In this document: positions 1 through 64,000 of the stretch, one piece after another | Position numbering within the stretch: the first letter of the stretch is position 1 | Layout: each line of letters starts with the position of its first letter | DNA from: Membranipora membranacea | Taxonomy: Eukaryota > Bryozoa > Gymnolaemata > Cheilostomatida > Membraniporidae | Length of the DNA: 64,000 nt | Assembly (NCBI GenBank): GCA_914767715.1 | Contig: OU612067.1 | Coordinates: forward strand, 6,510,001-6,574,000 | Direction of reading: 5' to 3' | Translations under genes and position numbers: made by a program | The notes under the pieces: generated by a model | The model's database searches: none | Seen by the model: the letters and a program-made list of their open reading frames with translations, nothing else | What the model was told of the DNA's origin: nothing

Positions 1-949
1 TTTGAATCTTTTGATGTCTGAGGTGTTTTAATCGGTTACAGCCTGCTAGTTGTTGAATTGTTACCTATTTAATTAATATTAATTTGTTTGTTTTTACTAT
101 ATGATACTTATCTTCATTTTGATCTGATTTACATAAAGCTATTCTGACAATAAAATTGATAATCAGGGTTATTTTGTACCCACTGTATAATGTGACGCTG
201 CTCCAAAATGGAGATTTCAGCCACCTTGAGCTGCTATTTGATTGCACTTATTTATGCACTAGCAGCCGGTTCAATGAAATACACACAAAACCAGATTTAA
301 GCACAGTGATATGAGGACATTCCTGGAAATGCAGGTGATTGTATTCGGACTGGTTTAGAGGCTTCCTAACTCCTAACTGTATGGATTTCTAGGTTTCACA
401 ATCTTTTTTTTATTGGTAAAACATTTATTTTAATGATTATCAATTTTTGGATATATTTTTGGATTAGTTGACGAAAGATGGCTGTTGTTGTTCTTTGGAG
501 TTGACTTTCTTAGCGTGTTTGTGGTGCAGTGGTAGTTAAAGTGCTCGAAGTCTGCCAAGGTTGCTGGTAGTGGCATTCCATTACCAACTGTGTGACCTTT
601 CGTCCACCTGCAACACATGCAGAGTTTGAGCACTAAAACTAGTGTAGCGGTGATGATGGCAAATGAAGGTCATTAGGAATGTGTACATAACATAACAACA
701 ATGACATTGTGTCATAAGATTAAAAAGTAGTGATGGGGTTACCATCATAGTAGGGTTACTGAGTAGTAGCCAGCTTACTGAGAGTACATAGATTAATTAC
801 CATTACTGTGGGTAGTATTTGATGGTGATTGATAGTAATTTCTGTACTCTTGTGGTTACAAGCTGACAGAAATGTTACATTGAGTAGTTCAACCAGGAGG
901 TTTGCAATATATTACCTATAAAACTTTGCATTGTTAATGATCAGGGACA
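1..949. other. Upstream region, no gene seen
   Basis: AT-rich sequence without a convincing exon. A diverged single arm of the hairpin MITE found at 3190 and 62287 lies at about 537-590 (aagtgctcgaagt..gctggtagtggcattcc). A TATAAAA at 917-923 is too near the ATG at 950 to be a normal TATA box unless the leader is very short. Confidence 0.4.
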
Positions 950-1889
950 ATGCGTCGGTTTACACTGTATACTATTCTCTTCATTTTGGGATTTCTGCGC
1001 ACTGGAATATCAACGGTTGGCAGCGATGAAGTAGTAGAATCAGATAACGCAACAGTAGTGACAAAGGACTCAGAGAACAACCTGGTGGAGTCATTTATCG
1101 AGAAGGAAGGGGAGGGTGCAGGTCTGTTTGCCTCACCAGGTCCCTCACTTAGCCTCGTACCGCAACTCTGGGAGTCGGTGAAAGTTTCACAATATCAGGT
1201 CAAGCTACAGTTTGTTGTTACCAACTTCAGTAAATGGCTGATGACACATGTGTTTTCTAAAATGATCAAGGGACAGCTGAGTCAGCTACCAAACTTCATC
1301 GGACCAGGCCTGAAGGAGTACGCGTTAGCATGGCAAGATGAATTCTGGTCGTCAAGTGAAGGTCTTCTTACTTGGGCTATAAACGGTACTTCTTTGATGT
1401 ATTGTATGGTGTATTGGCGTGTTGAAGATAGCGATTGGCATCGTCGTTGTCCGAATAGGTTCGGCATTGGCTGCTTTAGCAGCGCAGCACAAGCGCTGAT
1501 TGTGTCGAGTAAGATTGTTGAAGAATCGAAAGGTGAAGCTAAAAATTCTGCTGTAAACGACAATCTGGATTGGACTTATTCTCATAGCGATTCCATTTCA
1601 ATTTTCCATTGTGCGGAGGAGTTTTGCATTCAAGGACTCTTCCCACCAGGTGTGCAATCTATAATCCGCATTTCACTTCTACCTCTGTACGCGGAAGATT
1701 GGAAAGCTTCTGACAAGATTGATCAGCAACACATTGAGCTTCTTAAAAACTCTACACACACCGAAATCGACCAGCAGCTTGTGTGTGACACAAATTATCG
1801 AGTTGTAAAAATCGTTCTGCTGACCTGTGCTCTATTAATGGTGAAGATCATAGTTCTTGTATGCTTTCTATCTCGTCGAATGTGCCCAG
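950..1889 (+). CDS. Variable-type first exon 1a: signal peptide, actinoporin-like(?) ectodomain, one TM helix
   Basis: This 313-codon exon opens with ATG at 950 and a hydrophobic signal peptide. An acidic linker, a folded ectodomain of about 200 residues and a hydrophobic helix near residues 285-307 follow, then a short basic/cysteine tail. Potential N-glycosylation sites are NFS, NGT and NST. The core around residues 85-185 has beta-strand-like blocks (VVTNFSKW, then LLTWAING, then YWRV and FGIGCF). Their order loosely recalls the actinoporin-like beta-sandwich family; that is a remote, by-eye resemblance only, and pore formation should not be assumed because the protein is membrane-anchored. 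The open frame runs to a TAG at 1892, but the stop lies inside a strong donor, CCCAG|GTTAGT, at 1889/1890. I therefore read it as an exon that splices in phase 1 to the shared tail exons from 5055. Its near-twin at 3398 has the same donor. If unspliced, it would be a 314-aa single-exon protein. Confidence 0.7.
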
Positions 1890-1930
1890 GTTAGTGAAGT
1901 GTAGTTTAAAACTCAATTTATCGTTGTAAC

Positions 1931-2035
1931 ATCATTGTTAGCCCGTTTTGTTTCAGTTTTTATATAGGACATGCTACACTATGATAGTGTAGCATGTCCT
2001 ACATGAAAACCGAAACAAAACCGGCTAACCATGAT
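1931..2035. repeat. Hairpin MITE in the intron after exon 1a
   Basis: Two arms of about 50 bp form a near-perfect palindrome. The centre reads ggacatgctacacta/tgatagtgtagcatgtcc, and the outer parts read gttagcccgttttgtttc and gaaacaaaaccggctaac. It begins about 40 bp after the exon 1a donor. No coding capacity. Confidence 0.7.
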
Positions 2036-3189
2036 ACATAAGCGATTATATTGGTTTGTTTCACTGTTTGATTACACTCCATTCACCTCAATATTAAAAT
2101 ATTTTCGGGCAAATAAAAATATTCTGTTAAAACTGGAAAATCCGGGTGTTTGACAAAATCTGCTCAATGCCTAACATTGTAACGCAGCAAGAATTACATG
2201 TATGTATTACATTGTAAATTGCGGAACGAAACTAAAAAAAGCTCCATCCACTAAAATGTGTGGAATTATAATAACCACATTTCATATGAACTTCGGAATA
2301 ATCAAGATTGATTTAACTTGTCACCTCCTGGTTTGTCACCGATCTGCCACAAAAAGGACTCGTACTTGGAAATCCCGATCATCAGTCTTTGTTCTAACCG
2401 CTATGTCAGCAAGCTCTCACTAGATTGAACAAATCAGCACAAACTAGATATCTATGCTCAGCTCGATCCGATCGGCGTTCCCAATCCCATGGTGCTACCT
2501 CATGGAGCAAAGTGAATGGCTTTGGGGAGACACCAGGTTGAATCCTCGTGCCTTCTAGGCAGCACCTGACTGTTCCGAATTCTATGGAGCTCTAATGATA
2601 CGATTGTCATAATAGTTCCTTGACATACAAATTTACAGATTACGGCCAATGTTGTTGATGTCAGTCCACAAGAAAGAATGTGTTGCAACCAGTTACCCTA
2701 ACAAACCTGTTCACTATCGCAATTCCATTTTATGAAGCGGTGTGGACCTGGCAACCACACTTTTATTCTTTGAACCAGTTTTAACTATTGGTGTTTTCCT
2801 AGGTCCCTGTTTGGATTGTTAGGAGTTGAAGAGTTCTCTACCAATGAAGACATATCTTCAGTAGGGGTTGTACTTCGACTAGATTTGGAAGTTGTCGGCT
2901 CACAACCAAGTAAATAATTTCTAATTGTGCTTATGACTATTTTTACTGTGTCACGCCAATGTGTGCGCAAGGCGTATGTAGTGAAGTAGTGACATAATGA
3001 TCGATAAGTAATGCGCAGACACACATATGGAGGCAAGATCGGAGGCTACCAGTAATACTCGATTATACTGAAACAATACAATCACATAATACTGTGTTTT
3101 GTTATCAATTAACTAACTATTGTTAGCTGTGCAGGTTGTTATTTGGTTTTGATTAATAGTGTTTTAGTTTAAGTGCTCAAACAGTTTAA

Positions 3190-3256
3190 GTGCTGGTAGA
3201 GGCATTTCATTCTCAACCACTGAAAGTGGTTGATAATGAAATGCCTCTACCAGCAT
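3190..3256. repeat. Hairpin MITE, family 'GGTAGAGGCATTTCATT', copy 1
   Basis: Arms of 31 bp (tgctggtagaggcatttcat at the outer end) separated by 4-5 bases. It lies about 140 bp upstream of the exon 1b start codon. A longer copy of the same family is at 62287-62394. Confidence 0.75.
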
Positions 3257-3397
3257 CTTGCATTCTCTATAATAGTGTTTTTGAGTACTATTGAGGTACT
3301 ATTGGATACCTAAAGTGAGTTGTGTTTGAGAAAGATGATTGCAGCGATAGGATGGTTATAACTTGACGTCCTTTCCCCTTTGGAGTGATAAAGGACA

Positions 3398-6300
3398 ATG
3401 GATTGGCTTTCGCTCAGCATCCTCTTGTTTTTGGGTGTGCTGACTACAGTAAAATCGAAAACTAGCGGCAGCGATACAGATAACACAACAGTCACAGTGA
3501 CAACAGGCTCAAAGAACACTTTGATAGAGAAATTTATTGAACAAGAAAAAGGATCGACAGACTTGTTTGTTAGACCAGGAGCCTCTCTCAGTCTTGTATC
3601 ACTGTTCTGGGAATCTATCGGTAGATCGCAGTACGAGAGTAAGGTGCAGCTTGTAGTAACTAACTTTAGTAAATGGCCCATGATTCAGGTCTTCTCCAAA
3701 ATCATTAAAGGACAGCTGAACCAGCTTCCAAACCTCATTGGACCGGGTTTGAAAGAGTACGCACTAGCATGGCAAGATGAATTTTGGTCGTCGAGTGAGG
3801 GACTTATTACTTGGGCTATAAACGGTACTTCTTTAAAGTACTGCATGGTGTATTGGCGAGTGGAAAACAGTGAAAGGCATCGTCGCTGTCGCAATAGGTT
3901 TGGCATCGGATGCTTCATCAGCAGATCCAAAGCGATGGATGTATCGCTTAAAATTGCTGAAGAATCGGAAAGCGATGCTCAAAATTCCGCAGTGGCCGAT
4001 AATTTGGACTGGACATACTCCCACAAGGATTCCATATCGCTTGTCCATTGTACAGAGGAGTTTTGTATTCAAGGTCTCTTCTCTCCAAATGTACAATCAC
4101 TGATGCATATTTCACTTACACCTCTTCTTGCAAAAGACTGGAAAGCTTCCAACGGAATTAAGCAGTATGAAATTGAGCTTCTCAAAAACTCTACACACAT
4201 CGAAATTAACCAGCAATTTGGGTGTGACACTAATTACCGAGTTTTGAAGATCATTGTGCTGGCCTGTGCTCTATTGATGGTGAAGATCATACTTCTAGTA
4301 TGCTATCTATCCCGATGCCTGTGCCCAGGTTAGTGAGAGGTCTCAAACAGCTATGTGAGGCTACGATAAGTATACTTTCAGTGCAGTAGGTACTGTCAGC
4401 GCTACTGATTATGCCCCTGTTACGTCTTTAAGAACAACCAGTGACATCTTACAGCAATGTTGCCCACATCCTTGCCATCTGCTCTCTGTTGTTCATCTTA
4501 TTTAATTTGCTTCATAAGTTAAAGTACTCTCCATTTTTGTCCCATCACCCGATTAGTCTGATAAAGAGAAATCTTTACACTATTCTATTTTTTTCACGGA
4601 CATCCTACTCTTAGATGCACCCGCTTTGATTTCATCACCATTAAGATTACCAGGTTGACTTCCTTACAATTCACATAGTTAATGACACTTTTGTAATGTC
4701 AACGCCAGTATCCTGATATAATTCAAAATCAAACAATCATCAAAGCAAACGCAAGTTATTTAGAATATTTTCTAGGTGAGACTGAACTTTCTATAAGACG
4801 TATTATCTGTGTTAAGTTCTTGGTTGAAAAATATGAATGATCATACTAACAATTTCTCATCTGCCGATCAATTATGCCAAAGCATTTTAACCTGAGTGGA
4901 ACCCCAACAATTTGAACAGGGGTCACAAGCAAACTAGAACCAGTATAGCTGCATCGATGTAGTGTCAGCGATATAACTATTATGTATTGATATTATATGA
5001 TATGCGATTGTTACATGAATTTACAATTTGTTTAATTCCTGCTGGTTGTTACAGGGAAAGCGTCTCAGTTCACGGTGAAATATCTCAGATGTTACACAAA
5101 GTATAACTGGATGTATAAGTGTCTTCTCCAGGTTAGTGGTATATCTCTCAAGGTTTTATGGAGCAGCCCGCCATATTCGGTCAGCTTGATAAACATCAGA
5201 GGTGGCCCTGAAAATTTGGTTTAAGTGAATCAGTCCATAACCATGGGAATCTTGGGATTGCCCCTCCGCCCATATTCCTCTCAGCATACCTCCCCCCCTA
5301 CTCTTCTGTTTTACAATATTCAACATAGGAAGTGGATTTTTGGTTTTCCTAGCACAAATTTCAAAATGTTTGAGTTAAAAGTTTTGCCAATTGAGCCAGT
5401 ATTGTAACCAAATCATTCATTGATATACATGAACCATAGGTCTGTGCCCGTTCATCAAATTAAAATGCCGACAAGATGCCGACAAAAATCCAAAGTTTCC
5501 TTAATATTAAATGAATGTTTTGCAAAGCATGTATATGTATGAGTATCCCACAATGCAATTCTCAAAATTTTTTATTGAGACCAGGGCAATGAGAGTATTC
5601 GCAAGAGCGACTTTGGTTTAATGAGAATTCCAGGTTAAACATAATATATTGTTGGAGTGTTGCCAGTATGAATTTTTAAATGATCCATAACTGAGAATGT
5701 TATGCCTGCAAGTGGGACTTTTGACATCAAAAAGTGCCGATTTTGCAACAGCGTCAGGCTATTCTCACTTTCAGATTTTATCCAAATATTGATTTTAATT
5801 TTAATCATCAATAGTGCTTTCGCTTAGTTCTTAAATTAGGGAGTATATAGACTGTTATGACTGTTGCTATACTTGTAGTCCCTACTCAATTATCAATTTG
5901 ATTCTATTCCCTTGAAAGTACTCTTGAGCTAATAAGTACACACACATGTACGCCTTCAACAAAATATCAAAATATGGCAAGTGTCAAACTTTATTTATTT
6001 AATCTACGACACAGCGTTTCACACTCTTCACTGTTGCTCAAATATTCTTCATCGTCTCACACTTATTACGATTCCGATGTCTAGGCACACTTTTGGCCAG
6101 GTTTTCTTCATACAAAATAAATAGGAACATTGGTGGGGAGAGTACTCATGGATAATGGGGGGGGGGGGGGGGGGGCTTTAAAGAAGTTAAATCTTAACAT
6201 CAAAACTAACTGTTTGGATATAGAGAAAAATTTAAAGTGCAGCTAATTTTACGTTTCTAGTTCGTTTGCACTGTTTAACTGGATCAAAGCAATAATTACT

Positions 6301-8640
6301 ACCAATTACTAGCAATTATTAGAATATGAGGCATTGATAAAAGTGAAATATTTATAATATCATAATTAGTAGCCATTTATTCAATTAGTTGTCATTTAAT
6401 CATTGAATGTCCGCACTACATTGACTGTTGGAGTTGGCTTAACACGTTATAAGAGAAGATAACTACACCCACAGTCTTGCTATTCCTTGAGTTGCACCGT
6501 GGAGTTTCGGACACAGTTTGGGTTTATGTCCCAAACTCCCTAGGTGCACTGAACTGAACCTAAACCATAACTAAATGCAGTAACACTGCAATAAAACCCG
6601 ATCACCCATTTATGCTCAGTTACGTCACAAGGAATCATGCTGGTGTATTGTAAATGGTCTTCATTCAAATCAGGGACATCATTACGAATTAAGTGCTTAC
6701 TGTATGTGAGATATTGCAAATTCACTAGATCCCCAATCATTATTGAGAATTGTTTTGGCTCGAACTTCGGCAAGAACCCAACTATTCTCATGTAGTTTAA
6801 CACATATTGCGCATATTGACACATTATGTGCAGGGCACAGTAGGAGTGAACTTGTTTTAAGTTTATGCATATTGAGTAGAAAACTTTAACTGAAAGCAAA
6901 CACATCTTTGCTCTACACCGAACCAGATATGGTAGGAGGTCCCACCCTCCCTGACTGAATATTATATAAAGTTTCACCCCATTATTTGCCAGCTCTATCT
7001 CCTGCTGTGAAACCAGCTGTACCGAACTCAGGGAATTCTAGCGCTTATCTCACCCTAAGTCACTGTTTAATGTGTTACAGAATTATGAGATTACGGTGTT
7101 AGCGAGGAATGATGAAGGAGAGTTTGTAGAGAGAGAAGAAAACGGAATAGCCTATTATAAGGTAATAGTTACTTATAGTCACATTAAGATCATAATGTAC
7201 TCCTTGTATATCGCACAAATGTAATGCAAACGATTCTATAAATTCATCTGAGCCAAATATTTTTGTAGGACCATTTCACCGCAGTTCGAGAAGTTAAATG
7301 CATAGGTGAGTGAAATATTTGTGGGAGGAAAAGTTCATCATTACATAGTTACTTGAAATAATTAAATCTTTTGCTAGCTATTATTTTGTCAAAAGCTTGC
7401 TTTTTCAAAACTCCCTAGTGAAAATTTGTTACTAGCTAAAATTAAGACAAAGTATCTTAACAAAACCCAAACCAATTATTACTTCTCAAGGATATGAATC
7501 AACACTAACGATAGATATATATATATCAAGCTCAGTTACCTTGCTGTTGTCTTCTTGACCACTTAGACATGGTTTGTTTGGTTTTGATCTAACATCATTA
7601 TTTTCATGTTTACAGAAAGTTTTGTACCATGAATGAGTAGTTCATGCGGGCAAAAACCTGTGGCCGCATGAATTAGGGTAATGAATTAGTCTTTAAAATT
7701 GATATACTTACTCACTTGCTCATACTATATTGATTATAAGTACAATTTTACCTGCATATTATTTCGAATGACAGGTATATTGATGCATAAATATATTTTA
7801 CTTGCAGATCAAAGCTCTGCCCTATGCTCTGTATCTAAATAAGTCATGTGATGAGGAGTTTGGAGCTGGAGAGCTGCTGATTGGTCAGAAAGGGCCTGTT
7901 ATCAGAACTGGTCGGCTCAGTCAGCAGGAATATTTCTTTAAACTGTTCACTCCAGAGCAACTCCAACAGGTAAACCTCGGCATCTTATTATTATATCCAC
8001 TGACATGCCATTTCCAACGAACGAAAACAGAAAGTTGCCAAATGCTTGTACAGGGTTAGATATGTTCCCCTAGACGATCAATAGGGCCTACCAACCGGGG
8101 TTTTAATCTGATGAAATGGGGTTATGAAAACTTAGCTTCAATGCTTGGTAGAATATTTGTGATGTTTCATCATAGAGGCATTAGAATACCAGATATGGCA
8201 TTTGGAAAACATGAAGAAAGGGAAAGGCACATCATAACGAGTAAATTCATTCAAAAAAGTTTCCTCTTGCACTCAAATCCCTAGGAGCCAGTGAGCTGTA
8301 TGTTCACCTCACAATATTTGAAAAGTAGTTTTCCTCATTATCTATCATTGAGATTTAGTGAAAATGAAACTTTACAGTTTCATTTTCACTATATGTATTT
8401 TCATCTAGCCTGGTATTGGCTCTCTCCCACTTACCAGCTACTCAGAGCCGTCAACACGTTGGCTACACGTCTAATGTTACATTCTATTACTTTACCAAGG
8501 CGGAGATGAATGGTACAGATAAGAGTGAGGGTGCCAGTGATCCTCTCGTTAAGTCTCAGCTGACGATGAGCTCTTCTAGTCAGACAACAAACTCTGTGGG
8601 TGCTGACTCAGTCGAGCTCACTGTTCTAAATACCAACTGA
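3398..8640 (+). CDS. Membrane-anchored protein: ectodomain exon 1b spliced to cytoplasmic-tail exons
   Basis: Proposed exons are 3398-4328, 5055-5131, 7081-7161, 7808-7969 and 8446-8640: 1,446 nt, 481 aa, all junction phases agreeing (1,0,0,0). Exon 1b encodes a signal peptide, an ectodomain closely similar to exon 1a and a TM helix near residues 282-304. The tail exons encode about 170 residues, beginning KASQFTVKYLRCYTK and ending in a Ser/Thr-rich stretch before TGA at 8638-8640. Exons 5055-5131 and 7081-7161 are each open only in the frame dictated by the previous exon, which is good evidence for splicing. The last acceptor could also be at 8408, but only 8446 fits the phase. I do not recognise the tail. 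The ectodomain is at best distantly actinoporin-like. Exon 1a could be an alternative start to the same tail. A possible AATAAA lies at 8961-8966. Confidence 0.65.
4329..7080 (+). other. Introns and exon 5055-5131 between ectodomain and tail
   Basis: Apart from exon 5055-5131 this is non-coding. It contains an uninterrupted run of 19 G at 6157-6175, a likely length-unstable or assembly-sensitive site. An antisense open frame at 6540-6977 has no recognisable domain and crosses a motif (ggtcccaccctccctga) that recurs at about 50489, so it is probably repeat-derived. Confidence 0.4.
7269..7305 (+). other. Candidate 37-nt cassette exon in the tail region
   Basis: The segment is bounded by a good acceptor (TTTTTGTAG) and a strong donor (G|GTGAGTG). 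It is open in the frame continuing from exon 7081-7161, but its length is not a multiple of three. Including it shifts exon 7808-7969 into a frame that meets TAA after about 12 codons; skipping it keeps the frame. It may be a regulated 'poison' cassette or a chance pair of splice-like sites. Confidence 0.35.
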
Positions 8641-9161
8641 AAAGTATAGGTGATTTTTACCTGCTTGAGACTGTCTCAGACAACTGCCACAGAACAACTG
8701 CGTAAAACTCAAATGCTGTTTCACTGCAGCCATCTATAGAACCTGCTATCATCAGAATGAAATTGTATAATGGAACCGGCAATATAGCTAGAATGAGGGC
8801 TCTTACATTTTCTGATTGCTCACATTTATATAGAAATACATACTGAACTGTGTAATACAGTCATGTAAATTTTTATTTTATTTACAAATGAAAAATGCTC
8901 ACTCAGTTTAAAAAAAGCTTGAAACCAGTTTATTATATGCAATGAAACGGATTTTGCTTTAATAAAATATAGTTCATCAATCAAAAGCACAACATTACCA
9001 TTATTATTATGCTATGTACTGAAAAGCTTTTTAAAATGAAGGAGCCTTTCTCCAAATACAATTATACATAATGTTTGGGTACATAACATTTGTTCAGAGA
9101 TACAATACAACAAGCTGTAATAAATACACTATTATATGGATACTCAACTTGTAATGTAACA
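8641..9161. other. Convergent intergenic/3' region
   Basis: Only 521 bp separate the plus-strand stop at 8640 from the minus-strand stop at 9162. A plus-strand AATAAA is at 8961-8966, and a minus-strand AATAAA (tttatt on plus) is at about 8872-8877. The two 3' UTRs may therefore overlap tail to tail. No other feature is visible. Confidence 0.45.
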
Positions 9162-12100
9162 TTAATCATCACAATCAATAAGGTCAGCTTTGGCACAAGT
9201 CTTTTGTGATTGGAGTGAAATTTCCTCCACAAAAAAATGGAATGAGGAAGAACGGCCAGTTGTTGTATATCCCATGTCATTCTCCTGGTCACAGTTTCCC
9301 ACGTTGTATGCGATTGTCACCGAACCGGCAGGAACGGGGCTGTTACATATTCCTGAAACTAAGCAGAGAGGAGATTGTAGTAGGTTACTGTAAAATTAGC
9401 CCTGATCAAGGAAGCCCAAAAAAAATCATAAACACTTCAAAGTCTAAAACATAGCAATAAGGACTTAGTTTTCATATTTTTAATGTCCATAATATACTAC
9501 CGTGTGGAATTAAGGCGTCTTATAGACTTATATGTTACATATACCTGAAACTAAACACCAAAAAGTTTGTCTTAGGTTACTGTAAAGTTAACCCTGATCA
9601 AGGTAATGAGTCGCAGAGCTGCCATATTTACCAGGCTAAATATTACATCATCAATATCTGAAAACATGATCTAAAATTACATCGGGATCCTGAATAATTA
9701 GTCCGATAGAATTTCAGGTCCTTCTTCAACTGGCCACATTGAAAACCTTCACAGCCATTTTCATTTTCACAGATGACATTCTTCTTTTGCAAATTTTTAT
9801 ATAAGCCGTAAAAGGAAGCAGGGGAGACCTTTTGCTGTAAAAACAACTTGGTTTCAGCTAACCAAGTTTGCTGACTCTACGCTGGGTAACACTTCAGCTT
9901 AGGGGAGGTTCCAAGACATTGCTGTAATGATGATAGAGCACAGGCTAAATATTGACAGGAACAGGAAACTGCTCTGTGGTATTTTATTTTAGCTGAGTTT
10001 GAGGACCTGATGGATAAAATGTTTCACAAGAATTCTGGCTGAATAATCATCTGAATTAGATTTTGTCTTTTTCCCTATGCAGAAGGTGCAATCTGCTATT
10101 AATCAATGAGAAGTTGTTTGAAACCCTGGTTGCCCTTTAATGCAAAGTGCAACATGACTTTTCGCATAACTTTGGTAACAAACAGTAAACACACACATAC
10201 AATGATATTTTACCTTGCATTGGATAATTTAGGTTGACATGTTTATCGAAGTATGCTATCCCTTCTACCGAACATTCAGCTCCGTTAACTGTAAAATACC
10301 TGAAATATAATAAGATTGATTAGTTGATTGCACGATGGGCAGGAGAGTCAGCTTATAGTGTGCTCGTTTCAATGCAGTATTAAATTATGAGGCCCAATGC
10401 CAGAAATACATAAAGATTTGGTATTACTTGATTAATCAATTACATAAGATTGAGAGCTATGTCAAACCTGGCGCTGCGCTCGGATAGAAGGAAATCGTCA
10501 TCCAACATGGCCAGTAACGCTACGCTCTGAAGATTATTAATACGATTATTAAGGTTTTACTGGATTGGCCATCCTAGCTTTGTCACGCGGCCATGTTTTG
10601 TGTTTTTTTTTGGAGTGGCCTTGTATTTCTTGCTATAATATGAGGAGTAGACTTTTGGATTTTTCGCTCTAATCTGCACAAACTTGAGCTTTGACTTTTT
10701 TTATCCATAGGCAAGGCATAGGTCATTTATCATATTCCAAATAAACATAAGTAAGTTGAATTGCACTAAATTCTTGCAGTAATTATGTGAATAGCGAGAA
10801 GTACAAGACCACTCCCAAAATCAAAAAGCCGAAAACCGTTGCCAAGTCTATGGCCATACAGCCTGTCTAGCCCTTCGGATAGGCTTCAGTGATTGATAGT
10901 GAGGAGTTGGTACAGTTATGTTACTGATTCTCATGATAATCCCAGACGTAAACAAAGACTGACTTACCATCGTGAGCATGGGTTAGTGTTACTGTTGGGC
11001 ATGGTGCTCTTATGTGTCCCAGATGATGTCAGCCTTAAAACTGTGAGCTCATTGTTCTTAGTGTAGTCAAAGGATATGATCTCACCTACTCGAATACTTA
11101 CTCCAGGTTGGCCGTAGCCATGGAACCTGTACACATTTTGATATGCATTCTTCAGGATCCTTCCATCTGAAGTGATTACTGTAAAAATAAACAAGGTACC
11201 TCTTCACCGTCATTCAAACAACTCTTTATAATACGAAATAGAAATTTTTCTTCATGACTGTGTTATTATGTTTATTGGAACATCGATATTCATAGTTAGA
11301 CAGGGATGGCTGATAAGTCAATGGCTATTTCCATGATTTTGTAATGGATTTAAAAGGTTTTAGCAGGTAACAAATTAATAATAACAATAATAATTTCTAT
11401 GAATCTCATATTATCCCTCCCATATAATACCCATGCATAATACTGGCTTTCATACTCATACATACATGTACACTGCAATGAATAATTTGTTTACCTGCAT
11501 CTAATCTTTGGTTAGACCGAATCTCCTCAATGTGCATACGTGCGCCATCATAGAATCCATTCCATGTTTCAGGATCACTCGCGGTACTGCTCGCTACACA
11601 TCCCTTAAGTTTAACTATTATCGTATATTCTCCAGCTGGAAGGTTCTCACAGACTGCCTCCACTAGTAAACAGAAATGAGGCTTGATTACTTGAGTGTTT
11701 GTAAAATTGACTGGATGGTAAATCAATCAACCTTTGCTCCGGTCTCACAAAACTCTAAACAGGAGATTCATCCGTAAGGTAAAAACTCAATGGAAGCGAA
11801 TTTTCGCTCACTCAAATATTATTCAATATTTTGGCGTGATTGATCTTTCAGCAGATGAGCGTAAGATCAATATTTTGGGATGCTTACATGTGTAGGTCTC
11901 ATACATATTCTGGGTATTTAGTTTGCAGTCCTCATAGTCAGAGTCACAGAATATTGACATATCACCTTCGGGGGAGCATTCTACATCTTCATCAACAAAT
12001 AGCGCCCTGAAAAATACAATTTTTCCTTTCTTATAATGTAACATATTATAGGTGAAAAAAATATGGGGCGCTTCACGCATTTGTAACCGAAAGTGACGAT

Positions 12101-15100
12101 CAACGCCACTGTATATGTTGTTTGGCAGACAGGGTACTTGCTATAGTATTAGATGTTGTTAATATGGTGCAGAATTGACAAACAAATGAACACCATCACC
12201 AGGAAATTGTTAGAATTTCCACAAAAGACGACATAGGTTAGTGATAGGGAGGTGGGAGGGAAATTGACAGACTTAGTTTCTTTCAAGACCGGCGTGGTGA
12301 CCGGATGTCAGATTGAAAGAAAGAATATGTGAGTAACATAAAAGCCTATCATTGGCTGTGAACAGTAGTTCTAAGAAAGCCTATCATTGGCTGTGAACAG
12401 TAGTTCTAAGTTTTCCTTACCAATAAGTTTTCCTTAGTTGGTTGAGGGAGGGCAACTTTTTATTCAGTTGACCTTGGATTATTTGTCATGTCTTGGGACT
12501 GATTGCCAAGACAAGGAGAGTGTTATAAGGGCAGAAAAAAATCTTTTTTTTACCAAAAACTTTATATTCATGATGGATTTCATGACAACTTTGCTTTGAG
12601 ACAAGACTTCCTTTTTCATAGCAGTGCCACCTTTAAAGCGAATGCTGCGAAGGCAGATTTTCTCCTACCCTGAGGCAACCAGAAGTAACAAAATAGACTA
12701 GAAATGCTGTGATCGCAAATGCTACACAACTCTACAAGAGTGGACATCAGACATTTGTTTTGACCTGGTTAAGTGATCAATCAATAATCAATAATCAATA
12801 GTGCGGGGCTGAGGCCCTGGTCATCATCCAGAAAGGGCGGCTCCTGATCTTATTTATCACCAACCTTTCCTTGCCATAGCTGTATTTTTATAAAATTGGT
12901 AAGACAGGAGAATATCTTGGAGGGTAGGAACCATTGCCAATATAGGTGGCCAAAAGTCCTCATGTCGGGTCTTGGTCAAAGCCCTCCCTTTAAACTGTTT
13001 TAGGGTATGTAGACTGCAAACGGATATCCCAACAACATAGCTGATTATTCAAATAAATATTTTGGCAACTTAATTAAGCTTTCTATTGGAGGCAGTGCTT
13101 CTGATATTGATACACATATTATATATATATATATTATGTTGATTGACCAGAAATTCTGCAGATATATCTGCAAAGCCTGTAGTGTAAAATTGGGACATCA
13201 ATGATTATCATGATAATTTGAATACATACAAGTATAATTATAAAACAAATAAAAACGAATGAAAATGATTATGACAAATAGTCGTAGATTTATATGAAGA
13301 CATAACACCATCCTACCCTATAGATGATGAAATCACCAGGTGGGAAGGTAATACTGATTTTCAGCAGTTCACGGTTCAATTTTTTCCCCGAATTAAAAAG
13401 ACTTGCACCCACAAAAAGCTGTAACATTTTTTCAGATGATAGGGTTTTTAAGTCACTTATGCCAAAGGGTTATTTGAGTAACATAACCTCACCAGGTAAC
13501 ACAATAGCGCTTCTCCTCTGTCATGGCTATCTTCACAGCAGCCTGATATTTAACTCTTAAACCAGTGTCATTGGCTAGTTTCCTATAAGTGTTGGATGTC
13601 TGAAAAATTTCAAAACGATAAAGTTGTGTACAGGAAGTCACATATCATGGTCTTTCCCAAAATTGAGCATTTTCTTCTTACTGGATTTATTATTTATAAT
13701 GACTCGATGAGCGAACATCAGAAGAAGAAAGGCTATATCTTTTATGCTGTTGCAAAGGGCAACACCACAGGAATAATCAAAAACTGGTTAAAATGTTACG
13801 CCGCAGTAAACAAGGTGAGTGGGGCGACTTATAAGGGATTTCGGTCCCTTGAGGAAGCAGAACAATTTTTAAGACGTGCTGGAGTACAATGTACATGGGC
13901 AGACTTTGACCAGTCTTATCTGGATTCCCTATGCAAAGATAGCAGTTCTGCTGATTCAGTCTCCCGGAGCCGTACGCCCCTCTCTGATAGAGGGGTAAGT
14001 AGAATGGAATGTAATAATAGAATGTCTAGCACGTCGCTAGACGCTGAAAACAATCAGTGTAAAAACTGCATCACGCTAGCTTCCCGTGTGAGATCTTTGT
14101 CTTCAGAGATAGAATCTTTGAGAGATAAGATTGAAAAGGTAGAGTGTAATAATATGGCGTCCTCCAAACCAATGGATGAGTCTGTTGGGAAGCCGCTCAA
14201 CATCCAAATAGAAAAGCTCAATGCTGATGTACAAAGCCTAATGGAAGCATTCAGAGAGCTGTCTGCTAAAGTGTCTGCAAAACCTTTAGCATCTGATTAA
14301 GTCAAAAGAAACATTCCAGGGGCGCTGAATAGTAATCCAGGTGGTATTACATCAACGCCTGTTCAGAAGAAAAAAATATCTAACCAAGTCAGTAAAACGC
14401 CAGTCTTTGATTGGAAGAAGTGTTTTGTCGTTGAGAGCAGAAATGCCAGCCTCAACAGAGATGTTATTAGGATCGGTATTTGTCAGAAATATTGATCGAC
14501 TGAAATAAAGCTCATCAATAAATACGAACTACATGGAGAGCGAGCTGATGGAATCAAGAGTAGGTTTATTGTACAAATGGACGACGACAGGATAAGGAAA
14601 CTAATAGTAGAAAATTGGCCTTAAAGTCTACTTGGAGGTTCTTTAGCTAGAGACACCATTCAAAGACCTATGGACACAGTAATAGTTCCAAATGTTCCTC
14701 TGGATTTTCAGGAAGAGGATATTGTAGCAGATATCAATATCGAATATAGAGCTATCTGTGTCAAAAGATTGAAGAACAAAGAAGGTCAATCTCTGAGGGC
14801 TGTTGTCATACAATTTCAGTTTGAAGCAGAGCGGGATCAGACGATGGCAAGTGGTAAACTGAAATTTCCATCTATGTACAACATAGTACTTCCGATGAAA
14901 TTACCAACCAGTAGGAGAAAACGACGCGAAGGTTCCACCACCAATCATGTCTAATACAGATAAGCGGATTCATACAACAAACTTTCAGTCACATGTTCAA
15001 AATGAGGTTAGACCCAAACTTAATTTTTCTGTTGCACATTTGAATGTTAGAGGTGTGACTTCAAAGTTAGATCAAATCAAAGATCTTTTAGCCAACTATA

Positions 15101-18100
15101 ATTTTTCAATTTTAGGTCTGAGTGAGACTTTTCTCGATTCTAAACTAAGCAGCTTTTACCATATTGATTCATATGAGATGGTTAGGGTAGATAGGAGTGG
15201 AAGGTCTGGTGGTGGTATTTTATGCTACCTCAAATCTAGTTTAAAGTTTGAGGTTTTGTCTCATTTTGATCATATTATGTTAGAGGAGTCGATCACTGTA
15301 AGGATAGACTTCAGGTCTTCATGTTCATTGCTCATATGTTTTCTGTATCGCCCTCCAGGTTCACGAAGCTCTTCGAATGACCAACTAAAATTATACTTAG
15401 AAGACTGCACCCAGTATTGTAAGGAAATCATGATACTTGGTGATTTCAACATGAACTTGATGGACAGCAAAGTGGAAAAACGCTGGATGCAAAATTTTTC
15501 AAAATTCTCATTTAGTCAATTGGTCACTGAGCCTACGTGTGTCGCTGAAAATTCTTCGACTCCAATTGATCATATCTATTCTAACAGAGAATCTAACATG
15601 AAACATGTTTCTGTTATTAAAACGTCAATCGGTGATCACTATTTGACATTTGCTGTACGAAAGATCGGAGTACACAAGCAGATTGGAAAGACCCGTCTTT
15701 GTTTTTATGATTATTCTCACTTTACACCTGAAAGCATATCTCAGGTATTCTCCAATATAAACTGGAATCCGATCATAGTGTCCAGAAATTGGGATGCTAT
15801 GGTCTCTGAGTTTACCAATACTTTCAAATACAATATACACAAACTGGTAAAACCAAAAACACGATTTGTGAAATCTAAAATTATGTCACCTTGGTTAGAT
15901 GAAGCCACATGAAGATTCGAGATAATCTCAAAGACAAGGCGAAATGGAAAACTTATAAAAGAGAGAGAAATTTGGTTACAAATGATTAAAAGGAAGAAAA
16001 AGAGTCATTTTGAGAATCTAGTAAAAAACTCCAAATCTCAGAATACTAAACCTCTTTGGGAGGCTTTGAACTTGAAATCCAAAAATCCTCATTCTGTTTG
16101 CTCATCAGATATTACAGCTGATGTTATGAACGAACATTTTTCTACTGTAGCCTCAAAACTATGTTCTAAATTTGTCAAAGATAGGTTTCCTTTCCAGGTG
16201 AACTCAAATCAATATGCCATTAAAGGCAATTTGTTATCGTTTGAAAGTTTTACTCCAGCATCAATTTGCTTATATTATCTTAAAAAAATTCCATCAAATA
16301 AATATACTGGCCCGGACGGAATTTCTGTCCAAATGCTGAAGAAAACATTGCCTTATATAGTGGATATTTTGACTGACATGTTCAATAGGATTTTGTCTGT
16401 AGGCTGTTTCCCATCCGATTGGAAATTGGTTAGGATTACACCCATTTTCAAACAAGGTGACAAGAGCAATCCTTAAAATTATAGATCTATCTCCATTCTT
16501 CCTATATTATCGAAAGTATTTGAGAAACATGTTAACGTCTGTTTGACGAATTTCCTCACAAAAAACAAAGCCATTCATAACTCGCAGGCAGGCTTCGCAC
16601 CGGGCATTCGTGTACTAATTCAGTTCATAAAATCTTATCAGATGTTACTGATAAAAAGCAGAAGCAGATAACCATTGCAACTTTTTTGGACTTCTGCAAG
16701 GCATTCAACTGCGTTGATCACCAGATTTTGTATCAAAAACTCAAGAATTTCAAGATAGAAGGCTCATCTTTACAAATTCTCAAATCATTTTTAGTGGATA
16801 GGAGACAGTTTGTTGGCTTTTCAAATCAAGTATCCAAGGTTTTGCCTATAACAGTTGGAGTTCCGCAAGGCTCAATACTTGCTCCAACTCTGTTTCTGAT
16901 GTTCATCAATGGTCTGTTGACATTGTCTTTGTCATCATCAGCTCACGCTTATGCTGACGATACCACATTCACCTGCTCACATTCAGATTCCCTTCAACTA
17001 GGACGATTGTGCTTCTTGGATTTGGAAAAGATACATAAATGGTGTGTTTTGAATAGGATGACTATTAATACCGAGAAGTCACACTTCCTTTTGTTCGGGA
17101 AACCAAAAAATAAGATCTGTCTTAAAGTAGGTGAAGACATTTTGTCTCAGTCAAATAATACTAAGCTTTAGGGTTTTTACCTAAGTGACTCGATGACATG
17201 AAACGAACATGTTGAAAAGATAGTAGCTAAGTTACAAAGTAATATAAATCTTTTTAAACTATGTAGAAGTTATATCAGTACATTTGCTGCAAGGCAGTTC
17301 TATTTCCAGTTTACCCATAGCCATCTCATATCTGGGATACAAACTTATCACAGAAATATCTGATAGATAGCATATTTTTAAAGCAAAAGTCTGCCATGAG
17401 ACTTATTGCTAATGTTCACCATATACCAAATTATCTTACTGATACAAGAACACTGTGTAAAACATTTAAGATTTTACCACTTCCAAGTTTGCTTGTGTAT
17501 TTTAATTCAATATATGGGTATCAAATATTTAATAGTTCTGTTCCTGAGTTTGTGAGTAATTTTTTCGTAAGTGTTCATGGCAGATATCCACGGAGAGATA
17601 TTTTTAAGCTTAATCTATGTAATGACATCAAGATTAATACGTCCATCGCGAAATCGTACAATGATTTACCAGTTTATTTTCGTTCAATGACAGGACTATC
17701 CTGTTTTAAACGCAGTCTATTTAAATATCTCATCTCACTTATATAGTTTTCTTCTTTTTTTTCTCTCTCTTTTCTGTTTTGGCACTAAATGTAAAACATT
17801 TTGCCCAAAATGATTTAGACTGTCAAATAAAGTATTAAAAAAGAATTAAAAAAAAAAGTCATTACAAAAGCAGATAAGGATAATTCCATCCGTTTCATAC
17901 AAACAAACTTGCCTCAGGCTGAACCAAGTGAATTTGGTAAACAATTGTAATAAATTGTTTTTAAATTTTAGTGAGGTGAGACAGGTGGAAAAAAATTTAA
18001 AGTGTATCTTACGCACCTAATACCTGCTAATTGGGCATAACTTTTTCATCAACCACATTATTTTCTGCAAACTGTGAGTGATCATGTTTTAATACTTACA

Positions 18101-21100
18101 AATATCTCATGATCAAAACCAGTCAATGCAGTGTGTCTGGTCATAGAGGTGTTGTACTGATAGTTAAACACAGATAGACCTGGACATGGTTTACCTATAG
18201 AAAGAAGAGCGTTAGTTGGTGAATGATATAATTAGGGCATGAGGTTTATGTAGCTTGATGTATTTTGTCTCAAAACAACAAAGGAGAAGCATTCTTGCAT
18301 CATGTGATGAGAAGCCTAAGCATTGCGGCGCAACCACAGGTCCCTCATTAATTGTCTTCAGCACTCTGCCCAGTCAAAAACAGTATATAGGCACATGTCA
18401 GTCTCAGCAGCAACAGGCTTGGGTTCACCTATTGATGGTTCCTTATTTGGAGATAATGTACCCAATTAATTAGGATCAGTTGGACACCAATTAAACACTG
18501 GTTTAGTAATTCACTTAGCCTACTTGGTGTAGTTGTATGGGGGATTATTTCCATCAGAATTAAGTGTCTGCTATTTTCATAACCGACATCTGAGTCAGTA
18601 GACCCATACTCTCCACACACTCCTGTATTAAGCTCCACTAGTATTGGGCCTTCAGAAAGTCCATAACAAGTTCCATCAACTGTCAAGTAATAGGACTGAT
18701 GTCATAAGTAGTCATAAGAGAATACTTTATCTCATTGTTCAGTTTGAAATCCTGGAAACGAATTGTTTTCATATCATCGAAAATGAACGATCCTAGAAAT
18801 GAAAACAGTTTGTTGCTTTTAACACTCACTATGACACATCCATCATGTTGAAAAGAAAAGAAATATGAAAACAACCCTGCTCAAATAGAGGGGATAGCAC
18901 CATTACGTGACATGTTGATCAGTAAACTGGACAGAGTTCCTCCTAGTCAAAATCTTGAATAAAATATTATAAAACTTTCACCTACTAAAGAATTAAATGG
19001 TTCTCATTCAGCATGTTAGTTCAGTAACAAATTTGAAGGCGTTATTATCATCCAACAAATCAACTAGCATGTGGTAATATTGTTTATTTGTGATGCTGAA
19101 GTAAGGTGATGAACAAAAAATTCATAGGTTAACATACTGTTGTTGGATCTCCTTAGTGTGCCTGCCTGGTAACTGTAACTAACACGCTCGATTCCTATTG
19201 GGTCATTACACTCTGAGCCATCGAAGGTAACATAGAACCGTGAACACTTCCCTGCATCCTCAAGATGTCCACCAAAACTGGAGCTGAATATAACCCTGAC
19301 AGCGGAGTCACTTCTAGTCTTATTGTAGGTGACTTGCTATAAATTGAATAAGTCAAATAAAAGCTTTCAATGGGGATTCAATTCATTAACACCGATGAAT
19401 TAAGCATTAACCATTTTTGTTCTTTTGATTTTTATTGTTTTGCTTGCTTTGGCACATTGGGAAGAACATCATTTTAATGATGAAGATAGTTATTAATAAA
19501 TGTAAAGACAAAAACCAGTACACACAAGGTATCATGAAACAAGGTCAAGATGGGCTTCAGTAGAATGCAAACCAGTGAAGAGAGGTGATTTTAAATTTTG
19601 CTTTTCATGTTTTATATAGCGAATTATCTGGTATGTACCTGAAAGACTCCGTCGTCTTGGTCACTTATTTGAACACCGGTCCAGTAATGTCTCACATTTG
19701 TGTACTCCTCGTCCAAATCACACTCAAAATTGTCAGCTAGTTAATAACAGGTAGATGAAAGGATGTCAGAGCTATATACATCACTCAAATTTTTTTTTTG
19801 TTGCAATCAGGTTATTTATTGAGGCAGCCAACAGAGAGACTGACTGAATGGATGAAATATATTATGACTCAGCAACAAGCCATCAGTAAAGGCAGGGCAC
19901 AAGTTTGGAAGGACTATAGACTTGATTAAAGCTTAACTGACTTTGTGTGCCAATTGAGGTGAGGCCGATTGAAACTGTATTTTGTTGGAAACTGAACAGA
20001 CTTCCAGTCAAGTTTTTGAATTCAATAAAACAAGGAGAGTCCAGTATTGCATAAAGAATTCCATTCTGCCCATAAAATACTCACCTATACAGTAAGGATA
20101 TGGAGTTCTATTTCCCTGATCACAGAGATGATAGCAGACAGCTCCTTCAGTGCATGTCACATCAGAACAGGTGCTATCATCATTGGTATCCTGAAAGTCA
20201 ACAACGACATGTGTAATAAAAACCTGTATGGATATACTGTGATTAATCATAAGTGTGCATGTCAATTTTAAAATAAGAACAGAAATTTATAAACATAAAT
20301 CATTTGACGGTATCAAAGTTTGCTTACAATAGTCATTAGATTATCCATTACCCATAACAATATTTGAGGAGACAGTGAGGTCGTGAGTACTTGACACAAC
20401 AAAGAAACTGTAAATTACTCAATCAGTAATTATTTCAGAGCATATAGGAGGGCTGATTATCAGATAGTCAATACTCTCTCAAAATCTGTATGGTTATATA
20501 CTGTAAACCAGTAGAGTTTAAATTGCTGTCAATTCCATATTTTTAAATACCCAAACCAAAGCAGTTGATACTAAGAATCCGCTACATGCTACTGTTAATG
20601 CTACGTTTTGCCAATCACAATTCACCAAACTCATCTCAATTTTGTTTTGCCATGGACATTTTGCCAAGGACATTTTGCCAATCTCTTTATGTCAATCACA
20701 TTTTGCCAGCCCCAATTGCCAAATAAAGTGCAAAAATATTCGCCAAAAAATATTTCCCATTCCTGTCTATCCTTGACTGCTGCCCGTCAGTCCAAGATAT
20801 TCAAGCAGAGATCGTCCATCCAAAGATATTTCTCTTGTCAAATTGACAGGCAATGATTGGGACTAGGAAGGCGGGCAGTATACATACTGTGCATATATTA
20901 ATAAATAGAGATATAAAAGGAGTGTCTGGTATAAATGAAGATGGAAAAATCTTCTATTGCTCGTGTATTATACTGTTTTGAATTTACTTATGCCTTCATT
21001 CTTCATAAGGTGCGATCAACACAGGAAATTGATGACAACAAGCTACTGAATCTATTCCCAAAATTTTCAAACTCAAACTTTATTTAAAACCTAAATTAAA

Positions 21101-24100
21101 TTAAAAAATATTAATCATACGTCATGTATCAATGGTGGGAGACAAAGTTTTGTCCCGACTGTTTTGTGAGGGAATTAAAGCCTGCTGTTGGTCATGGGTA
21201 GTGAATTGCACATTGATACATCTAATATGGGAATTGGTTTCATCAATAATGTGATATTAGGCTATTGCGTTCTGTCACTTGCGTCACACTCCATATTTAT
21301 GGATCATTGACAACCTCACTTATGTATCCCTGACAAATAAAGCCTGTGAATATCCATCAAACAGCGTCAAGCATGGGACTCTGATCAAGTGTCAAAATGT
21401 TTCATTCCAATAAAAGGAGAATTTTTAATTCATCCGTGACACTCTCATGTGTATAGTTATAAGCCCTTAATTTGTTTTGGTTTCTACAAAACATGATTTA
21501 TTGATGGTTGGAGACTATTTCAGCACATCTGTTTTTTAGATTAATCAAAAGTGCTTTTGCCTCTATATTTATTTATTAATTTATGAATACCCACAGTATG
21601 TTTAGTTGTTTACTACTCCTCTGCCCGCCTTTCCATTGCTGTCCATACCTGTCATTGTTTCAAGATGAAAATCTTTGGATGGAAGATATATATGAGATAC
21701 CAGCTGGAATTGCATGTACTATCATATATTGGATATTATTTTGGACGAATGTTTGTACATCTTTATAGGGCAACTGGGATTGACAAAGTGCGAGTGGCAA
21801 ATGTCTTTAGCCAAATATGATTGACAAAATGAAATTTTAAAAATTTCTTAGGCAAAATGTGACTGGCAAAAAGAGAATGGCGAAATGTTTTCGGCAAAAC
21901 ATCTCCAACAATTTGAGGTTGGCACACATTGAATTGGCAAAATATACTTTGGCGAAATGTCTGCCAACCTAACTTGCTCTGAGTCCTATTTAAATGAACA
22001 CAATCAATGATATTAAGGCGTCAATTTCGTACTTTCTAAACACAAGACTGCTCAAAACACTCAAATCACTTTTTGAAACTTACGCTTATTCTCAGGAAGT
22101 AAGTATTAAAAAACCAAAGAGACTAAAGCTGATGCTATACATTGGCTAAACAAACTGCTTTGATACTATTGATTGGACTAACGTCATACAAAAACCATAT
22201 TGATCGTCTGAAACTCATTCGGACAAAAGGTAGGGCTATGATATGAAGATAATGGTTTCAGCATGATTTGATGACATTGTTCTTACTTGTGGAACATTTT
22301 TGAGGAAAACTTTGCACAATGTCGTAAGGCTAAGCGTTCATGATGAGCGACTTTGATTTGCGCATGTTACAAGGAGTGTAGTTAAAGGTTTTGAAAGCAA
22401 TATTGGTCAGGGAGAATGACAGAGCCCCTGTATTAACTGATTATCAACACAGGCTTATCTTGACAGTAGAAGATAACTCTTGTTACCAACTCCACATGAA
22501 TGCAGGTTGCCAATCAAATAGCTTTGGAATTCCGCTGAGATCAGCTAATGCCTCAGAGCTGCGTATGTACAGAATGGGTTATTTCTGGATACGTGGCATG
22601 GTGTACATGCGGAAAACTTTCATGCGTTGGTAATCAACACATTTTGGGTGCCTTGGAGGTGGATCCGATGGACTCTTAACCACATGGAGAAAAGACAGAT
22701 TATTTGCGTGCTTGCAGAACAATGTAATTAAATATTATGTCAATTCAATTTTTGATACTTCAAGTTTCCCTTCCCACAGAACAATTGTTGAAAAAGCTGC
22801 CTTCAATAAATCATATTGCTCAATGCTCAGCATATTCTTAAATCAAATCAACCCTCACCAATGAACTACAGGTGATTACACCAGTGCTCAGACTACTACA
22901 CTTGTGTGTTTATATATTCACGGTTGTATACTAAGCAGTGTTCCAATGCTGCATGTGATTGTCCTTTACTTACCACATCAGGTGGTGAACTCTTTACTAC
23001 ACTGACCAGTTTCCCTGTGACTGTAGCCGGTGATGCAGCACGGGACCAACCGGTCTCATAATGTGCATCAAGTAAGAAACATTCCCCTGTGAATGAACAC
23101 ACTGTACAATAAATGACAGGTACCCACGATCAAAGGCTGTCAGTTAAGGGAAACAAAAAGGAATATCACATTTGCATCACACGTTGAAAGCGAATTGCTC
23201 ATGCTTATTATAGTGATTTGCTTTCTTTTTGGGTTTTGACTAGTTGTGGATCATCACGGATATTGCGAATTTGGTACAGGTGAAAGTTTCCAGTCTCTCT
23301 ATATATTTTAAACCCATAAAAGACTCAGGATAGAATGACACATGATAAGAGGAAGCAGCAATGAAAAGGTGTTGGTTCTGTATTCCAGACCACAATAGAC
23401 ATCGGAATTGCCAGTTTTATTTTATCATACCGAGGAGGTCAGAGCGTTGACGATCAGAATATAACGCCCCGTAACATTCTGTATGAGATAGACAGAGATC
23501 CACACAGCTCAGCAGTGACCTTGACAGCTCAGACTTCAGTATGGAGCTGCTACCTGCTGATACAATCTCAGCCTTATCTAACTTCTTCACCAGGCATTTA
23601 GTTATCTCTGTAAACATGATTACTTTATATCACACCACATGATTCAGACTGGACTATTGGAGAACGAGCTTAATTCAGGGAATGGTTGATTTTCCCACAG
23701 AAAAATCATGATCTTTTTCAAGCTCACCTTAGGTATAGTAATGGTCATATATACCTTCGGATAGCTCTTGACGCCATGTCACAATCATGACATAATTGTA
23801 ACATTCTACAAAAGATTTGACGATGATGGTATGATCTTTCTGTTAATGATTTCAAAAATCTCCTAGTCTCAATTTAATTTTGAATATTTATACAAAGATC
23901 AGGCTTTGGCCTTTTCAGGTCATGGTCGTAATCCGGCAATTTTTTGCAAAAGAAAACAAATTTGAGAAAAATGTTGTACCACAAATATGTTTGAGGAACA
24001 ACTTCAATAAATGCGCTTGGTAATGTCTAAGCATCAGGATAACTTCTGTAACTATCAATTTTGAACACAAAAGACTACCATTTCAAATACCACATCACAC

Positions 24101-24273
24101 GATTGGAAATTTGAAAACATGTCAGCAAATATAAAAAACGCTGTTCCCCTGTTAAAGTACAATGTATGTGTTCCGTTAATTGACTCACCTAATTTGTTGA
24201 CTTCTGCCGAAGAATAGTAGAGTGAAGCTGAAGTAAGAAACATAATTTGTAGGAATTTGTAGAGAGACCCCAT
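9162..24273 (-). CDS. Secreted PAN + triple CTHRC1-like domain protein, copy A (14 exons)
   Basis: Exons in transcript order: 24273-24189, 23607-23431, 23086-22974, 20190-20085, 19736-19639, 19336-19138, 18679-18524, 18194-18100, 13599-13493, 12006-11888, 11662-11495, 11178-10968, 10299-10214, 9352-9162. They total 1,911 nt (636 aa plus TAA), with every phase matching. Residues 1-23 form a signal peptide. Residues 29-125 resemble a PAN/apple domain (CVDLCLSHTECYGALYS, then GECFLLDA). Residues 126-160 are a Cys-rich linker. Three units resembling the C-terminal domain of CTHRC1 follow (161-311, 312-474, 475-636). Diagnostic pieces are CSRFYVTFDGSEC and DGTCYGLSEG in unit 1, ENLPAGEYTI with ARMHIEEI in unit 2, and CSRWYFTVNGAEC with PVPAGSVTIAYNVGNC in unit 3. 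Each unit is bounded by phase-1 introns. There is no collagen repeat and no later TM helix. The protein is probably extracellular; its function is unknown. Intron 8 carries a LINE. Confidence 0.85.
9339..9605. repeat. Duplicated splice-acceptor region before the last exon of copy A
   Basis: The stretch around the acceptor of exon 9352-9162 (tacat-atycctgaaactaarca, then ggttactgtaaa and ccctgatcaagg) is repeated about 190 bp away at 9531-9605. The second copy keeps an acceptor-like sequence but has no exon behind it. Confidence 0.55.
12320..12412. repeat. Short direct repeat
   Basis: The unit aagcctatcattggctgtga with its following bases (acagtagttctaag) occurs twice back to back, at about 12341-12374 and 12375-12408. 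It is intronic in copy A. Confidence 0.6.
13707..14954 (+). pseudogene. LINE ORF1 remnant with viroplasmin/hybrid-binding-like domain
   Basis: The likely start is the Met at 13707. Right after it is a block reading YAVAKGNTTGIIKNWLKC, later FRSLEEAEQFLRRAG. This matches the layout of the caulimovirus-viroplasmin / RNase H1 N-terminal hybrid-binding domain: YAV-x-KG-x-x-x-GI...W, then F-x-x-x-x-EAE-x-F. A Cys-x2-Cys pair and a probable coiled coil follow (about 14060-14280). After in-frame stops, the same frame resumes at 14670-14954 with a segment that may be an RRM-like fold followed by a basic tail. In cellular RNase H1 the domain binds RNA/DNA hybrids; use in ORF1 as a nucleic-acid-binding module is inference. 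Confidence 0.6.
14947..17746 (+). pseudogene. LINE ORF2 remnant: AP endonuclease and reverse transcriptase
   Basis: The endonuclease part (about 15025-15660) shows LNVRGVTSKLDQI, LSETF, RSGGGILCY, LGDFNM and a terminal GDHYLTF, as in AP-type LINE endonucleases. The RT part shows GPDGISVQMLKK (about 16311), DFCKAFNCVDHQIL (16686 on), GVPQGSILAPTLF and the catalytic AYADDTTF (about 16950). The C-terminal piece at 17396-17746 (SYNDLPVYFRSMTGLSCFKR) is typical of the ends of such ORFs. At least two stops and two frameshifts break it. It overlaps the ORF1 frame by 8 nt. Confidence 0.85.
20600..21975. mobile_element. Long inverted-repeat element with 'TTTTGCCA' sub-terminal repeats
   Basis: The left end (20600-20760) repeats the words attttgccaa and caatcacattttgcc. 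The right end (21765-21970) carries the complement (ggcaaaatgtgactggcaaa and similar) many times. Further in, gaaggcgggcag (20865) faces ctgcccgcctttcc (21620). It looks like a non-autonomous foldback/TIR transposon of about 1.37 kb; no transposase frame was seen. It is intronic in copy A, between exons 3 and 4. Confidence 0.6.
22974..23607 (-). other. PAN/apple-like domain exons of copy A
   Basis: Exons 23607-23431 and 23086-22974 together encode about 97 residues with the PAN/apple cysteine spacing: KC early, then C-x3-C-x5-C in the CVDLCLSHTEC segment, then GECFL about 20 residues later. PAN domains usually bind protein or carbohydrate. The counterpart in copy B is 37841-37668 plus 37318-37206. 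The assignment is by pattern and could be a diverged relative. Confidence 0.6.
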
Positions 24274-25522
24274 CCCAAACGCACTAGGGGTAGAAGCAGA
24301 CTGATGCAGTGGATCTATTGATAATCTTATTTTGACATATGTACAACTGAAACAAGGAAATGAACATTTCCTGTTGCTTTTACATCAATATAATATAAGT
24401 ATTTAGGTTTGAAAATTGTTCATTGTTAATTATCGGATAATCGCTAGCTAATTCTTGTTACTGACAAACAGATAAAACTGTAACTTAACATGCACAGAAC
24501 ATCAATATAATATAATAATATGTCGGCAAAACATAATTATTTCTATGTGGAGATGTAGTCTGCCTCGGAAAATTGATCTCAAATAACTAATAGTTCATTG
24601 TGCCTGAAGTCAAAAATTATTCGGACCAAAATTTATGAAGCTATGGCCATAAGAGTGTGTAGCACTGATTAACATCAGAATATTGCCGTACTTTCAATGC
24701 TATCAACCTATAACAGGATGGATATTAGAAATGAGGCAATAGACAAACTTCAAAACTTCAAAAGAATATGTCAGTGCCATCTACCTGCTATTATGCTATC
24801 ACAAGAATCAAAAGGTGCAGGCGATTAGATTTTATAGCAAAACGAGGGCCACCAGGCTCTAAATTCAAATATATTACGTTGAAATATGATTATTATTTAT
24901 TTTACCTTATTTTGCTCCTATTTTGCTGAGCGAAATCATGAATAATGTTGAGAAAAGCATTTAAAACGATCACGATCGTACAAAGTTGGACTGTAAAAAT
25001 ATAGCATCTCTATTTAAAGAAAACCAGTCAAGCTATCTTATTTAACGCATTAAAAAATCATAGCAAGGCACTTTTACCCAAAATAATCAGCCAAAAATCA
25101 TGCAATGGTGGTAAGCTTCAAGGGTTGTATTCTTCCCTGCACTCTAAGCAGCTGCAAAGAATAAAGAAAATGCCTCGCCTTGAATATGAGATTTTATTTA
25201 GGCTATTGTAGGTAATAAAGTGTTCATGAGTGGTAAAAAGCTCTACAGTGTCTTTGTGTAAAGGGAGGGCCTGACACTATTGTACAAAATAAACAGAGTC
25301 AATATTTCATCTATGGTACACACAGTACTATACTATAAATATAAGTAATATCGATATGAACCTGCACTTCCAATCAAATCGTGATGTCACCGAGAGCTCA
25401 ATAAAAGGCATATATGAAAATTGACCCACCATATATAAATAAAAAGACATTGAGAACCTGAATATATAATTAGTCACATATATTTATGACAGATATCACC
25501 ATTTTTCAGCAGCCTTGTAGCA
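24274..25522. other. Intergenic region between copies A and B
   Basis: AT-rich, with no exon seen. It holds the copy A promoter block near its left side. The rest should include the 3' UTR of copy B near 25.2-25.5 kb. Confidence 0.5.
24355..24441 (-). promoter_or_regulatory. Conserved proximal element upstream of copy A
   Basis: The word ggaaatgaacatttcctgtt (24355-24374) and the word tatcggataatc (24430-24441) lie 82 bp and 157 bp upstream of the copy A start codon. Both recur, in the same order and at similar distances, upstream of copy B. The first is an inverted repeat of GGAAATG and on the minus strand contains an ETS-like core, AACAGGAAATG. The second contains a GATAA-like core. Surrounding sequence is less alike, which suggests selection or recent duplication. 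Confidence 0.45.
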
Positions 25523-28500
25523 TTAATCGTCACAATCAACTGGATCAGCTGCATCACATGTCTTCTGTGATTGGAGAGAGACTTCCTCCACAAAGATATG
25601 GAATGAGGCAGCGCGTCCAGTTGTTGTATATCCCATGTCGCTCTCTGAAGGACAGTTTCCCACGTTGTATGATATTGTCACCAAACCAGCAGGAACAGGG
25701 CTGTTGCATATACCTGAAACTATACAAAATGGAAATCGGAATAAATAACTGAAAAGGAAACACTAAACATCATAGACGCATTAAACTTTACGAAGTAGAG
25801 TGATAAATTTAACTAACTGTCTGCATATCATCATCATCATCAATTCTGAGATTAAAAAACGGTCAGCTAACGCACAGAAATCTATAATACCAATGTCTGT
25901 AGGGTACTGTGTTGCCAGCTTTTAATCTAGTTGTGACAGATGGATTGATAAACCTGTCCAGGACACCACATACAGCTTAAGTGCGGCACTTTATTTTCGG
26001 AGGAAGTTATGACAGCAAAATTGTGCAATGATGCTATCATTTGCGGTCAACAGTCCACAATTTTTGTTGATAACTCAATCAACATTGATTGAATAATGAG
26101 TTTGAAAAGTGGAAAAGATTAGAGTAGCTTAAGAACCTGGAGAATTGTATGCAATTCGATGATCACATCATCGCTACTGCACAATTCTACTATGTTGCAA
26201 CGTCAGCCACAATTATATTCCTCAATGCTAATGCTCCATAAAGTGTCCTGCATATGTTTATGTTGAGACATCATCCAATATATCATGTATGTGCGAGAGG
26301 ATGGTTTGAGAATATCAAATCGACTATGCAGTGGATGGCTCGGATTGTTGCTTATATCAAATAGTTTGCATTGTAGACAAAAAAGATTAAATTGCAGTAG
26401 ACATAATCAAATGTGTAAAAAGCACTTGATAACTGTAAACATTAGGAAAAATTGATCTTATTGGTTTAAAAAGTGTCTCATGCTGGACAGGCATACATGT
26501 CTGCAGAAACTTTGTTACTTTACCCATGAAATCATACATATGCTAATAGTTTACCGTGCATTGGATACACAAGATTTACGTGATGATCGAAATAAGCTAT
26601 TCCCTCTACGGAACATGCAGCTCCATTAACTTCGAAATACCTAAAATACAATAACATGGATTGTCAGTTATCTTTGAATGTGTGAACTGTCAACTGTGTT
26701 AAATTTGGAAGTTCTAAAAATGCAATACCCTCGATTTGGGTTAGTCTTTAATATGTGCAATCTCACTACTTTAACTTAATAAGAGCTATGCGCTCAGATA
26801 ACAGAAGAGGATAACACATAATTGCCTTCCACTATTTACTTGGCACTTAATGATCACAAGGGTATAAGGGTCTGTTGAGTCATTGTCTTATCTTTAAATG
26901 GAGCTCACCCAGATGATTCTAACCAACCCTGTGATTCAGGTCTCAGGGGCCTATTGAGCCATTACTAATATCAAAAAGACAATAAAACATTAGCTATGAA
27001 GCCCGTTCAGCCCATTAAGAAGGTATTGGTGATGAGATATTGTTAGTAACTACTATAAAACCCATATGCCTACTCTCGCTGTATTATTCAGTATAGTTAG
27101 GTTATGCAACCCACCAGTGGTCCCTAAGTATAAACATAATTGTCAATGCCTGACATTTCACAATTTGTTGGTTTAGATGATTGATGTTTGACACATTGTG
27201 ATTGATAGGGTGATTAGCAAGACACTATCTTGATCGACCATAAATTTGTAGTCATAATTGTGTACAGTTTCAATTCTCATCATTTTCCATATAAACTCGC
27301 TATGACGTCATTTGTTGACATTTTCCACTGGGTCAACCCACTTGGGATTCCCAAGATTTTTCACAAACATAACACACAGGATACACAACTCTTATGGACA
27401 AAATATCATAATATTAATTCCAATGCAGACAGGCCCCATGTGTATACCTATAATTCCGATTCCCATGACCAGATGTGACAAGGCTAACTTACCATCGTGA
27501 GCATGGGTTAGATTTGCCGCTTTGCATAGTGCTCTTATGTGTCCCAGATGATGTCAGCCTTAAGACTGTGAGCTCATTGTTCTTAGTGTAGTCAAATGAT
27601 AGGAGTTGACCTTCTCGAACACCTGTAGCAGGCATTCCGTCACTATAAAACATGTACACGTTCTGATATGCATTCTTCAAAATCCTTCCATCTGAAGAGA
27701 GTGCTGTCAAAATAAAAAGGATACCTCATCACCTTCATTCAAATATCTCTTTGGAATACATATTAAAAATTTGTCTCTTTATCACCTGCATTCAATGAGC
27801 TCCATGCAAATCAACACAGAGAATTGTCTGCTCCACATATTAGTGTTAATTAAAGAAAAGGTTCTGGTTATTGTCTTGTCTTCAATTGGGGATAACACAA
27901 CAAGGTTGTACTATCAGAGTATGGGTGCAGGTACCCATTTAGTACTCAAAGACCCAAAAGGTGTTGGATATAAATATAGACTTAATAATAAACCTAGACA
28001 GGACACTAATTACAGCTGAAGTGAGGAACTTAATCGTGGGCGATGTAGCGACATTGGAAGGTGTAGTAGGATTGGTGTTATCATTTATTTTCTGTCCATA
28101 ATCCTGGTTTTGTGTTCATAACTCGATCAATTTTGATCAAATTTTGAGTATGAAAATTACTTTATAATCAGTAGCATCTTGTTATTAACTTGATGCAATA
28201 GACAGTTTTCTGAGCTCTGATTTAGGCCTCAATTCGGAGTTGTCCTCTCTCCAGTTTGGTACTTTCAACCCACGCCGCATAGGAAAAACGTGCTGAAAAG
28301 AGGGTTATCTTGATAACCGCTTATAATAGGATAAAGATTAGTTTTGATTCAGAATCTGCAGGATTGAAAACTCGCTTGGGAAATAATTTTAGTATTTGGA
28401 CAGTCAGTTATAGCATTTTCTGACTGTTTTGCGGACAATTTGGCAGAATTTGTCATGAGTTTCGTCACTAAGATCAAGATTTATCAACATTCAAGCCTCC

Positions 28501-31500
28501 AATGGTGCAGACCCTGAATCAAAACTCATTTTTATCCTAACATAAGCAGTTTTCAAGATCACTCTCTTTCAACAGGTTTTTCCTATGTGACGTGGGTTAA
28601 AAGTACCAAACTGGAGAGAGGACAACTCTGAATTGAGGCATAAATAAGAGCTCAGAAAACTGTCTATTTATTCTTCAAAGAATTGTTCGCTCAAAATTTG
28701 AATCAAACTGATCACGACAAGCTACTAAATCTATTGTAATTTTCAACTCAAAATCCGATAAAAATTGAACGAATACTCAACAAAGAACCTGGTATATAAG
28801 CTGCAAACCAGTGATAACATCAATGTTACTACACCTTCTAATGTTGTCACGTTGCTCACAATTAAATGCCTCTATATCGGAACCATACTTTTCTTCTTAT
28901 AAGATCCAAATTTATGAAATTTCACTCGCTGTCACTTCGAACCCATACATACATTTACACTTAGGTAAATGAATTAGTCACCTGCATCTAGTCTTTGATT
29001 AGACCGGATCTCTTCGATATGCATACGTAATCCATCATACCATCCAGACGATGTTTCAGGATTATCATCAGCAGTTGTTGCTATAGTGCACTGCACAACT
29101 TTAATTGTTATATTATATTCTCCAGCAGTCAGGTTCTCGCAGACTGCCTCCACTATTAAATAGACAATTGAGCTTGATTACAGGTATTTAGTGTGTATTT
29201 TTTATCGATCTGAATTGCTAATCGAATGGAAAAAATGTCAGAGCGAGGATCTCACAAATATCTCACAAACAGACTCAGAATTTAGGCTCATACATATTGA
29301 CTGAGCCTCCTGATTGTTGATGATATCTCTTTCTAATGACAGATATTATTTTTCTCGCATTGTAATATGTTTAAAGTTTTGGCTGTCGAATTTTAATAAA
29401 GCACTCTTCAGGTTAAACTATATCCCCAAAATTGTTTGATTCAGCATTTTAAATTTCAAATCTTTTTAAATTTTATGCAATTTTTTTTAGTTAAATTTTC
29501 AAAATGTTTAAATCTAAAATAGAGATCAAAGGAACAAAAGATCAATCTTTTGAGAGGCGTACATGTGTGGGTCTGGTACATGTTACGAGCATGGTCCACA
29601 CAGTCTTCGTAGTCAGAGTCACAGTATATCACCGTATCACCAACAGGAGAGCATTCTACATCATCATCAACAAACATCGCCCTGAGACATGCATACATAA
29701 TAATACATACATAGGTACATAATACTAACAGCTGTATTTTGAAAGCAGGATTACTTATCATTTTATATAAATAAAAAATATATGAATCAATAAAGTGTAT
29801 GATGTGAAGGCAGATTATCAACAATGACACACCTTGAGAGCACAATAATCAATGGCTCACAAAGTCGAAGATGATTGAAGACTGTGAAATTATGATTTTG
29901 GCCACAAATTCAATGAGGCTCTTGGTGTCCAGGCACACGATTTATCAGCTACAATCACATGTGAGTACTAGGAAACTTGTTAAAATATGCAACCTTGCTG
30001 GGGATAGTTACTGTGAGACAAAACTGTATCCATGTATTTACTGTGTGAACACTCAATAACACTCAAAAAATCACGGTGTTACTTGTTTTCACATCAAAAT
30101 TTGATATTGAAATATCCTAAACAGGAAAAAGCTAATTTAAGTGCTCAAATGTTGCCCGCTAGAGTACCTGAACTGAAAGGGTGCTTAGTAATTTTGTCTT
30201 TGTAGGAGCCTTTGAAATAAGGCTTACCCTACCATATTAAGAGAACAGTAAAACTATGACGCGGGGAGAGATGACTGTAAATTAAGCACTGATGTCTAGC
30301 AGCCCAACTTTTTAGTTTGGTCAATACCCTCAGCTTGACTGATCTATTCATCTACCCATTCAAGAACTTATAATTCAAGAACTGCATCTTACAGACCAGC
30401 ATCCCAGAAATGAGCATACAATCTGTTATATGGCATTTTTGATAGGTTTTTCAAGTTAGTTATGCAAAAGGATATTTATGGCAGACATGACCTCACCAAC
30501 GTGCACAGAAGCGCTCCTCCTCTTTAAAGAATAATCTCAAGGCAGCCTGAAACTTGACTCGTAATCCTGTGTCATTGGCTAGTTTCCTATAAGTATTGGA
30601 TGTCTAAAGATCCGAAAAAAAAAAGATTAATAGGGATGGAGAGGCATGAACAGAAAGTCTTAATTACAAGGAGACAGTTACTAATATATCCTGAAGTTGG
30701 AAATAAATGTTTGCTGTTCCTTCCTTCCTTGTAATACTTTCAACAGAGCAGTTTGGTTAAACGAAATAATAACTATAAAATCAAAATAAATTTATTAGCA
30801 CGTTTACCCAAATTTAGCTATGAACAAAGTGAGAAAAGCGATGACTGCATGATAACAGTTTATTTGTTGATCAATTTTATCTCAAATATGATATGTGTCA
30901 CAGTCTTAGAAAGCAGGGATAAGTAGGGATTATCCAATTGGTTATATTGGTTATTTTTTATTTCAGTTTCCTAAATTCTAGGAAACCATCTTCTAGAACC
31001 AATAAGATGTGATCTTTCAGAATCTGCGATCAGATTGGTTAAAAAAATGAACAGAAGCCATTTTTATTATTGGCTAGATTGATTGACTGAATGATAGTTT
31101 GACTGATAAATTGAAAACTTTGAAGCTCGTTTTCTCAGATAGACCATATGGCACATTTTGCCAAAGGGCCCTTCACCTTTTGGCTCTAATTTCAAATCAT
31201 CAATTTGAGCAAGGAATTCAACTTATACTTTGTTAGAAAGCTCACAAAACTCTGTACAAGATGGAAGAAGAATCTCAATCTTTTTGGTTTCCTACTGATC
31301 CCTGCTTCCTGAGACTGCGACACATATATTGTTGAGGAACAATAAAGTATTGGTAGCTTATATTTACTCGACCCTATTATAAGCTTTCACCAAGGACACT
31401 CCTCACCAAGGACACTCCTTGCTCTCACTCTAGTTAGCAAAAGCATGTGATCACCCTGCGTTAAAATTAGCTTCACTGAACTGTAGCTAATATTGAATCA

Positions 31501-34500
31501 ATCCTCCATTGTATATTTGCAGTTTGATACTTACAAAGATGTCATGGTCATATCCGATCAATGAAGAGCTTAAGGTTGAAGAGGTGTCGTACTGATAGTT
31601 GAATACAGATAGACCTGGACATGGTTTAGCTAGAAAATAAAATGAATACAAAATTATAAAACAAGTTAACAATATAATTATAATTTTATCACTATAAATA
31701 GTAATAAAATGGTAATAATATATTATACATAATACTATTATAGCTATTAATAAAATATAATGATATAATTGAGTTTATAAAAAAAGCTATAAAAAACATG
31801 AAACTTTAAACTACAGTTTAATTTAAATTTTTCTTTGTTTTAAAAGTTGTAAAAGATGCATTGAAAGTTTGTCATACACATGAAATCTTATCCTGCTTAT
31901 CATACTTTAAGCCAATTACTATTCATTCTAGATGTTATTAAACCGTGATATATGAATTACTTTTTGCCCCTCCTCCTTTCCTTCATCTTCAGTCTTTTTG
32001 AGTTCTTGGTATAAAATATCTATCATAGTTATCATGGTTAGTTTTCAGACTTTTACCAGTACATAGCACCGCTACTTTTACCCCTCCGCCCAGACCATTA
32101 TCACACACGCCAACATTCCCAGTCACACCCATAGTTAGATCAAAGCTGAATAACATTGCAGTATCAGAGATTTTTCCCCCTATCTACATTCTACGATCAT
32201 GTTTGTAAAACATAGACTTGGTGAGTAACGTGAGTAACGTGAGTAACGTGAGTAACGTAGAAATAACAATGAAAACGGAAAGTGACCAAATTAAAGACTT
32301 AGTTTGAGGCTGCTCTTTTGTATCACATCTTATTCTCCATACTTTAATCTATCATGTGAGCGAATTCCAGCTTTAGAATCCAAATATTGAGGAAGTTATG
32401 GCCTCTCAAACTTCCAAGGTCTATAGGCAGTAAGAATTAGCCGGCAATCCCAATGGTACTTCACAACCATCATACTTATTATGATACATTAATATTAGGT
32501 TGATGATCAAAATGTTCAGAGATGTAGCGGTCTCGAACTCAGGTCCAAATGGCCTTGCTGGCAACGCCGCTATTGCTGAGCTATATTGTCTACAGGCTCA
32601 CAGAGCTGGACCTAGTGGTGCGATGGTAGCGTCATTTCCCGCAGGTGTAGAGAACCAGGTTCGATACCCACCTAGTTCTGAATATTGTTCATCATCTTAT
32701 CTGTGTGATTATTAGTGTAATAACTCATAATCAGTATGATGGTTGTGACGTCCCACTGGGTAAACATCCACATATTCCCAATGCTGATTGACGGCAATCA
32801 CCCTGGAAGTTTGAGAGGCCATAACTTCATCAATATTTGGATTCTAAAGCTGGGATTTGCTCACATGATAGATTAAAATATGGAGAATAAGATATGATAC
32901 AAAAGAGCAGCCTCAAACTAAGTATTTAAGAGTAGAGAAAACTTTTTTATACTGCTTATTTGGGAATCCGATCAGCGTGGCCAAAGGTTTCTTATGTCTC
33001 ACTGGTTTTCTGAATTTCGGAATCCCGATACTTTGCAAGTATTTGATGATGGTATGCCTACTTGGTGTAGCTGTATGGGGGATAATTTCCATCAGTATTA
33101 GGTGTCTGCTGTTCTTATAACCAACATCTGAGTCAGTAGACCCATACTCTCCGCACACGCCGGTATTGAGCTCCACTAGTATTGGGCCTTCAGGAAGTCC
33201 ATAACATGTTCCATCAACTGTAAATTATCAGACATATATCAGACAATATATAGACATATATATATATATATATAGACAAATAGCATCATGATATATAATC
33301 TAATAAACATAAAACATAAAATAACTTATAGTCTCAATAACAATACATCAAATTAGAAACTAAACAAATCTCATCCACCAAAAACTGACTATCCTCAATG
33401 TGCAGGTAGTATGTCTCTCTGCTGTGTTACTTTTTGTTGTAAAGAAAGCTAACAGGATAGGAAGGTGTAGTTTTTTTTTGTTTAACTTAATGCCATGACG
33501 TAAGGTCATATAGTCTTAACCAACCTCTCATTGGATAAAAAAGTAGCCGGCTAGGGCTGACAAAGTTTTAGGGCCGCGATCCACACAAGCCACTCGAGCT
33601 TAAAGTCGCAGTCCTATTAGAAAAGTGGATATATTATCCCATTAAATCGAATTTTGTGAGTTCATAGGGCAAAAAATTAAAATAAAATAATGAAAATTGT
33701 ATTTTAGCAGGGATCATAGTGGATCATAGTGGTCAGGGGGAGGCAATTAATAACTATGATCCACTATGATCCCAATTTTCAGACTTTGCAGCAGTTTTAC
33801 TGCAACTAGGATCACAGGCTGTTTTATTTCATATGCCCAATGACTTTTCAGTCTGAGATCTTTAAAACCATACCAAACATAGCCTAGTAGGACTGTCACT
33901 TTAAGAGGCCCATCAAATATGGCAGCCAAATAAACATGATGATGAAAAAGAAAAGAACTTACTGTTGTGAGATCTCCTCTGTGTGACTTGCCGATTATTG
34001 TAACTAACACGCTCAATTCCTATAGGGTTATTACACTCTTCACCATCAAAGGTTACATAAAAGCGTGAACACTTCCCTGCATCATCAAGATGTCCGCCAA
34101 AACTGGAGCTGAATACGACCCTGACAGCGGAGTCACTTCTAGTTTTATTGTAGGTGACAAACTATAAATATAAAGATCTAAATCATTAAGCTGTCAATGA
34201 TAATCTTCACCGACATATTGTTGAATTGTGTGTTAGACATGAATCATACCAGTACAGGAATTGAATGACAGGTTATCAGTAAAGAGGCCATGTATTATAA
34301 GTGCTCAATCATATCAGGGTTTACCAGAAATCCTGGAAATGATTGACCACTTAAACTAGGGGCAATAATGAGGATTGTATTTTTTCAAACCCAAACAACT
34401 ACGGTCAATTAATAAAATCTCCGTACTTTATAGTACAGTATGTATGGCAATTCCTTAATTTTCCTTTGGCAGTAACAGCCGCGGCAGATAAGATAAGATG

Positions 34501-37500
34501 AGATTTACATTAGAACCCTATACAGTACAATTTTGAGAAATTAATTAAATGGAAAAGTATGTAGACAAAATGCTTGGCAATAATGAGCTGACATAAAAAT
34601 CATGGAACTAAAAATGCACGTATTGAGTTTAAGGTGGGCCCAAATAGAATGCATTCCAGTGAGAGTAGAATCAACGTTAGATACTATTCTGACAGATCGA
34701 ATTATCTGATGTACCTGAAAGACTCCATCATCTTGATCATTCTTACTTCTGCTGGTCCAGTAGTGTCTCACATTTGTGTACTCCTCGTCAAGATCACAAT
34801 CAAAATTGTCAGCTTTAGAATATGAGGTGAATAATGATGAGACATGGTCAATTTTTTACCCTTATACATAAATTTTCAAGCTTGAATATGTGTGTTATCA
34901 ATAAGTTAATTTTAAATAGCGGTAATTTTAAACTTGAGGAGAACCTCAAATTAATCAATAAATTAAACAGGTTTATAATCAGGTTACACAATTGAGTGGT
35001 CTACACTGCCCTCTGCTGGTAAAACTTGTTATCACAAATTTCAATAATATTGGTTGGGATTAGAAAATTATCAAAAATAGTTTTATTTGTGATAACAATT
35101 GTTTGATGATCAATCATTCAAATGGACAAAGGAAATTAATTGAGAATTATTTGTGAAAGGAATTATTTATAATTAAAAATGTGACATAATGCAATCAAAA
35201 TTTTGTGATAACGAGTTTTACCCGCAGAGGGCAGTACAGACAGTCTCACTTGCTTCTGGAAACTATTGTTAAAGTTCATAGCCCTAGACAGCGACCGGAT
35301 CAGTGTCAAGGAAGGTTAGATGTATTGTATAACTATGTACTGTGTTTAAATTCGGCGCTGTCTTGGGGTCAGTGCAGGTGGGGGCAAAGGCAGACTGAGA
35401 CGTTAGTATGAAACTGAACTGACCTCCGGCCAAGATATTTGAACGAAAAACAAACCCAAAACAATGTGAGACCAGATACTCACCTATACAGTAAGGATAT
35501 GAAGTTGTACTTCCCTGATCACAGAGATGATAGCAGACAGCCCCTTCAGTGCAAGTCACATCTGAACAGGTGCTATCACCATTTTCCTCCTGCAGGAATA
35601 CAGCGGCATGCAAAAAATAACAGGTAGATGGAAGATCTTGTGTTAAAGGAATCCCAAAGCATCTCAAATTTACTATTAAGATAATATTACGTTTTTTTTC
35701 TTATAACTTTTTATAAAACATTTGATGGAAAAAACCTGGATCAATGTATATCATTCAATTTCAATGATCAACATAATATATGCTTTAAATCAGCTTCAAA
35801 AACTAAAAACCGACATTGGCAACTGTGTCGCAGTCTCAAAAAGCAGGGATAAGTAGGGATTATCCAATTGGTATATGAGAGGTAAAAGTTAGAAAACTTA
35901 TTTTTTATTTCAGTTTCCTAATTTCTAGGAAACCATTTACTAGAACCAATAAGATGTGATCTTTTAGAATCTGCAATCAGATTGGTTGAATAATGAAGAG
36001 AAGCCATCCTATTGTTGGCTAGATTGATTGACTGAATTATTATGAACTTTATTTACCACCGATCAATGCATGAAGCAAATAAGACCATGTGAATGATATG
36101 AATCATAGTTTGGCTTATAAATTGAAAACTTTGAAGCTCGTTTTCTCAGATAGACCATATGGTACATTTCGCCGAAGGGCAGTTCACCTTTTGACTCTAA
36201 TTTCGAATCAATTTGAGCAAGGAATTCAACTTATACTTTGTTAGAAAGCTCACAAAATGCTGTACAAGATGGAAGAAGAATCTCAATTTTTTTGGTTTCC
36301 TACTTATCGCTGCTTTCTGAGACAGCGACACAATTACTGCATGTAAATTGTTACGTTATCCGATTCCATCTGGCCAAAATTGTGTAGTTTGATTGTCTGA
36401 GACCTGCATAGAGTTGTTAATACAGCATTATATAGTATATAATAACTCTATGGAGACCTGCTCCAAAGCTCCAAATTAATGAGTTTATCAAAGTATAGAG
36501 ATATTCATCGAGTCACAGTTACAATTTCAAGTGGATTATAAATGTTCATTATTCATTTTCAAAATTCAAATTATGTTTTTCAAAACATAGATTTTCCGAT
36601 ATCCTTTTAATTTCTTTGCAAGTCTGAACAATCTACAAAACAGTCTATTGATTCTCAAATAATTCAGTTATTAATCCTGACATTAGTCTGTATATAGTCA
36701 ATACTAAGGATGTGCACCCATGGATATTAATGAAACTGCTTTATTTACCCATGAATAATGTGATTATGCATGTATTGTTTGGCCATAAGAACTAAAAGGT
36801 AATAATTGATGCAAAATCTCATGTCATACAAAATTCATGAAGGCATAAGCTTTATCCAGTAAACTTAATTAAGATTTTATATGTGACACCTATAATATTT
36901 GTATTGGCGTAAATGTTTTATGACTGTAATATTATATAACTGTAAATGCTATATGTTTGCATGATTTCAGTACCATGTCTGTTGCGCCAAAACATTGGTG
37001 AAAGGTTCTGGTTGCAAACCGTGTTCAAAGACCAAACAAGCTACATGCAATGTGCCATATTGCTCTCATCAAGTTTGACAACTTAGCATTGCGGACCAAA
37101 AACACCAAGATCATGGAAGATCAGTGTTCAATACTTGGTAGTTGAAGCCTTTTTCTTAAACACACAAGTCATGTCCTGATGCTGACTGTGGTTGCCGTTA
37201 CTTACTGCTTCAGGTGGGGAACTCTTGACTACACTGACCAGTTTTCCTGTGACTGTAGCCGGTGATGCAGCACGGGACCAACCGGACTCATAATGTGCAT
37301 CAAGTAAGAAGCATTCCCCTGAAAACATACTATTGCATCGGGAAATACTACACGTATATAGCTATGCTGCATGTTACCAGCCCACAAAAGAGTTTGATTT
37401 GATGACGTTGCGGCCTGTTATCAATGAAATGAGGCCCCAAGGGCTGGTATTGCAAGTGGTACCCAAGTCAAATCTATTTCAAGAAACTTTCAAACAGGTG

Positions 37501-38481
37501 ACAAGTATTTATAGGAAGTTAGGACATCTTAGGATTATATATGATGAGCCTAAAGTGAATCTATCTCGAAAGTTGAATTTGAATCATGCGAATTTTTATT
37601 TCAATGGAAGCTTCATGGACCCAGCCAGAGACTAATGTCAAGAAATTGTCTTTATTTAACATACCGAGGAGGTCAGAGCGTTGAGGATCAGAATATAACG
37701 CCCCATAACAATCTACATGAGATAGACACAGATCCACACAGCTCAGCAGTGACCTTGACATCTCAGACTTTAATATGGAGCTGCTACCTGCTGATACAAC
37801 CTCAGCCTTATCTAACTTCTTCACCAAGCATTTGGTCACTTCTGTAAATACAGAACATTTAATCATTTTAATTCTAAAAATTAAAGCTCATCGCCTCAGC
37901 CGAAACCTTATGTGTTTCAATGTCATGGAGCACTCCATATAGGAAACTTACCATTCAAAGGTCAGGCTCCAACATAATTGATCTGTTCAAAATCATTGCA
38001 AAAGATTTAACAAAATTATCATCAAATATAATATTTAGTTAGGCCAAGGAGTTAACTCTTTGGTTAGGCGTATCATAAAAACTCTTTTTACGCACACCAT
38101 ATATTATTTTAACCATGATTTATGACATAATCTCTGCTATGGAATTTCTCTGATACAAACAGCCTGTTTGGTATCATTTCATATTCTTGCATCTTCTTCA
38201 ATTCAGAATGGTGTATGGTGTTAAGTAGGATCCGCTTTGCTTCCTTATAATAATATGTGGAAGTCAAGCATCCCACAAGCCCCATGAAGCCAAAAACGAC
38301 AGTTCTGCAAATTTGAAACAAGATGAATGATACCAAAAAAACTTGTCCCTCTATTTGAGAGTACAATGTATGTGTATCATGAATAGACGACAGACTCACC
38401 TAATTTGTTGACCTCTGCAGAAGAATAGTAAATTAAAGTCAAAATGAGCAGGATTTGCATAAATTTATTGCGAGACTCCAT
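25523..38481 (-). CDS. Secreted PAN + triple CTHRC1-like domain protein, copy B (14 exons)
   Basis: This is the tandem paralogue of the neighbouring minus-strand gene, with identical exon order and phases. Exons: 38481-38400, 37841-37668, 37318-37206, 35589-35484, 34812-34715, 34161-33963, 33217-33062, 31629-31535, 30603-30497, 29681-29563, 29152-28982, 27703-27493, 26640-26555, 25713-25523. They total 1,908 nt, 635 aa, ending in TAA. Ten internal exons and the last exon match copy A exactly in length; exons 1, 2 and 11 differ by 3 nt. The ATG at 38481 begins a short signal peptide (MESRNKFMQILLILTLIYYS). The PAN-like domain, Cys-rich linker and three CTHRC1-like units follow, with the core cysteines kept (for example CSRFYVTFDGEEC, CSRWYFEVNGAAC, NSPVPAGLVTISYNVGNC). 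Reading frames are intact, so both copies look functional. Introns of this copy host several MITEs that copy A lacks, so these probably inserted after the duplication. Confidence 0.85.
28198..28667. mobile_element. Foldback MITE, family 'ATAGACAGTTTTCTGAGC', copy 1
   Basis: The terminal inverted repeats start atagacagttttctgagctc and extend about 170-190 bp each way, including tccagtttggtacttt and the complementary block aaagtaccaaactggagaga. The middle is short. It is intronic in copy B, between exons 11 and 12. A shorter, partly deleted copy lies at 56482-56704. Confidence 0.8.
30894..31325. mobile_element. TIR MITE, family 'TGTGTCGCAGTCTC', copy 1
   Basis: The ends read tgtgtcacagtcttagaaag at the left and, complemented, tgtgtcgcagtctcaggaag at the right, running on into cagggat(a/c)agtaggga. 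It is about 430 bp with no coding potential. It lies in the copy B intron between exons 8 and 9. A second copy is at 35824-36332. Confidence 0.8.
32219..32260. repeat. Microsatellite-like tandem (GTGAGTAAC)4
   Basis: Four consecutive 9-bp units, gtgagtaac, just left of the foldback element at 32297. Each unit resembles a splice donor, in an intron transcribed from the other strand. Confidence 0.8.
32297..32930. mobile_element. Foldback element with two tRNA-like modules head to head
   Basis: Long terminal inverted repeats: acttagtttgaggctgctct at the left faces agagcagcctcaaactaagt at the right, and the match continues for over 150 bp each side. In the centre, 32529-32584 on the minus strand has A-box-like tagctcagcaatagcgg and B-box-like gagttcgagacc. 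On the plus strand, 32603-32680 has tagtggtgcgatggtagcg and B-box-like ggttcgatacc. It looks like an inverted pair of tRNA-derived SINEs. It is intronic in copy B, between exons 7 and 8. Confidence 0.65.
33700..33776. repeat. Inverted repeat of tandem 'GGATCATAGT'
   Basis: The words gggatcatagtggatcatag and, after about 25 bases, ctatgatccactatgatccc form a hairpin with internally repeated arms. It is intronic in copy B. Confidence 0.65.
35004..35236. mobile_element. TIR MITE with 'CACTGCCCTCTGCTGG' ends
   Basis: Inverted ends of about 37 bp (cactgccctctgctggtaaa / tttacccgcagagggcagt, continuing through cttgttatcacaaattt) around an AT-rich centre; 233 bp in total. It is intronic in copy B, between exons 4 and 5. 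Confidence 0.75.
35824..36332. mobile_element. TIR MITE, same family, copy 2
   Basis: It shares the whole body with copy 1 (for example cagggataagtagggattat and gaaaactttgaagctcgttt). It has about 75 bp of extra internal sequence, near 36040-36110. Ends: tgtgtcgcagtctcaaaaag / gagacagcgacaca. It lies in the copy B intron between exons 3 and 4. Confidence 0.8.
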
Positions 38482-40430
38482 CTTGAACACACCAGAATAA
38501 ATGGCAGGTTGATAAATACAGCTAATATGGTCCTGCTAACATTGAGCTTTTGAACAGCTGATTGAAGGAAATGAACATGGAAATGAACATTTCCTGTTGT
38601 TTTGTAATCAATATTCAAGTTTTCAAATTTAGAATTTTTCAATTCATTATATCGGATAATCACCAGTTTATTTATTCTACACACTGAGAAGTAGATTCAG
38701 TTGTAATTAACCACACATAATAATTCCTCCGAGTACATTTGAATTTGTCTACCCAACCCTGATTTTGAGTAAAAGGTTTTTTTTTATTAACTCTCACAGA
38801 ATATAATATATTTAGTAGGCTTGCAAATTTGTAGGGGACGCAGTTAGCACCAGAAAGTTCGGTTGGCATGTGTGTATCTTGGGTTGATAAAACGACTCTT
38901 TGGTAAATGGAACATTGGAAGCTCAATTTATCACTGACGATTTTTGCATTACATTTTGTTTTGTTATTGGGCTGAAATCGATTATAATTTATAGCTTTAT
39001 TTTTTATTCTGACAGTCTATAGCATGTATATTTACATAATTGCTCTGTTGGATGTGTGTTAATATCTCTATTCTGACACAAAGTTGACAATAGCTATGGA
39101 AAAAAGTCATAGCATTTCAAGTCAGTATTGTTATATCGCATATCAGATTATAATTCATACCCACAGATAATAATTTGTCCTGAGAGTAGTTGTGAGGAGT
39201 AAGATTTTTTTAATGGTTTGATGTGATATTGGTTGGATTTATATCATTCAGTTGGAGTCGAAGCGCGATTTAAGTCATTGGAAACTTGAGTTTTGTATGT
39301 GTCCAGATTTAAGTCATTGGAAACTTGAGTTTTTTATGTGTCCAGATTTGAGTCATGGGAAATGTGCCCACTGATATCATCTCAAGCATAAGTCGGCGGA
39401 GTGATATTTATTTTTCGGAGTATCAAGGCTTTGCTCAGGGTGAGGTTCTCATGAGATTTTCTCAAGAGTGCTGATCCAAGAACATATGGTATATTGACGA
39501 CACGGCAAACTTTTCCATGTGTGAGTGAGCCACTGTAGAATTTAGGACAGTTTTATTCAATTATCATTAGTATAAAAAGACGGAGACTTTTTAGTCACAC
39601 AAGATACTCGATACTTGAAGTAGTTAATCACACAATTACTACCACAAGAACATCCCAGATGATGTGAATGAAATGTGGACATGTCCAGCTTCCTTGTATG
39701 GCGCAGTAAGGTAGCAGTTGGTTTAAGCTTGTAAATTTGTAAAAGTAACAAGAGCATACAGAGCTCAGTTTTTGTGCCAGCCTACAGTATTATGAGGTAT
39801 GCCTCATCTATGATCATCTGGCGATCACAACAAGACTTGACTGAGAACAGCACGATAAAAACAGGCCATACTAGAACAAGGCGCTTCAATACCTGACTTT
39901 TGCAATATCTCTGCGCCACCACAGAGGGATCAAACTTGTTCTAGGCCATATCAGAATTCGGTACCTTGTATCTAGAACTAGCTAAGGGATCAAGATGTGC
40001 AATGTGTGATGAACATAAACCCACAGCAAATGTGGTTTACTGTTATATAAGTCACAATGTAGAATGTACGAATGATGGGTACCAATGTGACATCTAGGTG
40101 GCAGAAACTTCTTTATTTTCTCGATTTCTTAATGACTTAATAACTAATCTGCATTCAAGTCTGCACTGTAATTTAAGACAGTTTTGATGATTAACTCTTT
40201 ATTGATAAAATAATACACTTAAAAAAAATGTCTCTTTTTGCAGGTAAAGATGAAATGATAATATTCGAGAATGTCTAAAAATACAATCTACAGGAAGATT
40301 GTTTTCTGTACAGTTTTTACAAGTATTAAATCGGCATTTTGGTGGATTGGCATATTGTGGGCCTTTATTGTTACCACTTCAGTACCATCTGAGGATACAA
40401 ATTGCTCCTGATTTGTTAAGTAATTTTTGA
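38482..40430. other. Intergenic region upstream of copy B
   Basis: No exon seen beyond the conserved element at 38579-38661. A direct repeat of about 43 bp, agatttaagtcattggaaac with flanks, occurs at about 39265-39305 and 39305-39347. Confidence 0.45.
38579..38661 (-). promoter_or_regulatory. Conserved proximal element upstream of copy B
   Basis: The counterpart of the copy A element: ggaaatgaacatttcctgtt at 38579-38598 and tatcggataatc at 38650-38661, 98 and 169 bp from the start codon at 38481. A partial extra copy of ggaaatgaacat directly precedes the first word. The factor-binding assignment (ETS-like, GATA-like) is inference. Confidence 0.45.
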
Positions 40431-40439
40431 TAAAGTTTT

Positions 40440-40710
40440 GAGAATCTGCCCCAGGGGAGAGTGACAAAGTTCATTTACACCTGCTAATGATGAGAGCAGT
40501 TAGGCCATTCCCAAGCAATGACTGATATTTACTACATATTTGTTTATCCCCATCTCAGATATAGCATCGAGTTCTTGGGCCATGCTTGTGAAACAAATTT
40601 AAAACTCATAAATATATTACAAAAAGCTGCTTTGAGAGTCATTGTTCGCATAAAACCTGTGGAACTTGATTCCACATATTTTGAAAAACCTAAAGTAATG
40701 CTTTTTTAAT
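40440..40710 (+). mobile_element. LINE fragment, C-terminal part of a reverse-transcriptase ORF
   Basis: A short frame reads VYPHLRYSIEFLGHACETN, then LQKAALRVIVRIKP and YFEKPKVM. This is the usual end of CR1/L2/jockey-type ORF2 proteins (YPHL-Y-I-FWGHA ... LQKKALR). A similar degraded phrase occurs at about 57553-57600. It stops at about 40710. Confidence 0.65.
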
Positions 40711-42430
40711 ATAGGTTAACAAAATTGCTTTGAAAAACATATCCAACGGAAGAAAATTTTTAACTTTTTTCAGAACAAATTCATTATACTATATCAAAAG
40801 CCCTAAAATCAAGCTAACAAAAACGGGGTGGGTAGTCCCTGTTGTACACAGGCGTGAAACTGTACAACCAATGCACTCCCTCTATGCTCGACAGCTTGTG
40901 TGGGTGATTTTCATGGGTGACCATTGGGACAGCCGTCACTCTAGTCTTCGGACTATCTGGCTGAACCCGTACCTTTCTTTGATTTGCTTTATATACTACA
41001 ATGCCAAATTATTTTATTTGATTAAACTAAATTTATGCCATAAATAATAAAAAAGAACTTGGTGCTAGAATCAGCCTCCCTGCTAGAATCAAGCCTTGTG
41101 GGACACCAATGTCTATTGGAAGAATTTTTGAGTTTTCTTCACCTTTTCTTATGGTTACCAATTGTGTCATATCTGATAAGAAAGATTTTGAGAGATTTCA
41201 GTTTGCCAGTTGATAGTACATGGTCAATTTTCTCAGACTATAGAAGAATATTATGGCCGACGCAGTGAAAACCTTTTGAAATCCAAAAACATTATAGCAA
41301 CAAAATAACCATCTGATCTTGCAGTCAGAAATGGGTAAGTGGAGGGAATCAACACAGGACAGACACTCTCTACTAATGTTCTATTAAACATTCAGTTGCA
41401 ATGTCGCCATGTTTTTTGGATATTTGGAACCAATTTCTGGAAATTAGTAGAAAAAGTTTTGATGGCCACTGGTCTAACTCTAATAATGTCATATTCTTGA
41501 GAATCAGAGTTGACTTTGTCCAGGGATTTTGCAATCAATGTGAAATGTCTGCCTAATTCATCAGGAGATTTAGATACCACCAACAATGACACCCGGTTAA
41601 ATTTAAATTTGAGGGTGATTTTTATGTATGAAGCTAACAAGAGCACAACCCTTGGGCTTTTGTACCTCAAGTAGGGCACCTTCTCCTCACCAATTCTATT
41701 GCAATCACACATAATTGGGTATTTATATACTGCCTGAAGAAATTTACCCATATAGACATGATAATACATGTTGAATTGAAAATACCACCTCTCTGCTACT
41801 TGTATCAAGGAGGGACACTTGCTTGTATTTGCTGATATTTGACACTTTTCCAGTATAATTTTGGAGCTGTGTTTGGCTGTACTGTTCTTGTTTCCCTATT
41901 AACTGAAAAAGAACAGCAAACGCTTAATCGAAATAGGTTTCATCCGGACACATATTATATTCAAACAATATTATGTACACATCGATTCCAGTTTATATCT
42001 CGCGTAGGATCAAAGGAAGAGATATCAATTTCACCTGCTTATCCTAGAGTGACAACTCTAGGTAGCATAGTGTGGGCTAATCTGCTATAAACAAACCTGC
42101 TATTTAGGATGCAAAAGTATCAATATTGAGATTGCTTGGTGCTGGATTGCTTCTGGTAATCGTGCTAATATGGTACAGTAATAGCGTCCGACCCTGAGGT
42201 GATATAGCGATTCATGATGCTGAACTGCGGTAAGCGAATCTGCTGTGTAACCTAGTATCCTCTCCTCCCGAAGGTGGAATATACCCTTTAGGAGTTTAGT
42301 TTTTGCGGCATTTAGGATTCGCTTTTCTTGTTGTTGTCTAGCTTGCGAAATTTAGTGTATCTTAAATTAAACTCACTCACCATAGTTTCATAAACAATGT
42401 ACAATTATACAGGAATACACCTTTCCTATG

Positions 42431-42518
42431 CATGCAAGCTAGCGGTGTAGTGGTCTAAGTGCCTGCCTTGCAATCAGATGGAGATTTATGCCCTGGGTTT
42501 CGAATCCCAGCTTGGACA
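42431..42518 (+). repeat. tRNA-like sequence (SINE head or tRNA pseudogene)
   Basis: It has an A-box-like tagcggtgtagtggtcta, a long spacer suggesting a class-II variable arm, a T-arm ctgggtttcgaatcccag and a T9 run that could terminate Pol III at 42519-42527. The acceptor ends pair poorly (gcatgcaag against cttggaca) and the anticodon stem is weak. I therefore favour a tRNA-derived SINE or pseudogene over a working tRNA gene. Confidence 0.5.
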
Positions 42519-42867
42519 TTTTTTTTTAATTTTCACTAGTAAGCCTACTAGCGAAATTTAGTACTAGTGAAATTTAGTACCAGGTCCAGATAGCGAAATT
42601 AAACTCTAGCTAAATTAAACTCCTATAGGGTAGCGAATGCTCAATGTTGGTCTGCTGGTATATGTCAATGTACTGATGGCAGCTGCTAATCAACTAATGA
42701 GATACCGCAGTATCTGCGAGCCCGCAGGTGGTCTAATAGAGATTGCACTATGCGCATACTGTATAAATCTACATACTGTCCTTACATTTCGATGTACTGA
42801 CGCCAGCTGTTTCATTGACTATGTGATACCTTGGTACCATCTAAGAGGACTGAGCTGTTAGCATACC

Positions 42868-43090
42868 CCCCTGTTTATGACAAAGCAGAGGGTGGGCTGA
42901 CCCTAAATAGGGACCCAAGTTGCCCGAAGTCCTCGTATTGAGAGTGTGATACATCATAGAAAACTAGAATGTATCCTAGAAGTGAGGCCATGGTGGACCT
43001 CCTAATCGTAAGTGTGCAGCAAGCTGCCAGAAACTGACACAGGCACTAATCAGCCATGGCAATGACACTTTGATCTTAGCCTATGGGATG
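42868..43090. repeat. Dispersed repeat of about 220 bp, copy 1
   Basis: It starts gtttatgacaaagcagaggg and ends gacactttgatcttagccta. A close copy lies at 45511-45733. No coding capacity or clear ends; probably a SINE-like or non-autonomous repeat. Confidence 0.75.
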
Positions 43091-43830
43091 GTATGCTGTT
43101 AGCATACTGTATATATCTTTAACAGTACTTAGTTTGGTTAACTGGCAGCAGGGACCCGGCCCAGATAGGAGTACACCGGATTAGATGGCTGCCGTCATAT
43201 GCACATAATTGCCCTCATGGAGCGTCTTTACTAATATAACATCAATATCAGCTGCACTGTATAGCATACCTGACAAGTCTCCCTTTTTGGTAGGGAGCCT
43301 CCCAGTTTTTAGGGGTATTTTCCACCTCCTCCCTATCTCCCTTTTTCCTCCCTTTTTTCAGCTTCCTTCACCCAGAAGACTTTTTAAGCTTCTTGTAGCA
43401 AGAAAAACTATGTTTTCCTACCCCCACAGTACATATATCTAGATATAATTGCCTATTTACATACTATCTCTCCTCGTTCGGATAAAGTGCAACAATATAA
43501 TTTGTAAAATCAGGTAAAATTATGCATTTCATAATATTAACTCTCTAATTTTGGCTAAAACAAATGACAACAACGGCCAAATTACACCTTCACTGCGGGA
43601 CGCACAGAGTGGTACTCCGGGTCGGGAGTTCGTCCGCGGAGACCTCCTGATTTCTTGGTCTACCAACTTGTCATGTATGCTGTATAGCTGACGATAATTG
43701 CGTTAGGGTTCTCCGTTGAAATCTCATGGCATAAAATGGTAGAGAGTATGAGACTAAGGGAAACAACTGCTTGAAACCTGCCGTGCCGTGTCACAGCAAG
43801 AGTTTGCCATAATACCCGCCAATTAGTGTA

Positions 43831-43875
43831 ATTAGGCCAGAGACTATAGATATATCTATAGTCTCTGATTAGGCG
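43831..43875. repeat. Perfect short palindrome
   Basis: The 28-bp perfect palindrome at 43839-43866 is centred on agactatagatatatctata. The flanks are imperfectly complementary (attaggcc / gattaggc). Probably the core of a small hairpin element. Confidence 0.7.
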
Positions 43876-44225
43876 TTAAATGACTTATGGAGTTGTGCTT
43901 TCTCATCCGGGGAGAGGACAACTCATTCCGTCTCAAAACAGCAACCACAATATTTCTTCTTCTCTTTCCACAGATACTATTTTACAAATGCTGGTTTTGG
44001 TGAGTTGTGAGTACTACTACTAGGTATGTATGACATCCATAAGAATTTCACCTTGAACACCAGGGGATGAATGTGACAAATCTAAATGAGTCTATTTCCA
44101 TTTCGTTTGTACAGTTTGCTCTTTCCAAAAGTCACAGTTGAGTACTCACCACTGTGACAGTGAGTTTTGACTATTACTTCATCATCATGATCATCATGAT
44201 GATCATCATTGCTTTTGCTTTCTTG

Positions 44226-45122
44226 GCAGTGGTGGAAATGGGCCTATACGGGCATATACGGTGTATAGGAAGTTCACATCAATGCCTATACACCTTCAAT
44301 AAGTGTATAGGCACCTTTAACCTATCACTGCTGTGCACTCTGTACATTACAAAATAAAGTACAGTTGTGAAATACCCTTTACCAGTGGTTCCTACATATC
44401 GTAGCAGCGGGTGGATTGTGTATACCCACAAATGAGTGAAGCAAAAGTAGAGAGCTGAGCCTAGCATACACGCGCCCCAGCATGCAATCCCATGAATCCA
44501 ACATGCATTCAGACAAGCACACTTTGCCTGTCATTGTACTCCTTTGTTCCAGTCACCAAACAAAAGGCCTTTTGTTACACAACTCTCATAAATGCATTGG
44601 GGCATGTCTCCCTGACATCGGCCCCCAGGGCCTATCCAACATACTACAGCATAGGTGTACTTTATTTTGTAATGGTATGCTTGGATCACCACAGGTCTAC
44701 TCCAAAACCTGTCCTGGGACTTTGGCAATGTTTGACTGCCCCCTTGAGTTTTGTCAAAACAACAAAAAACTCAAGGGGGGCAGTCAAACATTGCCAAAGT
44801 CCCAGGTTTTGGAGTAGACCTGTGGCTTGGATAAGTTTGTTCATGTTGTATTGTAGGGTTTGTTTACTTTTACTTCACTGTTTAATTATTTCATATGATT
44901 AGCATTAGCATTTTATTTTATTATGTCTATTATTTTGCATCCTCTCATTTCAGTCAAAACATGCTCTTAGATTTAGGCTCAAAAAGTCATAAAGAAACTC
45001 CAGAAACACTGTAATTAGGGCAAAAATATCAAAAAAAATTGCAGCGCCCCTCCCGGACCCGTCCCGCAGCGCGTCTCATTGTTTGGTGTATAGGCACTTA
45101 TTTTTTTCCATTTCCACCATTG
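44226..45122. mobile_element. Nested foldback element with 'GTGGTGGAAATGG' ends
   Basis: The outer inverted ends are cagtggtggaaatgggccta and, complemented, caatggtggaaatggaaaaa, with tataggc further in on both sides. Within it, gtacattacaaaataaagta (44341) faces tactttattttgtaatg (44659). A strong hairpin has arms 44689-44752 and 44764-44824 (ccacaggtctactccaaaac / gttttggagtagacctgtgg). Open frames here are by-products of the repeats. Confidence 0.65.
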
Positions 45123-45299
45123 TTTCTTGGTAATATAGACCTTAGACCATCCAGTATATCAATCACATCCTTAGATCAAGTAGTTGCTTAGACTGATGAT
45201 GATGCTGTCAGTTGTGACTGGATATAGTACAAAATTAAAAGTTGAATAATGGACGTCTGATTTTCTTCATTACAAAATTAAATAAACCAATTCTGAAAG

Positions 45300-45430
45300 G
45301 TACATAGTAAGTATGCACCTTTCAGAATTAGTTAACATACATAACATTAGTTTCATAAACCTCCTGTAGTTGGTGCAAGTCCAGTGGTCAAGTGTCCCTA
45401 CCACCGGAGCACTTGACCACTGGATTTGCA
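45300..45430. repeat. Two short hairpins
   Basis: ttctgaaaggt (45291-45301) faces acctttcagaa, and tccagtggtcaagtgtccct (about 45380) faces the complement gcacttgaccactgga. No gene. Confidence 0.55.
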
Positions 45431-45510
45431 ACAAATGCAGAAGGCCTGTGATTAGTTCCATCAGGAAGAATGGTTCCATAAAATCAAAAAGGCTAAGGGT
45501 GTATTGAGCC

Positions 45511-45733
45511 CCGTTTATGACAAAACAGAGGGTGGGCTGCCCCTAAAGAGGGACGCAAGTGGCCCGGAGTCCTCCTACTGAGAGTGTGATACATCCTAGT
45601 TCACTAGAATGCATCCTAGAGGTGAGGCCATGGTGGACCTCCTAATCATAAGTGTGCAGCAAGCTGCCAGAAACTGAAACAGGCACTAATCGGTCATTGG
45701 TAGTGACACTTTGATCTTAGCCAATAGGCAGAG
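45511..45733. repeat. Dispersed repeat of about 220 bp, copy 2
   Basis: It starts gtttatgacaaaacagaggg and shares agtgtgcagcaagctgccag and most other bases with copy 1, with scattered differences. Confidence 0.75.
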
Positions 45734-46106
45734 AAACGTGTCTTCAAGTCCCCCAGCATGAGGTGCGGACTGCGGAGGTAATATTCCTGTTGTCACCCTA
45801 CCTTTCACTGCCTTCACATTTACTGGTGTGCTGAGCATACAACTATGTGAAATATTGTATTTATGTAATATGTACCCTCACGGTCTTGGTGGATCGCCCA
45901 AATATAGGCCTAGAGACTGCAATGGCATGCCTGCACAATAAAGTCCCGTAGGATGTCATATATTAGACATAAAACATCAAGTCCACCCATGGGCTAGTGG
46001 ATCGCAAATCCCCAATTCTGCTTGTATGGCTATTGGTAGCATTGTATTATTCATAGTGATGGCCAATATATTATTGTCATAAGATTAGATATCGGACTTC
46101 TTACAG

Positions 46107-46214
46107 GTTTCTGAAGGCGTATGAGCAGGATTGTCAGCAGAAAGGATGTCTTGTGTCACCGGGAGTCAGAGCTGCGCTCAAACAGCAATGGAGGATGAGA
46201 AGTTTCTCACCAAG
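46107..46214 (+). CDS. Possible isolated exon
   Basis: A 108-nt segment with acceptor CTTCTTACAG and donor CAAG|GTTAGG. It is open in only one frame and encodes FLKAYEQDCQQKGCLVSP, then GVRAALKQQW. The pattern F-x-x-x-Y-x-x-x-C at a protein start recalls N-termini of some leucine-rich-repeat proteins such as LRRC45, but I see no partner exons nearby. It may instead belong to an upstream part of the neighbouring plus-strand gene or be a relic. Confidence 0.3.
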
Positions 46215-47406
46215 GTTAGGGCCGCTTCATTTCTTGTTTCGCTCCCAATGAAGCAATGGATGAATGGTGGTAAACACTCATTGTTGTCATCAGGGAACAT
46301 AGGGGATTCCGTCAAACAGTGATCATACTATCGGCTAATATATATTCTGTTCATCTCATCACCTATCATGGCTTTATCAGAGCAGCCACATGTATTCCAT
46401 GTCCAACATAGGAAACGTAAAAACAAATGTTCGAACCCGAATACTCTGCACAACCCTGGTTTGTAATGCTACAGCTGGCAATCAAAGAAATTTGCCAGCA
46501 CAACTTCTTGGGTCCAGATAAACAATCGAATCCAGGCACCGAAATCTTATCTGATTGAATCCAAATGTAACCTTCCCTAATCCAGTCAATTGGACAGTCA
46601 ATTTGAATGTACTGTTTGAATTGGCCATCTTTTATGGATAAGAGCCAAATCTACTATGTGACTGTAATCTGGCATATTATTCATAATACAGCTCTTGTAA
46701 ATCTAGGACTGCTCTAAATTATGTGACAATGCATTAGCGCATGTATGAAGTACACGGTATAGATACAGTTTATGCATAGTATGTGACCTCGGGATGTGTG
46801 TTTTCAGGGCAAGCTTTGAGCAATCATAAATTTAGCAGCCATCTCACCACAAGTTAATCACAACTGTAATAAAACTATGAACCAAATTGTGAAGACCAAA
46901 TTGTGGCCGGTTAGAGGAAGCAAAACTCTGTAGGGCCTTAATCTTTTCTTCATTGTATGACCCAGACGCAACTCTCAAAATGACCATGCATATTTAAACC
47001 CATTTCCATGCCTTTCTGTTTTGTCTCACAAAATCTATATTATTTAGTGAAATAAGAGAATTTGATGATAAAATCGAACAAAATTTTATTCATTTAGATA
47101 AGATCAATCCTATTTGTATAGCTGCTGAATCTGCCACTTATATGGTATCCTCGCCCCACACTGACATCGAGACTACACTATTAACATGTCTATCTCGGAC
47201 TGTTAGAGTCAATTTAGTATGAGTACCTCACATGTTCTCGCCCCTAATTGCTGAAATCGGGTCGTCCCACCAAGTTCCTTGTAATGGTACTCATGCTAAA
47301 TGAATTATCTCTATCGATCAGAGACATACACGCACTAGTATATCACGTCATCAGTGTCTCCTCACCCCTCATCTCCGTCTCATGACATGCCTGTGTCTAT
47401 CTGTAG

Positions 47407-50400
47407 GTGACAGAGTAGCTATGGAGCCTGGTGTATCGTGTAGGAGATGTGATCATTGTAAATCAGGTCGGTACAATCTCTGTCCTGACGTTGTGTTCTA
47501 CGCTACGCCACCTGTACACGGATCTCTGACCAGATACTGTACACAGGCAGCGGACTTCTGCTTCAAGTAGGTCCCTTATGATATGATATTGATCAGATCT
47601 TTACATGTTGAATATGGTCAGCGTACCACACTTTAATATTAGGTCAGCCCTGATGCTGAAATAACAGTTATACTTTTATATAGCCTTTTGAACAAAACAA
47701 CAGTTGACTCAGGGCCTCAGCAACACAATTAAATGGATTATTAAGCCATAGCAAAGTTGATATATAAACGTTAACACTGCTTTTGATTAGTCAAAGGTGC
47801 CTCAAATCACAGCTTGACCACACTACCCTCTGGCCAAATCCACAACACCTCAATGACTGACTCGAGCGGAAATCTGAGGTGATGCTCCGTCATATTACAA
47901 CCACCACCAGTGTGCGTATCTGATCACCAGATTTTTATTTTCCAAATACATATGGGGTATTTGTTGTGGAGAGCTATGAACAGGACCTGTCTGTGGCAGC
48001 TTGTGATTATATGATGTACTGGTCTGGTTTATAGCTCTCCACAACAATAGTTTGGTAAAAATTACTTTTAATTGATTCGAACCAGTTGCCGCACCAGAGA
48101 CAGGAAGTTTGGGACTCTCTGTCCAGAGGCTCTGCTTGAGTTTTGGTTGGGCTACAATTCAGAGTTATGCCCTCCCCGACACTTAGGTTCAGAGAGAGCA
48201 TAAGTCCTCAAACATGTTATGGTTTAGAAATCGTTCGAAGGAGAACCCTGAATCATAGAAGTGGCACTCACAATATTGGGCCAAACTGTAACCACTCTCA
48301 TGGTCGTATCACATTTTGGTTCAAGTTTTAATGAGGTCATCTAGATTTGATTGCAGTGGATATCTAAGCCAAATCATCTTGATACAGGAGGTTTGGGGCA
48401 ATGACAAATACATAAATACAACTAATACCTTCATCTTATAAGTATTTTGTTGCTGCTAACTTTTAAGCTCCATAGTTGTTCTACAATGGTTGCTTGATGA
48501 TTGATGTATCCGTCACTCATACCTCAGTCTCATGTTCTCTTTGATAGATTACCAGACCACGTAACATTTGTGGAAGATGCACTACTAGAGCCTCTCAGTG
48601 TAGGAGTACAAGCGTGTAACAGTGGAGGAGTAAGTCTAGGTAAACGTGTACTGGTATGTGGAGCTGGGCCGATAGGACTAGTATATATCATGACTGCTAA
48701 GGCTTAGGGAGCCATAGAACTTTGTGTTACAGGTCAGTCAGTGTTGTTTTATGGTATGATGTGATTTGATGCTTTGCTTTTTGGTTCACTTTTGCCACAT
48801 TTCGTCTATCTGAGTATTAGTGACAGTTTAGTTTGGCTTGTCAAGGGGCTGACTAAACGTACACCAGTACCAATTTTCGTAAGCTGACGAATAAGTTAAT
48901 GTCATGTTCTGATGTTGAGCAGTTGTTTAATAGCCTTAAATTTCACAATTTTGAGTGTGTACCAAAAGGCCAGCTTTTCCTCCTACAAACACTAGGGTAT
49001 TATGATGGGTCTAGTCTCCTGATATCCAGTGCTTTAGTTTGGGAAATGGTTTCATATGCAACATAACGTTCTCTTATATAACTTCTACTCACCACGAGAC
49101 GAGCCATCTATCTGAGCCTGTAGGTGGGTGTGTAGGTGGGTGTGTGGGTGGTGTCTGGACCTGGTTCATCTTTATTTCAGTAGCTTTAGATAATACCTGA
49201 CCAGCCTAATAATAACAATTGTTGATTGTGTATTTTTGATTTGTGTTGTGCCTCATATTGAATCATGTATGTATCATCATAAATACCATTTGTAATCTGC
49301 TCTTATGTAAAACATGATCTGATTTGCGTTGATCGGTTAAGTCTGAAACAAAGTTCATATATAATATAATTTCAGACATCAGCCAGTCGCGGTTAGACTT
49401 TGCTAAGACAGTTGGAGCTGATCACACTATCCTGGCTGATACTAGAGATGGTCTGGAGATGTCTAAGGCAGCATTTGGAGATAACATGCCTGAAGTTACT
49501 ATAGAGTGTAGTGGAGCTGAGAGCGCTACTCAACTAGCTATAGATGTAAGTCAGAAGGCAACTTATTTATTTGTTAACACAACACTGTTGTATGATTCTG
49601 CATACTGGCAGCATCAAAAGTGCTGTTTTGAGATTAAGAGAGTGAGAAAAAAAGATACCCAACGGTATAACCGTGAAGAACAGGACATTTTGGGGATACC
49701 TGCAGTATTGAGGAATACCCTAGGTCTAGGAGAAAAAATTTGTCATTTGGCATATGTCTGAAATAGCTTAATTTAGTGTAGATATAATTTACACACCATC
49801 CTATACCATATAGACTTGCACCTAGCTAAGATTTAGTGTTAGCTAACATTAAGTCACAAACTGACCAGCTAACCTAAACACTTGCCACCATTTACTCATT
49901 GAGGGTACTTTAAGAAGCACATATTAGATTAGCTTGTTAGATTGGTCTTTCAACATGTGAATTTTGCATAACAGTTTTCAGAATCACCTCATATTACAGC
50001 TCAATTCTCAGAATGACTTTCAGTATAATTGGATATTAGAATACTGTGGTCAATTGGATGCGATGAATTTCTTAAAGCTCAATTTAGTACAAAACATACA
50101 ATTATTTAGCTTTCGCTAATGCTTGCAGATTGCACCCTCTGTAAATCTTAGTTTATATGCTGTATTATTTATCATCACTTCTCTCTTGATTGACAGGCGA
50201 CTAGATCTAGAGGTGTTATTGTACTGGTAGGAATGGGTCCTGATTTGGTCAGAGTGCCTTTAGCACTCGCAGCTAGTCGTGAGTTGGATATACGCAGAGT
50301 GTTCAGATACTGCAATACGTGAGTTTTATGAATTATTAATTAACCACGACCAGTATAAGCCATTACCACCACTAATCACATTCAATAATGACAATGAATG

Positions 50401-51098
50401 TTCACATGTTTCAGAATGGAATTGTCTCCTCTCTGACATTAAGGGTATAACTCAAAAACATGATATCAAGTGTATCTGATCAGAGAGGTCCCACCCTCCC
50501 TGAACTGATCTACTAGGGTTTAGTGAAATAGTTTTGATCTGGTAATGTGAAATATGAGTTGGGATGTGTCTCAGCAAGCTTGGCTGCCTGACTGATTTTA
50601 CCTGAATAAGCCTAGCTGATTCACCCACTCATGAAATATAACTACATCGTGAAGGCCATAAACTGTTGGCTTTGCGCCTATTATTGAGGCATTCTCACAC
50701 CAAGGACGCACTGAAGAATTGAATATGTTTTCAAATCAAACGCAACCAACAGTGCTTCACCACTTCCTTATTCCTGACTACAAAAGATGCTTGTGGAAGT
50801 GCAACCTTCTTTCTTATTTCAATATCTTATATCCCATCAGACTCCTATCCAATGCTCATTTCCCCAGGCTTATATCCATATCTCACACTCTTTATCGGTG
50901 ATTTCTAACACCAGAACTTACATATCCTTGTCCCTTAATTGTAGATATCAGACGACCCTAGACATGATATCATCAGGACGAGTTACAGTCAAAATTTTTG
51001 TTACTCACAGATTCAAGCTTGAGCAGACTTTGGATGCATATAAGACTGCTATTGAGGGTAAAGGTATCAAAGTCATGATAAGCTCTACTAGGTGTTAG
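47407..51098 (+). CDS. SORD: Sorbitol dehydrogenase-like (zinc MDR family), 5' exons not found, one in-frame stop
   Basis: Exons: 47407-47566, 48548-48732, 49376-49545, 50197-50318, 50945-51098, with all phases compatible. About 263 codons correspond to the family from roughly residue 95 to the C terminus. Visible features: GDRVAMEPG, the structural-zinc cysteines [23 protein letters not shown] with the zinc-site Glu region, the Rossmann loop [24 protein letters not shown] and THRF. NAD-linked oxidation of sorbitol and other polyols to ketoses in the cytosol is the family function. Codon 48704-48706 is TAG (AKA[12 protein letters not shown]) where a Leu or Met is normal, so the gene is a pseudogene, a null allele or affected by a sequence error. 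The first exon starts in phase 1, so upstream exons with the catalytic Cys/His should exist, but none is visible between 42 and 47.4 kb. Confidence 0.75.
47958..48048. repeat. Hairpin in the first SORD-like intron
   Basis: ttgttgtggagagctat and atagctctccacaacaa are exact complements about 54 bp apart. Confidence 0.7.
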
Positions 51099-52040
51099 TC
51101 GCACCGGCCGTTACTTATGGCAGATCTGGTGGGTGGACAAATATGTAGGAGAATTCTACTAGATAGCTACTACAGCTGATAATCTATGCAATAAATGGGA
51201 TGACTTTAATGTAACGCAACATTACAGTACATGTGATGACATGTATTTGTAACTTGCGTTACACAAAATTTTCCTGACGTGCTCAGTCGATGGCTCCTGT
51301 GAGCTGTACAATATGTAATTTCTATATATATAAGTCCTGTATATATTTAAAAGTTATTAATCCTTTTTTCAACATTATCAGTCATTATAAGCACTGCTAC
51401 GAACCTAAAATACATTATCAGTATACATTATTTGTTGCGAGGAGTCAATATAATGTTTTAATGTAATGCCATAATTGTGTATAAGTGCTCAGGGGATAGA
51501 TCGTATACACACATTATGATGTTGCTTATCGGTATTCAAATATTTCATAATTCATAAATAATCATTTTAATAAGATCCAAAATAAATGCAATCAATCATA
51601 AAGTGATGTCTCTGTTGCACTATAAGTCATTTTGTGGGACGATCATATTTTGAGAGGCGGAAAAACTCATGCAAGATTGGTTTGGTTGCAGAAGAACTGT
51701 TACTGATTTACAAGCATTCATAGATACATTTACTTGCCCTTTGTCTCAAATTTGGTGCTTGACAAAGTACAATGCTAAAGCCTGTGGCTTTCCAAATAAG
51801 CAGGACAAATTGGTGGACAAGCTCACAATCATATCATTAGTAGATGGTATTAGTGTTTCTTTCTCTTTATGCAAGTGCTGAGTACAAACAGATGACCTGC
51901 ATTGTAAGTTTAGTGTTTACTGCAATCATCTGTACATGGACAGGTAGCTAGCAAAGACTAAGCCAGTGTAAATACGTGGATAGCGGATCCATTATATTAT
52001 TACTGGGCACAGACAATGAGCAATCAATAATAAGGTCACT
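51099..52040. other. Intergenic, no gene seen
   Basis: AT-rich. It would contain the SORD-like 3' UTR. A small open frame at 51669-51881 has no recognisable content. Confidence 0.45.
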
Positions 52041-52050
52041 GAGAGCTCGG

Positions 52051-52920
52051 GAGTATATAAGTAGATGTGATAGCTGCAATCTTTGCTCTCCTGCGTCCAG
52101 ACGCTGCTTGGACAGGTTGGGCCTGAAGCAGACTGCTACAGACTGATGTGGTAAGTTACTGCTATCTTAGTTTTAACGTGATGTGCATTTTGTCAATGTT
52201 TGCTAATAGATTGGTGTGGATAAATGTATATGTGCAAATCAGTTTAAAGCAGTTCAACATCTTTCACACCTTGTTGAGATTTTAGACAGTAGTAAACAAT
52301 CATTTATTAGTTTTGGTTGGTAATTCAATAATGACAAGGTTAATAGGCAATAAATACTCTTTTCATTGGAATTCAAATGGGTTACGACCATCTTTTCTCA
52401 ATTTATACTGCCAACAACAAATTCAGTAATTGGCAGCTTTCGCAAGCTGCTACATGGATATTCATATGCGGCTCGTAGAATAGTATTTTGTAAAAGATTC
52501 TTGTTGACATGATTTCTCTGGGATGGAACAGATCATTTGTCGCTCCTTTCTGCTATGTTTATCACACAATTTACACTGCCAATTTGTTTACAGATGGATG
52601 TGGTGGTTTGGAAGCTGATGACACACTGGAGACCTGGATACCTCTGGAGACGTCTGGAGCTTCTAGGAGTGGAGTCAGCACTGAAGACGGTTCGGATCCT
52701 GCAAGAAAGTATGGTATTATATATTATTTTACACTTGGACACTTTTTATGAATGTTTGCATGCCTGTGTATGTTTCAGATCGCTTGGTGCAATGTCATCA
52801 TGTAGATGTATAGCTAGGTGTGGTACAGCGATGTCTAAGAAGCGCCTGAGGGACACCCCGAGCATGTTTAGCTATCGCCAGTGGAAACGCAGATCTTAAG
52901 ATGGTATCCTGACGGGCAGC
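52051..52920 (+). other. Possible TATA-driven spliced transcript
   Basis: TATATAAG at 52053-52060 is followed about 25-30 bp later by a pyrimidine-rich initiator. A segment ending in donor GATGTG|GTAAGT at 52150/52151 comes next. Further exon-like blocks are about 52594-52707 (acceptor TGTTTACAG, donor AAA|GTATGG) and from 52779 (acceptor TTTCAG). The last two join in phase 2 to an open frame ending SKKRLRDTP...QWKRRS and TAA at 52899. No start codon fits the first block. It may be a non-coding RNA, a small protein with a different start, or part of a repeat. No family recognised. Confidence 0.3.
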
Positions 52921-53119
52921 GCAGTCAGGAGCTTCGGCGGATCGGGACACACTCTGGGTAGCAGCATTGCAGTATGCTGTGGATCGCAGGGCTCGCCATC
53001 ACCTACAAACTACACTTCACTGATCACGCACCTTGCTGGTCTTGGTAATTACCCAGGTGATTGTGGATGTAACATTAATTGTGTTCTTGTTCTTGTTCTT
53101 GTGAGCTTTAGTGTAGGGT

Positions 53120-53425
53120 AGGGTTGCTAACTTGTTTGCTATTAAATGACTGTTTGAAAAGTTGCTCGGCTTGAGCTGTAGGATAGTGTAGGGTAGTGTA
53201 GGATAGGTTTGTTACCATGTTTGCTATTAAATGATCGTTTGAAAAGTTGCTTGAGCTGTAGTGTTGCTAACTTGTTTGCTTTTAACTGATCGTTTGAAAA
53301 GCTGCTCGGCTTGAGCTGTAATGTAGGATATTGTAGGGTTGTGTAGGATAGGTTTGTTACCATGTTTGCTATTAAATGATCGTTTGAAAAGTTGCTTGAG
53401 CTGTAGTGTAGTTTAGGGTAGGGTC
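53120..53425. repeat. Minisatellite-like repeats
   Basis: At least four imperfect copies of tttgctattaaatgatcgtt-tgaaaagttgct with following gagctgta, at about 53138, 53219, 53276 and 53364. They are separated by variable gtgtagggtagtgtagga stretches. It lies just after the possible transcript above. Confidence 0.8.
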
Positions 53426-53429
53426 TCAT

Positions 53430-55950
53430 GCCATGTTTCTTCTTATCGATGGCCCATCCTCGCTCTCACTCATTCTTTTTTTATTTGTTTTAATTTAAAT
53501 TTTTGGAGATGGATTTGTGTGGGTACAGCTGTGTCATGCTTGTGTTTTCCAGTTGTACGTACTGACTGACTGACTCACCGGTATCGACTTTAGGGTTTTA
53601 TTTACTTATTTAGGGTTAGATTTATTATTTAGTGATTAGTTTATTAGGTTAGTATGACTGGGAAAGATGAGTACTGATACAGCTGTATCCACATTTGTTC
53701 ATTGCTTTCATTGCTAATTTTTGTGAACTTGTGATTAAATTTTAGTTTAGGACCCCGCTCTCCTTCCCCCTTCCATCCCCCCTTCCTTCCCCCTTCTTTC
53801 CCCGCTTCCTTCCTCACTGCTTGCATCTGCATTTTGTAAGCTTATTGTAGGTTGTTTTACCTTGTTGTAGGTATAATTGCCCATCTTCAAGTTTATATTG
53901 TAGATCGCCTCTCCAGCTGCAGATCATCACCAACTACTTATTACTAAAATTTATTACTATTAAATTGATTACTATTAAATGAACAGTTCAGTCACCGACC
54001 ATTTTTTTTTGCTTTACTTTTTTTGCGCTTCACTTATAAATTAAACTTTTATTCTTTGCTAAAACTCCAGCTGCTAACTACTAAAACTTACTTCTCTAAC
54101 ACTAATACCTACTTCTCTCAAACAAACACTAACATATAATCAAACTAACAATCTGGAGTTTTAGCAAATATGCTGACGGTCAAAAGACCCTTTTTTTTAG
54201 ATTAGGAGGTTTTGCTGATTATCGCTACAGCTTCTTGTTTTGTCACCATTGTTGTTTATCCATCTGTATTCTGTTGATGAATGATAACAACTAACCAATC
54301 GATTCCCATTCTGTATTCGACAGGTCTAGAATAACAAACCCTACAAAAACCTTTTCGAAGGGGGCTTCGGGTTCTTGCTCTGTATCAGGAGATTCAGAGA
54401 TTCTTCAGGCCCAGGGCAGCCGCAATAACTGGCTGTTTTATATCATGTCAGTTTGCGGTGGCTGACCTGTACTTGAATGACAAAATCAACAGAAATTGCA
54501 ATTGCTCTGAACAACTATGTGTCTATGGGATGCAAGTACAACTGCTTGAAACTAAAGCACAAGGTACTGTGAAGATTTTAAGTTATGTCTGTTTGTGCAT
54601 TTGATTGCCTTTTGCAAAAACCATGCCAGTTTCCTGAGCTGTCCCAAATAAGTATGGTAATTTCCCTTTGAGATTCTGCACTCAGTTTGGCGATATCGGC
54701 CAATCTCAGCTGGTTGTAGTTTGTTTACTTTGTTGGTCAATTTTAGCTTTACAAGAGACTATTTATTCTGTGGTTGGTTTTAATGCACCAGTATAGTAGA
54801 CAGTGTAGTTGTTATGAGTCTATCATTTGCATTTGCAAGAACATTGTATCATACCAGACAGGCTTAGACCACGACAGGTTTAATGTTTGCTACATACAAT
54901 GTTTGAGACAGATTTACTATAGTTTCCTGTCACAACTCCAGTTTAACCACCGATCTTAGGTACCTGTAATATCCATAAATTATTGTTTTGGTTTAACAAG
55001 ATTTGCCAAAGCTGACCCTTTTCTATACTGTAGGTGTAAATCTTGACAGCATTTAATTTTTTGCTTTTCAATTCCATGACTCTTGGGCAAAACTTTGAAC
55101 TCGATTGCAGGATTTGACAAATCTAGATTTTGAGACTCAAATTAAGGACTTTTCTCTCCCTTGTTTTAAGTTACTGTTGTTAAAATCCAGTTGAGTAAGA
55201 TATTGTGAATTCTTAATTTTCACCTATTCATTTTGTTCAGATGCAGATGAATGTGCACAATATCAAGTCGTGGGCGGAGGCTGGCGAGGTGGCGAGAGAT
55301 CGGGATACGGGGAAGGAGAAGGCGATTCTGGCGCAATATTCCACTAGGAGTTCTGCAACATAAGTCAAGTTAGTCATTTTGTTCAATGAATGGAAACTCG
55401 TTCATGACAGCGTCTAGTTTTACACTAAAATTTACAGTGGGAGCGGTGGTTTGTGGTACACCAGAACTAAACCCTATCATACCCCAATCATTCCCACCAA
55501 ATGATGTTGTGACAGAGCATTAGTTATTGCACAAACATGATGATATTCATTGTCAGCTTGTTTCGGTTTTACGGAATCTAGTAGTGCCGAATTTATCTGT
55601 AAGCTCTCACAATTTGATTTTGCCTCTTCACTGCGCATACTTATTTAATGAGTCGGTGACAGAAAATATGATTTAAAAAGTAGGAAAAGCATAGAGACAA
55701 CGGAGGTGATTTCCTGTCAATTAACAACCTAAATTTCCATGGGATAAAGTTAAACATAGTATATTTTGCTGCATATCTGGTGTAAATGATCATTCCATGT
55801 TGGTGAGTCGTTCAAAATAAGATCGCTCCATTCAGATTTTCCATGTCCAGTTTTACACTGAACCAATTCTAGAGAAGACGCTCTGTGAGCAGGTTGTATA
55901 AACAAATATTGAGGCGTATGCGAATGCCTTGGAATGCATTGGTTGTGTAT
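53430..55950. other. Mostly non-coding; one exon-like block
   Basis: A hairpin (gctaaaactccag at about 54058 and ctggagttttagc at about 54153) and a C/T-rich tract (53753-53810) are visible. At 55241-55355 a segment after acceptor TTTGTTCAG is open and encodes a short Glu/Lys/Ala-rich peptide (SWAEAGEVARDRDTGKEKAI). It has no recognisable homology and may be a last exon of the 52-kb transcript. Confidence 0.3.
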
Positions 55951-56014
55951 GACAAAAGATCATAAATGCAAAATTTGAAATCTATGAAATCAACACTAAA
56001 ATGTTTTCAAAGTA

Positions 56015-56480
56015 ATTGACAGTTTTTCAAATCGGAAGCCAACTGGCCCAGACGGTTTTCCAATGCGATCGTTAAAATATTAACAGATTTTCACTTTGGT
56101 TTTCAAAACAAGAATAGCACTATAGATGCTCAATTTTTTATAATGGAAAAGTTAGTTGGACTTTTTCAAGGCCTTTGATACAATTAGTCACGATTTTTAA
56201 TCAAAAGATTATCTTTCTATGGCTTTTCGACAAATTTTTAAAAGTACTTTTTATTAAGGTATTGAGAATTTTTTGAATTACAAATACAGACTTTGAAAAT
56301 CTGTGTGCCCCAGGGGTCAGTCCTCGGGCCTCTTTTGTGTAAATGATCTTTTTATGCAGCCCATGATTTGAGTTAGGTCTTATTTGCAGATGATACAATT
56401 ATTTTTAATACAGATAGCCAGTTGATGGCATCTCAACTTCAATTAGTGAATCAACGGTGCATTTCAAAAAGACTCATTTA
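56015..56480 (+). mobile_element. Decayed LINE reverse-transcriptase fragment 1
   Basis: RT blocks are recognisable in shifting frames: NRKPTGPDGFPM (about 56022), FGFQNKNSTIDAQFFIMEKL, DFFKAFDTISHDF followed by a stop, CVPQGSVLGPLL and the catalytic LFADDTIIFNTD (about 56380-56410). Stops and frameshifts make it dead. Later parts of the same ORF (KAPKNFEDSQ..., about 56730) appear after the inserted MITE at 56482-56704. Confidence 0.75.
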
Positions 56481-56481
56481 A

Positions 56482-56704
56482 ATAGACAGTTTTCTAAGCG
56501 CTGATTTAGGCCTCAATTTTGAGTTGTCCTCTCTCCAGAGGGTGCAGACTTTGAATCAAAAATCATTTTTATCCTTACATTAGCGGTTTTCAATATAACC
56601 CTCTTTCAGCAGGTTTTTCCTATGCGGTGTGGGTTAAAAGTACCAAACTGGAGAGAGGACAACTCCGAATTGAGGCATAAATCAGAGCTCAGAAAACCGT
56701 CTAT
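56482..56704. mobile_element. Foldback MITE, same family, copy 2
   Basis: It begins atagacagttttctaagcgc and ends gctcagaaaaccgtctat. It keeps most of the right arm and a shortened left arm. It sits inside a decayed reverse-transcriptase region, so it is younger than that LINE. Confidence 0.8.
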
Positions 56705-56829
56705 TATAAGTAGACCAATCAAGTTTTATTCAAAGCCCCTAAGAATTTTGAAGATAGCCAAAGCTTTTATCTCATGATGGGTTCTTCGATTTTGGAAACA
56801 AATAGAGGGTCAAGTTTCTCGGTTTAACT

Positions 56830-57600
56830 GCAATATCTAAAACGGCGGAACAAGTATTAGCTATCCAACTACGTTTCTATTTGGAAAATTCTAATATTCT
56901 AATCGACAGCCAGTTCGGATTCCGTGAAAAGCGGAACACAACATCTGCTATATCTAGACTAATAGAACAACTGTACGACAGTTTTAATCACAGTAAAATA
57001 ACACAATGAATATTTTTAGACTCCAGCAAGGCTTTTGACACCAACCATGATATTTTAATCAAAAAATTGCCTTTTTGTAATTTTACAAATGATGCATGTG
57101 ACTTGTTGAAATCTTATTTAGAAAATTGAGAACAATTTGTCAAAATCAACGATCATTCCAGTACAATATTTAAATGATGACGACGACACAAATATATTTT
57201 CCAATGATCCCGGAATTTTAAAATCGCATGTTCATAAAATTACCTGAAATGATTTTGTATAGTTTAAAATCAATTTATTACTCAAGCACCATTGTTCAAT
57301 TTTATGAACATGCGATTTTAAAATTCCGGGATCATTGGAAAATATATCCCAAAATAAACAAGTTTTAGATCCTGAACAGTACAAAATCAAACTTGGTTAT
57401 CAGGTTTTAGAGACAAATAATGGCACCAAATTTCTCGGCATGAGAGCATTACTTTTAAAACACATGTTTTAGAAAATTGTCGGAAATTGAACTACAATCC
57501 TATTTTTAATGCGTAGTGTACAACCGTACCTCGATGATCAATTTGTATTACACATTCTTTTATCCACATTTAATTTATGGTATTGGGTTTAATGGTCATG
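56830..57600 (+). mobile_element. Decayed LINE reverse-transcriptase fragment 2
   Basis: It reads DSQFGFREKRNTTSAISRLI, FLDSSKAFDT, NHDILIKKL and FKIN-like blocks with in-frame TGA codons (57006, 57127). It then runs through an inverted repeat and ends with a YPHL-like C-terminal remnant near 57553-57600. The RT blocks 'FGFR' and 'SKAFDT' occur again after fragment 1, so two LINE insertions or a duplication are present. Confidence 0.7.
57192..57347. repeat. Perfect 49-bp inverted repeat inside a LINE fragment
   Basis: Arms 57192-57240 and 57299-57347 are exact complements over 49 bp (atatattttccaatgatccc ... gggatcattggaaaatatat) around a 58-bp loop. The left arm is the sense RT sequence after the DD motif (DDTNIFSNDPGILKSHVHK), so the right arm is an inverted duplicate. 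Confidence 0.85.
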
Positions 57601-57619
57601 GTTTTCTGTGGGAGGCCAT

Positions 57620-58377
57620 ACCCATACCCGCCTAGCGGGAAGGCGCCAGAGCGCCCCTCCCGCACCCACCCCGCCTGGCCCTACCACCTTTAAACCCATG
57701 GATGCAGCCCTGGTTACCAGTCACTATGTTTGCAGGCAATCTGATGCGAGCATAAGGTTAATTAATGGGCTCCATTTGCAGAGAGTAAAATTTATCAGCA
57801 TTATGTAATAGCATGGATAATATCATTCCAAAACAGCACATTATTTGTTAACAGTCTACACTACCTGAGTTCAACAAACTTCGCTCTAGCCAGGATTCTT
57901 GAGGAACATGTTGTTTGTTTGAATATCCTAGCCTTCAATATCTTCATCAAATACATTACATTATCGAAGCCTTCACTTCACACTATCAAGCTGATAATAA
58001 GATAAGCCCATGACGCCTAGGACTAAGTACTGTCCAGTCTAGCACTTTAATAGTAATAGAACTGAGGCTTGATACGCTGTTGAATTTCAATCAATCACTC
58101 CCACTGTAACTAATCGTTCAAGTTTCAATTTGCAAACATTCCACATTTTGTCATTGTCAGACGGATGAACTAGAGAAGGAAGTCGCAAAGCTATAAGGGA
58201 ATAATATTCAGAGTTAGAGTACTACCTCAGTTAACTAGCCAGTGAAACACATCAGAGCTGACTAGCTGAGCTGACTAAGGAATGGTATGAATCTGGATAT
58301 ACATAATCATGTACTAGGGAATAGGCATACTCATACTGGTCTGTCTAGTTGGTAAACAAGCTCATATATAACCAGTT
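57620..58377. other. Region upstream of the transporter
   Basis: A GC-rich patch (ggcgccagagcgcccctccc, 57643-57662) resembles one at 45041-45080 and is probably repeat-derived. The rest should hold the promoter and 5' UTR of the transporter; no clear TATA box. Confidence 0.4.
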
Positions 58378-61300
58378 ATGGGTAATCAGAGTTCCAGTAC
58401 CACTAGGAGGAGACCAAGTCGGGCTCAGTCTCGGTATGGAGCTATAGCACAGGATCATGTACTGGTGAACAGTAATATCATAGAGTACCCAAGTGCGCTA
58501 CGCAGGAATCTGGCTCTTCTATCTATTCTTGTGTGTCAGACTTTCTTCTGGACTGCATTTAGTGTGATCTCAATGTGGATCCCTCAGACTCTAAAGCTAA
58601 ATGTCTTCTTCTTCGACTTGGATGGCGATCAAAAGAGCTACTTCCGTTATATCGTTACGTGAGTAAGGATAAGTTATTTAGTACTTAGCCTGCATTAGAT
58701 TGTTAGTGAGAATCTTAGCACATTTAAAGTCAAATTTTTTGCTCTGATGGGCAGTTGGTAGTTGAAATTGCAGTCTGAACACCCCTCACCTGCCTGATGA
58801 CATAAACCTTCATGCAATTCACTGACTTGATCTCAATGAGTGAGATTTACTAGCCTTAGTTCACCGCCCCAAGAAAACGAAAGTTGGCCTTGCTGGGCTA
58901 TGGCTAAGATCTACCAGACCTGGCAACAGTATTTTCTCACACCCTTTCCTGGATCGTGTTAAAACAAGCATGTATAAAATTTTCAAAAAGCTGGATTATA
59001 TCTTTAGTCTACTCTTGGGTGTGCAATGCAATATTAATCCTCAGTCCGCAGACTGTGTGAATAGACAGTCATAGCTCTGACAGCCTGTCAAGGCGAGACA
59101 CAGTCATATGAGGCAAATAATCATTAGATGCATACTTTTGAGTTGGTTGAAATATAATGTGTTTCATACTGAGTGTGAACTGATATTAAGTTGAAACTTT
59201 TGCAAATATCAAACCATCTAGGAGTTTTCAATCAGCGCTTGAGCAGGGAGCAACCACGCTTTTTTCTTTTCTTTCTTTAGGATGTCAGTGGTGCCTACAC
59301 TAGCATTGATACTTCTCTACTCTGCTGCCTGGATATCAGGAATATTGATGGACTCATGCATTCGGAAAACCTGGTGTCTTTTCTCTTTTGTAATATTCGC
59401 TGGAGTTGCCTTCTCATTTGTGGTGGCGATTATTTTGACATTAGCACAGCACGTATTCTGCCACTTTGACGCTGATAACATTAGTTTTACCTGCAGTATC
59501 AACTCTTCGTTCTTCTTGTGTGGAGATAATATCAAACACAACTACTGTAAGGATGAGTATATCGCTTGGCTGACTGCCATCGCAGCAATTGGGGCAGTCA
59601 TCAGAACAGCACTACCCGCTCTTGGCGGGGATCAGGTAAACTTCTGAGAATTTAGTGGTGGTGCAGTAAGATATCCCAAGAATAATCAAAGATGTTAGTC
59701 TGAAACTTGAGACTCCCTCAGACCTCATGTAACTTGGGAAATGTCTCACCAAATCAGGCGACAAGCCACCAAATTAAATATAGGCTATGTATATTATCAA
59801 TTCTACGCTTGTAAGGTAATTTATTGCAAAGAAAAGTTTGAAATGTGTAAAGGCAAAACTAAATTGCTCAGAAAATTTGTACAAATTAATCTTGACTGTC
59901 TCTTTTTTAGATACCTGCCCGTCATGGAGTAAGAGTATTCTATGCTCAATTCTATGGGTGTCAAAAATTGGGACAGGCCCTTGCTGCGGCTTTATGCCTC
60001 GTTTATCTATCTGCCTGGCAGTCCTTCAGATCCAAGCACCCTCATGACAAAACTCACTACAGCCTGAGATCTGATTACCAATTCTTGTTCTATGGTTGGG
60101 GCGGTGCTATAATTGCAGCAACAATATTAATGCTCGCTGCTATGATGGTTGGTAAGTTAAAGGATAGGATGCAACTAGCTAGCGATATAAAAATCACATA
60201 GTTTTCTTATACAGTTATAGTTATAGAGACGTGTGTTTTGATAAATCCCTCAGATAAGACAGACCAAAAGCTATAAACCGAACTATCACGTGGTGTTTGT
60301 ACACAGGAGCCTGATAAGACTATAAGCTACAGACTCGGGATAGATTCACGAATCCTCACATTCAGTCCAATTGTCATGATTTTTAAACTTTTTTTATTAT
60401 ATATTTGTAGTAGTGTGCTGCAATTTGTTGCGAGAAGTCCGGCCAGATTTTGGTGTCGTGCAGAAAACTGCAGGTATCCTCAGACAAGCATATACACGAC
60501 ACAGGTAAGCTAGGACAAAAATCCTTCTAAGAACATCATAGTCATTCACTCTTGACCCAAATCTCCCAAGGCACCAAATAAAGAGTAAACAACCTGATCC
60601 ATGCTAGATCTTACAACTCTTATCTTTTGTTACATGACAATTTACGATGTTGAAAACAGCAGTGTTGGGATGTTCCAATTCCTCGTAATTCATGATCCCA
60701 ATTAAGTAAATGCAGTCACTCATAATTACTTGTTGGGAGGAGAAGCAGGAAGGATGTCACGAATTCTGGGAATCCTTATCTCGTACATGAAAAGGAGAAA
60801 AATGCGGTGTTAGGGTAGTACTGCAGAGGCAATAATTAAAATAATTGCTAGGTAGCCTCTCAGCCTGGTGTGCCAGCGATTGCAGGTTAGATCACTGATG
60901 GTATGATTATCACTTACTAGCCTTCGTTCCAAGGTCATGCCATCAAGAGGATGTTCAACCATCATGTTGAACCAGCTCATAAAGCCAGCGTTACCCAGAA
61001 CTCTTAATTAAGGTTCAATCTCAAAGTGGTAAGACCGCTGCGAGTGCAAGTTGTAGGTGATATTACATTATCAAAAAAAACTTTGAGTGTTTGACAATGT
61101 AATGACACAAACTTGCACTTTGCTGTCTGAGCACTAAGACTTAAATTATCGGGAAAAATTTTAGCCAGGTGGAAATCTCAATCTTGTGAAATTATAGAAA
61201 GACTTACAACTTAATGAAAATCCTCAAAATTTGATTAGATATTATAAGACCCCAAGACACTCCTCACCTTACTTTTCTTATCTCAACAGTGACATGGAAG

Positions 61301-63390
61301 ATGATCCGTCTGTAGGCTGTTTAGATGGAGCTAAGATGAGTCTGGGTGGGAGTTATCCTGACTTAGCAGTCACCGAGAGAACGGAGCTAGCTAAGTTTGG
61401 TCTTGTACTGATAATACTTATCCCAGTCGCTTTTGGGACAACACTGCCAATGTTACCAGATATACCAGTGAGTATAGACAAGTATAACTTTGTTGGTTTC
61501 ACGTTAGTATTTCCATATACAAACAATGTCAAATATTGGTTCAAACCCTGATGTGATCTCACACATGGGCCTTCTGATATCATGTGCGGATATTGAAAGG
61601 GTCAACTTCAATGTTGTGGGCTTGTTTTGAAGCTGATTAGCTGGAGAAACAGCTTTGACAACCCCAATCTTTATTTCATGGATGCTTTAAAGAAGAATAT
61701 AGGCTGTTGAGAAAAGGAAGTCCTCAATCTCTGAGGGTTCAACTGATGGAAAGTTAAATTTATCTTTCTCCATATCAATGACTGATGAATACGAAATCTA
61801 ACCCTTGATGATTTTGGTCAAAGTGTAGTAATTGCACCAATTGGGAGACAAATGGATGATAATGACTTGATACTAGCTAGAAGTAACCAGTTTGACCCAG
61901 AAGATATACCCAGTAATACTCTTGAAGATACTGCTGTATCATTCAAACCTATGGGATGACGAACTTATACATTTGTGATTGGTATTCCAGTAATCTGGTC
62001 TCGATAATAATACATGATTCATGATTTCAGGAATTCTCATCGGCAAACAAAACTATGAAGGAAGTGACAGAACTAGCTGAAAAAGATGTGTCATCTCTAG
62101 TAAGTATTATCACAGGGTACGGAAATGTTAGCTACTTGGATGAGTCATTTTGTCAATAACTATATAATTGGGGTCTTTTTTAAACATTCAAATAGAGGTC
62201 TGGACAAACACATAGCCGCTGTTTTTCAATGCCAAGATGGACAAGTTTTTTGAGAAATTTGGAACAAGGGGAAACAGCTAGTTTAAGCGCTCAGACGGTG
62301 GCGGGATGCTGTTAGAGGCATTTCATTATCAACTACTGGGGAAAGTGGTTGATAATGAAATGCCTCTACCAGCATCCCGCCACCGTCTGAGCGCCAAACA
62401 TGAATCTAAGTTTAATCATGTATCTCCCTCCCTGGCTCAGGTCCACCTTCCGACAATATACCAAAATATTTATTTTCCTTTGCAGGCGATATCAAGTTTA
62501 GCCAGTTATGTGATGAGCGGAGTTGCTATAATAGTCATACATAAAATCTGTACAAAGTTAGCAGAGAGTGGCAGAGCTCTCACATTATTACACAGACTAG
62601 TGGCTGGACATATCGCCATGATTATGTCTATTGTATCCGCTATGATTATACAAAAATATAACCCAAGTGAGTCTATAATGCGAGAAATACTAACTTACTC
62701 CATTCCATAACGTCATCTTTGATTGTTCTTAAGAAAAAAAAACCACCTCCAAATCAATCAATGGTATTCTCAGATACATTATTTGGGGAAAGATAATGAT
62801 CCATTTGGAGACAGGGCAATGTCACAACATTCAAAGATCACTCAGTACACAATGATATCAGAACTCCAAAACATTTGAGAGCTGCACTTCTGTGTCAAAT
62901 ACAGTGACAGCTGAAAATACATGAACATGTCCTCCAATCACAAAGTTTGATTGCACTAGGTAAACTTAATATAACATATAACCTACAGCATGGAAAACGC
63001 ATCATTTGGCTTCATAATACATGCCAAGTACATTCATAACATATTTCTTGCTGGTTATTTATAGATTACAACGTGGCTACTTCTATAGGACCGATGCTAT
63101 TGGTAGGACTGAGTAATGCATTTATATATACAGCAGGCTACGAGCTGACGCTAATATCAGCGCCACGATCTATGCAGGGTACAGCTATGGGAATGTTTTA
63201 TCTCATGGATGGTGTCGCTAACATAGCTAATATCCTAGTTATAAATTATACTAATTATAACAACAGTAAAGTGGGCTCACCAGATTATTACTTAGTTATG
63301 GGCGTTGGGGGCGTGGCCTCGATGCTGATAGCCTGTGTTCTACTAGTCCTAGCTGAGAGAAAATACAGTCTAGGTACCAATCGTTTATGA
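58378..63390 (+). CDS. POT/SLC15-like proton-coupled transporter relative, 12 TM, 574 aa
   Basis: Eight exons: 58378-58658, 59281-59635, 59911-60151, 60411-60504, 61290-61467, 62031-62099, 62486-62666, 63065-63390. They total 1,725 nt with all phases matching. The start is ATG at 58378, followed by a polar N-terminus (MGNQSSSTTRRRPSRAQ). About twelve hydrophobic helices follow. LPALGGDQIPARHGVRVF after helix 4 matches the position of the family GADQ/R-FF motif, and YTAGYELTLISAPRSMQGTA after helix 10 matches the G-E-aP-m(r/q)G signature. A soluble loop of about 55 residues lies between helices 6 and 7, as in the MFS fold. The ExxER motif of helix 1, needed for proton coupling in classical peptide transporters, is not visible. 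Substrate (peptide, amino acid or other) therefore cannot be named. It could be another divergent MFS family. A polyA signal is at 63537-63542. Confidence 0.75.
61037..61122. repeat. Imperfect hairpin in a transporter intron
   Basis: gagtgcaagttgtaggtgat with following attacattatca faces tgacaatgtaatgacacaaa-cttgcactt. A small MITE-like palindrome between exons 4 and 5. Confidence 0.6.
61800..61970 (+). other. Unexplained open stretch in a transporter intron
   Basis: A frame of about 45 codons (VVIAPIGRQMDDNDLILARS, then an acidic stretch, ending in TGA at 61959-61961) looks protein-like but has no clear splice borders. Including it would break the transporter frame. Possibly a retroelement scrap. 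Confidence 0.25.
62287..62394. repeat. Hairpin MITE, family 'GGTAGAGGCATTTCATT', copy 2
   Basis: Arms of 51 bp (62287-62337 and 62344-62394) are almost exact complements; ends gcgctcagacggtggcggga / tcccgccaccgtctgagcgc. The centre half matches copy 1 at 3190-3256. It lies about 90 bp before transporter exon 7. Confidence 0.85.
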
Positions 63391-63784
63391 TGAAGTTGAA
63401 TGAAACTATGAAAATATATATTTTCCTTAATTTTTAGCCAGTTATTGTAGCATAATTGTGGGGGAGAAACTAGTACCTTCCTTACTTTATTTATTTTATT
63501 AACCTGTTAATTTCAGTTTTTCATAATTATTGTGTAAATAAATATATTTTTCAAGATAAAAACCAGCGTGCACTGCCTTCAAAATTAGCTGGGGATACAA
63601 AGAATCAATTCAGTAGCTATAAATATGCTGTCACATTCTTAGGCATAAAATTATTACATGGCCTGCACGTTTTTACGCGGGAAGCACTAAGGGGGATAAA
63701 CTGAAACATTACTGCACTGATAATCAACAAAAAATAAGATACGATCAAATACTTGCTATAATAACTACACATGCACAAGCAGTC

Positions 63785-63982
63785 CTATACATCCTTATCC
63801 TTATCCCCACAGAGCTTAGGTCTATCTACGAAGTCAGTTCCATACCACCATATAGTGAGGAGTGATGTGACACTAGCCCCGCCCCAGAATATGAGAGAGC
63901 CCAGCTGCTCCGCCCAGTTCTCTCCTGGCATCAGCACGGTAAAGGTAAACATGGCCATCGCTATCATGAACACCACAGGTAG
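63785..63982 (-). CDS. Last exon of an unknown multi-pass membrane protein (partial)
   Basis: The acceptor is TTTCAG at 63983-63988 (minus strand). The exon is phase 0, with 65 codons and then a TAG stop at 63785-63787. It encodes two hydrophobic segments (LPVVFMIAMAMFTFTV and IFWGGASVTSLLTIWWYG) around a polar MPGENWAEQ loop, and a charged tail ending CGDKDKDV. Upstream exons lie beyond the window. The gene converges on the transporter at about 395 bp between stops. Family not recognised. Confidence 0.55.
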   Translation of the reverse strand, partial: LPVVFMIAMAMFTFTVLMPGENWAEQLGSLIFWGGASVTSLLTIWWYGTDFVDRPKLCGDKDKDV

Positions 63983-64000
63983 CTGAAACATGAAAACAGG

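Follow-up and report, generated by a model that had tools for sequence, protein, structure and literature searches.

Our analysis of a 64-kb window (G000:C3:6510001-6574000, the whole stretch of DNA that was examined, from a genome of 339 Mb in 18 contigs) points, with somewhat better than even confidence, to one locus in which two alternative first exons share a single tail, the tail having been gained before the first exon was duplicated. Each first exon would encode the front of a type I membrane protein, comprising a signal peptide, an actinoporin-like ectodomain, and a transmembrane (TM) helix. Both fronts would be spliced at the same phase-1 junction to a shared, tyrosine-rich, presumably cytoplasmic tail of 170 residues, which may have a signalling role. 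Choice of promoter (or exon), with each first exon probably under a promoter of its own, would set which of the two ectodomains is placed on the tail. Historically, a tail-less single-exon member would have acquired tail exons and a donor, after which the first exon alone was duplicated. The features concerned are the following (window coordinates).

950-1889, forward strand: exon 1a, with signal peptide (by eye), actinoporin-like ectodomain, TM helix, and short, predicted cytoplasmic stub
1889/1890, forward strand: exon 1a donor, phase 1, with an in-frame TAG at 1892-1894
2093-2117, forward strand: poly(A)-like signals ATTAAA (2093) and AATAAA (2112), 199 and 218 nt past the in-line stop of 1a
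3398-4328, forward strand: exon 1b, a paralogue of 1a with the same layout
4328/4329, forward strand: exon 1b donor, with an in-frame TAG at 4331-4333
5055-5131, forward strand: tail exon 2, 77 nt, phase 1 to phase 0
7081-7161, forward strand: tail exon 3, 81 nt
7808-7969, forward strand: tail exon 4, 162 nt
8446-8640, forward strand: tail exon 5 (coding part), 195 nt, stop TGA
8961-8966, forward strand: AATAAA, about 320 nt past the tail stop

A sequence-only reading of this DNA had described 1a and 1b as paralogous exons that each carry a signal peptide, an ectodomain, and a TM helix, and that end with the same phase-1 donor just before a stop. All of this held on closer analysis. The exons measure 940 nt (1a) and 931 nt (1b), both are left in phase 1, and the encoded proteins are 70% identical. 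A hydropathy scan found one C-terminal TM segment in each, while the signal peptides were recognized by eye. Both exons end in CCCAG followed by GTTAGTGA, such that an in-frame TAG lies inside the donor, with a TGA after it. At the DNA level, the pair is 76% identical over 1041-1897 of 1a, and the likeness ends 8 nt into the intron. A DNA identity of only 76% led us to reject the idea that the two exons are haplotype or assembly duplicates. Both are under purifying selection on average, with dN of about 0.19 and dS of 0.85-1.06 over 309 aligned codons; differences at the three codon positions number 70, 40, and 126, third positions thus accounting for 126 of 236. On this basis 1a does not look decayed.

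The four tail exons were also part of the earlier reading, which placed them in frame from both 1b and 1a. Translation agreed, with the joined reading frame open to the TGA at 8640 from either first exon. The donor CAGGTTAGT is common to 1a, 1b, and tail exon 5055-5131. Splice sites were scored using generic consensus weights that were not trained on this genome. By these weights, and ranked against every GT of the window (3570), the donors at 1889, 4328, and 5131 reach percentile 99.5; the tail acceptors, all four ranked against its 3880 AGs, reach percentiles 93-98.

To these weights we added a codon model in an exon-chain search by dynamic programming, starting at the 1b donor. The codon model was trained on 3457 codons from 13 relatives, leaving out 1a, 1b, and the tail. 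At an exon penalty of 3, the search recovered exactly the four tail exons; at a penalty of 5, 7808-7969 was lost. The chain score was reached by none of 200 dinucleotide shuffles in a first run and by 6 of 2000 in a larger one, where the coding length was reached by 1 of 2000. It was also reached in 37 of 86 overlapping tiles (both strands) of the 30-kb left flank, a poor control, since retroelement-like and other ORFs lie in it and the noncoding background was drawn from it. The chain test therefore gives moderate, not strict, support for the tail. The per-codon score peaks in the true frame for three of the four tail exons. For 5055-5131, the true frame is the top of the three forward frames and second to one reverse frame.

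Genome-wide, the tail was found once, the four places matched being the four exons themselves, and no second copy was found in the window or the 30 kb leftward of it. A search for an own tail of 1a within 1890-3397 returned nothing convincing. The best chain there (score 2.07) was matched by 315 of 1000 shuffles, in keeping with the earlier statement that no tail exons lie between the two first exons. Tyrosine is enriched in the tail (13 of 170 residues; P 0.003 against a background of 3.2%). Four signalling-motif patterns were no commoner in it than in shuffles. Scans of the window for tRNA genes and Rfam families gave no match.

It is very unlikely that 1a and 1b each stand alone as single-exon genes and that the tail forms a gene of its own or a chance chain. 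Such a reading could draw on the looseness of the chain test and on the fact that no tail relative was found in Pfam (E<=1), PDB (E<=1), or the rest of the genome. Opposed to it are the exact phases, frames, and sites, the per-codon preference for the true frame, and an ATG-to-donor scan of 4334-5000 in which no other coding first exon turned up that could serve the tail. The tail could also follow a noncoding first exon and be translated from an ATG within 5055-5131.

Splicing of 1b to the tail is likely given these predicted sites and frames, and for 1a, too, the balance inclines towards splicing. The 1a and 1b donors are identical to position +8, beyond which only 13 of 50 positions agree. 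Of the fourfold sites in the two exons, 47 of 92 are identical. All five donor sites that are free of coding or stop constraint are identical, an outcome with a chance of 0.035, or of about 0.13 when worked out by hand from the local rate of 12/18 in the last 60 codons. As statistics, these figures are weak.

A different arrangement would have two adjacent genes, with 1a stand-alone and tail-less (ending at TAG 1892-1894, with poly(A) addition near 2112), 1b alone joined to the tail, and the 1a donor a relic. We regard this as possible, if on the doubtful side. A poly(A)-like signal lies 199 nt past the stop of 1a, which could be a separate tail-less gene, and the signals at 2093 and 2112 would serve its mRNA. 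After 1b, no such signal occurs for 1.1 kb, the first being at 5459 (chance about 0.11, by hand from background density). In 11 relatives, the first poly(A)-like signal falls 83-775 nt past the stop. A tail-less 1a would also be normal for the family, as 8 of 14 other places read through a hydrophobic helix to their own stop. However, poly(A)-like signals have a background of about 2 per kb per strand, which gives a chance of about 0.35 (by hand) of finding one within 220 nt, and the 1a donor has been kept letter for letter to +8 despite largely diverged neutral sites.

As the stop codon lies inside the donor, a switch between splicing and stopping is conceivable as well. An unspliced first exon would yield a tail-less anchored protein ending in CPG, and a spliced one the tailed form. 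Both 1a and 1b have the TAG within GTTAGT, and the tail-less relatives suggest that a short form would be viable. Nevertheless, an in-frame TAG is present in every GTTAGT donor of this phase, and 1b is without a nearby poly(A)-like signal; we consider such a switch decidedly unlikely. Least probable is splicing of 1a into 1b at the in-phase acceptor 3450 to give a tandem ectodomain protein. The best chain path from 1a to 9000 (score 30.25) did take this acceptor (site score 1.3), but the same path skips 3795-3992 of 1b, which suggests that the search was probably just gathering coding sequence. Moreover, 1a and 1b each have 11 AG sites with scores above 0, either internally or a short way upstream, and the second ectodomain would sit in the cytosol.

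The sequence-only reading had suggested that more variable exons may lie to the left, an expectation that found no support. No third first exon was found in the 30 kb leftward of the window, and a genome-wide DNA search at comparable similarity returned only 1a and 1b. The next-best protein match to the first exon is 36% identical and lies on another contig. With only two such exons found in a 339-Mb genome, receptor diversity at this locus would be two.

More distant relatives are mostly scattered over other contigs. With 1b as query, at least 22 genome places matched at E<=10 and at least 16 at E<=1e-3, two of the latter being 1a and 1b themselves; with L012 as query, there were at least 23 at E<=0.01. 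Apart from 1a and 1b, 14 places reach E<=1e-3, and in 8 of these (L012, L015, L016, L017, L019, L020, L021, and L023) a single open frame covers the ectodomain and a C-terminal hydrophobic helix and continues to its own stop. L015, L016, L021, and L023 extend roughly 30-40 residues past the helix (by eye). In L019 and L020, the frame opens only at mid-ectodomain, making upstream exons likely. In L013 and L018, the frame meets what looks by eye like a donor at the corresponding position, and L014, L022, L024, and L025 are partial or stop-bearing. Beyond this locus, no sequence resembling the tail was found in the genome.

The nearest relative, L012, ends at its own stop after the hydrophobic helix and lacks the donor that both 1a and 1b possess. 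Accordingly, the tail looks to have been gained before the first exon was duplicated, and it is likely that a tail-less gene first gained the tail and that its front exon alone was then duplicated. The presence of tail-less relatives in the same genome is what makes this likely order readable. Elsewhere, at G000:C4:22810537-22847337, four family members lie within 37 kb on one strand. Three of these (L033-L035) have hydrophobic tails resembling GPI signals (by eye), one of them after a threonine-rich stalk, while L031 is without such a tail.

By sequence comparison, the ectodomain is a remote relative of actinoporin-like proteins (PF06369), kin of the sea-anemone pore-formers. The relationship is carried by a chain of matches through paralogues in the genome. 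The first link joins 1b and L012 (E 1.8e-44), the second joins L012 to the loci of L027 (1.3e-5) and L028 (1.6e-5), and the third joins L027 to PF06369 (3.4e-8, with a bit score of 33.8 where the cut-off is 25). A profile comparison (hhalign) gave 98.4% and an E of 4.8e-15. Taken directly, 1b reaches L027 and L028 only at E 0.26 and 0.27, and L028 matches PF06369 at E 0.093, under the Pfam cut-off. Neither 1a nor 1b matched any Pfam family at E<=1, and thus neither PF06369 nor cadherin. The PF06369 model found four places over its cut-off in the genome, L027 among them, and neither 1a nor 1b. Together with the gene content encountered, the PF06369 relatives would suit an invertebrate animal.

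A family profile including L027 and L028 matched bryoporin in PDB at 1e-4, and the profile without L027, L028, L022, and L031 matched no solved structure; the bryoporin match is probably carried by L027 and L028. The 1b sequence alone gave one PDB match, at chance level. An AlphaFold model of 1b built from two sequences (1b and 1a) had a pLDDT of 37, too low for use of the fold. An amphipathic N-terminal helix was sought using a hydrophobicity scale. The best moment was 0.38 in both 1a and 1b, with 3% and 10% of shuffles as high, respectively. The top segment of 1b lies upstream of its helix-like segment, which scores 0.37. For L012, the moment was 0.51, with 0.4% of shuffles as high. By inspection, 1a and 1b lack P-[WYF]-D, described in a paper on sponge actinoporins as the motif of the lipid-binding region (PMC8778704). 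Being TM-anchored and without this motif, 1a and 1b are unlikely to be secreted toxins, and a role of the ectodomain in recognition or adhesion may be supposed. Viral contigs were also scanned, and of the 22 pattern matches obtained, none could be confirmed to be a relative.

Several other features were observed, in the window unless stated otherwise. Between 1a and 1b, at 1931-2035, is a foldback with 52-nt arms that are 90% complementary and 1 nt apart, perhaps a hairpin mobile element. A 21-bp stretch forms hairpin pairs at 3191-3255 and 62307-62374 and has a lone copy at 562-582 (five matches with up to 3 mismatches, against 0.04 expected) and is probably a dispersed foldback or SINE-like repeat. 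We had considered an element common to 1-949 and 3201-3397 as a promoter motif and rejected it, since it also occurs at 62307-62374 and resembles a dispersed repeat. On the minus strand of locus L005, at 4676-5185 in its own numbering, an ORF encodes a serine/glutamate-repeat protein in which SSESSV recurs and whose start resembles, by eye, a signal peptide. Remains of a non-LTR retroelement at 13554-17746 match an RNase H1 N-terminal domain (PF01693) and an endonuclease (PF03372), with reverse-transcriptase-like ORFs downstream (by eye). Two minus-strand ORFs at 11823-12140 and 29456-29848 have an acidic cysteine motif in common, read by eye as VDxDVECSPxGDxxIxCDSDYEDC. They gave no Pfam match above cut-off and are possibly paralogous secreted proteins. 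At 49333-49761 is a zinc-binding dehydrogenase exon (PF00107, 2.2e-8).

The findings suggest a family of membrane-anchored proteins with remote kinship to actinoporins. Should both junctions prove real, the locus would represent a two-exon, early-stage form of the protocadherin-type layout, in a family unrelated to cadherins by any match found. A bolder proposal would make it an invertebrate variable-exon receptor locus that arose independently of protocadherins from an actinoporin-like relative, with anchored recognition ectodomains, a signalling tail, and a switch between tail-less and tailed forms through the stop in the donor. Taken as a whole, this proposal is unlikely. A literature search found no title on such a family or locus, though it was too narrow to support a claim that none is published. 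The sponge actinoporin paper (PMC8778704) nowhere uses the words transmembrane, exon, or intron in its main text.

Compared with actinoporin-like proteins (PF06369), the ectodomain is remotely homologous through paralogues in the genome, but 1a and 1b differ in having a TM anchor and a putative tail, in lacking P-[WYF]-D, and in giving no direct PF06369 match. The arrangement of exons invites comparison with two known systems. In protocadherin alpha and gamma, the constant exons are joined to variable exons that each encode the ectodomain, the TM segment, and a short tail; the beta genes are single-exon and without constant exons (PMC4978886). The present locus resembles the former in having a whole ectodomain, TM helix, and short cytoplasmic part per first exon and shared downstream exons, and its tail-less relatives parallel the beta genes. 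In contrast, it has no cadherin repeats (no Pfam family at E<=1), two variable exons instead of tens, and relatives that lie mostly on other contigs. The clustered variable-exon layout proposed by the sequence-only reading stands as regards first exons with ectodomain and TM helix upstream of one tail; no large cluster of such exons and no cadherin domain was found. UGT1 likewise has tandem first exons and common downstream exons; the study describing it sequenced nine first exons, each preceded by a specific promoter (PMC3325998). UGT1 differs in encoding enzymes and in those nine first exons, compared with two here. In sum, tandem paralogous first exons of the same phase lie upstream of common exons that occur once, with none between the first exons, and there are two such first exons and no large array. 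With its two variable exons, the locus would rank as a small gene with alternative first exons and not as a diversity cluster, and it belongs to neither the protocadherin nor the UGT1 family.
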